Positions 1 to 39,812 of a stretch of 39,812 nt of DNA are shown here, in pieces (the first letter of the stretch is position 1; each line of letters begins with the position of its first letter). Source of the DNA: Candidatus Poriferisocius aerobius. Lineage in GTDB: Bacteria > Actinomycetota > Acidimicrobiia > Acidimicrobiales > Bin134. Location: contig JAPYOC010000165.1 of NCBI GenBank assembly GCA_028278955.1, positions 1 through 39,812 of the forward strand, written 5' to 3'. Both the position numbers and the translations under genes were made by a program. The notes below the pieces were generated by a model, which had not been told where the DNA came from, searched no databases, and was given only the letters and a program-made list of their open reading frames with translations.

Positions 1-59
1 GAGCGGGGGCGGGTGTACTAGATTGCCTCGCGGACCCGGAAAACGAATAGGGAGGTGCC

Positions 60-517
<458 letters not shown>

Positions 518-521
<4 letters not shown>

Positions 522-1342
522 TTCCTGCGGCATTCGACTACATCCGGGCCGGATCGGCCGAAGAGGCGCTGGCCGCGCTGGCCGAGCACGGCGACGAGGC
601 CAAGCTGCTGGCCGGCGGCCACTCCCTTTTGCCGCTGATGAAGCTGCGGCTGGCCACCCCGGCGGTGCTGGTGGACATCGGCCGCCTCGGCGACCTCAGC
701 TACATCAACGACGCTGGCGACCACTTGGCCATCGGGGCCCTCACCCGCCACCGCGACATCGAGGTCAGCGATCTGGTGCAGTCGCAGGCCGGGCTCTTGG
801 CCGAGGCCACCAGCCATGTGGGCGATCCTCAGGTGCGCCACCGGGGCACCATCGGCGGATCGATCGCCCACGGCGATCCGGCATCCGACCTGCCTGCGGT
901 GATGCTGGCCATGCGGGCCACCCTGGTGGCCCGGGGGCCGGGCGGCGAGCGGGAGATCGCGGTGGACGACTTCTTCACCGGTTTTTTGGAGACCGCGCTC
1001 GGCGACGACGAGTTGCTCACCGAGATCCGGGTGCCCAAGATGCCCGAGGCCACTTGGGGTTTCCAGAAGTTCAACCGCCGGGCCCAGGACTGGGCCATTG
1101 TGGGCGTGTCGGCCGTTGTGGCCAACGGCAGCGCCGGCTTGGGCTTGGTGAACATGGACAGCACCCCTGTGCGGGCTGCCGGGGTGGAGACGGCTCTGGC
1201 CGGGGGCGCATCGGCTGCCGACGCCGCCGAAGCAGCCGCCGAGGGCACCAACCCGCCATCCGATCTGAACGCCGGACCCGAGTACCGGGAGCACCTCGCC
1301 CGGGTGCTCACCCGTCGGGCGCTTGAAGCCGCTGGGCGCTAG
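518..1342 (+). CDS. coxM: Molybdenum hydroxylase FAD-binding medium subunit (CoxM-like)
   Basis: This 274-residue FAD subunit accepts electrons from the FeS subunit. Both FAD-binding loops sit where they do in CoxM: AGGHS at residues 32-36 and TIGGS at 111-115. The C-terminal half is the CO dehydrogenase flavoprotein C-terminal domain. I chose the ATG at 518 because it overlaps the upstream stop as ATGA and gives the family N-terminus [13 protein letters not shown]; an in-frame start at 455 would only add coxS shadow. No large subunit follows: the next gene is the MoxR ATPase. The catalytic subunit must be upstream of the window or elsewhere. Confidence 0.95.
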
Positions 1343-1389
1343 CTCCCCGCCCTCGGTCCGTCAGCCTCCTTGGGCCTCTGGGGCGGTCG

Positions 1390-2304
1390 ATGGGCTCTGA
1401 GCCCGCCTCAGCAGCCGAGGTAGCCGACGGCTTGGCGAGCTGCGACTACCTGGCCGACGAGGGGCTGGCCACGGCCGTGTTCTTGGCCATGACCCTGAAC
1501 CGCCCCCTGCTGCTGGAAGGCGAGCCCGGCGTGGGAAAGACCGAGACGGCCAATGCCCTGGCCTCTTGGACCGGCGGGGAGCTGATCCGCCTCCAGTGCT
1601 ACGAGGGCATCGATGTGGCTCAGGCGGTGTACGAGTGGGACTACTCCCGCCAGCTCCTGCACCTGCGCACCGCCGAGGCCACCGGCACCGCCGCCCGGCA
1701 GAATGCGGAGGCGCTCGAAGACGAGCTGTACTCCGAGCGCTTCCTCATCAGGCGCCCCCTGCTGCGGGCCATCGATGCTGCCGAGGGTCCGCCGCCGGTG
1801 CTGTTGATCGACGAGGTGGACCGGGCCGATGACGAGTTCGAGGCCTTCCTGCTGGAGATACTGTCGGACTATGCGGTGACCGTGCCCGAGGTCGGCCGCT
1901 TCGCGGCCGCGACCCCTCCCCGGGTCATCATCACCTCCAACCGCACCCGCGACGTCCATGACGCCCTCAAGCGGCGCTGTTTGTACCACTGGGTAGAGCA
2001 CCCCGGTTTTGAGCGGGAGGTGGCCATCATCGGCCGCCGGGCGCCCGGGGTGGGCGAGGCGCTGGCCCGGCAGGTGGCCGCCGCGGCTGCCGCCTTCCGG
2101 GAGTTGGGCCTGTACAAGCCGCCCGGCGTGGCCGAGAGCATCGACTGGAGCCTGGCCTTGGGCCGCCTCGGGGCCGCCGAGCTGACTCCCGAGATCACCC
2201 AGGCCAGCCTGGGGTCGGTGCTCAAGTACCGCGAAGACCAGCAGCGGGTGGTGGATCAGGGAATCGGCGGCCTGATCAACCAGGCCATCGCCCGGGCCGG
2301 ATGA
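1390..2304 (+). CDS. coxD: MoxR-type AAA+ ATPase, CoxD-like
   Basis: This 304-residue AAA+ protein of the MoxR family has Walker A GEPGVGKT at residues 44-51, Walker B LLIDE at about 138-142, and a sensor segment ITSNRTRDVHDALKRRC around 178-194. In known cox clusters CoxD acts with the VWA protein CoxE as a chaperone that matures the molybdenum active site. The position directly after the FAD subunit and before a VWA gene matches that arrangement. The ATG at 1390 lies 47 bp after coxM; I see no strong ribosome site, so the exact start is less sure than the identity. Confidence 0.9.
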   Translation: MGSEPASAAEVADGLASCDYLADEGLATAVFLAMTLNRPLLLEGEPGVGKTETANALASWTGGELIRLQCYEGIDVAQAVYEWDYSRQLLHLRTAEATGTAARQNAEALEDELYSERFLIRRPLLRAIDAAEGPPPVLLIDEVDRADDEFEAFLLEILSDYAVTVPEVGRFAAATPPRVIITSNRTRDVHDALKRRCLYHWVEHPGFEREVAIIGRRAPGVGEALARQVAAAAAAFRELGLYKPPGVAESIDWSLALGRLGAAELTPEITQASLGSVLKYREDQQRVVDQGIGGLINQAIARAG

Positions 2305-2349
2305 GCTTTGAGGTTCGGTGGGCCATGCTGTTGATTCCCGCTGCTGGCC

Positions 2350-3480
2350 GTGCAGGCTGACGAACTGGCGGTTGGCTTCGCCAATGCGCTGAGGGGCGCG
2401 GGCATCGATGTGGCCGTAGGGTCTTCGGTCAACTACTGCCAAGCGCTCGGCGCGGTGGGCCTAGGGCAGCGCAGCTCGGTGTACTGGGCCGGCCGGACCA
2501 CCATGGTCACCGATCCTGAAGACATCGGGCTTTATGACAAAATCTTCGATGCCTACTACGGCGGACAGCAGCTGGTGGCCACTCCGGTGGTGGAGGTGGT
2601 CCAGCCCATCATCCTGGCGACCGACGACGACGGCGACGACGAGGCCGGAGACGGCGGTGGCGATGACGACCCCGGCGGTCCCTCCTTCACGCTGCGGTGG
2701 AGCCGCCACGAGGTGCTGCGCGACAAGGACTTCGCCGATTGCGACGACGACGAGCTCGACGAGGCTCACCGGCTCATGGCCGCCATGGCCCGCGTCGGCG
2801 GCACCCGCCGGTCTCGCCGCCGACGTCGTACCCGCCGAACCGTCGGGCACCCCGAATTGCGCCAGACGGTGCGGGCCGCCATCCGCAGTGGCGGAGAGCC
2901 GGTGCGGCGCTGGTACACCGAGCCGGGCCAGCGATTGCGCCGGGTGGTGCTGCTGCTGGACGTCTCCGGGTCGATGGAGTCGTATGCCCGGGCGCTTATC
3001 CGCTTCGTCCATGCCGCGGTGGTGGGCCGCCGACGGGTGGAGGTGTTCACCATCGGTACCCGGCTGACCCGCATCACCCGAGAGCTGTCATCGCGCGATC
3101 CCGACCGGGCGCTGAGCGAGGCGGCCGACGCGGTGAGCGACTGGTCGGGCGGCACCCGCTTGGGCGACGCCCTGGCCGAGTTCAACGATCGGTGGGGCAT
3201 CCGGGGCATGGCCCGGGGAGCAACCGTGGTTGTCTTGAGCGACGGCTGGGACCGGGGAAGCCCCGAGGTGATGGCCGAGCAGATGGCCCGGTTGCACCGG
3301 GTGACCCATAGACTCGTCTGGGTGAACCCGCTGAAGGCCACCCCCGGCTACCAGCCTCTGGCCCAAGGCATGGCCGCCGCCCTGCCCCACGTTGACGACT
3401 TCATCGAGGGCCACTCGCTGCGCTCGCTGGAGCGGCTCGCTGCGGTGCTGGAGTCGAACCAGTCGATGGGAAGAGGATAA
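2350..3480 (+). CDS. coxE: VWA-domain protein, CoxE-like
   Basis: This 376-residue protein is the partner of the MoxR ATPase in molybdenum hydroxylase maturation. It has an N-terminal CoxE-type region, a very acidic spacer around residues 90-110, a basic patch at about 152-163 (RRSRRRRRTRR), and a VWA domain with the metal-ion-dependent adhesion site D204-x-S206-x-S208 followed by a VVVLSDGWDRG strand-loop. The GTG at 2350 is the first usable start after an in-frame stop at 2332; no clear ribosome site precedes it. The family usually begins close to this point. The last base of the stop is the first base of the next ATG (TAATG). Confidence 0.88.
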   Translation: MQADELAVGFANALRGAGIDVAVGSSVNYCQALGAVGLGQRSSVYWAGRTTMVTDPEDIGLYDKIFDAYYGGQQLVATPVVEVVQPIILATDDDGDDEAGDGGGDDDPGGPSFTLRWSRHEVLRDKDFADCDDDELDEAHRLMAAMARVGGTRRSRRRRRTRRTVGHPELRQTVRAAIRSGGEPVRRWYTEPGQRLRRVVLLLDVSGSMESYARALIRFVHAAVVGRRRVEVFTIGTRLTRITRELSSRDPDRALSEAADAVSDWSGGTRLGDALAEFNDRWGIRGMARGATVVVLSDGWDRGSPEVMAEQMARLHRVTHRLVWVNPLKATPGYQPLAQGMAAALPHVDDFIEGHSLRSLERLAAVLESNQSMGRG

Positions 3481-3794
3481 TGAAGGAAATCCTGGCCGAT
3501 CTGGACGCCTGGCGGGACGAGGGCCGACGAGTGGCGCTGGCCCGGGTGGTGAACGTGGAGGGCTCAGGCCCCCGCGACCCCGGAGCGGCTATGGCGGTCA
3601 GCGACAACGGCGATGTGGTTGGATCGGTGTCGGGAGGCTGCGTGGAGGGCGCGGTGGTGGGCGAAGCGCTCGATATCCTCCAAACCGGTGAGCGCCGCAT
3701 GGTGAGTTTCGGCTACAGCGACGACGAAGCCTTCGCGGTGGGGCTCACCTGCGGGGGAACCATCCACCTTTTCATCGAGCCTCTGGACTGGTGA
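3480..3794 (+). CDS. XdhC/CoxI-family small protein
   Basis: This 104-residue protein corresponds to the XdhC_CoxI N-terminal domain alone. The conserved VVNVEGSGPRDPGAAMAV, VSGGCVEGAVVGEA and LTCGGTIHLFIEPL segments are all present. XdhC-family proteins bind molybdenum cofactor and help insert its terminal sulfur before delivery to the apoenzyme. The start is coupled to the VWA gene stop. It is not a broken fragment: a separate, full XdhC homologue with its own N-terminal domain follows, so this cluster has two XdhC-type proteins, like the CoxF/CoxI pair of known cox operons. Confidence 0.88.
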   Translation: MKEILADLDAWRDEGRRVALARVVNVEGSGPRDPGAAMAVSDNGDVVGSVSGGCVEGAVVGEALDILQTGERRMVSFGYSDDEAFAVGLTCGGTIHLFIEPLDW

Positions 3795-3858
3795 GAACGG
3801 TGCGCCGTCGTCAACGGGTGCGCTTCGGAGCCTCCTGCGAGCGTCGAGATTGGTAGCG

Positions 3859-4659
3859 GTGTCCGAACTCTACGACCGGCTCCGGGATGCCATCACCGAT
3901 GAGCGCCCGGTGGCGCTGGCCACCGTCATCGAAGGCCGCAACGCCGGGGCCAAACTGGTGGTCGAGCCCGACGGCGACGTCCTCGGAACGCTGGGGCATC
4001 TGGAGCTGGACCGGATCGTGAGCCGCGACGCGGTGGGGGAGCTGGCCGCGGGGCGCACCGGCGTGCGCCACTACGGGGCTGAGGGCCAGGCTCGGGAAAC
4101 CGACGTTTCGGTGTTCATAGAGTCGTTCTCGCCCCCGCCGATCATGCTTGTCTTCGGCGCGGTCGACTTCACCGCTGCGCTGGCCCGGGCCGGCAAGCTG
4201 CTGGGTTTCAACGTGGTCGTGGCCGACGCCCGCTCGGTGTTCGCCACCGTCAAGCGGTTCCCCATGGCCGACCGGGTGATGGCGGCCTGGCCTGATGAGG
4301 TGTTCGACGCCTACGGCTACCGGCTCGGCCCCCACGACGCGGTGTGCATCCTCACCCACGACCCAAAGTTCGACGTTCCCGCCGTGCAACGGGCGGTGGC
4401 CACCGATGTGGGCTACATCGGGGTCATGGGCAGCCGGCGCACCCACGCCACCCGACTGGAGCGACTGCGCGAGGTGGGCGTAGATGAGAAGAGCATCGAC
4501 CGGCTCATGGCCCCCATCGGGCTGGACATCGGCTCGCGCACCCCCGAAGAGACCGCTGTCTCGGTGTGCGCCGAGATAATCGCCAACCGAACCGGCCACT
4601 CCGCTCCTTCGCTGCGCGACGGCGAAGGCCCAATCCACCGCCCGTCGGCCGAGGGATGA
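3859..4659 (+). CDS. XdhC-family molybdenum cofactor sulfuration/delivery protein (CoxF-like)
   Basis: This XdhC homologue of about 266 residues has an N-terminal XdhC_CoxI-like part (ALATVIEGRNAGAKLVVEPDGDVLGTLG) and a C-terminal Rossmann-type XdhC_C domain with IMLVFGAVDFTAALARAGKLLG, ILTHDPKFD and YIGVMGSRRTHATR. It would chaperone and sulfurate molybdenum cofactor for the enzyme encoded upstream. I prefer the GTG at 3859; a TTG nine bases upstream at 3850 is also possible, and neither has a good ribosome site. The stop overlaps the ATG of the DUF3179 lipoprotein as ATGA. Confidence 0.88.
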   Translation: MSELYDRLRDAITDERPVALATVIEGRNAGAKLVVEPDGDVLGTLGHLELDRIVSRDAVGELAAGRTGVRHYGAEGQARETDVSVFIESFSPPPIMLVFGAVDFTAALARAGKLLGFNVVVADARSVFATVKRFPMADRVMAAWPDEVFDAYGYRLGPHDAVCILTHDPKFDVPAVQRAVATDVGYIGVMGSRRTHATRLERLREVGVDEKSIDRLMAPIGLDIGSRTPEETAVSVCAEIIANRTGHSAPSLRDGEGPIHRPSAEG

Positions 4660-6011
4660 AGCGCAGCCGGTGGGCTCCGGTGAACAGGTTCAATTCCCTG
4701 GCCGGGACGGGCGCTGCCAACAAGCGCCTCGCCCCCCTGATGGCGGCAGCGCTGGTGCTCTTGTCCTGCGGCAGCTCCGACCCCGCCGCCTCGCCGGTGG
4801 CGCCGACGGCGCTGGCCGCAAACGAGGTCGAAGCCACGGCAGCACCTGAGCCTCCCGCCGCTCCGCCGGCTGCGGCGCCCCCGGCCCCGGCCACAGTGCC
4901 GCCGGTTGCCCAGCCCACGGCCCGGGTCGTAACCGGGGGCGACGGGCCCTCTGGGGAGCTGCGCTTGGTGTCGGATGATTGGGCCACCGACTGGTCCACC
5001 CGCACCATCGGCCTCGACGAATTGCGCATCGGCATTCAGGCGGTCCCCATCCGCGACCGCATCCCGCCCATCGACAGCCCGGAGTTCTCCCCTGCGGCAG
5101 AAGGCGGATGGGCCGACCCCGAGCCCGGCCTGCTGCTGGTGGTGGGCGAAACCGCCCGCTTCTACCCGCTGGCCATGCTCATCGTCCACGAGATCGTCAA
5201 CGACGAGATCGAGGGCCGCCCCGTGCTCGTCACCTACTGCCCGCTTTGCAATAGCGCGCTGGTGTTCGACCCGGTGGTCGACGGCCGGCGACTGCGATTC
5301 GGCACCTCGGGCCTTTTGCGCCACAGCGACCTAGTGATGTGGGACGACGCCACCGAGTCTCTCTGGCAGCAGATCGGCGGAGAGGGCCTGGTGGGGGCCT
5401 ACGCCGGCCATCGCCTGGACGTCGTCCCATCAGCCATCGTGTCGTGGCGGAATTTCAAGGCCGGCTATCCCGAGGGGGTGGTGCTGGCCCCGCCCGGTCG
5501 CCCGGCCAGCAGCTACGGCCGCAATCCCTATGTGCAGTACACCTCTCGTTCGGCGCCGATCCCCGGTTTTTTCGACTCCACCATCCTGGACGACCGCTAT
5601 CCCGCCTTGGAGCGCACCGTCGGCGTGACGGTGCGCGGCCGATACAAGGCCTATCCGTTCAGCGCGGTGCAGGCCGTCGGCGCGGTGAACGACACCGTGG
5701 CCGGGGTTCCGGTGGTGGTGCTGTGGGCACCGGGCACCGCCGATGCGCTGGACTCGTCCTCCACCGCGGGCGGGGCGGACGTGGGGGCGGCGTTGGCCTT
5801 CGACCGGCGGGTAGAGGGCGAGCCGTTGGAGTTCGCCCCGGCGGGCGACGGGCGGTTCACCGACGACCGCACCGGCTCGATGTGGAATGTGCTCGGCCAG
5901 GCGGTGGGGGGAGAGCTGGCCGGCAGCCGGCTTGAGCCGGTTGTGCACACCAACGAGTTCTGGTTCGCCTGGTCGGCCTTCCACCCCGATGGCGAGGTGT
6001 TCGCCCCATGA
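4656..6011 (+). CDS. DUF3179-family lipoprotein
   Basis: This 451-residue protein begins with a basic n-region and a hydrophobic segment ending in LVLLSCGS, a lipobox with Cys38. A low-complexity Ala/Pro linker (about 45-90) follows, then a DUF3179 domain marked by VTYCPLCNSALVF, RFGTSGLLRHSDLVMWDDATESLWQQ and a C-terminal TGSMWNVLG segment. The DUF3179 family has no assigned reaction. I chose ATG 4656 because it is coupled to the XdhC stop and exposes the signal peptide; the frame opens earlier at 4566. It should be anchored outside the cytoplasmic membrane, which is odd inside a cytoplasmic cofactor-maturation operon. Confidence 0.88.
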   Translation: MKRSRWAPVNRFNSLAGTGAANKRLAPLMAAALVLLSCGSSDPAASPVAPTALAANEVEATAAPEPPAAPPAAAPPAPATVPPVAQPTARVVTGGDGPSGELRLVSDDWATDWSTRTIGLDELRIGIQAVPIRDRIPPIDSPEFSPAAEGGWADPEPGLLLVVGETARFYPLAMLIVHEIVNDEIEGRPVLVTYCPLCNSALVFDPVVDGRRLRFGTSGLLRHSDLVMWDDATESLWQQIGGEGLVGAYAGHRLDVVPSAIVSWRNFKAGYPEGVVLAPPGRPASSYGRNPYVQYTSRSAPIPGFFDSTILDDRYPALERTVGVTVRGRYKAYPFSAVQAVGAVNDTVAGVPVVVLWAPGTADALDSSSTAGGADVGAALAFDRRVEGEPLEFAPAGDGRFTDDRTGSMWNVLGQAVGGELAGSRLEPVVHTNEFWFAWSAFHPDGEVFAP

Positions 6012-6045
6012 TGGTCGGTGCCGAGCTGAGGGGGCGGGTGCGGCC

Positions 6046-6603
6046 ATGACCATTGCCGCCGTCGTGCTGGCCGCTGGTGCCGGAACCCGGTTCGGAGGCG
6101 CCACCCACAAGCTGCGGGCCCCGTTTCGGCAGAAGACCGTGGTGCGACACGCCCTCGACGCCGCCGTGGAGGCCGACCTAGAAGCGGTGTACATCGTGAC
6201 CGGGGCGGTGGAGCTGCGCGACCTCATCCCCGACGGTGTCGTTTTGGTGGAGAACCATTCTTGGGAGCTGGGCCAGGCCGCCTCGCTGCGAGCCGGCGTG
6301 TTCGCGGCGGAGCACGACGGCTACGATGCCGTGGTGGTCGGGCTGGGCGATCAGCCTTTGGTGGGGGCTCAGTCGTGGCGGGCGGTGGCCGAGGCGGGGG
6401 GCGACTTGGTAACCGCCGTCTATCGGGGCCGCCGCAGCCCGCCGGTGAAGCTGGGGGCGGCCGTGTGGCCGCTCTTGCCCACCAGCGGGGACGTCGGGGC
6501 CAGAATGCTCATGCGAATGAGGCCCGAGCAGGTTGTGGAAGTATCCTGTGGCGGAGACCCGGTGGATTTCGACACGGCTGAGGACTTGGCAGCATGGTCC
6601 TGA
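6046..6603 (+). CDS. Molybdenum cofactor nucleotidyltransferase (MobA/MocA-like NTP transferase)
   Basis: This 185-residue nucleotidyltransferase of the MobA-like NTP_transf_3 family starts with the signature AAVVLAAGAGTRFGG (residues 4-18) followed by HKL, and has the metal/nucleotide segment VVVGLGDQPLV. Members of this group attach CMP or GMP to molybdopterin; xanthine dehydrogenase/CO dehydrogenase-type enzymes normally carry the cytosine dinucleotide form, so a CTP-using MocA role is likely. The ATG at 6046 is favoured because the family signature starts immediately after it; upstream in-frame sequence lies inside the DUF3179 gene. Confidence 0.88.
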   Translation: MTIAAVVLAAGAGTRFGGATHKLRAPFRQKTVVRHALDAAVEADLEAVYIVTGAVELRDLIPDGVVLVENHSWELGQAASLRAGVFAAEHDGYDAVVVGLGDQPLVGAQSWRAVAEAGGDLVTAVYRGRRSPPVKLGAAVWPLLPTSGDVGARMLMRMRPEQVVEVSCGGDPVDFDTAEDLAAWS

Positions 6604-6650
6604 GGGTTTGGAATCGAAGTGACTGAACGAAACCTGGAGGATTTGCAAGC

Positions 6651-7301
6651 ATGGAGATGAGCAACGAGATCGAGGTGAAGGCAGCGGCTGGCGATGTTTG
6701 GGCCGCTTTCAACGATGTGGAGCGAATCGCTCCCTGCCTGCCCGGCGCCCAGCTCACCGAGATCGAGGGCGAGGAGTATCTGGGCCTGGTCAAGGTCAAG
6801 GTGGGTCCGGTCAACGCCCAGTACAAGGGCAAGGCCACGTTTGTCGAGCGCGACCAAGAAGCCATGAAGGTGGTCATCTTGGCCGAGGGCCGGGAGACCC
6901 GGGGGCAGGGGAACGCCAGCGCGCAGATCACCGCCACGGTGGAGCCTCTGAGCGACGACCGGACCAAGGTGGAGGTTGCCACCGACCTCAAGATCACCGG
7001 CAAGGTCGCTCAGATCGGCCGCAACCTCATCCCCGACGTGAGCGCAAAGATCATGGAGCAGTTTGCCGACAACCTGGAAACCATGCTGTCTGCCCCTGCA
7101 GAAGACTCCTCCTCCGGCGAGGGTGCTTCCTCTGACGAATCAGACGGCCGGGCGGTGTCGAGCCCCGAGCCCGAAGCGGTTGACTTGTTGGAGGTGGCCG
7201 GCCCTCCAGCGGCCAAGAAGTTCGGCCCTGTTGCCGGTATCATCGCCGCCTTGTGGATCGTCAGGAAGATCTTCAAGAGAAAGAAGAAAAAGAAGGTCTG
7301 A
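6651..7301 (+). CDS. coxG: CoxG-like SRPBCC protein with basic membrane tail
   Basis: This 216-residue protein has an SRPBCC (CoxG/carbon monoxide dehydrogenase subunit G) domain over residues 1-145, starting EMSNEIEVKAAAGDVWAAF and including ERIAPCLPGAQ. A Ser/Glu-rich linker (about 147-180) follows, then a hydrophobic stretch FGPVAGIIAALWIVRKI and a lysine/arginine tail KRKKKKK. In studied cox systems CoxG links the soluble dehydrogenase to the membrane and its quinone pool. The hydrophobic-plus-basic tail fits a membrane anchor with the basic end in the cytoplasm. GGAGG ten bases upstream supports ATG 6651. This gene closes the molybdenum hydroxylase operon. Confidence 0.92.
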   Translation: MEMSNEIEVKAAAGDVWAAFNDVERIAPCLPGAQLTEIEGEEYLGLVKVKVGPVNAQYKGKATFVERDQEAMKVVILAEGRETRGQGNASAQITATVEPLSDDRTKVEVATDLKITGKVAQIGRNLIPDVSAKIMEQFADNLETMLSAPAEDSSSGEGASSDESDGRAVSSPEPEAVDLLEVAGPPAAKKFGPVAGIIAALWIVRKIFKRKKKKKV

Positions 7302-7756
7302 CCCTTCGCGGGAAAGACGACGATCACCTCGAGGCTCTGCTGGGCCGCGTGCCCCGAGGTCCCTACGAGGTGGCAGTCAGAGCCCATGACGGCACTCCTC
7401 GGGTGATCAGGAATGCTCCCGTCCTGGACGGCGGCACCCCCATGCCCACCCGCTACTGGTTGGTCGGTCCTGACGATGTGTTGCGGGTGAGCAGGCTGGA
7501 ATCGGCCGGAGGAGTGCGCCAGGCCGAGGCCGCGGTTGACCCCGACGAGCTGGCCGATGCCCATCGCAGTTACGCCGCCGAGCGGGATGCTGCGATACCC
7601 GACGCTTATAGAGGGCACCGCCCCTCCGCCGGAGTGGGCGGCACCCGTCGGGGCGTCAAGTGCCTTCACGCCCACTACGCCTGGTTCCTGGCCGGGGGCG
7701 ACGACCCGGTCGGCCGCTGGGTGGCCGAGAACCTGGAAGCCGAGGATCCAAGATGA
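7253..7756 (+). CDS. DUF501-domain protein
   Basis: This protein carries the DUF501 family hallmarks: a LLGRVPRGPYEVAVRA N-terminus, RNAPVLDGGTPMPTRYWLVGP, and the C-terminal GGTRRGVKCLHAHYA block. Function is unknown; in many actinobacteria DUF501 precedes the Ppx/GppA gene, as here. The start is uncertain. The only standard start giving the full domain is GTG 7253, which overlaps coxG by 49 bp and adds about 15 charged residues not expected in the family. A CTG at 7298 that overlaps the coxG stop as CTGA would give the expected N-terminus; GTG 7349 would cut into the domain. Confidence 0.85.
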   Translation: MDRQEDLQEKEEKEGLTLRGKDDDHLEALLGRVPRGPYEVAVRAHDGTPRVIRNAPVLDGGTPMPTRYWLVGPDDVLRVSRLESAGGVRQAEAAVDPDELADAHRSYAAERDAAIPDAYRGHRPSAGVGGTRRGVKCLHAHYAWFLAGGDDPVGRWVAENLEAEDPR

Positions 7757-8667
7757 CTGCGCCAGTGTTGGCCGCCATCGACTGCGGCACCAACTCCACC
7801 CGCCTGCTGGTCAGCCGGGGTGGCGCCGAGACCCTGGACCGGCTGATGAGCATCACTCGCCTGGGGGAGGGGGTGGACCGTACCGGCCGGCTCGCCCCCG
7901 AGGCCATCGAGCGCACGCTAGATTGTTTGCGGCGCTACCGGGAGGTGATGGACCGCCACGATGTGGAGGCAGTGCGGATCACCGCCACCTCTGCGGCCCG
8001 AGACGCCGCCAACCGCGATGAGTTCTTCGCCGCTGGCGAGGCTGTGGTCGGCAGCCGTCTTGAGTTGCTGAGCGGGCCGGCTGAGGGCCGGCTCTCTTTT
8101 CGGGGGGCCACTGCCGAGCTCGATCCGGCGCGGGGGCCGTTTCTGGTGGTGGACTTGGGGGGAGGCTCGACTGAGCTGAGCGTGGGCACCGCCTTTTGCG
8201 AGGCGGCCATGTCTTTGGACGTGGGATGTGTTCGGCTCACTGAGAAGTACCTGCACGGTGACCCGCCGCTCCCCGAGGAACTGCACGCCTGCCTGTCGGT
8301 GACCGGTGCTCACCTCGACGATGTAGATCGGGAGATGCCCGAGGCCCGCAGGGCCCGCACTCTCGTGGGGCTAGCGGGCACCGTTTCCACCGCGGCGGCG
8401 GTGGAGCAGGGGCTGCTGGCATACGACCGCGGCAAAATCCACCACTTCGATCTGACCAAAGCCGCCGCTGAGGAGGTGTTCCGCACATTGGCCACCGAGG
8501 CGCGCGCCGATCGGGCCGCCAACCCGGGCCTCGAGCCCGGCAGGGTGGATGTGATCGTCGGGGGCATGGCCATTCTGGTGAAGATCATGCGGCATTTCGG
8601 CTTTGAGAGCTGCCTCGTGTCAGAGTCGGACATCCTCGACGGGATGGTGCTGAGCTTGCTGGACTAA
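7753..8667 (+). CDS. Ppx/GppA exopolyphosphatase family protein
   Basis: This 304-residue protein belongs to the actin-fold Ppx/GppA family, which hydrolyses inorganic polyphosphate or pppGpp. Visible are phosphate-1 motif AAIDCGTNSTRLL (residues 7-19), ITATSAARDAANRDEFF, the phosphate-2 motif VVDLGGGSTELSVG, and a late GLAGTVSTAAA adenosine-type motif. The length matches the short actinobacterial Ppx proteins that lack extra C-terminal domains. ATG 7753 overlaps the DUF501 stop as ATGA; the frame opens earlier at 7660 but that part is shadow. Exopolyphosphatase versus pppGpp phosphatase cannot be decided from sequence. Confidence 0.9.
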   Translation: MTAPVLAAIDCGTNSTRLLVSRGGAETLDRLMSITRLGEGVDRTGRLAPEAIERTLDCLRRYREVMDRHDVEAVRITATSAARDAANRDEFFAAGEAVVGSRLELLSGPAEGRLSFRGATAELDPARGPFLVVDLGGGSTELSVGTAFCEAAMSLDVGCVRLTEKYLHGDPPLPEELHACLSVTGAHLDDVDREMPEARRARTLVGLAGTVSTAAAVEQGLLAYDRGKIHHFDLTKAAAEEVFRTLATEARADRAANPGLEPGRVDVIVGGMAILVKIMRHFGFESCLVSESDILDGMVLSLLD

Positions 8668-8710
8668 CCCTCCGGCAGGTCGGCAGGCTTGGCGATTAGG
8701 TTTGGCGCGA

Positions 8711-9337
8711 GTGCGGACTTGGTCTCGGATTCGGGGTAATCGCGAAGCGCAGGCGTTGCGCGGATCTCGGGTGGAGCTGCGGCCGCTTACCGAGGGTGAC
8801 TTCGCCGAGTGGCGGGCGGTGCGCCGGGCCAACCGGGAATGGCTGGCTCCGTGGGAGCCCACCCCGCCTAGCACCGGGCCCGACGTGGTGGAAGACCGCT
8901 TGGCTTTCGCCGCCCGGTGCAGCGCCCGCGCCCGAGAGCGCCAGATGGATGCGGGCTATGGGTTCGGGGTATTCGCCGAGGGCTCCCTGGTGGGGGAGAT
9001 GAACCTGTCGGGGGTGCAGCGGGGTCCGTTCCAGAGTGTCCATGTGGGGTATTGGATCGACCGCCGCCACGCCGGCCGGGAGTATGCCCCCGAGGCCTTG
9101 GTCGTGGTACTGGACCATGCTTTTGAGGTCTTGGGCCTGCATCGGGTGCAGATCAACATCATCCCCCGCAATCAGGCCAGCCGCCGGGTGGTGGAGAAGC
9201 TGGGGATCCGCGAAGAGGGGACCGCTCGGCGCTATCTGGAGATCAACGGCCGTTGGGAGGACCATGTTCGCTACGCCATCACTGCAGAGGAGTGGGAAGA
9301 GCGGGGGCCGGAGCTGGTGGCCGGCTGGATGAGCTAG
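8711..9337 (+). CDS. GNAT N-acetyltransferase, RimJ/RimL-like
   Basis: This protein of about 208 residues has the GNAT fold of ribosomal-protein or small-molecule acetyltransferases: VELRPLTEGDFAEWRAVRRAN at the N-terminus, VGYWIDRRHAGREYAPEALVVVLDHAF (acetyl-CoA loop region), HRVQINIIPRNQASRRVVEKLGIREEGTARRY near the C-terminus. That pattern is typical of RimJ-type enzymes acting on protein N-termini. I prefer GTG 8711 over TTG 8702 because a TAGGTT box at 8697-8702 would make 8711 a near-leaderless start and 8702 lies inside that box. The 3' end overlaps the convergent gene by 59 bp. Confidence 0.85.
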   Translation: MRTWSRIRGNREAQALRGSRVELRPLTEGDFAEWRAVRRANREWLAPWEPTPPSTGPDVVEDRLAFAARCSARARERQMDAGYGFGVFAEGSLVGEMNLSGVQRGPFQSVHVGYWIDRRHAGREYAPEALVVVLDHAFEVLGLHRVQINIIPRNQASRRVVEKLGIREEGTARRYLEINGRWEDHVRYAITAEEWEERGPELVAGWMS

Positions 9338-10088
9338 AGGTGCTGATGGCCTCCTTGAGGGCGGCCACCCGCTCTTTGAACTCGGGTTGGCCCATCGACC
9401 ACGCCTGCGGACCAACTTCGCGGGCTACCGCCGCTGCACTGTCGGTGACCGCTCCCATGTCGAGGATGGTCTGCTTCATGGCCTTGGTGAGTTCTCGGGG
9501 GACGCGAGCGGGACGGTGAGCCATGCGGCGGGCCTCGTCCAGAAGCGCATCGTCGTCCACGCATTTCCAGGCCAGCCCGATCTCCGCGGCTCGCGGCCCA
9601 TCGATGCGCTCGCCGAACACCACCATGGCCATGGCCGTCTGGCGGTCGCAGACCGCGCGCAGCCGCCAGGTGTGGCCACCGCCGGGGTGGATGGCGATCT
9701 GGAGGAATCGGCTCTCGAAGGCGGCCTGGCTTCCGGCCAAGATCACGTCGCAGGCCAGGGCGAAGTTCATTCCCGCTCCCACCGCGGCACCGTTCACCGC
9801 GGCCACCGTGGGCAGCGGAGTGTGGGCGACCCGCAAAAATCCGGCGTAAATGGCGGCCAGGCTCGTGGGGTCGTTCGCAGCCAGCAGATCGTCCAAGTTG
9901 GCGCCCGCTGAGAACGCCGGGGGCGCGCCGGTGAGCACCACCGCCCCCACCGACTCATCGGCCTCCAAGCGGTCGAAAGCGGCATCGAGCTCCCGGTTCA
10001 TTTCCAGGCTGACCGCGTTGCGGACCTCGGGGCAGTTGAGGGTCACGGTGGCGACGCCGTCTTCGATGTCGATGAGCACAAGAGCCAT
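9279..10088 (-). CDS. Enoyl-CoA hydratase/isomerase-fold protein, catalytic glutamates absent
   Basis: This 269-residue crotonase-fold protein has the oxyanion-hole segments FSAGANLDDL and NGAAVGAGMNFALACD. Aligned by eye with classical enoyl-CoA hydratase, the first catalytic Glu (in GQPEI) is Phe here (ESRFLQIAIHPGGG) and the second (in AMEMVLTG) is Ala (AMAMVVFG). Simple hydratase chemistry is therefore unlikely; CoA-thioester binding or another crotonase reaction is possible. A Ser/Pro-rich tail of about 25 residues ends the protein. ATG 10088 lies six bases after a TATCCT box, suggesting a leaderless mRNA. It is divergent from the MFS gene and converges on the acetyltransferase. Confidence 0.85.
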   Translation of the reverse strand: MALVLIDIEDGVATVTLNCPEVRNAVSLEMNRELDAAFDRLEADESVGAVVLTGAPPAFSAGANLDDLLAANDPTSLAAIYAGFLRVAHTPLPTVAAVNGAAVGAGMNFALACDVILAGSQAAFESRFLQIAIHPGGGHTWRLRAVCDRQTAMAMVVFGERIDGPRAAEIGLAWKCVDDDALLDEARRMAHRPARVPRELTKAMKQTILDMGAVTDSAAAVAREVGPQAWSMGQPEFKERVAALKEAISTSSSSSRPPAPAPALPTPLQ

Positions 10089-10094
10089 GCCTCG

Positions 10095-10135
10095 AGGATA
10101 GGGGCGGGGAAGAATAGGGGTGAAACGGTTAGGTT
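10095..10135. promoter_or_regulatory. Divergent leaderless promoter pair
   Basis: The 53-bp gap between the crotonase gene and the MFS gene holds two outward-facing -10-like boxes. TATCCT on the minus strand (10100-10095) lies six bases before ATG 10088. TAGGTT on the plus strand (10130-10135) lies six bases before GTG 10142. No convincing -35 hexamers are seen. The upstream regions of the two promoters overlap completely, so the genes probably share or compete for polymerase and regulators. Confidence 0.55.
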
Positions 10136-10141
10136 GGCGCA

Positions 10142-11374
10142 GTGGCCGAGTTCCGGCAGCCCCGACGAGCCAGCCGGGCGCTTTCCTATCGCAACTACCG
10201 CCTGTTCCTCTCCGGCGCCATCGTGTCCAACTCCGGGGTATGGGTTCAGATGATCGCGCTCGCCTTCGTGATCAATGAACTGACCGATAGCGGTACCTGG
10301 GTGGGTTTGGCTGCGATGATGCAGACGCTGCCCGCAGTGGGTCTGGGAATGGTGGGAGGGGCGTTGGCTGACAGGTTCCCCCGGCGGGTCATGCTGATAG
10401 TCACCAACTCGGCCCAATCGCTGATTGCGCTGGGGTTCGCGGCCATGTGGGCCGGCGGGGTGGACCGGCCGTTGGCCTACGTTGCCCTCGCGGTGGTGAA
10501 CGGGTGCGTCAACGGTGTGCAGCTTCCGGCCTGGCAGGCCTTCGTCAGCGACCTGGTGCCCCGCAGGGCATTGCTGAATGCGGTCACTTTGAACTCGGCC
10601 CAGTTCAACGCCTCACGAGCCGTCGGCCCCGCAGTCGGTGGCTTGGTGCTGGCATTCGGCGGACCGGGGTGGTCGTTCTTGGTCAACTCCTTGACCTATG
10701 CGCCGGCGGTGCTGGCCTTGGCGCTGATCCGGGTGCCCCACCCGGCGCCGGCCGACGGTCGCCGTCCCAACTTGTTCAAAGACACTGCTGCCGCGGTGCG
10801 CTACGCGACGGCCCACGCCGGCATCCGAGGGGCCGTTCTGATTGCCGGGGTCATCGCCTTTTTCGGGCAGCCCATCATCCACTTGGTGGTGATCTTCGCC
10901 GAGGACGTCTTCCGCGTCGGCGAATTCAGGTACGGCATGCTGGCCGCAGCCAGCGGCATCGGAGCAGTGCTGAACACCCCGTTCATCGCCGCGAAAGGCG
11001 GCCAGATCCCCCGCAGTCGCCTCGTGGGCCTGGCCTGGCCGGTGTACGGGCTGGCTTTGCTGGGCTTCGCTTTGTCTCCTCATTTCTGGGTGGCAGTGGT
11101 GGCGCTGGCGGTTCTGGGCGCGTCGCACATCGCCACCGCGTCTTCGCTCAATACCGTCATACAGCTCCAGGTGGAAGAAGCGCTTCGAGCCAAAGTGCTG
11201 GCGCTGTACCTGATGACGTTGCTCGCGGGCCTGCCTCTGGGCGCCCAGCTCCAGGGCGCCTTGGCCGATTTGATAGGGCCCCGCGTCGCCGTGGGCGGGG
11301 CCGGGGTTCTCCTAGCTGCCACTGCCTTCTGGTGGGTGGTCACCGGCCGCACCAAGGCCCTTGATCTGCGCTGA
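10142..11374 (+). CDS. MFS transporter, probable exporter (MFS_3 type)
   Basis: This 410-residue protein has about 12 hydrophobic segments. It begins with RASRALSYRNYRLFLSGAIVSNSGVWVQMIAL, the typical start of the MFS_3/enterobactin-exporter-like group, followed by loop motif GGALADRFPRRVMLI and VTLNSAQFNASRAVGPAVGGLVL. These proteins are proton-driven efflux pumps for drugs, siderophores or metabolites; the substrate here is unknown. GTG 10142 is six bases after a TAGGTT box, consistent with a leaderless transcript. It shares a very short upstream region with the divergent crotonase gene. Confidence 0.9.
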   Translation: MAEFRQPRRASRALSYRNYRLFLSGAIVSNSGVWVQMIALAFVINELTDSGTWVGLAAMMQTLPAVGLGMVGGALADRFPRRVMLIVTNSAQSLIALGFAAMWAGGVDRPLAYVALAVVNGCVNGVQLPAWQAFVSDLVPRRALLNAVTLNSAQFNASRAVGPAVGGLVLAFGGPGWSFLVNSLTYAPAVLALALIRVPHPAPADGRRPNLFKDTAAAVRYATAHAGIRGAVLIAGVIAFFGQPIIHLVVIFAEDVFRVGEFRYGMLAAASGIGAVLNTPFIAAKGGQIPRSRLVGLAWPVYGLALLGFALSPHFWVAVVALAVLGASHIATASSLNTVIQLQVEEALRAKVLALYLMTLLAGLPLGAQLQGALADLIGPRVAVGGAGVLLAATAFWWVVTGRTKALDLR

Positions 11375-11398
11375 GCGGGAAACTGTCACTCCCTCTGG

Positions 11399-11404
11399 GA
11401 TACT
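11399..11404 (+). promoter_or_regulatory. Candidate -10 box, leaderless start
   Basis: GATACT ends exactly six bases before ATG 11411, the same spacing seen at several other transcription-unit starts in this window. No clear -35 or ribosome site is visible. Confidence 0.4.
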
Positions 11405-11410
11405 GGGATC

Positions 11411-11821
11411 ATGAAGGAAATCAGGCAGACCGAAATCAAGCAGACCGAAGCACACACGTCCCCGCCGATGCGGGTGGTTCACGGTGAAAATAGCACGCTG
11501 GACAACAGCACGGGTCGATGCTTGGCGTTCGCCGAGGCGGCCCGGCAGCTGAGGGCGGCAGCAGGCGACCAAAGCCTGGTTGCGCCCAGCTTCCGCAGCC
11601 CGCCCCGAGAAGTTGGCCGCCGCCGCTCGCTGGCCCGCCATCAAGACGGCTCGGTCACGGTAGCGGTCATGATCCGCAGCCGCGTGTGGGAGGCAGTGTT
11701 GGCCGACATGGTCGAGGGCGTGATAGCGGCCAATCGGTTGGAAGGCGTCGACGCCGAAGCCCTGCGCGACCAACTGTGGGAAGCGCTGAAGGGAGAGTAC
11801 GCCCGGCGGGAGGCGGCCTGA
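11411..11821 (+). CDS. Unrecognised small protein
   Basis: I do not recognise this 136-residue protein. The N-terminal half (1-75) is polar and probably disordered. The C-terminal half looks folded: SLARHQDGSVTVAVMIRSRVWEAVLADM reads as a beta strand running into a helix, then EGVIAANRLEGVDAEALRDQLWEALKGEYARR as two amphipathic helices. Codon use and G+C match the neighbours, and a GATACT box six bases before the ATG supports expression. It lies alone between the MFS exporter and methylmalonyl-CoA epimerase; no operon link is evident. Confidence 0.65.
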   Translation: MKEIRQTEIKQTEAHTSPPMRVVHGENSTLDNSTGRCLAFAEAARQLRAAAGDQSLVAPSFRSPPREVGRRRSLARHQDGSVTVAVMIRSRVWEAVLADMVEGVIAANRLEGVDAEALRDQLWEALKGEYARREAA

Positions 11822-11861
11822 TCCGTGCGGTAAACCTTCTATTGGCCAGCAGGGGTTGGCC

Positions 11862-11867
11862 TACAAT
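11862..11867 (+). promoter_or_regulatory. Candidate -10 box of the epimerase gene
   Basis: TACAAT lies nine bases before ATG 11877, so transcription would begin only a few bases before the start codon. No ribosome site is visible, which agrees with leaderless translation. Confidence 0.5.
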
Positions 11868-11876
11868 GGCCCGATT

Positions 11877-12278
11877 ATGATTCTCACCGAAATTGATCAC
11901 GTCGCCATCGCCGTCCACGACTTGGAGCAGGCCATCTCGTTCTATCAGAGGGCGTTTGACGCCTCGGTTGTGCATCGAGAAGTCGTGGAGGGCGACGGCG
12001 TGGAGGAGGCTCTCATCAAGGTAGCCGACTCCTATGTGCAGCTCACCGCGGCTACCCGCGAGGATTCGCCCATCGCCAAGTTTCTGGCCAAGCGGGGCGA
12101 GGGCCTCCACCACGTCGGCTACCGAGTGGATGACTGCGCGGCGGCTCTCGAGTCAATGGTCGCAGCGGGTGCCGTTGCCATCGATGCCGAGCCCCGTCCC
12201 GGTTCCCGGGGAACCACCGTTGCCTTCATCCATCCCAAAGGCGCCCTCGGCACCCTCATCGAGCTGGTGCAGGAATAG
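11877..12278 (+). CDS. mce: Methylmalonyl-CoA epimerase
   Basis: This 133-residue VOC-fold protein interconverts (2R)- and (2S)-methylmalonyl-CoA between propionyl-CoA carboxylase and methylmalonyl-CoA mutase. Expected metal ligands are present: His8 (IDHVAIAV), Gln55 (YVQLTA), one of His78/His79 (GLHHVGYRVDD) and the glutamate of the C-terminal LIELVQE. The GRGTTVAFIHPK-like segment is typical of the enzyme. The start at 11877 gives the standard N-terminus; an in-frame start at 11856 lies before the promoter-like TACAAT box. The mutase genes are not in the window. Confidence 0.92.
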   Translation: MILTEIDHVAIAVHDLEQAISFYQRAFDASVVHREVVEGDGVEEALIKVADSYVQLTAATREDSPIAKFLAKRGEGLHHVGYRVDDCAAALESMVAAGAVAIDAEPRPGSRGTTVAFIHPKGALGTLIELVQE

Positions 12279-12353
12279 TTGGGCCCGCGCTCCATCCCGC
12301 CGGCGCTGAACGTGTCCGGTAGCAGGTGAAACAGGCTGGAGGAGGATCAACTC

Positions 12354-12836
12354 ATGATCACCGGGATGAACCATGCAGTGCTGTATGTGCGGGATTCCCG
12401 TCGCCAGCAGCGGTTCTATGCCGATGTGCTGGGGTTCGAGACCATCATCGAGGAGCCGGGTCGATTCGTGTTCATGCGGGCCCCGGCTTCGGAGAACCAC
12501 CACGACATCGCCTTCTTCTCCATCGGCGACGGCGCCGAGTCGTCGTCGGCCGGCCGAGGGTCGGTGGGGATGTACCACATCGCCTGGGAGGTGACCACCC
12601 TGGAGGAGCTGGTTGCCGTCCGCCAGCGGCTGGAGGAAGCAGGCGCCCTCTACGGTGAGAGCGACCATGGGGCCAACAAGAGCTTGTACGCCAAAGACCC
12701 CGACGGCTTGGAGTTCGAGGTCATGTGGCTGGTTCCGGCCGAGTACTGGGGCGATGAGGAGAACCAGGCCATCATCCGCCCCCTCGATCTGGCCCGAGAG
12801 CAGCAGCGCTTCGCCGCCTTGGCCGAACACCACTAG
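12354..12836 (+). CDS. VOC-family (glyoxalase/extradiol dioxygenase-like) protein
   Basis: This 160-residue vicinal-oxygen-chelate protein resembles catechol 2,3-dioxygenase and glyoxalase. Likely metal ligands are the His in MNHAVLYVRD, the His in GMYHIAWEV and the Glu in DPDGLEFEVMW. A long C-terminal helix (YWGDEENQAIIRPLDLAREQQRF) follows the fold. GGAGGAGG ten to fourteen bases upstream is a strong ribosome site. It stands at the head of the cupin-hydantoinase-ligase-oxygenase gene run, so a ring-cleavage or related step is conceivable; one domain set alone does not establish the reaction. Confidence 0.88.
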   Translation: MITGMNHAVLYVRDSRRQQRFYADVLGFETIIEEPGRFVFMRAPASENHHDIAFFSIGDGAESSSAGRGSVGMYHIAWEVTTLEELVAVRQRLEEAGALYGESDHGANKSLYAKDPDGLEFEVMWLVPAEYWGDEENQAIIRPLDLAREQQRFAALAEHH

Positions 12837-12855
12837 AAAGATCGATTCCACGGCC

Positions 12856-13239
12856 ATGAACCTCGCCAACCGGTACTGCTACTTCTACGACGACGACTTG
12901 TTCGTCGGCACCGACCGGGAGGGGTTCCGGCGCCGGGTCATCACTGGCGACGGGCTCCAGCTCTGCTTCTGGCGTATCGCGGGGGGTGCCACCGGGTCGT
13001 TCCTGCACCGCCATGAACACCACGAGCAGCTCGGCATCGTCGTGCGGGGCAAGCTCGACTTCCGCATCAACGACGACTCCGAAAGCGAGGAGCGGGTGGT
13101 GCTGGGCGCGGGCGAGGCCTATATCGCGCCCAAAGGAGTGTGGCACGGCGACTCGGTTTTCATCGGCGATGACGAGTACGGAGAGTGCTGGATCCTCGAC
13201 GTGTTCGCCCCGCCCCGCGACGACCTGCTGGCCTGCTGA
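12856..13239 (+). CDS. Cupin-domain protein
   Basis: This 127-residue single-domain cupin has motif 1 as GSFLHRHEHHEQLGIVVRGKLDF and motif 2 as AGEAYIAPKGVWHGDSVF. It therefore probably binds one metal ion through the histidines of the HRHEHHE stretch and a His in motif 2. Such small cupins range from dioxygenases and isomerases to non-enzymatic binders. ATG 12856 is 17 bp after the VOC stop and the hydantoinase A gene begins 43 bp after its stop, suggesting co-transcription. The function is not decidable from sequence. Confidence 0.85.
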   Translation: MNLANRYCYFYDDDLFVGTDREGFRRRVITGDGLQLCFWRIAGGATGSFLHRHEHHEQLGIVVRGKLDFRINDDSESEERVVLGAGEAYIAPKGVWHGDSVFIGDDEYGECWILDVFAPPRDDLLAC

Positions 13240-13282
13240 GCGATGCCCCATTCCCGCTCCCCGATGGCCGAGGGCTAGCCCC

Positions 13283-15376
13283 ATGGCAGATTGGCGCCTC
13301 GCCGTCGACATCGGGGGCACGTTCACCGACGCGGTGCTGTTGGATGCGGCCACCGGCGCCGTCACGGTCGACAAGGCCCTCACCACCCCGGCAGCGCCCC
13401 TCGAGGGAGTACAGCATGCGGTGGGTCAGCTTCTGAGCCGGGCCGGAGTGGCTCCCGGTGAGATCACCGCTCCCATCGTCCACGCCACCACCCTCATCAC
13501 CAACGCGCTCATCGAGAACAAGACCGGGCGGGCTGCTTTGGTCACCACCACCGGCTTCGGCGACACCCTTCTGATCCGCGACGAGCACCGCTACGACATG
13601 TACGACCTCCAGATCGAGTTCCCCGATCCGCCGATCAGCCGGGAGCTGACTTTTGAGATCGAAGAGCGAACTGCGGCCACCGGAGAGGTGCTGATGGCGC
13701 CCTCGGCGGCCGGCATGACCGCGCTCACGCAAGAGTTAGAGGCAGCCCAGGCCGAGTCGGTGGCGGTGTGCCTGCTCAACTCCTATGTGAACCCGGCCAA
13801 CGAGCGACTGTTGGCCGACGATCTGCGCCGGGAGTTGGGGGTGCCGGTATGCGCCTCGGCCGACATCTCGCCGCAGATTCGGGAGTACCCCCGCATGATC
13901 ACCGCGGCCTGCAACGCAGCCACCATGCCGATCATCGGGCCATACTTGGAAGAGCTTCAGAAATGGCTGTCGGCCGAGGGGTTCGGCGGGTCGGTGCTGA
14001 TGATGCTGTCCAATGGAGGCGTGGTGTCGGCTGACGACGCTGCAGCCGCTCCTATAAGGCTGGTGGAGTCGGGGCCTGCGGCCGGCGCGCTGGCCGCCCG
14101 GTGGTTCGCCCGGCGCATGGGGGAGGACCGGCTGCTGGCCTTCGACATGGGCGGCACCACCGCGAAGGCAACCCTGGTGGAAGACGGCGAGCCAGCGCTG
14201 ACCACCACGTTCGAGGTGGCCCGGCGGTACCGGTTCAAGAAGGGATCGGGCTTCCCGGTGTCGGTGCCCTCGGTGGACTTGGTGGAGATCGGCGCAGGGG
14301 GCGGGAGCTTGGCCCACCTCGACCAGTTCGGCCTGCTCAAAGTGGGGCCCGAGTCGTCGGGGGCCGATCCCGGCCCGGCGTGCTACCGCCAAGGGGGAAA
14401 GCAGGCCGCGGTGACCGACGCTGACGTGGTGCTCGGGCTGTTGGATCCCGACGCCTTTCTGGGCGGTGACATGCCCTTGGACGCCGCCCTTGCCCTGTCT
14501 GCGGTCGAGCCCCTAGCCGACGGGCTCGGCTTGTCGGCCATCGACACTGCGGCGGGGATGTACGAGGTGGTCAGCCAGAACATGGCCGCAGCCGCCCGCA
14601 TGCATGCGGTGGAGCGGGGAGTGGATCTGCGGGGGGTGACGGTGCTGGCCTTCGGCGGGGCCGGACCGCCCCATGCCTGCCGGGTGGCGGAGCTTTTGGA
14701 CTCCGATAGGGTCGTGTTCCCGGTACACGCCAGCGTGTTGTCGGCCTTTGGAACCCTCGTGTCGCCGGTGCGCATCGATCTGGCCCGCTCCATGCCGGTG
14801 AAGCTGGCCGAGGTGGCGGCCGATGACCGCGACCGCCTCCTCGACGAGCTGAGGGCCGACGGTCGAAGAGTGCTGCTCAGCGCAGGCGTGCCCACCACCG
14901 ACATAGGCTTTCGCTATGGCATCGACGCCCGGTACGCCGGTCAGGGAAACGAGATCACCATCTGGCTGGGCGAAGGAGATGCCTGGACCGCAACCAACGA
15001 AGAGGTGGCCGCCGCGTTCGAAGCCGAGTACCGCCGCATCTACGGCATGACCATCGATGATGTGGCAATCGAGGCGGTCACCTGGCGACTTTCGGCTCGC
15101 GCCGATCCCGCTGAGGTCGCCGCGGTTTATTCCGGGCCGCCGCCGGCAGCATCGGCTGGATCACCCCAGCCGGCATCAGCTCGCACTGCGGTGTTCGGAC
15201 GGGAGCAGGACGCCATGGATGTCCCCGTCTATCGCCGGGCCGACCTGGCCATCGGCACCTCTTTTGCCGGTCCGGCGCTGGTGGAAGAACGGGAGACGAC
15301 TTCGGTCATCCGTCCCGGATGGAACGTGACGATTGCCGAAGACGCCAGCCTCGTTGCTGTAGCGGGGGAGAAATGA
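13283..15376 (+). CDS. hyuA: Hydantoinase/oxoprolinase family subunit A
   Basis: This 697-residue protein is the ATP-dependent A subunit of the N-methylhydantoinase/5-oxoprolinase/acetone carboxylase family. It opens with ADWRLAVDIGGTFTDAVLLD, the actin-fold phosphate loop. Further conserved blocks are HATTLITNALIENKTGRAALVTTTGFGD, LSNGGVVSADDAAAAPIRLVESGPAAGALAA, FDMGGTTAKATLVEDG, EIGAGGGSLAHLD and FGGAGPPHACRVAELL. The family activates an amide, lactam or ketone by phosphorylation and works with a B subunit, which follows with an ATGA overlap. ATG 13283 is chosen from the family N-terminus. The substrate could be a lactam, hydantoin or ketone. Confidence 0.93.
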   Translation: MADWRLAVDIGGTFTDAVLLDAATGAVTVDKALTTPAAPLEGVQHAVGQLLSRAGVAPGEITAPIVHATTLITNALIENKTGRAALVTTTGFGDTLLIRDEHRYDMYDLQIEFPDPPISRELTFEIEERTAATGEVLMAPSAAGMTALTQELEAAQAESVAVCLLNSYVNPANERLLADDLRRELGVPVCASADISPQIREYPRMITAACNAATMPIIGPYLEELQKWLSAEGFGGSVLMMLSNGGVVSADDAAAAPIRLVESGPAAGALAARWFARRMGEDRLLAFDMGGTTAKATLVEDGEPALTTTFEVARRYRFKKGSGFPVSVPSVDLVEIGAGGGSLAHLDQFGLLKVGPESSGADPGPACYRQGGKQAAVTDADVVLGLLDPDAFLGGDMPLDAALALSAVEPLADGLGLSAIDTAAGMYEVVSQNMAAAARMHAVERGVDLRGVTVLAFGGAGPPHACRVAELLDSDRVVFPVHASVLSAFGTLVSPVRIDLARSMPVKLAEVAADDRDRLLDELRADGRRVLLSAGVPTTDIGFRYGIDARYAGQGNEITIWLGEGDAWTATNEEVAAAFEAEYRRIYGMTIDDVAIEAVTWRLSARADPAEVAAVYSGPPPAASAGSPQPASARTAVFGREQDAMDVPVYRRADLAIGTSFAGPALVEERETTSVIRPGWNVTIAEDASLVAVAGEK

Positions 15377-16968
15377 GCCCGCCCACCTACGACCCCATCC
15401 AGCTGGAGATCCTCTGGCAGTCGCTCATCTCGGTGGTGAACGAGCAGGCCCGGGCCCTTCAGCGAGCGGCATTCAGCCCTATCGTGCGCGAGGCCGGCGA
15501 CCTGGCCAACGCGGTGTTCGACAAGCGGGGCCGCATGGTGGCCCAGGCGGTGACCGGCACGCCCGGCCACATCAACTCCCTGGCCATCGGCGCGGCCAAC
15601 ATGCTGGAGGAGTTCCCCCCCGAATCCCTCGAGCCTGGAGATGTGCTGGTCACCAACGACCCCTATCTCACTGCGGGACAGCTGCTGGACGTGACCGTGC
15701 TGGTCCCCGTGTGGCGCACCCCGGCAGCCGGAAGCGGTCCCGTGCCCATCGCCTACTTCGGTTCCACCATCCATCACACCGATGTCGGCGGCTATGGCAT
15801 CGGCGCCGGGGCCCGGGACTGCTTTGAAGAGGGCCTGTGGATTCCCATCTGCAAGCTGATGGCGGCCGGGGAGCGCAATCAGGACGTGTGGAAGTTCATC
15901 TTGTCCAACGTGCGCCAGCCCGACCACATGGCCGGCGACCTGCACGCCCAGATGGCCTCAGGAGAGGTGGGCGCTCAGCGGCTCGCAGCCCTGTGCGACG
16001 CTTTCAACCTCGATGACATCGAGGAGCTGGCCGACGAGATCATCGACCGGTCTGAAGCAGCCACTCGGGCCAGCATCTCCGAGCTGCCCGCTGGCGAGTA
16101 CCGGGCCGACGCAGTGTTGGATCTGGCCGACGGCAGCCGAATCGACATCGTGTGCTCCCTGCGGGTAGACCCCGACGCCGGAGAGATATTCGTCGACTAC
16201 GCCGGCTCGTCAGAGGCCAGCCCATGGGGCATCAACGTGGTGCGCAACTACACACACGCCTATACCACCTTCACGGTGCGCTCAGTACTGAACCCTGAGA
16301 TTCCCAACAACCACGGCAGCCTGGCCCCGGTCAAAATGGCCGCCCCCGAGGGCTCCATCGTGAACGCCGTGTGTCCCCAGCCGGGCACGGCCCGCCACGT
16401 GGTCGGCATGTTCCTGCCCAACGCCCTGCTCAAAGCCCTGGCCCAGGTCAAGCCGGAGGAGTCCATGGCCGAGGGGGCAGGGGCGGTGTGGACCATGCAG
16501 GTGAGCGGCAACCACGACGACGGCACGCCGTTCATCACCGCCATGTTCACCTACGCCGGAGGGGTGGGCGCGCGGGCGTCCAAGCCGGGTTTGGACGCCT
16601 GCTCCTATCCCACCGGGGTCAGCGCAGTGCCCATCGAGGTGGTCGAGGCCTCCGCGCCGGTGCGCTTCACCCGCAAAGCGCTGCGCCCCGACTCGGAGGG
16701 CAGAGGAGCTCAGCCCGGCGGCAAGGGCCAGACCATCGAGTTCAGCGTGGACACCACCCGCCCCTGGCTGCTCAACGCGGTGACCAGCCGCCTTTCCGAC
16801 CCGCCGCAGGGCCTTTTCGGGGGTGAAGCCGGCCAGGCCGGCTCGTTCCGAGTCAACGGCGAGCCGGTCACCACCCAGAGCCGCATCACCCTCGACCCCG
16901 GCGATGTGGTGCGCCTTGATCTGCCCGGGGGCGGAGGCTACGGGCCCACCGATGCATCCAACGGCTGA
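15373..16968 (+). CDS. hyuB: Hydantoinase/oxoprolinase family subunit B
   Basis: This 531-residue B subunit partners HyuA. It has the family opening YDPIQLEILWQSLISVVNEQARALQRAAFSPIVREAGDLANAVFD, then GDVLVTNDPYLTAGQLLD, YFGSTIHHTDVGGYG, a glycine-rich PGGKGQTIEF segment and the terminal LDLPGGGGYG. These are full-length family features. Translation is coupled to hyuA by ATGA at 15373-15376. The stop lies 17 bp inside the following ligase gene, so hyuA, hyuB, ligase and Rieske oxygenase form one tightly coupled unit. Confidence 0.93.
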   Translation: MSPPTYDPIQLEILWQSLISVVNEQARALQRAAFSPIVREAGDLANAVFDKRGRMVAQAVTGTPGHINSLAIGAANMLEEFPPESLEPGDVLVTNDPYLTAGQLLDVTVLVPVWRTPAAGSGPVPIAYFGSTIHHTDVGGYGIGAGARDCFEEGLWIPICKLMAAGERNQDVWKFILSNVRQPDHMAGDLHAQMASGEVGAQRLAALCDAFNLDDIEELADEIIDRSEAATRASISELPAGEYRADAVLDLADGSRIDIVCSLRVDPDAGEIFVDYAGSSEASPWGINVVRNYTHAYTTFTVRSVLNPEIPNNHGSLAPVKMAAPEGSIVNAVCPQPGTARHVVGMFLPNALLKALAQVKPEESMAEGAGAVWTMQVSGNHDDGTPFITAMFTYAGGVGARASKPGLDACSYPTGVSAVPIEVVEASAPVRFTRKALRPDSEGRGAQPGGKGQTIEFSVDTTRPWLLNAVTSRLSDPPQGLFGGEAGQAGSFRVNGEPVTTQSRITLDPGDVVRLDLPGGGGYGPTDASNG

Positions 16969-18499
16969 TCCGGGCCACCTCGGCCCGCCCGCCCACTCTC
17001 CCACGCTCTTCGCCGATGCGTGGGTCCGAACGGTGAACCGGCGGCCCAACTCGATGTTCCTGGTGTTCGAGCGGCCCGACGGCACCACAGCCTCCTGGAC
17101 TTACGAGCAGTTCGATGCCGCGGTTGGCGACGTTGCCGCCGGCCTGATTCAAAGGGGGGTGACCCCCGGCAGCTCAGTCCATCTGGCGCTGGCCAACACG
17201 CCGGCGTTCATCGCACTATGGCTGGCTGCCAATCGGCTGGGGGCGTGGATCGTGCCCTCCGATCCCATGGGCAAGGGGCCAGAGCTTGCCGACCACATCG
17301 AGCGAACTCGTCCAAAAGCGGGTTTCTGCGCTGCCGACCGGGCCGATGTCTACCACCGGGCCGCCGTGTGCTGCCCGAAAATGGCCATCACCGAGGTAAA
17401 CGAAGCTGACGGCAGCCTCAGCCTGCTGACCGGAAGCGCCCGCGTCGACTGGCCCTCCATCGACCTGCGGGATCGGGCCGCCGTGATGTTCACCTCGGGA
17501 ACAACCGGCCGACCCAAAGGGGTGGAGATAACCCAGGCAAACTACGCCTTCTGCGGCCAAATCATGGCCGAACGGGCCGACCTAGCCCCTGACGACCGCC
17601 AGCTGGTGGTTTTGCCCCTGTTCCACGCCAACGCCCAGTACTACTCTTTCGCCTCGGCCATCTGGGCCGGGGCGTCGGTGGCGCTGATGCCGGCATTCTC
17701 GGCCCGCGGCTTTTTGTCCCAGGCGGCCCGCCACCAGGCCACCTGCGCCAGCCTGTTCGCCGCTCCGATGCGGATGATTCTGGCCCGGGGCAAACCCGTC
17801 GACGGGGTGGGACTGCGCCATTGCTGGTATGCCCAGAACGTCGCCGACGATCAGTACGAAACCCTGGCGAAATGGTTCGGATGCCGTCCCCGCCAGCTCT
17901 ATGGCATGACAGAGACCATTCCTGCGGTGCTCACCGAACCGCCCGGCAACCCCGTTCCGTCGTCTATGGGCCAAGTCACCCCCGGCTGCCGGGTGGCCGT
18001 GCGCGGCGGAGAGATGCTGGTGGGGGGAGAGCCCGGATTGACGCTGTTCGCCGGCTATCTGGATGACCCGGAGACCACCGCGGCCTCCTTCACAACCGAC
18101 GGTTGGTTCCGAACCGGCGATCAGGCTCACGTCGATGCCGATGGGCGCCACTACTTCGACGGTCGCCATTCCGACGTGCTCAAGGTGGCGGGGGAAAACG
18201 TCTCTGTCGTAGAGGTGGAGTCGGTGCTGGCCAGCCATCCCGCTGTGCTTGAAGCCGCAGTGGTGGGCGCCCCCGACCCGATACGCGACGAAGTGCCAGT
18301 GGCCTTCGTGGTTCCGGCCGACCCGGCCCGGCCTCCCTCTGAGGATGAACTGGCATCTTGGTGCCAGGAGCGGTTGACGAAGGCCAAACTGCCCCGCTCG
18401 TTTACCCTTGCAGAAGAGCTGCCCCGGACCAGCGTGGGCAAGATCCGGAAATTCTTGCTGCGGCAAGAAGCGAACGCCTCACAGGAGGCCACGACATGA
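16952..18499 (+). CDS. AMP-forming acyl/aryl-CoA ligase (ANL superfamily)
   Basis: This 515-residue adenylate-forming enzyme activates a carboxylic acid as acyl-AMP and transfers it to CoA. Phosphate loop MFTSGTTGRPKGVEI lies near residues 177-191, YGMTETIPAV (A5) further on, GWFRTGDQAHVDADG (A7), GRHSDVLKVAGENVSVVEVE (A8), and the catalytic lysine in RTSVGKIRKF near 495. ATG 16952 overlaps the hyuB stop by 17 bp and starts just ahead of the family region; the ORF opens further upstream inside hyuB. Its product may feed or follow the hydantoinase and oxygenase steps. The acid substrate is unknown. Confidence 0.92.
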   Translation: MHPTADPGHLGPPAHSPTLFADAWVRTVNRRPNSMFLVFERPDGTTASWTYEQFDAAVGDVAAGLIQRGVTPGSSVHLALANTPAFIALWLAANRLGAWIVPSDPMGKGPELADHIERTRPKAGFCAADRADVYHRAAVCCPKMAITEVNEADGSLSLLTGSARVDWPSIDLRDRAAVMFTSGTTGRPKGVEITQANYAFCGQIMAERADLAPDDRQLVVLPLFHANAQYYSFASAIWAGASVALMPAFSARGFLSQAARHQATCASLFAAPMRMILARGKPVDGVGLRHCWYAQNVADDQYETLAKWFGCRPRQLYGMTETIPAVLTEPPGNPVPSSMGQVTPGCRVAVRGGEMLVGGEPGLTLFAGYLDDPETTAASFTTDGWFRTGDQAHVDADGRHYFDGRHSDVLKVAGENVSVVEVESVLASHPAVLEAAVVGAPDPIRDEVPVAFVVPADPARPPSEDELASWCQERLTKAKLPRSFTLAEELPRTSVGKIRKFLLRQEANASQEATT

Positions 18500-19674
18500 C
18501 CATGTTGACCGACGACCTGCTGGAGTCGTTCGAAGACTCGACCACCGACGTGGCCACTGCGGTGACCCTGCCCCCCGAGATTTACACTTCCGAGGAATTT
18601 CTGGCCTTCGAGCGCCGGGCGCTGTTCGAACAGGAGTGGTGCTGCGTTGGGGTAGCCAGCCGGATCCCCGAGGCCGGCGACTGGTTCACTGCCACGGTGG
18701 GCACTGAGCCGGTCATCGTGGCCCGCCAGAGGGATGGCGCCATTCGGGCCTTCTCGGCCGTCTGCCGCCACCGCGGCATGCAGGTGGTGGAGGGGGAGGG
18801 CAACGGACGCTCGTTCCGATGCCCCTACCACCACTGGAGCTATCGCCTGGACGGTCGCCTGATGGGAGCCCCGGCTATGGAGCGCACCCAAGGTTTCGAC
18901 AACGACGACTGGGGCCTGCCCAATCTGGCAGTTGAGCTATGGCACGGCTTCATCTTCGTCAACTTCAACTCCGAGGCATCGCCGCTGGCCCCCACTCTGG
19001 AGCGGTACGAGCCCTACCTCGCCAACTACGGGCTCGACAGCTGCGTGTGCCCGGGCACCTTCACGCTCCATGACCTCCCCTGGAACTGGAAGGTCATGTT
19101 CGAGAACTTCAACGACGGCTACCACGCCAACCGCCTCCACCAGGTGATCCAGGACTTCTGCCCCTCGGAGATGGCTCGGTTCCCGGTGCCGTGGTCGGAC
19201 GACTCCAACGTGATCTTCCGGGAGAACGGCTACACCCATATCGACGGCGGGTTCAATGCCACCCGCAAGGCCCTGTTGCCGGTGTTTCCCAAGCTGACCG
19301 AAGAGGAGAGGTGGCGGTCTACCTTCGCGCTGATCCCACCCGCTCTTTGTTTCGGCACCGCCCCCGACATGGCGTTCTTTTTCATTGTGCGGCCCACCTC
19401 GGCCGAGACCATCGACGTGGAGATCGGCTATCTGCTGCACCCCGACTCGCTGGAACATCCCATGTTCGATCACTTGTTGCAGGCCAGCGACGACGGTGTG
19501 CAGGTGTTCGTGGCCCAAGACCAAGATGCCACCACCAAGGTCCAGCGGGGTTTGCGGTCCAGGTTCGCGGTGCGGGGCCGGTATTCCTGGCAGGAGGAAA
19601 CCCACGTGCAGTTCAACCGCTGGCTGGTGCGGCGCTACCGCCAGCACTGGCCCGGGGGGCACGGCCGCTTCTGA
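18496..19674 (+). CDS. Rieske aromatic-ring-hydroxylating/N-demethylating oxygenase alpha subunit
   Basis: This 392-residue Rieske non-heme iron oxygenase has cluster ligands Cys90-x-His92 and Cys109-x2-His112 and mononuclear iron ligands His210 and His215 in ENFNDGYHANRLH, with Asp207 as the electron bridge. A later Asp in the QVFVAQDQDATTKVQRGL region completes the facial triad. The C-terminal GRYSWQEE-QFNRWLVRRY pattern is typical of alpha-only enzymes, which include ring hydroxylases and demethylases of quaternary amines. AGGAGG precedes the ATG, which overlaps the ligase stop as ATGA. No reductase or ferredoxin is encoded in the window, so the electron donor must come from elsewhere. Confidence 0.93.
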   Translation: MTMLTDDLLESFEDSTTDVATAVTLPPEIYTSEEFLAFERRALFEQEWCCVGVASRIPEAGDWFTATVGTEPVIVARQRDGAIRAFSAVCRHRGMQVVEGEGNGRSFRCPYHHWSYRLDGRLMGAPAMERTQGFDNDDWGLPNLAVELWHGFIFVNFNSEASPLAPTLERYEPYLANYGLDSCVCPGTFTLHDLPWNWKVMFENFNDGYHANRLHQVIQDFCPSEMARFPVPWSDDSNVIFRENGYTHIDGGFNATRKALLPVFPKLTEEERWRSTFALIPPALCFGTAPDMAFFFIVRPTSAETIDVEIGYLLHPDSLEHPMFDHLLQASDDGVQVFVAQDQDATTKVQRGLRSRFAVRGRYSWQEETHVQFNRWLVRRYRQHWPGGHGRF

Positions 19675-19684
19675 CAGGGTACGA

Positions 19685-20083
19685 CTATTGGGAAGTCTGG
19701 GCAGAGACCGATGCAGCTTCGGCCCTGCCCTCAAGCCGGCCCACCCGGCGGGCCAAGTCCAAGACGGCCTCGGTCAGCTTGTCGATCCGCTCGTGCAGGT
19801 AGGCGAAGCCCCTTTGCATCTCCTCGCGGGTTTGGGTGTCGCCGAGCCTGACCTCTTCTCGAACCTGGGCGAGACCCTTGTCCATTCTGGTTTCCATCTG
19901 GGCTAGGCCCTTGTCCATTTTTACTCCCATCTGGGCTAGGCCGTTGTCCATTCTGGTTTCCATCTGGGCTAGGCCAGCTTGGGTCTCCTGGCGCAGCAGG
20001 GCCGTGTCGGCGCGTCGGCTCCGGTCGAGATAGAGCATCAGGGTGATAATTACCCCCAGCAGGGCGAGTATGGCTTGGTCCAC
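19685..20083 (-). CDS. Membrane-anchored coiled-coil protein with 11-residue repeats
   Basis: This 132-residue protein has one N-terminal hydrophobic helix (about residues 4-18, ILALLGVIITLMLYL) followed by a long uninterrupted coiled coil. The middle contains near-identical 11-residue repeats (GLAQMETRMDK and variants), a hendecad period expected to form a right-handed or straight coil. The C-terminal part YLHERIDKLTEAVLDLARRVGRLEGR returns to heptads. The GTG start has an AGGAG site a few bases upstream, and TATAGT at 20142-20137 (minus) is a candidate -10. The 3' end is 10 bp from the Rieske gene, convergent. The function is unknown; it resembles small structural or scaffold proteins. Confidence 0.75.
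   Translation of the reverse strand: MDQAILALLGVIITLMLYLDRSRRADTALLRQETQAGLAQMETRMDNGLAQMGVKMDKGLAQMETRMDKGLAQVREEVRLGDTQTREEMQRGFAYLHERIDKLTEAVLDLARRVGRLEGRAEAASVSAQTSQ
19865..19975. repeat. 33-bp tandem repeat inside coiled-coil gene
   Basis: Copies begin at 19865, 19898, 19931 and 19964, each starting CTGGGC, with the last one partial. The period of 33 bp equals 11 codons of the coiled-coil protein on the minus strand. The high identity between copies at DNA level suggests recent duplication or gene conversion and possible copy-number change. Confidence 0.85.
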
Positions 20084-20268
20084 GAGGTTCTCCTCATCGG
20101 ATTGGAGCGGGCTTGCTGGGGGAAGTTTGGACCTTGACTATAGCACGCCGAGCGGCACGTGCGGCCCGACCATTTGCAGGGCATGGGCAAGTAGGACTGA
20201 CGCAAGGGGGCGGGAGTAGGCTGCCGAACCACGATAGGGCTTTGGCCTGATCTCTCTGGAGGGAAAGA

Positions 20269-21384
20269 ATGATGAGACGACCCACCCGCAAGCTTTGCCT
20301 GTTGGCAGCGCTGCTTTCTGTGCTGGCCCTGGTGGCTGCTGGTTGTGGCAACGATGACGATGACACCGCGGCCGAACCGCCGATCGACACGGAGCTGCAA
20401 GCGCTGTTGGACACCTTCGATGCCAATGGCGACAGCACCCTGACCATCGGGGTTGCGGCCGCCGGGCCTCGAGACGATGAGGGCTACTACCAGGCGCTGG
20501 TGGATTTTGCCGAGGAGTTCTCGGCCGAAAACGGCTTCGCCCCCCCCATCGTGAGCGACAACATCGGCGCAGCCGAAGCCGCCCAAGCCATGTCCGACTT
20601 GGCGGCTCAGGGAGTGGATGTGATCTTGGTGGGTGCCAGCGAGATTGCCGAGCCTCTGGCCGACCTCACCGAGCAATACCCCGATATCTTCTGGTATTGC
20701 AACTGCGGGGCCGGGTTCCCAGAGACACCGGGGCTGGCTCAGGCCACTGACTGGGGATCGGCCATCCACTACACCGCAGGCGTGGCCATGGGTGCTGAGT
20801 TGCGGGATCGCGGCGGGGATACCACCGTGTTCTTGGGCTGCTGCGACCTCGGCTTCGAGAAGGAGGCGTACAACGCCACCGTATACGGCCTCCAGTCGGT
20901 GGACCCGTCGTTCACCATGGAGTACGTGGCCACCGGTGCTTCTCCATTCGACTTCGACAACTCGGCCAACGCCACCGCTGCGCTCACCAACGCTATTGCC
21001 GAAGGCGCCACCTTGGTCTATGCCTACCTGGGCGGGGCGCTGAACCCAGTCGCCCAGCTGGCCACTGACGAGGGGATTGCGGTGTTCGCCGCCGGCCCCG
21101 CCGACATCTGCTCCCGCAACGATGGGATCGACTGGACGGGAAGCATCGTTTTTGACGGCGGGCGATACGCTCAGGAGGTGCTGCCTCTCATCATCTCGGG
21201 AGACCTCACCGAGGGCGCCACCTATGATTTCCCAACCGAACCAAGCCTCAATGGCGGCGAGCTGTGCGATCCCTCAGCAGAAGGAGAGGCACTGCTGGCC
21301 GATGCCTTCGAAGCCGTTGCCACCGACGGCGAACTGCTCGGCGTTCTCGGCGAGATCTCAGCTGAGTCCTACGGCGGCGGGTGA
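20269..21384 (+). CDS. BMP-family ABC transporter substrate-binding lipoprotein
   Basis: This 371-residue lipoprotein has a basic start, a hydrophobic segment and lipobox LVAAGC with Cys26. The mature part matches the basic membrane protein (BMP/Med/PnrA-like) periplasmic-binding fold: TIGVAAAGPRDDEGYYQALVDFAEEF, a SDLAAQGVDVILVGASEIAEP hinge strand, and EGATLVYAYLGGALNPVAQLA. Characterised relatives bind purine nucleosides, and some bind other small N-containing ligands. GGAGGG upstream supports ATG 20269. The stop overlaps the ATPase start as GTGA; the ATPase and two permeases follow, giving a complete importer. Confidence 0.93.
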   Translation: MMRRPTRKLCLLAALLSVLALVAAGCGNDDDDTAAEPPIDTELQALLDTFDANGDSTLTIGVAAAGPRDDEGYYQALVDFAEEFSAENGFAPPIVSDNIGAAEAAQAMSDLAAQGVDVILVGASEIAEPLADLTEQYPDIFWYCNCGAGFPETPGLAQATDWGSAIHYTAGVAMGAELRDRGGDTTVFLGCCDLGFEKEAYNATVYGLQSVDPSFTMEYVATGASPFDFDNSANATAALTNAIAEGATLVYAYLGGALNPVAQLATDEGIAVFAAGPADICSRNDGIDWTGSIVFDGGRYAQEVLPLIISGDLTEGATYDFPTEPSLNGGELCDPSAEGEALLADAFEAVATDGELLGVLGEISAESYGGG

Positions 21385-22988
21385 CCGAGGCAACGCCCGA
21401 AATGACAGGCGCCGAGGGGCGAAGCCCCTCGGCGCCCTGTGTCGAACTCGCCGGGATAACCAAGCGGTTCGGAGGTATCGTCGCCTGCGATCAGGTTGAC
21501 CTCAGTCTGCACCGCGGCCGCGTTCACGGCATCCTGGGCGAGAACGGTGCCGGCAAGTCAACCCTGATGAAGGTGCTCATCGGGCTGGTGCTGCCTGATG
21601 CAGGCTCGATCCGCATCGACGGCCAACCCCGAACCATCCACGATCCCCTGGCGGCCGCAGCATTGGGAATCGCCATGGTCCACCAGCACTTCAGCCTGGT
21701 GGAGCAGCTCACCGTGTGGGAGAACGTTGCCCTGGGTGAAGAGGGGCGGCTCAAACCGGCCGGGGTGCGCGACCGGGTGGCGGCCATCAGCCGTCAGTAC
21801 GGCCTGGAGATCGACCTGGATGCCCGAGTGGGCGAACTCACTGCCGGACTGCGCCAACGGGTGGAGATCATCAAGTGCTTGCGCCGCGATCCCCACATCT
21901 TGGTGTTCGACGAACCCACCTCGGTGCTCACTCCCGAGGAATCGGAGCAGCTTTTCGGCACGCTGCGCGAGGTGGTGGCGGCTGAGGGCCGAGCCGTGGT
22001 GCTGGTCAGCCACAAGCTCGACGAGGTGCTGCACGCCACCGACGAGATCACCATTATGCGACAAGGCCGAGTGGTGGACCACCGGCCCACACATGAGGCC
22101 GATGCCCGCAGCATGGCCCGCGCCATGGTGGGTCGAGAAGTGTCGCTGCGCTCGGAGCGGGCTGCCTTCGGCCTCACAGGGGTCCAGGATGAAGCAGCCG
22201 CCCAGAAACAGGACCGACAGCCGATGCAGGCCATGACTGCCGATCGGCTGGTACTGCGGATCGAGAATGCCACGGTGAAGGGACGGGGCGGCATCCGGCT
22301 TCTGGACGGTATCAGCCTGGACCTTCGAGCAGGGGAGATCGTGGGCGTGGCCGGTGTGGAGGGCAACGGCCAGCGTACCCTGGGCGACCTGCTGTCAAGC
22401 CTTGTTGGGCTGGATGCAGGCCGAGTGATAGCCAATGATGTACGGGTTCCCGCCGGCTCACCCGGTGCTATGGCCAAGGCGGGGGTGGCGGTGATCCCCG
22501 AAGACCGCCATGACTCCGGCGTGGTGCTGGACATGACGGTGGCCGAGAACTTGTTGATGGTGGACCCTCACCAGGCTGCTCGCCGCGGGGTGATGAAAAA
22601 GAGGGCAATGACTGCACTGGCCCAGCAGATGATCGAGGATTTCGACATCGGCTGCTCTGGGCCTGACGCTCCGCTGTGGTCGCTGTCGGGCGGCAACCAG
22701 CAACGGGTGGTGCTGGCTCGGGAGTTGGCCGCAGAGCCCGTTGTGCTGGTGGCGGCCCAGCCCACCCGAGGGCTTGATGTAGGGGCCATCGAGTACATGA
22801 CTGATCGCCTGCACCAAACCGCCGAAGACGGGGTGGCGGTGCTGTTGATCTCCAGCGAACTGGAGGAAATCCTCGAATTGGCCGATCGCATCGTGGTCAT
22901 GTCTCGGGGCCGCACCGCAGGCGAGCTCTCCCGAGCCGATGCCAATCTCGACACTCTCGGATTGCTCATAGGCGGCAGCGAGGCATGA
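21381..22988 (+). CDS. ABC importer ATPase, two fused nucleotide-binding domains (nucleoside type)
   Basis: This 535-residue protein holds two ABC domains in tandem, as in RbsA/NupO-like ATPases. The first has Walker A GENGAGKST at about 53-61, a divergent signature LTAGLRQRVEI, and Walker B ILVFDEPTSVL. The second has a degenerate phosphate loop GVEGNGQRTL, which is normal for this family, and a canonical signature LSGGNQQRVVLAREL. An insert of about 30 residues rich in Gln/Ala (near 268-290) separates them. GTG 21381 is coupled to the binding-protein stop. A perfect 13-bp hairpin lies within codons 10-19. Confidence 0.92.
   Translation: MTEATPEMTGAEGRSPSAPCVELAGITKRFGGIVACDQVDLSLHRGRVHGILGENGAGKSTLMKVLIGLVLPDAGSIRIDGQPRTIHDPLAAAALGIAMVHQHFSLVEQLTVWENVALGEEGRLKPAGVRDRVAAISRQYGLEIDLDARVGELTAGLRQRVEIIKCLRRDPHILVFDEPTSVLTPEESEQLFGTLREVVAAEGRAVVLVSHKLDEVLHATDEITIMRQGRVVDHRPTHEADARSMARAMVGREVSLRSERAAFGLTGVQDEAAAQKQDRQPMQAMTADRLVLRIENATVKGRGGIRLLDGISLDLRAGEIVGVAGVEGNGQRTLGDLLSSLVGLDAGRVIANDVRVPAGSPGAMAKAGVAVIPEDRHDSGVVLDMTVAENLLMVDPHQAARRGVMKKRAMTALAQQMIEDFDIGCSGPDAPLWSLSGGNQQRVVLARELAAEPVVLVAAQPTRGLDVGAIEYMTDRLHQTAEDGVAVLLISSELEEILELADRIVVMSRGRTAGELSRADANLDTLGLLIGGSEA
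21408..21436 (+). promoter_or_regulatory. Strong intragenic RNA hairpin at importer gene junction
   Basis: Two perfectly complementary 13-nt arms, GGCGCCGAGGGGC at 21408-21420 and its reverse complement at 21424-21436, flank the loop GAA. The hairpin starts 24 bases after the binding-protein stop, inside the first codons of the ATPase. No U-run follows, so it is not an intrinsic terminator. It could protect the upstream lipoprotein mRNA from 3' decay or limit translation of the ATPase, making the binding protein more abundant than the membrane parts. Confidence 0.75.
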
Positions 22989-24079
22989 ACCGGGGCGCCC
23001 GGGCCAGCGAATGGGCAGTGTTATATGCGCTCAGCAGCGTCATCGCCCTCGTCCTGTCGAGCGTGATTGTGGAGGCCACCGGAGGCGACTGGTGGCCGGT
23101 GGTGGAGGCGCTGGTAGACGGCAGCGTCAAGGCGCCCGGCCGATGGGGAGAGACCCTGGCGATTGCCGCACCGCTGCTACTCGTGGCGTTGGGCACGGTG
23201 ATCTCGGCCAAAGCCGGCTTGATCAACATCGGCCAAGAGGGTCAGCTGCTGATGGGCGCAGCATTTGCGGTGTACTTCAGCTTCCGGATCGGCGGTCCGG
23301 GACCGCTGAACGTGGTGCTGCTGTTGCTGTTCGGCGCTTTAGGCGGGGCGGTATGGGCCTCACTGGCCGGTGTGCTGCGCTTCTGGCGAGGGGTGCCCGA
23401 GGTTTTGAGCACTCTGTTGCTGGTGTTTGTGGCCACTCAGGCCGTGGGGTACGGCTTGAAGCAGCAATGGCTGCTGTTGGCCGACGAAGCCAGTCGAGGC
23501 AACCGAAACCTGGTGAGCGATCAGCTGGCCCAAGACAACAGGATTCCCCGCCCGGATATTTTCGGCAACGAGTTCCCCATCACCGTCTACGTGGCTCTGG
23601 CTCTGGCGGTGGCGGTGGCCTACGTGCTGGCCCGCACCGTGTGGGGCTTTCAGCTCAGGATGCTGGGCCACAATCCCCGGGCCGCCCAGCGCGCCGGCGT
23701 GTCGTCCACCGTCTTCGGAGCAACCGCATTGGCCGTGGGCGGCGCCTTCGCCGGCCTGGCCGGTGCGGCCATGCTCGCAGGCGGGGGCTTCTCATTCGGC
23801 AACTACCGGTTGGTGCCCGGTTTCTCCGACAACATCGGCTGGACCGGCTTGCTGGTGGCCCTTTTGGCCCGAGAGCGGGCCCTGGCCGCAGTGGTGGCCG
23901 CGTTCGTATTCGCCGGGCTGCGCACCGGAGCGGGCTTTGTGAACAGCACCGGGGTGGAGAGCCGCATCACCGACGTGGTGCAAGGGCTGTTGGTGCTGGC
24001 CCTTCTGGTTCCCCCTGCGGTGGTCTTCTTGCGGGACCGCCGTCGGGCTCGGGCCGCAGCAACGGAGAGGTCGTGCTGA
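22985..24079 (+). CDS. ABC importer permease 1 (BPD_transp_2, NupP-like)
   Basis: This 364-residue membrane protein has about nine to ten hydrophobic segments. It carries the family signatures AAPLLLVALGTVISAKAGLINIGQEGQLLMGA near residues 58-90 and MLGHNPRAAQRAGVSSTVFGATALAVGGAFAGLAGA (the EAA-like ATPase contact loop) near 225-260. It belongs to the branched-chain amino acid/nucleoside permease family. ATG 22985 overlaps the ATPase stop as ATGA, and its own stop overlaps the start of the second permease by seven bases. Confidence 0.9.
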   Translation: MNRGARASEWAVLYALSSVIALVLSSVIVEATGGDWWPVVEALVDGSVKAPGRWGETLAIAAPLLLVALGTVISAKAGLINIGQEGQLLMGAAFAVYFSFRIGGPGPLNVVLLLLFGALGGAVWASLAGVLRFWRGVPEVLSTLLLVFVATQAVGYGLKQQWLLLADEASRGNRNLVSDQLAQDNRIPRPDIFGNEFPITVYVALALAVAVAYVLARTVWGFQLRMLGHNPRAAQRAGVSSTVFGATALAVGGAFAGLAGAAMLAGGGFSFGNYRLVPGFSDNIGWTGLLVALLARERALAAVVAAFVFAGLRTGAGFVNSTGVESRITDVVQGLLVLALLVPPAVVFLRDRRRARAAATERSC

Positions 24080-25011
24080 TCGATTTCTTCTCCGCGGGCG
24101 CCGACGTGCTGTCGAGCGAGTCCACCTACATCAACGGCGCGCTGTTCGCCGCGCTGCTGGCCTTCGCCGCTACCGGTGAGTGGGTAGCTGAGCGATCGGG
24201 CACGCTGAACATCTCGGTGGAGGGGATGCTGCTGGGCGGCGCGTTCGCCGGCGCGCTCGGCTACCACCTGGCGGAATCGGTGGCGGTGGGCATGATGTTC
24301 GGGGCATTGGGAGGACTGGTTATCGCCGCCGTGCAAGCGGAGATGAGCCATCGCCTCACCGCCGATCAGTTTGTGGTCGGCCTCACCCTCAACATCTTGA
24401 TCGTCGGCCTCACCGGGTTCCTGGACCGGGAGATCGACCCGAAGGCCGACTACGCCTCAGAGGTGGAGATACCGATCTTGGTGGACATACCGCTGTTCGG
24501 AGAGGCGCTGTTCGGGGAGCCGTGGCCGTTCTATCTCCTGTACGGGCTGGTGCCGCTGTCTTGGTGGCTGGTGTACCGAACCCGTTGGGGGTTGGAGCTG
24601 CGGGCCGCAGGAGAGAACCCCCAGTCGGCCGACGTGAGCGGCATCGATGTGAACCGCCGCCGCCGCCAGTCGATCTACTATGCCGGTCTCACGTCCGGGC
24701 TGGGCGGCGCCTACTTCTTGTTTGCCCGCCTGGCCACTTTCGACGACTCCGTGATCGGCGGCCAGGGGTTTATCGCCATTGCCGCGGTGATCTTCGGCGG
24801 CTGGACGCTGTGGGGCACCATGGCGGGCTGTGTGCTTTTCGCAGGAGCGCTCTCCTTCCAGCTGTCGCTGCAAGGGCTGGGCTATGAGCTCAACACCGAG
24901 TTGTTGCAGGCTCTGCCCTATCTGGTCACTATTGGCGCCATGGCCCTGTTCGCCAAACGGGTGCGATCCCCGGCGGCCCTGGCCCGACCGTTCATCCGCG
25001 GTCTGAAATAG
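24073..25011 (+). CDS. ABC importer permease 2 (BPD_transp_2, NupQ-like)
   Basis: This 312-residue permease is the second half of the membrane channel. Recognisable blocks are ALLAFAATGEWVAERSGTLNISVEGMLLGGAFAGA (matching the NIGQEG region of permease 1), ELRAAGENPQSADVSGIDVNRRRRQSIYYAGLTSGLGGAYF (ATPase contact loop), and GQGFIAIAAVIFGGWTLWG. GTG 24073 is seven bases before the end of permease 1 and gives the family N-terminus. The much longer opening of the frame upstream is shadow of permease 1. Together with the three preceding genes it completes a nucleoside-like importer. Confidence 0.9.
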   Translation: MLIDFFSAGADVLSSESTYINGALFAALLAFAATGEWVAERSGTLNISVEGMLLGGAFAGALGYHLAESVAVGMMFGALGGLVIAAVQAEMSHRLTADQFVVGLTLNILIVGLTGFLDREIDPKADYASEVEIPILVDIPLFGEALFGEPWPFYLLYGLVPLSWWLVYRTRWGLELRAAGENPQSADVSGIDVNRRRRQSIYYAGLTSGLGGAYFLFARLATFDDSVIGGQGFIAIAAVIFGGWTLWGTMAGCVLFAGALSFQLSLQGLGYELNTELLQALPYLVTIGAMALFAKRVRSPAALARPFIRGLK

Positions 25012-25036
25012 GCGAGCCGAGCAACAGGGAGCGGCG

Positions 25037-26071
25037 ATGAAGGCGATGCGATACCACGAGCCCGGGGGGCCCGAAGTACTCCGTTACGAGGAAGTGCCCG
25101 ACCCTGAGCCCGGACCGGTCGACGTGGTGGTCGACGTGGTGGCTTGCGCGCTCAACCGATTGGACGTTGTGCAGCGCAACGGCTGGTTCACCATGCCCGG
25201 CTTCACCCTGCCCCACATCGCGGGGATGGATGTGGCCGGAGTGGTGTCGGAAATCGGTGCCGAGGTAGACGAGGTTGCCGTGGGCGACCGGGTGGTGGTG
25301 GACCCGTCGCTGGCCGGAGTGGACCACCGCTCCAAGCTGGGGGGCCGGGGCGACCTCTACGGGGAGCTGGGCATCATCGGGGCCACCGCCGATGGAGGCT
25401 ACGCCGAGCGGTGCCTCGTGCCGGCATCGCATGCCTACCCGGTGCCCCACGCCATGCCGCTGGAGGCCGCGGCCACCTTTCCCACCTGCTACCTCACCGC
25501 GGCCCACGGGCTGTTCGCGGTGGGCGGGCTCACGTCGGGCGAGACGGTGATGATCCACGCCGCGGGGTCAGGGGTGTCGGTGGCCGCCATCGAGTTCGCC
25601 GTCAACGCCGGGGCCACCGTGCTGGCCACTGCGGGCACCGATGAGAAATGCCAGCGGGCTCTTGAGCGGGGTGCCTCCCATGCGCTCAACAATCGAACCG
25701 GCGATGTGGCCGCCTGGGCTCGGGAGATAACCGCCGACGCGGGGGTAGACATGGTGTTCGACCATGTGGGCACCGCCCTGTTCGGCTCGTCGCTGTTCGC
25801 GTTGGGCATCGGCGGACGGCTGGTGAACTGCGGCAACTCCTCCGGCGACGAGGCGGTCATCCCCTCGCTGGGCTATGTGTTCCACTCCGGCATCAAGATT
25901 CTGGGCTCCGACCCCTATCGTCCCGAAGAGTTCGGCCCGGCGTGGGCTATGTTCTGCGGCGGCGGGTTCACCGCGGCAGTCGACTCGGTGTTCGAGTTGG
26001 CCGACACAGCCGAGGCCCAGGCGAAGCTGCTGGCCAGCGACTTCTTCGGCAAGATCCTGTTGAAACCCTGA
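25037..26071 (+). CDS. Zinc-type alcohol dehydrogenase/quinone oxidoreductase-like protein (MDR)
   Basis: This 344-residue medium-chain dehydrogenase/reductase has a GroES-like N-terminal domain (MKAMRYHEPGGPEVLRYEEVPDPEPGPVDVVV) and a Rossmann domain with MIHAAGSGVSVAAIEFA as the nucleotide loop. The usual catalytic-zinc Cys is replaced by Asn/Arg in ALNRLDVVQRNGW, and the structural four-Cys lobe is absent. It therefore probably works as a zinc-independent NADPH quinone or enone reductase. It follows permease 2 after 25 bp with a GGGAG site, so it may be co-transcribed with the importer. Confidence 0.9.
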   Translation: MKAMRYHEPGGPEVLRYEEVPDPEPGPVDVVVDVVACALNRLDVVQRNGWFTMPGFTLPHIAGMDVAGVVSEIGAEVDEVAVGDRVVVDPSLAGVDHRSKLGGRGDLYGELGIIGATADGGYAERCLVPASHAYPVPHAMPLEAAATFPTCYLTAAHGLFAVGGLTSGETVMIHAAGSGVSVAAIEFAVNAGATVLATAGTDEKCQRALERGASHALNNRTGDVAAWAREITADAGVDMVFDHVGTALFGSSLFALGIGGRLVNCGNSSGDEAVIPSLGYVFHSGIKILGSDPYRPEEFGPAWAMFCGGGFTAAVDSVFELADTAEAQAKLLASDFFGKILLKP

Positions 26072-26094
26072 CCGGAGCGTGATGTGGCACCGCC

Positions 26095-27228
26095 ATGGCT
26101 GATTCCCCGTATCCCGAACTGAAGAAGTCGCATGTCCCCGAGCGGATGGGCCGGCCCTGGACCGATCACAAGCCCCCGCCCTCGGCCCCAGTGTGGGCGG
26201 TGATAAGCGGGTTCGGCTCGTTCCATGTACTGGTGGCAGCCCTTGAGCTGGGGGTGTTTGACACCTTGGCCGACCGTGGCGCCGACCCCGGCGGCCCACC
26301 CGAGGTGGCCGCCCCCGAGCTGGCTCGCGAGCTAAGGGTTTCGGCGCTCCACCTCGAAGCGCTGCTCGACTCCCTGGCCGTGCTCGGCCTCCTCGAGCGG
26401 GCGGGCGGCCGCTACGGCCTGAACGACGCTGCGGCCCGCTACCTCACCCGCGATGGGGCGGCGTCGATGGCTTCGCTGGTGCCGGTAGCCCCCGGCCCTT
26501 TAGAGAATTGGTCCGGCTTGGCCGACACTATCCGGGCCGGTCGTCCCGCCGAGCCGATTGATGACGACCCGGCTGGCTTCTACCGCCCCCTGGTGGAGGG
26601 AACCTTTGCCACGATGCTCCGAGCCGCCACCCGGGCCGACCTCCAGGTGCGCTATAGCGCGATGGCGGCCCCCCGGGTGTTGGACCTGGGAGCGGGCGGC
26701 GCCCCGTGGGCCATCGCCGTGCTCAAGGCCTGCCCCGAAGCCACCGCGGTGATCAACGACCTCGACGGAGTGGTCGAGGTCGCCCGCCGCACCACTGCTG
26801 AACACGGCGTGGCCGACCGCTGCGAGTTCCGCCCCGGCGACTTCCACACCGTCGAGATCGAGCCCGGAGGCTACGACATCACGGTGCTGGGCCATGTATG
26901 CCGCACCGAGGGGCCCGACGGCGCCCGCCATCTCATCGCCCGGGCGTGGGAGGCGCTGCGACCCGAGGGACGGCTCGTGCTGGCCGACTACTTCGTCGCC
27001 CCCGAGCCCCAGTGGAGCCCTCACTGCGTACACATGGGCATGGCCATGATGGCCAGTACCATCCACGGCTTCCCCATCGCCGCCGCGCAGGTCGTCGACT
27101 GGCTCAGAGACGCCGGATTCGAATTCCTCCGCCTCCTTGAGCCCATCGGCCACCAATACGCGTACGTTGCCTGCAAACCACCCCGTTCGTCCCGAGGAGC
27201 ACCATGGCAGAACATATCGACACGCTGA
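26095..27228 (+). CDS. SAM-dependent O-methyltransferase-like protein
   Basis: This 377-residue protein resembles the COMT/hydroxyneurosporene-type O-methyltransferases (Methyltransf_2). A winged-helix dimerisation domain (about 40-125, VLVAALELGVFDTLAD, then LLERAGGRYGLNDAAARYL) precedes the catalytic Rossmann domain with RVLDLGAGGAPWAIAVLKACPEATAVINDLDGVVEVAR as the SAM loop. The acceptor is unknown. It starts 23 bp after the MDR gene and overlaps the amidohydrolase start by 25 bp, so all three are likely one operon. Confidence 0.88.
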   Translation: MADSPYPELKKSHVPERMGRPWTDHKPPPSAPVWAVISGFGSFHVLVAALELGVFDTLADRGADPGGPPEVAAPELARELRVSALHLEALLDSLAVLGLLERAGGRYGLNDAAARYLTRDGAASMASLVPVAPGPLENWSGLADTIRAGRPAEPIDDDPAGFYRPLVEGTFATMLRAATRADLQVRYSAMAAPRVLDLGAGGAPWAIAVLKACPEATAVINDLDGVVEVARRTTAEHGVADRCEFRPGDFHTVEIEPGGYDITVLGHVCRTEGPDGARHLIARAWEALRPEGRLVLADYFVAPEPQWSPHCVHMGMAMMASTIHGFPIAAAQVVDWLRDAGFEFLRLLEPIGHQYAYVACKPPRSSRGAPWQNISTR

Positions 27229-28592
27229 TCAAAGGCTGGTACGTGGTCACGATGAACCCGACCCGAGACATCATTCGAAATGGCGCAGTAGCCGTGCGGG
27301 GCAACCAGATCGTCGAAGTGGGCCGGGCATCCGACTTGGAGGCTCGCTACCGGGCCGCGGAGACGGTGGGCGGCAACCGGTTCGTGGTCACGCCCGGGCT
27401 GGTCAACAGCCACATCCACATCACCGGTGAGCCTCTCACCCGGGGCTATGTGCCCGACGACACCCCGTTCGAGGAGAACGTGTTCGACTGGCTGTGCCCG
27501 CTCTACTCGGTGTACAACGCCGACGAGGAGCGCCTGTCGGGGCAGCTGGCCGCGGTGGAGATGCTCAAGTCGGGCACCACCTGCTTCTTGGAGGCGGGCA
27601 CCATCCGGTTCGTCGATGAGGTGGTGGACGGCCTCGAAGAAGCCGGCATCCGGGGTCGGGTCGGCAAGTGGGTATGGGATCTGCCCCCTGAGCCCAGCGT
27701 GTACCGCCAAGACACCGATCAGGCCATCGCCAACCTGCGCGACACCGTCGAGCGGTTCCGGGGAGCGGCGGGGGGGAGGCTGGGAGCGTGGTCGATGGTG
27801 GTGGGCCACACCACCTGCTCCGACCCCCTCTGGCGGGCGGCTCGGGCCACCGCCGATGAATTCGAGGTGGGGCTCAGCTTTCACATGTCTCCGGCCGCTT
27901 CGGACCCGGAAAGCTTCGTCGCTGCGTTCGGCCAACGGCCCATGGTGCGTCTCGGCGAACTGGGGGTGCTGGGCGACGACACTGCCATCACCCACTGCGT
28001 GCATGTCGACGATCAGGAGATCCGGCTTCTGGCCGGGGCGGGATCGACGGTGGTCCACTGCCCCACCACCGCCCTGAAGGTGAGCTACGGCGTGACCCAG
28101 ATCGGCAAGATCCCCGAGATGGTGACCGCCGGCGTGAACGTGAGCCTGGGCACCGACGGCAACAACGCCTCCAACTACTCCGATCTGATGCGGGCTGCCT
28201 ACCTGGTGGCCGGACTGTTCAAGGACGCCCGCATGGACCCCCAGATGTTCCCGGCCGAGAAAGCCTATGAGATGGCCACCCTGGGCGGGGCCCGCACCAT
28301 GCTGATGGAGGATCAGATCGGCTCGCTGGCACCGGGCAAGTTGGCCGACGTGGTATTGCACGACACCGACCGTCCCGAGTGGCGCCCGCTGCTGAACGTG
28401 ATGAACCAGCTGGTCTGGTCGGCCGACGGGCGGGGCGTCCACACCGTGTTTGTAGACGGGCGGAAGGTTGTTGAGGACGGTCGCATGACCACAATCGACG
28501 AGGACACCTTCTACGCCCGCTGTCAAGAGGCTGGGGAGGCAGTGGTCGGACGCTCCGGGCTTCCCGACAAGGCGAAGTTTCCCGTTTGGTAG
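27204..28592 (+). CDS. Metal-dependent amidohydrolase (SAH/MTA deaminase or AtzA/TrzN-like)
   Basis: This 462-residue amidohydrolase of the ATZ/TRZ-guanine deaminase type has metal ligands His70 and His72 in VNSHIHITGE, a His in GLSFHMSPAA, one in ITHCVHVDD, and the catalytic Asp in LGTDGNNASN. The C-terminal beta domain GSLAPGKLADVVLHD is typical. Such enzymes deaminate or dechlorinate N-heterocycles (purines, triazines, adenosine derivatives). Its position downstream of a nucleoside-type importer supports a nitrogen-containing cyclic substrate, but this is inference. ATG 27204 overlaps the methyltransferase by 25 bp. Confidence 0.92.
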   Translation: MAEHIDTLIKGWYVVTMNPTRDIIRNGAVAVRGNQIVEVGRASDLEARYRAAETVGGNRFVVTPGLVNSHIHITGEPLTRGYVPDDTPFEENVFDWLCPLYSVYNADEERLSGQLAAVEMLKSGTTCFLEAGTIRFVDEVVDGLEEAGIRGRVGKWVWDLPPEPSVYRQDTDQAIANLRDTVERFRGAAGGRLGAWSMVVGHTTCSDPLWRAARATADEFEVGLSFHMSPAASDPESFVAAFGQRPMVRLGELGVLGDDTAITHCVHVDDQEIRLLAGAGSTVVHCPTTALKVSYGVTQIGKIPEMVTAGVNVSLGTDGNNASNYSDLMRAAYLVAGLFKDARMDPQMFPAEKAYEMATLGGARTMLMEDQIGSLAPGKLADVVLHDTDRPEWRPLLNVMNQLVWSADGRGVHTVFVDGRKVVEDGRMTTIDEDTFYARCQEAGEAVVGRSGLPDKAKFPVW

Positions 28593-28605
28593 CCTGCCGA
28601 CCGGA

Positions 28606-30270
28606 TTAGGAGTACAGCTCGCGTTTGACCACCTTGCCGGCGGGGTTGCGGGGCAGGGGCGCGGCGCGGATCTCCCACAGGGTGGGTACCTTGTAGGCGG
28701 CCAGCACCTCCCGGCACCAAGCGGCCAGCTCGTCGGGGTCGGCGTCTTCGCCGTCGGGCACGACCACGGCTTTGACCTCTTGGCCCGTCTCGGGGTGCTC
28801 CACGCCGAACACAGCCGACTCGGCCACCGACGGATGGGCGTCGAGACGGTATTCGATCTCAATGGGGTAGATGTTCTCGGCGTTGCGCAGGATCAAGTCC
28901 CGGGCCCGGGAGTTGATGTAGAGGTAGCCGTCGTCGTCAAAACAGCCGATGTCGCCGGTGTTCAGCCACCGCGCTGGATCGATGGCCGCCGCCGTCGATG
29001 CGGGGTCGTTCCAGTATTCGAGCATGGTGTAGGCGCTGCGGCACCAGATCTCGCCCTCCTGCCCCGTGGGGAGCACGTGGCCGTCGGGGTCGCGGATCTC
29101 CGCCTCGAAGCCGACGGCCACCCGGCCGCAGGAGGTGGGGCGCTCCCGGTACTCCCCTCCGCCGATGGCGGCGACCACTGCCACCGATTCCGAGGAGCCG
29201 TAGCCCATTCCCACTGCCTGGGCCGCGTTGGGGAAGGCCTGGCGCATCAGGTTTTGCACCGCGGGGCTGGCGGGCGCGCCGCCGAAGCTCACGTTGATCA
29301 CGCTGGAGGTGTCGAACTCGCCGAACCGGGGGTGGCCTACCAGCCGCGAGCCGATGCTGCCGAGGGACGCAAAAGCGGTGACGCCCTCGTCTTCGATGAG
29401 CTGGAGCACGGCCTCGGGGTCGAAGCGGCCCCGGCGGTAGACGATCTTGCCTCCCGTCACCATGGCGATGAGCGTGGTGCCGTACAGCCCCGAAACGTGG
29501 AACAGCGGAGAGGTGCCCAGCGTAACCGTCTGGTCCGGCGGGCTCGGCGCCCCGCCGTCTTCGGTACCGGGATTGCTCCTCCTCTCGGTGATGGCCCGCA
29601 CCGCCCCGTTCATCAGGGTGGACTGCGCGAACCCGATCAGCCCCCGATGCGAGGCCACCGCACCCTTAGGCCGCCCCGTGGTGCCGCTGGTGAAGAGGAT
29701 CACCGCCGGATCGTCTTCGGCCAGCGGCTGCTCCACGTCGCCCAGCGAAGTCCCGGCGCCGGAGGCGATAAAGCCGTCCCAGTCGTCCTCGATCACAACG
29801 CACGCCAGATCGGGGCGGCCCGAACCGGACCGCTCGAGGCGGGCTCGGTCGGCGATCATCAACTCCGGTTGGCTGAGCGATGTGGCGTAGTTCACCTCGT
29901 CAGCCGTCCACCAGCCGTTGTAGGCCGACACAATGGCCCCGAGGCTGGTAGCGGCGAAGAACGAGACCACCCACTCAGGGCAGTTGGCGGCGAAGATCGC
30001 CACCCGATCCCCGTGTCCGACTCCCCGCTGTTGCAGCGCAGCGGCCGCGGCGGCCACCTGGGAGGTGAAGTCGTCGAAGGTGAGCCGCTGGTCTTGGAGA
30101 ACCAAGAACTCCTGGTCGGCGAAGGCAGCGGCCTTGGCCACCATCTCCCGCAGCGAGCGCATCCGGCTGGCGAACACCGCGGCCGGCTGACCGAGAACGT
30201 CCTCGGTGGTCAACTCGAACAACCCGCCCGGTGCGGTCAGCTCTTGGATTGCCTCCTCGCGCCCATCCAC
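28606..30270 (-). CDS. AMP-forming acyl-CoA synthetase (ANL superfamily)
   Basis: This ligase of about 554 residues has a phosphate loop VILFTSGTTGRPKGAVAS, MGYGSSESVAVV as A5, ARWLNTGDIGCFDDDGYLYINSRARDLILRNAENIYPIEIE as A7-A8, and the catalytic Lys in PRNPAGKVVKREL at the C-terminus. I prefer GTG 30270 because a TAGGGT box lies eight bases before it and the family N-terminus VDGREEAIQELTAPGG starts there. The frame opens at GTG 30294/ATG 30291, giving eight more residues. It runs convergent to the amidohydrolase with a 13-bp gap and divergent from the acyl-CoA dehydrogenase. Confidence 0.9.
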   Translation of the reverse strand: MDGREEAIQELTAPGGLFELTTEDVLGQPAAVFASRMRSLREMVAKAAAFADQEFLVLQDQRLTFDDFTSQVAAAAAALQQRGVGHGDRVAIFAANCPEWVVSFFAATSLGAIVSAYNGWWTADEVNYATSLSQPELMIADRARLERSGSGRPDLACVVIEDDWDGFIASGAGTSLGDVEQPLAEDDPAVILFTSGTTGRPKGAVASHRGLIGFAQSTLMNGAVRAITERRSNPGTEDGGAPSPPDQTVTLGTSPLFHVSGLYGTTLIAMVTGGKIVYRRGRFDPEAVLQLIEDEGVTAFASLGSIGSRLVGHPRFGEFDTSSVINVSFGGAPASPAVQNLMRQAFPNAAQAVGMGYGSSESVAVVAAIGGGEYRERPTSCGRVAVGFEAEIRDPDGHVLPTGQEGEIWCRSAYTMLEYWNDPASTAAAIDPARWLNTGDIGCFDDDGYLYINSRARDLILRNAENIYPIEIEYRLDAHPSVAESAVFGVEHPETGQEVKAVVVPDGEDADPDELAAWCREVLAAYKVPTLWEIRAAPLPRNPAGKVVKRELYS

Positions 30271-30338
30271 GGCCCTGAACCCTACCCACATCACCGCATT
30301 CGGCTGGCTTCGACGGGTTGAGTGATGGCCTGAAGCCC

Positions 30339-30386
30339 TATCGTGGGCTCATGGCCGCCGGGCTGGAGGGCATAAATGGCTACTGA
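30339..30386 (+). promoter_or_regulatory. Candidate leaderless uORF ahead of acyl-CoA dehydrogenase
   Basis: A TATCGT box at 30339-30344 lies six bases before ATG 30351, the spacing seen at other leaderless starts here. That ATG opens an 11-codon reading frame (MAAGLEGINGY) stopping at 30386, which overlaps the dehydrogenase ATG at 30376 in another frame and contains its GGAGGG ribosome site. It could couple translation of the two, but no direct support exists beyond the arrangement. Confidence 0.35.
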
Positions 30387-31563
30387 CGAAACCGAACTGG
30401 CCGACGAGCTGGTCGACGCCATCCGAACCTGGGTGGACAGGGATGTCATCCCCAACGCCTCAGCTCTGGAGCACGCCGACGAGTTCCCCGAGGCGATGTT
30501 CGCCCAGATGTGCGAGTTCGGCCTGTTCGGGGCCACCATCCCTGAGAAGTACGGGGGGCTGGGGCTGAACTCCAGCACCTACGTCCGCATCATCGAGGAG
30601 ATGTCTCGGGGATGGATGTCGCTGGCCGGCATTCTCAACACCCATAAGATCGCCGCCACCATGATCGGGCGCTATGGCACCGACGAGCAGCGGGATCGCT
30701 TCCTGCCCCGCATGTCCGACGGCTCCTTCCGGTCGGCCTTCTCGCTGTCGGAGCCCGATGCCGGCAGCGACACCCGCAACATCAGCTGCAGGGCTGTGCC
30801 CGATGGCGACGAGTGGATTGTCAACGGCACCAAGATGTGGGTGACCAACGGCATGCGGGCTCAGATGGTGATGCTCTTGGCCCGCACCCCCGACGACCGG
30901 ATCACCTGCTTCATCGTGGAGAAGGCGCCGGGGCCGGGTGCCGACGGCCTCACCGTGTCGCGTCCCATCCCCAAGCTGGGTTACAAGGGCGTGGAGACGG
31001 TGGAGATGGCCTACTCCGACTTCCGGGTGCCCGATGCCAATGTGCTCGGCGGGCCTGACGGCGTGGGCCACGGCCTCGGCTATGCCCTTTCCGCCTTGGA
31101 GCTGGGGCGGATCAACATTGCCGCCCGGGCGGTTGGGGTGGCCCAAGCCGCACTGGAAGCGGCCATCGGGTATGCCCAGGAGCGGGAGACGTTCGGACGG
31201 CCCATCTACGACCACCAGGCCATCGGGTTCAAGCTGGCCGAGATGGCCACCAAGCTCCACGCCGCCCGGCTGATGACCTACGACGCCGCCCGCCGCCACG
31301 ATTCCGGGGAGCGCATCGACCTGGAAGCGGGCATGGCCAAGCTGTTCGCCTCGGAGGCTGCTTTCGAGATCGCTTCCGACGCCATGCGCATCCACGGGGG
31401 CAACGGCTACACCGAGGAGTACCCGGTGGAGCGCTACTTCCGGGACACCCCCCTCATGGTCATCGGGGAGGGGACCAACGAAATCCAGAAGATGGTGATC
31501 GCCCGCCAGCTGCGGGATCGGCTTTCGGATCCCGGTCCAGCGCCCTCGAGGGGCTACCGCTGA
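30376..31563 (+). CDS. Acyl-CoA dehydrogenase
   Basis: This 395-residue FAD enzyme introduces the alpha-beta double bond into an acyl-CoA. Conserved blocks are FGATIPEKYGGLGL, AFSLSEPDAGSDTRNISCRA (FAD/substrate loop), VNGTKMWVTNG, ERETFGRPIYDHQAIGFKLAEMA, and AMRIHGGNGYTEEYPVERYFRDTPLMVIGEGTNEIQK, which carries the catalytic Glu in EGTNE. Length and motif positions match short/branched-chain-type dehydrogenases. GGAGGG lies six bases before the ATG. The stop overlaps a possible CTG start of the following protease gene. Confidence 0.93.
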   Translation: MATDETELADELVDAIRTWVDRDVIPNASALEHADEFPEAMFAQMCEFGLFGATIPEKYGGLGLNSSTYVRIIEEMSRGWMSLAGILNTHKIAATMIGRYGTDEQRDRFLPRMSDGSFRSAFSLSEPDAGSDTRNISCRAVPDGDEWIVNGTKMWVTNGMRAQMVMLLARTPDDRITCFIVEKAPGPGADGLTVSRPIPKLGYKGVETVEMAYSDFRVPDANVLGGPDGVGHGLGYALSALELGRINIAARAVGVAQAALEAAIGYAQERETFGRPIYDHQAIGFKLAEMATKLHAARLMTYDAARRHDSGERIDLEAGMAKLFASEAAFEIASDAMRIHGGNGYTEEYPVERYFRDTPLMVIGEGTNEIQKMVIARQLRDRLSDPGPAPSRGYR

Positions 31564-31595
31564 GGAAGCGGCGGCGGCGGCTGTGGCTGGCGGCA

Positions 31596-32267
31596 GTGGG
31601 CCTGCTGGTGGGCTGGAGTCTCACCTGGGCCCTCGATGCCCCGCTGCGGCCAATGCTGGCCGAGCGCCACGACATCGCTGCGGCCGCAGTCCACGTCAGC
31701 GGGTCGGCTTGTGGACGGTTCAGCGAGGGCAGCGGGTTTGTGGTCGAGCCCGGATTGGCGCTTACCAACGCCCATGTGGTGGCTGGGGTTGAGGAGATCA
31801 CCGTGACCACGCCCGACGGCGGTTCGCAGACCGGCGTTTTGACTGGCTTCGACCCTGGCCGGGACATCGCCGCGTTATCGATTGCGGATTCGCGGGATTC
31901 TCGGGTGGCGCTGGCGCCAACCGTGGCGCTGGCGGGCGCGGTGGGGGATGCCGCCTCGGTTGATCGCGATCATGGAGTCGAGTTCCTGCCCTTCACCGTG
32001 AAGCGCAGGATATGGGCCAAGGGGCGTGACATGGTGTACGACGAGGTGGCAGAAGACCGGCGGGTGCTGGAGATCGACTCCCTGCTGCGCCCTGGCGATT
32101 CCGGAGCGGCGCTGGTGAACGCCGCCGGCGAGGTGTGGGGGATGGTGTTCGCAGTAGACCCCGGAGCGCAAGGCCGAGGGTATGCCCTCGACCGGGTTGA
32201 GATAGCCCAATTCTTGGCCGAGATCGATCGAGCCCCACTCTCAACCCCCCCTTGTGGCACGCGCTAG
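31596..32267 (+). CDS. Membrane-anchored trypsin-like serine protease
   Basis: This protein has an N-terminal hydrophobic segment and a chymotrypsin-fold protease domain. The triad is visible: His in LALTNAHVVAG, Asp in FDPGRDIAALSI and Ser in LRPGDSGAALVN, resembling the MarP/HtrA-like group without a PDZ domain. GTG 31596 is the only standard start, but it leaves out a basic stretch. A CTG at 31560, overlapping the dehydrogenase stop as CTGA and preceded by GAGGGG at a good spacing, would add RKRRRRLWLAAV and create a proper signal anchor. The protease domain would face outside the membrane. Confidence 0.82.
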   Translation: MGLLVGWSLTWALDAPLRPMLAERHDIAAAAVHVSGSACGRFSEGSGFVVEPGLALTNAHVVAGVEEITVTTPDGGSQTGVLTGFDPGRDIAALSIADSRDSRVALAPTVALAGAVGDAASVDRDHGVEFLPFTVKRRIWAKGRDMVYDEVAEDRRVLEIDSLLRPGDSGAALVNAAGEVWGMVFAVDPGAQGRGYALDRVEIAQFLAEIDRAPLSTPPCGTR

Positions 32268-32279
32268 TGGTGTGTCGGG

Positions 32280-32285
32280 TAGTCT
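32280..32285 (+). promoter_or_regulatory. Candidate -10 box, leaderless start
   Basis: TAGTCT ends six bases before ATG 32292 of the isochorismatase-fold gene. No ribosome site is visible before that ATG. Confidence 0.45.
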
Positions 32286-32291
32286 CAGCCG

Positions 32292-32921
32292 ATGCCTGTG
32301 GACCTCGATGAACTGCTCGCCCCGTCGCACACCGCGGTGGTCACCATGGAGTGCCAGCGAGGGGTGATCGGCGACATGGCCTCCCTGGGGGGCTTGCGGG
32401 ATGTGATGCTCGACCGAGGGGCGATCGACGCCGGGGCCCGCCTCTGCGCCGGGGCCCGGGCGGCGGGGGTGCCGGTGGTGCACTGCTTGGCCCATTTTCG
32501 GCCCGACTGGGCGGGGAGCGCGGCCAATTGCCGGATGCTGGCGGTGTCGGCCAAGATGAGCGAGCAGAACGGGAGTCTGCTGATCGGGTCGGAGTCAGCC
32601 GAGGTTATCGGCGAGTTCGACCCCCAGCCGTCTGACATCGAGATCGCCCGCTGGCACGGGATGTCGCCGTTCTTGGGGACCTCGCTCGACCAAACTCTGC
32701 GCAATCTCGGGGTCACCACCGTGGTGGCGGCCGGCGTGTCGCTCAACGTGGGAGTGATGGGCTTGGCGATAAACGCCGTCGATCTCGGCTATCAGGTCGT
32801 GCTGGCCGGAGATGCCGTGGCGGGTATTCCAGCCGACTACGGCGACGCGGTGATGGACAACACCATGGCCTTCCTCACCACCATGTGCATCGTGGACGAC
32901 ATTGTGGCCCGATGGGCCTGA
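32292..32921 (+). CDS. Isochorismatase-fold hydrolase lacking the nucleophilic cysteine
   Basis: This 209-residue protein belongs to the isochorismatase/nicotinamidase superfamily. In the usual Asp-Lys-Cys triad the Asp position is Glu20 (VVTMECQRGVIGD) and the Cys position is Gly154 (GVSLNVGVMGLAINAVDLGYQV). True isochorismatases such as PhzD and EntB also carry Gly there and act without a thiol, but the expected lysine is not obvious in IARWHGMSPFLGTSLD. Amidase activity is unlikely; vinyl-ether hydrolysis or a binding role is possible. It lies just before an SDR gene with which it probably shares a transcript. Confidence 0.85.
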   Translation: MPVDLDELLAPSHTAVVTMECQRGVIGDMASLGGLRDVMLDRGAIDAGARLCAGARAAGVPVVHCLAHFRPDWAGSAANCRMLAVSAKMSEQNGSLLIGSESAEVIGEFDPQPSDIEIARWHGMSPFLGTSLDQTLRNLGVTTVVAAGVSLNVGVMGLAINAVDLGYQVVLAGDAVAGIPADYGDAVMDNTMAFLTTMCIVDDIVARWA

Positions 32922-32944
32922 CCGCTCGAACTGGAGGTTTGACC

Positions 32945-33733
32945 ATGGCCGACAACTCACCCGTCCCCGACTACGCGCAGCTCATGCGGCTCGACGACAA
33001 GGGGTTCATCGTGCTCGGTGCCGGGCAGGGCATGGGCCGCCAGTCATCCCATGCGCTGGCTCAGATGGGGGCCAAGGTCTTCTGTGTGGACCTCGAGCGC
33101 GAACGGGCCGAGCAGGTGGCCACCGAGGTGGACGGCATCCCGTGGTTGGCGGACGTCACCAAGCGCGACGACGTGGAGGCGCTGGTGAGCGAAGCCGGTC
33201 GGGCCATGGGGTCGGTCGACGGAATCGTGGACATCGTGGGCATTTCGGGCTGGTCCGGGGTGCTGGAGATCGACGACGCCGAGTGGGACTGGCAGTTCGA
33301 CGTGGTGCTGCGCCACGCCTACCTCGTCTCGCAGGCGGCCGGTCGGGCCATGAAGGAGTCCGGGGGCGGCACGATGGTGTTCATCGCCTCGGTCAGCGGG
33401 CTCACCGCGGCCCCCAACCACGCCCACTACGGGGCGGCCAAGGCCGGACTCATGTCCTGGATGCAATCGGTGGCCATCGAGTTGGCCCCTCACGGCGTCC
33501 GGGCCAATTGCGTGGCGCCGGGCGCGATTCTGACCCCCCGGATGGAAGCGCTGTTCGACGAGGATAGAAGGAAGGCCAACGACGCCACTGTGCCGATGGG
33601 GCACATAGGAGTGCCGTCGGACATCGCCGGAGCGGTGCTCTTTTTGTCCGCTCCGATCTCCGGTTTCATCTCGGGTCGCACGTTGGTGGTTGACGGGGGC
33701 GTGGACGCAGACTTCCCGTACCAGCCGATGTAG
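32945..33733 (+). CDS. Short-chain dehydrogenase/reductase (SDR)
   Basis: This 262-residue classical SDR has the cofactor loop VLGAGQGMGRQSS (TGxxxGxG-like), an acidic CVDLERERAE that favours NAD, a modified NNAG block (DIVGISGWSG), active-site Ser in FIASVSGLTAAPNHAHYGAAKAG and the Tyr-x3-Lys pair YGAAK. The C-terminal ISGFISGRTLVVDGGVDADFPY is standard. ATG 32945 is 23 bp after the isochorismatase gene and preceded by GGAGG; the in-frame opening at 32885 is shadow. The substrate is unknown. Confidence 0.92.
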   Translation: MADNSPVPDYAQLMRLDDKGFIVLGAGQGMGRQSSHALAQMGAKVFCVDLERERAEQVATEVDGIPWLADVTKRDDVEALVSEAGRAMGSVDGIVDIVGISGWSGVLEIDDAEWDWQFDVVLRHAYLVSQAAGRAMKESGGGTMVFIASVSGLTAAPNHAHYGAAKAGLMSWMQSVAIELAPHGVRANCVAPGAILTPRMEALFDEDRRKANDATVPMGHIGVPSDIAGAVLFLSAPISGFISGRTLVVDGGVDADFPYQPM

Positions 33734-33734
33734 C

Positions 33735-33740
33735 TACACT
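33735..33740 (+). promoter_or_regulatory. Candidate -10 box, leaderless start
   Basis: TACACT lies six bases before ATG 33747 of the universal stress protein gene and just after the SDR stop. No ribosome site precedes the ATG, in agreement with leaderless transcription. Confidence 0.5.
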
Positions 33741-33746
33741 GTTCTC

Positions 33747-34214
33747 ATGGCCGACGAGGCGAACGGGCCGGGTAATCGGATAGTCGTCGGGGTGGAAGGC
33801 TCAGGCGGCGCTCGCGCCGCACTGCGCTGGGCCATCCAGGAAGCTCGGCACCGCAACGCCTTCGTAGATGTGGTGACCGCCTACTCCGCCACCTATGTGC
33901 CAGCCTCGCCCGACTTCAACTACGTGCCGCTAGACCCCATCGATCTCGAGGCTGAGGTCAAGCGGATGCAGGACGGCGTCGTCGCCGAGGTGCTGGCCGA
34001 AGCAGATACAGAGGGGGTGGAGGTCAGGTGCCGCATGGTGCGGGGGCGGGCGGCCGACACCCTGATCGCTGAATCGGACAACGCCTCCATGCTCGTGGTG
34101 GGCTCTCGGGGACGGGGCGGTTTCCGGGGGTTGTTGCTGGGCTCGGTCAGCCAGCAAATCGCCCAGCACGGCAGCTGCCCCGTCGTGATCGTCCGTCCTG
34201 ATCTGCCCATGTAG
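33747..34214 (+). CDS. Universal stress protein (UspA family)
   Basis: This 155-residue single-domain Usp opens with NRIVVGVEGSGGARAALRWAIQEA and ends with the ATP-binding signature VVGSRGRGGFRGLLLGSVSQQIAQHGSCPVVIV (G-x2-G-x9-G-S), so it is of the ATP-binding type. Such proteins respond to starvation, hypoxia or other stress in actinobacteria. ATG 33747 is chosen because it is the family start and lies directly after the TACACT box; the frame opens at 33690 within the SDR gene. It converges on the dehydrogenase-like gene with a nine-base gap. Confidence 0.9.
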   Translation: MADEANGPGNRIVVGVEGSGGARAALRWAIQEARHRNAFVDVVTAYSATYVPASPDFNYVPLDPIDLEAEVKRMQDGVVAEVLAEADTEGVEVRCRMVRGRAADTLIAESDNASMLVVGSRGRGGFRGLLLGSVSQQIAQHGSCPVVIVRPDLPM

Positions 34215-34223
34215 CGGCAGCAA

Positions 34224-35570
34224 TCATCGCGAGGGGGCGATTTCCAAGCGGTAAACGGTGCCCTCGAAGGTGAGGACGTACAACTCGCCCGCCGCGTCTT
34301 CGCCGAAAGAGACCAGAGTGGCCGGGGTGACGGAAGGACCGAGTTCTGCTCGGGAGTCCGCCCCGTTGCCGCTGACGTCCAGCCTCCACAGGCGGCCGGC
34401 GCAGTAGTCGCCGAATACGTAGGCACCTGCCAATTGGGGGATGGCCGAGCCCCGGTACACATGGCCGCCAGTGACCGAGCAGCCGATTTCGTGGTCGTAG
34501 ACATGGACGGGGAACACCACGTCGTCGGGCGTGGCGGTGCCGGAGAATCGCTGGTTTCCCTCGAACAGCGGCCAGCCCAGGTTGGCGCCCGGGGTCCAGC
34601 CATCGGCGGCTCGCAGGACGTGGATCTCCTCCCATTCATTTTGGCCCACGTCGGCGATCCACAGGTCTCCGGTGGCCCGGTCGAACGAGAACCGCCAAGG
34701 GTTGCGGGCGCCGTAGGCCCAGATTTCGGGACTTCCGCCGTCGCCCGCAAACGGGTTGTCGGGGGGAATGGCATAGGCGCCCTCGCGGCCGGTCGCCGGG
34801 TCGATTCGGACTATCGCGCCCAGCAGGCTGCCCAGGTTCTGCCCGTGGCCGAACTGGTCGTCGGACCCGCCCCCGTCGCCGAAACCGGCCCACAAGTAGC
34901 CGTCGGGCCCGGTCGCGATATGGCCGCCGTTGTGGTTGCAGAAGGGCTGGTCCACGCTCAGCACCCTCCGGCCTTGGTCGCCCTGAACCCACTGCCCGCT
35001 CATCGGATACTCCATGATCTGGCTGTTCCCCTGCCGGTCTGTGTAGTGGAGATAGAGGTGGGCGCCGTCGGGCGAAAAAGCAATGCCCAGCAACCCGGTT
35101 TCGCAGTCTGTGGTGGTGGAACCGCCGATATCCAGCACTACTTCGGGGGGCTCGTCGCCGTCGGCGCCCAGTAGCCACACCTGCCCGGCTCGGGTGGCCA
35201 CGTACAGATCCCCCGCCCCGCTTCCCGTGTTCGGCCGGGCCACCAGCGCAATGGGATCGGGCAGAGAGGCGATCGGGGTCAGCACCAGCGAGGCCTCGTC
35301 CGGCGGGTCGCTGGGCCAGGACTGGCCACCTTCGGCTTGCTCCGGGGCCGGGTTGGCGGCGGGGAGGTCGTCCGCCTCCGGTTCTCGACCTCCGCTGGCC
35401 GTGCGGGCGGCTGCTGCGGTGGCGGCGGCCGACACCGCAGCAGTGCCCTCAGCCTCCACACCTTGTTGGTTTTCGCGGGTGTTGCCATCGGCGCAGGTAT
35501 GGGCCAAAATCCCAAACGCAGCCACCACCGCCAGCAGTCGTCCTGCCAGCAGTCGCCCGGCCGGCATCAT
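34224..35570 (-). CDS. Secreted PQQ-dependent sugar dehydrogenase-like protein (GSDH family)
   Basis: This 448-residue protein has an N-terminal signal sequence (VVAAFGILAHTCADG; Cys26 may be a lipid site, though the lipobox is imperfect). A low-complexity Ala/Glu/Pro linker to about residue 85 leads into a six-bladed beta-propeller of the glucose/sorbosone dehydrogenase family. Marker blocks are CETGLLGIAFSPDGAHLYLHYTD, HNGGHIATGPDGYLWAGFGDGG, IWAYGARNPWRFSFDRATGDLWIADVGQNEWEEI and GGHVYRGSAIPQLAGAYVFGDYCAGRLW. It probably uses PQQ outside the cell; many family members are uncharacterised. The ATG overlaps the thioesterase stop as ATGA. Confidence 0.9.
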   Translation of the reverse strand: MMPAGRLLAGRLLAVVAAFGILAHTCADGNTRENQQGVEAEGTAAVSAAATAAAARTASGGREPEADDLPAANPAPEQAEGGQSWPSDPPDEASLVLTPIASLPDPIALVARPNTGSGAGDLYVATRAGQVWLLGADGDEPPEVVLDIGGSTTTDCETGLLGIAFSPDGAHLYLHYTDRQGNSQIMEYPMSGQWVQGDQGRRVLSVDQPFCNHNGGHIATGPDGYLWAGFGDGGGSDDQFGHGQNLGSLLGAIVRIDPATGREGAYAIPPDNPFAGDGGSPEIWAYGARNPWRFSFDRATGDLWIADVGQNEWEEIHVLRAADGWTPGANLGWPLFEGNQRFSGTATPDDVVFPVHVYDHEIGCSVTGGHVYRGSAIPQLAGAYVFGDYCAGRLWRLDVSGNGADSRAELGPSVTPATLVSFGEDAAGELYVLTFEGTVYRLEIAPSR

Positions 35571-36412
35571 GACTGCTTGGCCAACGGCCGGATCAAGCCT
35601 TCTTGCACCACCGAGGCCACCAGCTCACCGGTGCGGTTCCATGCCGTGCCCCAGGCCAGCCCCCGGGCGTTGGACGCCGAGTGGGAGACCTGGTCCAAGA
35701 AGATCCAGTCGTCCATGCGCAGGGGTCGGTGGAACCACATGGCGTGATCCAGGCTGGCCGCTTGGAAGTCGATGTCGAAGCCCTCCAGCGGCAGGGCTTT
35801 GGTGGCGGTGTCCAGCACGGTTATGTCGCTGGCGTAGGTGAACATGCAGGTGTGGAGCACCGGATCGGCGGGCAGCGTGCCGGTGGCCCGCAGCCACACT
35901 TGCAGGCGGGGTTCTCGGTTCTGCCCTCGCTGGGCCGGCGAGCCGGTCACATAGCGCAGCTCGATCGGACGGGCTATGCGGCCCTGGTGATCCACCGCAA
36001 GTCCATCCCGCACGAACGGCTCTAGCTCATCGGGGTCGGGAATCCCCGCGGGCAGGTCGGTCTGGTGCTCGAACCCGTCTTCTTGTTTGTGGAAGGAGGC
36101 CGACATGGCGAAGATGGGCTGGCCTCGCTGGATAGCGGTCACCCGGCGGGTGGTGAACGACCGCCCGTCGCGTACCCGTTCCACCAAATACACCAGAGGC
36201 GCAGCCACATCGCCGGGGCGGATGAAATAGGCCTGGAGGCTGTGGACTGCTCGGCCTTGCACCGTGCGGGTGGCAGCCACGAGGGCTTGGCCGGCCACCT
36301 GGCCGCCGAACACCCGCTGGCGATCCTCTTGGGGGCTGACCCCCCGGAAGATGTCCTTCTCGATGGGCTCCAAATCCAGCAGATTGATCAGATCGTCCAC
36401 CTCTGCCTGCAT
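35567..36412 (-). CDS. tesB: Acyl-CoA thioesterase II (TesB)
   Basis: This 281-residue double-hotdog thioesterase hydrolyses acyl-CoA to free acid and CoA. The N-terminal hotdog shows RVFGGQVAGQALVAATRTV and HSLQAYFIRPGD. The catalytic Asp-Thr/Ser-Gln set corresponds to SLDHAMWFHRP, DQVSHSASNARGLAWG and QEGLIRPL. Family length is standard. A TAGGAT box at 36427-36422 lies nine bases before ATG 36412. It is the first gene of a two-gene minus-strand operon with the sugar-dehydrogenase-like gene, an unusual functional pairing. Confidence 0.93.
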   Translation of the reverse strand: MQAEVDDLINLLDLEPIEKDIFRGVSPQEDRQRVFGGQVAGQALVAATRTVQGRAVHSLQAYFIRPGDVAAPLVYLVERVRDGRSFTTRRVTAIQRGQPIFAMSASFHKQEDGFEHQTDLPAGIPDPDELEPFVRDGLAVDHQGRIARPIELRYVTGSPAQRGQNREPRLQVWLRATGTLPADPVLHTCMFTYASDITVLDTATKALPLEGFDIDFQAASLDHAMWFHRPLRMDDWIFLDQVSHSASNARGLAWGTAWNRTGELVASVVQEGLIRPLAKQS

Positions 36413-36421
36413 GACTCGCCG

Positions 36422-36427
36422 ATCCTA
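36422..36427 (-). promoter_or_regulatory. Candidate -10 box of tesB
   Basis: On the minus strand TAGGAT lies nine bases before ATG 36412. The transcript would have a leader of only a few bases. The divergent GtrA gene begins about 100 bp away with its own TACGCT box at 36504-36509. Confidence 0.45.
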
Positions 36428-36523
36428 CTGTTTGTCTCGAGGATTCCCTGCCGCCCCCGTGCCTGTTGCCTTCCGCTTTGGCCGGATCGGAGGGGTGCTG
36501 GGGTACGCTTGAACTCCTCGCCC

Positions 36524-37039
36524 ATGTCGCTCATTGTCTCGGCCCGCGCTCACGTCATGGACAACTGGCGCCGCCTGCTGCGCTATTGCGGCACTTCGGC
36601 GGTGGGCGTCGTGCTTGGCCAGACCATTCTGCGGGTGGGATACGACCTGTTCGGCTGGTCGGCCTTGGTTTCCAACCTGGTGGCTTTCGTGATCGCCAAC
36701 ATCCCCGTCTACTTTCTGTACCGGGGATGGGTGTGGCACAGCAGCGGCGCTACTCAGTGGGGCCGTGCGGTGCTGCTGTTCTGGCTGGTCTCGCTGGCCG
36801 GGCTGGCCCTGTCCTCGCTGGCCGTAGCTCTGGTGGATTCCGCCACCAGCAACGGCTGGTTCATCACCGCGGCGTCGGTGGGCGCCTTCGGCACAGTGTG
36901 GCTGGTGAAGTACGCGGTGTGCGACCGGTATCTCTTTGGCGCTCTGATGGAGGGCGAAGGCCCTTTGGGAGAAGGCCACGTCACCCCGGCGCCGCCGGGG
37001 GCAGCAGACGATGGAACCCAGTCGGCGGACCTTCGCTGA
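36524..37039 (+). CDS. GtrA-family membrane protein
   Basis: This 171-residue protein has four hydrophobic helices and matches the GtrA/DPMS1 family: LLRYCGTSAVGVVLGQTIL, ALVSNLVAFVIANIPVYFLYRGWVWH and GTVWLVKYAVCDRYLFG. GtrA proteins are thought to help move lipid-linked sugars across the membrane for cell-envelope glycosylation. ATG 36524 lies 14 bases after TACGCT (36504-36509). The frame opens far upstream at 36065 but that part is antisense shadow of tesB. Its 3' end overlaps the methyltransferase gene by 29 bp. Confidence 0.88.
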   Translation: MSLIVSARAHVMDNWRRLLRYCGTSAVGVVLGQTILRVGYDLFGWSALVSNLVAFVIANIPVYFLYRGWVWHSSGATQWGRAVLLFWLVSLAGLALSSLAVALVDSATSNGWFITAASVGAFGTVWLVKYAVCDRYLFGALMEGEGPLGEGHVTPAPPGAADDGTQSADLR

Positions 37040-37640
37040 GGCCGCCCGCGGGTTCATGCCCCCCGACGAGGGGTTGGCCCTGCACCAGGCGGCGTGCGAG
37101 TTGGCCGTGGAAGGGCCGCTGCTCGAGGTGGGCAGCTATTGCGGCAAGTCGGCGGTGTATCTGGGCGATGCCGCCCAAGCCCAGGGACGGATGCTGTTTG
37201 CCCTCGACCACCACCGGGGGTCGGAAGAGAACCAGCCCGGCTGGGAGTGGCACGAGCCCGATCTGGTGGATCCCGAAGTGGGGCTGATCGACACCCTGCC
37301 CCACTTCCGCCGCACCATCTGCCACGCCGGGTTGGAGCAGAGCGTGGTGGCGCTGGTGGGCGACTCGGTGGCCATCGCCCAGAACTGGTCCACCCCGTTG
37401 GCCTTCTTGTTCATCGACGGCGGTCACGGCGCGGCACCGGCTCACGCCGACTACGAGAACTGGGTGCCCCACGTGGCCGTGGGGGGCCGCGTGGCCATCC
37501 ACGATGTGTTCTCCGACCCTGGCGACGGCGGCCGCCCCCCCTTTGAGATCTACTGCCGGGCTGTAGCTTCCGGCGCGTTCCGCGAGCACTCCATCGCCGG
37601 TTCTCTGCGAGTGCTCAACCGCATCGCTCCCGGCACCTGA
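37011..37640 (+). CDS. Class I SAM-dependent methyltransferase (Methyltransf_24 type)
   Basis: This 209-residue protein has the SAM-binding strand-loop GPLLEVGSYCGKSAVYLGDAA, followed by FALDHHRGSEENQPGWEW, AFLFIDGGHGAAPAHADYENWVPHVAVGGRVAIHDVF. That pattern belongs to the Methyltransf_24 group, often linked to cell-envelope or glycan-tailoring genes. It overlaps the GtrA-like gene by 29 bp, so translational coupling and a shared envelope role are plausible. The acceptor substrate is unknown. Confidence 0.88.
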   Translation: MEPSRRTFAEAARGFMPPDEGLALHQAACELAVEGPLLEVGSYCGKSAVYLGDAAQAQGRMLFALDHHRGSEENQPGWEWHEPDLVDPEVGLIDTLPHFRRTICHAGLEQSVVALVGDSVAIAQNWSTPLAFLFIDGGHGAAPAHADYENWVPHVAVGGRVAIHDVFSDPGDGGRPPFEIYCRAVASGAFREHSIAGSLRVLNRIAPGT

Positions 37641-37667
37641 GCGGCACAGCTCCGACTTCAGCCCCGG

Positions 37668-37686
37668 GCGGTGACCACCGCGTTTT
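37668..37686. terminator. Weak candidate terminator between convergent genes
   Basis: GCGGT and ACCGC arms (37668-37672 and 37677-37681) flank a four-base loop and are followed by GTTTT. The stem is only five base pairs, so this is a weak intrinsic terminator at best, placed in the 98-bp gap between the methyltransferase and cysH. Confidence 0.25.
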
Positions 37687-37738
37687 CGAGGGCTTCGCCG
37701 TCGCCGGTGCGGAAATGGTCTTGTCGGGCAAAGGGCGG

Positions 37739-38413
37739 CTAGGCGTGCAGGCCGCATTCGGTCTTGTCGGTGCCAGCCCACCGGCCGGAGCGGGGGTCGT
37801 TGCCGGGGACAACCGGTTTGGTGCAGGGCATACAGCCGATGGAGGGATAGCCCTGCTCCAGCAGGGGGTTGAAGGGAACCCGGTGCTCGGCCACGTAATC
37901 GTCCACCTGCTCGTCGGTCCAAGTGGCGATGGGGTTGAGCTTCACCAGCCCCCGCAAGTCGCGCACCACGATGGGTGCCCCTACCCGGGTGATGGCCTCG
38001 ATCCGGCGCAGACCGCTCATCCAAGCGGCCTTGCCGGCCAGCGCCCGGTCGAGCTGGCCGGCCTTGACCGACGAACAGCAGTTCTCCGGGTCCATAGTCC
38101 ATCGATCGGTGTTATGGCGGGCCACCGTCATCAGCCGCAGGTTCAAGCCGTAGTGGCGGCGTACCCGCTCCACCGTTTCCAGCGTCTCGGGGAAGTGGAA
38201 GCCGGTGTCGATGAACACCACCTCGATGGCCGGGTCGACTTTCACAGCCAGATCGATCAGCACGGCGTCGGTCATCGATGCCGCCAGCGACAGATGGGGA
38301 GAGAAGTTGTCCACCCCCCACTGGATGATCTTCTCCGCCGGCAGGTGCTCGAATTCCTCGTTGAGGGCGGCGAGTTCGGCGTCGGAGAAGGCGGGAGCGG
38401 TCAGGTTGCGCAT
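37739..38413 (-). CDS. cysH: Adenylylsulfate reductase, thioredoxin-dependent, Fe-S type (CysH)
   Basis: This 224-residue PAPS-reductase-family protein reduces activated sulfate to sulfite. It has the nucleotide loop LSLAASMTDAVLIDLAVK, DTGFHFPET, and the Cys pairs ENCCSSVK (about 110-111) and GCMPCTKP, which bind a 4Fe-4S cluster. The C-terminal catalytic Cys lies in TECGLHA. The double-Cys pattern indicates adenylylsulfate (APS) rather than PAPS as substrate. The ATG lies 13 bp inside the end of the sulfite reductase gene, so the two are one operon for assimilatory sulfate reduction. Confidence 0.94.
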   Translation of the reverse strand: MRNLTAPAFSDAELAALNEEFEHLPAEKIIQWGVDNFSPHLSLAASMTDAVLIDLAVKVDPAIEVVFIDTGFHFPETLETVERVRRHYGLNLRLMTVARHNTDRWTMDPENCCSSVKAGQLDRALAGKAAWMSGLRRIEAITRVGAPIVVRDLRGLVKLNPIATWTDEQVDDYVAEHRVPFNPLLEQGYPSIGCMPCTKPVVPGNDPRSGRWAGTDKTECGLHA

Positions 38414-39812
38414 TCGGACTCGCCGATCACGGCCTCGTAGGGACCTGTCTCGTCGAAATCGACGAAGAACTCGGGGCCGGCCTCGGGGGTGGGGAACTCA
38501 TCGAGGTCGGCCAGCGTCTTGCCCACCGCCCGGGCGCCCCCCTGGCGATCCAGCCAGTGGCGGAACTCTTCACCGGCCTCCCGTTCGGCGGCGAAACGGC
38601 GAACCACCCGCACCGTCGCTTCAGGGGCGTTTCGGGCGGGCAGGCGCAGGGCTTTGGCCCCGAAGTGGATCTGTGTGTCGCCGACGTAGCCGCCCAACAA
38701 CATCTGGTAGCCCGGCGCCGACCGGCCGTGGGCTCGACGCTCTGCGCCGAAAAAGCCGATGTCCGACGCGTGGTGCTGCCCACACGAGTTGGTGCAGCCC
38801 GAGATGTTGATGCGCAGCCCGCCCACCTCGGCCAGGCCCTCTTCCTCCAGGCGGTCGCCGATGGCGCTGGCCAGCCCCCGAGACTGGGTCACCGCCAGGT
38901 TGCAGGTGTCGGCGCCGGGGCAGGCCACCACGTCGCGCAGCAGCTCCGCGCCGGGCTCGGCCATGTTGATGGCCGACAGCGCCTCGAACAGCCGGGGAAG
39001 CTGGCCGTCGGCCAGATCCCGGAAGACGATGTTCTGGCGGTTGGTCACCCGGCACTCCGCTCCCAGTTCCCGCTGGAGGTCGGCCAGGGCCTCGAACTGC
39101 TCGGCGGTGACGTCGCCCAGCCGGGCCCAGGCGTACGCCGACACCGTGCCCTTGGCGGCGCCCCGCACCACGTTGGCTTGCTCCCATCGCTCATAGGGCG
39201 CCCGGCCGCCGATGGCCACGGCAATGCCCTGGCCCACCGGGGTGGCCTCGGCGCCGGCCTGCTGACCGGCCGGGGCATCACCGCGAGCCTTCACCACGTC
39301 GGGAATACCGCCGGGCCAACTCGAGGAGGCCAAGAGGAACTTGCGCTCCCGGAGGATGCGGCGCTGGAGCTCCTCGAAGCCCAGCTTCTCCACCAGCCAC
39401 TTCATGCGGGCCCGGAGCTTGTTGTCCCGGTAGCCGTCGTGGTCGAACACCCGCAGGCATGGCCTGCGCCCACGGGGTGATGTCCAGCACCTCATGGGGG
39501 CAGGCGCCGGCCAAATGGCAGCCCTGCACGTTGCGGACGGTATCGCCGCAGGCCTCCCGGGTGGTGAGGCCCACCGAGGCGAGGATCCGCATGACGTCGG
39601 GGACGTCGTCAAGCTCCACGAAGTGGAATTGGATGTTCTGGCGGGTGGTGATGTGGCCCCAGCCCCGGGAATAGGTCCGGGCGAGGTGGGCCAAGGCCTC
39701 GAAATGCTCGGGAAAGACGACGCCGGCGGGGATCTTGATCCGCACCATCTGGCGGGTGCCGCCTTGGCGCTGGCCGTAGATTCCGTTGTTGAGGCGGAAT
39801 ACCCGCATCACG
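38401..39812 (-). pseudogene. Ferredoxin-type sulfite (or nitrite) reductase, internally deleted and frameshifted, 5' end beyond window
   Basis: Two frames together encode one siroheme reductase. From 39811 the first frame reads NNGIYGQRQGGTRQMVRIKIPAGVV, TRQNIQFHFVELDDVPDVMRIL and CHLAGACPHEVLDITPWAQA. The second frame continues from about 39460 with LRVFDHDGYRDNKLRARMKWLVEKLGF, a second ferredoxin-like half (TNRQNIVFRDL), and the cluster/siroheme cysteines in CPGADTCNLAVTQ and ISGCTNSCGQHHASDIGFFG. In related reductases about 100 residues separate DITPWA from LRVF; here they are directly joined, out of frame. The gene is partial at its N-terminus. Next to cysH it most likely was a sulfite reductase. 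Genuine mutation versus assembly error is open. Confidence 0.8.
39455..39469. other. Deletion/frameshift junction with short palindrome
   Basis: The junction inside the sulfite reductase gene contains GCAGGC and GCCTGC arms around ATG. The reading frame changes within this segment, and about 100 codons expected from homologues are missing here. Short inverted repeats at such joints occur in both slippage deletions and misassemblies. Confidence 0.6.

Follow-up and report, generated by a model that had tools for sequence, protein, structure and literature searches.

Why a predicted lipoprotein of family DUF3179 should be encoded within a molybdenum-hydroxylase maturation operon, and what it might do there, is the question raised by the window analysed here, a DNA stretch of 39,812 nucleotides from Candidatus Poriferisocius aerobius. 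The window represents the entire contig C74; the draft genome to which it belongs amounts to 2.48 Mb and contains one DUF3179 gene.

The DUF3179 gene and its operon

The DUF3179 ORF, with an ATG start and a TGA stop codon (Table 1), matched PF11376 in the Pfam search with 296.5 bits, where 27 would suffice as the cut-off, covering positions 1–291 of the 292-position profile. Its start codon (4656–4658) shares bases with the TGA stop codon of the XdhC_C-encoding gene (4657–4659) in an ATGA overlap, and 34 bp lie between its own stop codon and the start, at 6046, of the MocA-like gene (PF12804). The original prediction of a DUF3179 lipoprotein gene in a molybdenum-cofactor operon, coupled by ATGA to the XdhC gene and followed at this short distance by a nucleotidyltransferase gene, was confirmed with respect to the ORF, the family match, the neighbours and both coordinates.

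Table 1 Features of the DUF3179 locus in the window
Feature	Position	Strand	Evidence
CoxS-type 2Fe-2S subunit of molybdenum hydroxylase	60..521	+	PF01799 1.8e-33, PF00111
CoxM-type FAD subunit	518..1342	+	PF00941 8.9e-52
CoxD-type AAA+ ATPase	1390..2304	+	PF07728 1.3e-12
CoxE-type VWA protein	2350..3480	+	PF05762 3.9e-60
XdhC_CoxI domain ORF	3480..3794	+	PF02625 4.3e-26
XdhC (XdhC_CoxI + XdhC_C Rossmann)	3850..4659	+	PF13478 4.2e-42, PF02625 7.4e-12
DUF3179 (PF11376) lipoprotein gene, 451 aa	4656..6011	+	ORF; PF11376 E 2.9e-88
Predicted lipoprotein signal peptide, lipobox LLSC, C38 codon 4767–4769	4656..4769	+	Sequence, cysteine positions
N-terminal repeat, residues 154–280, predicted Rieske-like, carries CxxC	5115..5495	+	AF2 pLDDT 95.2; VIA Z up to 9.3
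CPLCNSA motif, C195 + C198	5238..5258	+	Sequence; both Cys in 38/38 profile-found copies
C-terminal repeat, residues 316–448, same predicted fold, without cysteine	5601..5999	+	hhalign; VIA rows 236–357 up to Z 8.1
MocA-like nucleotidyltransferase	6046..6603	+	PF12804 1.2e-26; TIGR03310 97.8 bits, below cut-off 186
CoxG-like SRPBCC protein; C-terminus hydrophobic, lysine-rich	6651..7301	+	PF06240 6e-22; C-terminal residues

The predicted signal peptide leads to a lipobox cysteine, LLS-C38, as read from the sequence and as is characteristic of bacterial lipoproteins, and the lipobox pattern was matched in 19 of the 21 copies from the genus, the exceptions being L016 (no match) and L027 (a truncated copy). 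Export of the protein and its lipid anchoring via C38, on the outer face of the membrane, are therefore supported as a prediction, in agreement with what had been proposed.

The XdhC homologue is represented by two ORFs, the first with an XdhC_CoxI domain and the second with both XdhC_CoxI and XdhC_C. A DUF501 gene was assigned by Pfam beyond coxG and is followed by an ORF that, judging from its sequence, we take to be ppx/gppA-like. The contig does not include the operon’s coxL gene.

Conservation within the genus and occurrence elsewhere

A DUF3179 match was found in all 21 same-genus relatives searched, and the order XdhC_C–DUF3179–MocA, with both flanks on one locus, in 18 of them. In G005, the two sides of the DUF3179 junction are located on separate contigs (L047 and L027), which fits this order; in G016, the XdhC contig stops 131 bp past XdhC, and the contig with DUF3179, MocA and CoxG starts 978 bp before the DUF3179 frame; and G017, a genome that is 68% complete, yielded just a distant partial copy. 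The G016 genome comprises 1.8 Mb, and a gene at contig edges fits a retained order. Of 19 measurable junctions, the window counted, 15 show the ATGA overlap and four (L010, L016, L022 and L023) are without it. This order and this overlap bear out the claim that the gene is an operon member and not a neighbour by chance. At the codon level, the DUF3179 domain is evidently under purifying selection, with dN/dS of 0.11–0.18 in 8 pairs; of the 20 comparisons, another 10 were missed by the domain pattern and 2 were saturated. Since the coupling of DUF3179 to molybdenum genes is conserved in this genus, it may serve some use there. The named records of the cox-linked clade are Acidimicrobiia or bacterial metagenome bins, and a sponge habitat is suggested for this clade by isolate names only.

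Outside the genus, the picture was different. Among the matches listed, 7 of 80 named DUF3179 loci belonged to this genus and carried cox-cluster genes; cox-gene profiles detected none at the other 73 listed loci within flanks of up to 10 kb, many of these loci being short contigs with flanks below 10 kb. The coxD match (1e-05) at L070 was attributed to generic AAA+ similarity and not counted. Among 70 genomes of the phylum, 53 of which contain the XdhC_CoxI domain, no PF02625 match was located within 20 kb of any of the 109 DUF3179 places other than the window’s own (85 PF02625 places, second matches in the same gene being dropped), with 0.27 expected within 3 kb, chance expectations here and below being based on rounded genome sizes with contig ends ignored. 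On the tree, the six cox-linked rows formed one clade (support 100/100), located in a 26-row, mostly Acidimicrobiia group that includes the CcdA-linked L060 (99/95). Because these rows form one clade and no linked copy was seen outside the genus, it looks as if DUF3179 was captured once into the cox/xdh operon.

The association with xdhC/coxG was thus conserved across one genus and absent from both samples elsewhere (0/73 listed, 0/109), so that the recurrence across lineages characteristic of a molybdenum-hydroxylase maturation factor was not observed. That DUF3179 takes a direct chemical part in maturing the molybdenum enzyme appears unlikely. Such a role is also hard to picture, since a mutant study in Oligotropha (PMC4240915) proposed that the inner membrane face is where CoxG recruits CO dehydrogenase, whereas the outer face is predicted for DUF3179; the same opposition counts against the joint role with CoxG that had been considered for this protein.

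Four same-order genomes were inspected in which the order of xdhC and mocA is kept, with a coxG match in three, and in these genomes the xdhC–mocA gap holds other sequence, with long opposite-strand ORFs. This slot therefore changes its content, as it could if DUF3179 were a passenger gene that has an unrelated extracytoplasmic job, landed in a well-transcribed operon, where its co-transcription does no harm, and has no link to molybdenum enzymes; the single capture clade and the lack of a cox link at the loci examined outside the genus point in the same direction. At variance with a passenger are the order kept in 18 of 21 relatives, the ATGA in 15 of 19 junctions and the purifying selection, and the contig edges in the 1.8-Mb G016 genome also fit a retained gene. 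We regard the passenger gene as a serious rival, with a probability somewhat short of even.

Predicted fold, cysteine pair and CcdA/TlpA neighbours

The AlphaFold2 model of residues 91–451 had a mean pLDDT of 89.7, and a separate model of the N-terminal repeat reached 95.2. Profile comparison showed the two halves of DUF3179 to be homologous repeats, the product of an internal duplication: hhalign gave 99.5% (E 5.5e-23) for repeat 1 against repeat 2, compared with at most 4.3% for ten unrelated families. The best 50 listed rows of the VIA search were all Rieske-fold proteins for each of the two models, with Z from 8.6 (best) to 7.0 (rank 50) for the whole model and from 9.3 to 7.4 for the N-terminal repeat; because VIA warns that a best Z of 7–8 is common without kinship, the argument for a Rieske fold of the predicted structures rests on the uniformity of these lists and on both repeats hitting Rieske proteins. 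No Foldseek match reached E 0.001, and the best domain matches, with probability up to 1.00 and E of 0.03 or above, were Rieske ferredoxins and NirD, the latter having a Rieske fold without a cluster. Sequence profiles did not detect Rieske kinship: hhalign gave 4.4% and 14.4% against 23 Rieske domains (29 loci, 6 of them skipped because of stops or because the motif was absent from the cut stretch), and there was no Pfam Rieske match. A solved homologue was not found by sequence, the sole row having E 0.93.

The window protein contains three cysteines in all, C38 of the lipobox and the pair C195 and C198. Both cysteines of the pair were kept in all 38 profile-found copies, which are mostly the best-scoring ones, and H178 and E179 in all 37 of the copies with residues there; the conservation seen in alignment A2 (77/77) is partly by construction, because the 80 loci were found with patterns containing CxLC or HE..ND. 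The CPLCxSA motif, described at the outset as strictly kept, is reduced to CxLC in wider relatives, with CTLC and, should the in-frame UGA encode selenocysteine, U-P-L-C among the forms. By the strand order of the model, CPLC would be positioned in a hairpin turn that is probably not where a Rieske cluster would sit, and H178 would face C195.

All five TGA-flagged copies, from genomes of the same phylum, carry UGA exactly at the first cysteine, directly followed by a SECIS-like GC-rich hairpin with a GGUCC tip, which resembles the bacterial SECIS pattern. In L192, both stem sides of the hairpin are changed, giving a compensated variant. The structure of minimum energy contains the hairpin in four of the five copies, L189 folding otherwise. 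The position of H178 is R in all five. SelD scored above the family cut-off in G000 (as two contig pieces), G014, G048 and G027; in G000, G014 and G048, selD contains an in-frame TGA, and no tRNA genes were found next to selD at three short loci. The UGA in these five relatives is probably a selenocysteine codon, and C195 is the likely nucleophile, because UGA stands at its position there. The window copy, with TGC at 5238–5240, does not have the UGA form that marks the selenoproteins of the family. The family itself is already known as a selenoprotein family, being listed as UxxC/T in two reviews (PMC9312934, PMC13188914), in one of which a 2007 Olavius symbiont study is cited.

CcdA (PF02683) was found within 3 kb of 13 of the 109 DUF3179 places, in 8 families, with 0.41 expected, and within 6 kb of 16 places, in 10 families. 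At the named loci, for which the genes were called by a home-made scorer, 5 of the 73 non-genus loci among the matches listed had a CcdA-like gene at most two genes from DUF3179, and these belong to Acidimicrobiales, Rubrobacter and Chloroflexi. A TlpA-type redoxin and CcdA occurred together at 13 of 25 DUF3179 loci inspected, of which 20 had been chosen for CcdA proximity and L060 and L079 had seeded the TlpA model. The UGA copy L192, not chosen for CcdA, has both a TlpA-type redoxin and a CcdA-like gene. Redoxin and DsbD_TM were assigned by Pfam to tested neighbour examples; the CcdA-like protein of L192 had no Pfam match, and L179 and L060 fell below the DsbD_TM cut-off. In Rubrobacter (L079), TlpA, CcdA, a small ORF with a sub-cut-off thioredoxin match and DUF3179 are arranged in a row.

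The CcdA link holds for a minority of copies, 96 of the 109 having CcdA more than 3 kb away or on a different contig. It recurs in several lineages, but the genes are not adjacent in the window’s genus: the TlpA–CcdA pair was located elsewhere in the genome in all three same-genus genomes inspected (G000, G007 and G014), one PF02683 match each was found in six same-genus genomes searched, and in the window’s genome the pair is unlinked to DUF3179. One dominant neighbour family was rejected, since no family made up a majority in the Pfam tally of 127 proteins at +1 and −1 of the listed non-genus loci; the most frequent were ABC ATPases (11), followed by DUF3516 helicases and Crp-type regulators (6 each), GDSL lipases (5) and, with 4 members, pyridine nucleotide oxidoreductases, and DsbD_TM was not among the 25 families listed. 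The change count of 1 for CcdA on the tree, which compared two labelled groups, was left unused. Of the metal or redox group once suggested for the motif, the redox part is upheld as a CxxC/UxxC pair by the UGA codons with their SECIS-like hairpin and by the CcdA/TlpA neighbours.

As to the metal, C195, C198 and H178 might form an extracellular site for copper or a different metal, which the protein would buffer or deliver, perhaps copper for a CO dehydrogenase. Hairpin geometry, taken from the strand limits of the model, would bring H178 near C195 of the CxxC, and a metal site is possible in the Cys-type forms because H178 is so consistently kept; in addition, the Oligotropha CO dehydrogenase has a Cu–Mo centre, for which a copper-handling maturation model is given in PMC4240915. 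This reading is nevertheless rather improbable, given that UGA replaces C195 in five relatives, that H178 is R in the same five and that the CcdA/TlpA neighbours point to thiol exchange. The same-order large subunit L135 also speaks against it, carrying AYRGAGR in place of the copper-type motif.

An electron carrier, Rieske-like or c-type, that would pass molybdoenzyme electrons outward through an iron–sulphur cluster or haem would agree with the predicted fold and with the appearance of one DUF3179 protein, from an Idiomarina strain, in a table of CXXCH proteins (PMC9230427), but is very improbable. The Rieske [2Fe-2S] ligands CxH...CxxH are absent, the window protein having neither CxH nor CxxH and its second repeat having no cysteine. 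The CXXCH of c-type cytochromes does not occur in the window, where CPLCN stands in its place, and the haem formerly considered for this motif is not supported. One of the 38 profile-found copies (L170, CPLCH) matches CXXCH, because N199 is H there, and a change of this type may explain the Idiomarina entry. Hardly to be expected either is a sensor lipoprotein that would inform the cell of redox or substrate conditions, with which surface anchoring and conserved thiols would be compatible and for which nothing direct speaks. Pfam detected no signalling domain in the DUF3179 protein and no signalling gene among the adjacent operon genes.

Proposed function and comparison with known systems

The gene neighbours, the cysteine pair and the predicted fold suggest thiol redox chemistry outside the cell and not molybdenum chemistry, and a thiol-redox role of DUF3179 is likely. 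The full explanation, which we consider evenly balanced between right and wrong, is that DUF3179 would be a thiol (or selenol) oxidoreductase that works outside the cytoplasm, is built from two Rieske-like domains lacking the cluster, receives its electrons from TlpA/CcdA and, in this genus, is expressed alongside the genes for molybdenum-enzyme maturation. The mature protein would consist of a duplicated Rieske-like beta domain without iron–sulphur ligands, with the single redox pair C195-P-L-C198 in the N-terminal repeat, and the cysteine-free C-terminal repeat would probably be structural or substrate-binding. A TlpA-type lipoprotein would keep the pair reduced, with electrons presumably supplied via CcdA, and the substrate would probably be a disulfide, a peroxide or another oxidised compound outside the membrane. 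A single capture would have brought the gene into the cox/xdh maturation operon, where its overlap coupling to xdhC leads us to expect that the protein is produced along with the molybdenum hydroxylase. More tentatively, DUF3179 may represent an unrecognised class of extracytoplasmic thiol/selenol oxidoreductases with a duplicated Rieske fold that lost the cluster, use CxxC/UxxC and are fed by TlpA–CcdA, the coupling in this genus providing an outward-facing step of repair or detoxification along with the hydroxylase. What is retained of the original prediction is the operon membership, the export and, in changed form, the redox function; the role with CoxG, the haem and the general molybdenum link are not.

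DUF3179 is widespread, with at least 582 confirmed relatives in one genome-contig scan, and the fold, the likely catalytic residue with its natural Cys/Sec exchange and the candidate donor would make the family open to assay. The reuse of an iron–sulphur electron-transfer fold for thiol chemistry would, if true, be of structural interest, and the capture into a molybdoenzyme operon offers a testable case of cross-membrane co-expression. In the open-licence literature searched, DUF3179 was mentioned in selenoprotein table lines and in the one table of CXXCH proteins, and no earlier report of its fold, of the CcdA/TlpA link or of the capture was found.

Among known systems, the DUF3179 selenoproteins have Sec at the site where the window copy has Cys of CxxC, and other DUF3179 members were not seen in a cox/xdh operon outside the window’s genus in the samples searched. 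The extracytoplasmic thiol–disulfide pathway of TlpA and CcdA is a recurrent neighbour of DUF3179 elsewhere, and the window protein likewise has a CxxC and a predicted location on the outer face; however, DUF3179 does not have the thioredoxin fold, and the genes are unlinked in the window’s genome. Rieske dioxygenase ferredoxins and oxygenases match both predicted repeats in fold, but Rieske proteins have cluster ligands, whereas DUF3179 has none, is tandemly duplicated and carries a CxxC likely to be away from the ligand loops. Finally, the cox cluster of Oligotropha carboxidovorans shares with the window the counterparts of coxS, coxM, coxD, coxE, an XdhC/CoxF-like gene and coxG; written as coxBCMSLDEFGHIK (PMC4240915), it names no DUF3179 in that gene string, whereas the window has DUF3179 and the MocA-like gene between xdhC and coxG.

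Possible selenocysteine use

Each of three selD matches, all exceeding the family cut-off, contains one in-frame TGA codon; these are L142 in genome G048, L143 in the same-genus genome G014 and positions 15197-15526 of contig C175 in the genome of the window (G000). In the genus and order of the window, these in-frame TGA codons make selenophosphate synthetase look like a selenoprotein in its own right, and the organism of the window may therefore use selenocysteine.

Surroundings of the DUF3179 gene

At the same-order loci L133, L136 and L137, opposite-strand ORFs sit between the XdhC_C and MocA genes, in the slot that is occupied by DUF3179 in the genus of the window. Compared by eye, these ORFs were similar to one another, with the shared stretch LLGGGLS(V/A)(I/V)GP. 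The short ORF listed in the table is probably a chance occurrence, and the Rieske domain match entered the Rieske profile comparison as locus L204.

The large subunit of the molybdenum hydroxylase is not visible in the window, since the contig begins at coxS; the cox cluster of the same-order locus L135 (genome G045) holds a large-subunit-like ORF with AYRGAGR.

Additional features of the window
Feature	Position	Match value	Location	Basis
13-codon ORF	6008-6049		overlaps DUF3179 stop and MocA start	from sequence
Rieske domain match	18634-18894	4.5e-21	within long downstream ORF	

Other DUF3179 copies and a CXXCH look-alike

Three consecutive DUF3179 ORFs lie in tandem at the Chloroflexota loci L075, L100, L111, L116 and L129, at several of which they are flanked by ABC transporter genes. 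Some same-genus genomes also contain another, distant DUF3179 match; L045, L046 and the additional copies of G007, G015, G018, G019 and G020 are of this kind. These matches cover roughly 210 positions of the 292-position profile, and the one copy whose motif was read, L029 (the same gene as L046), has CTLC.

The DUF3179 motif of locus L170, CPLCH, fits CXXCH by chance, and scans for haem motifs would label this locus a cytochrome. The Idiomarina table of PMC9230427 contains a DUF3179 entry, for which a chance CXXCH of this kind may be the reason.
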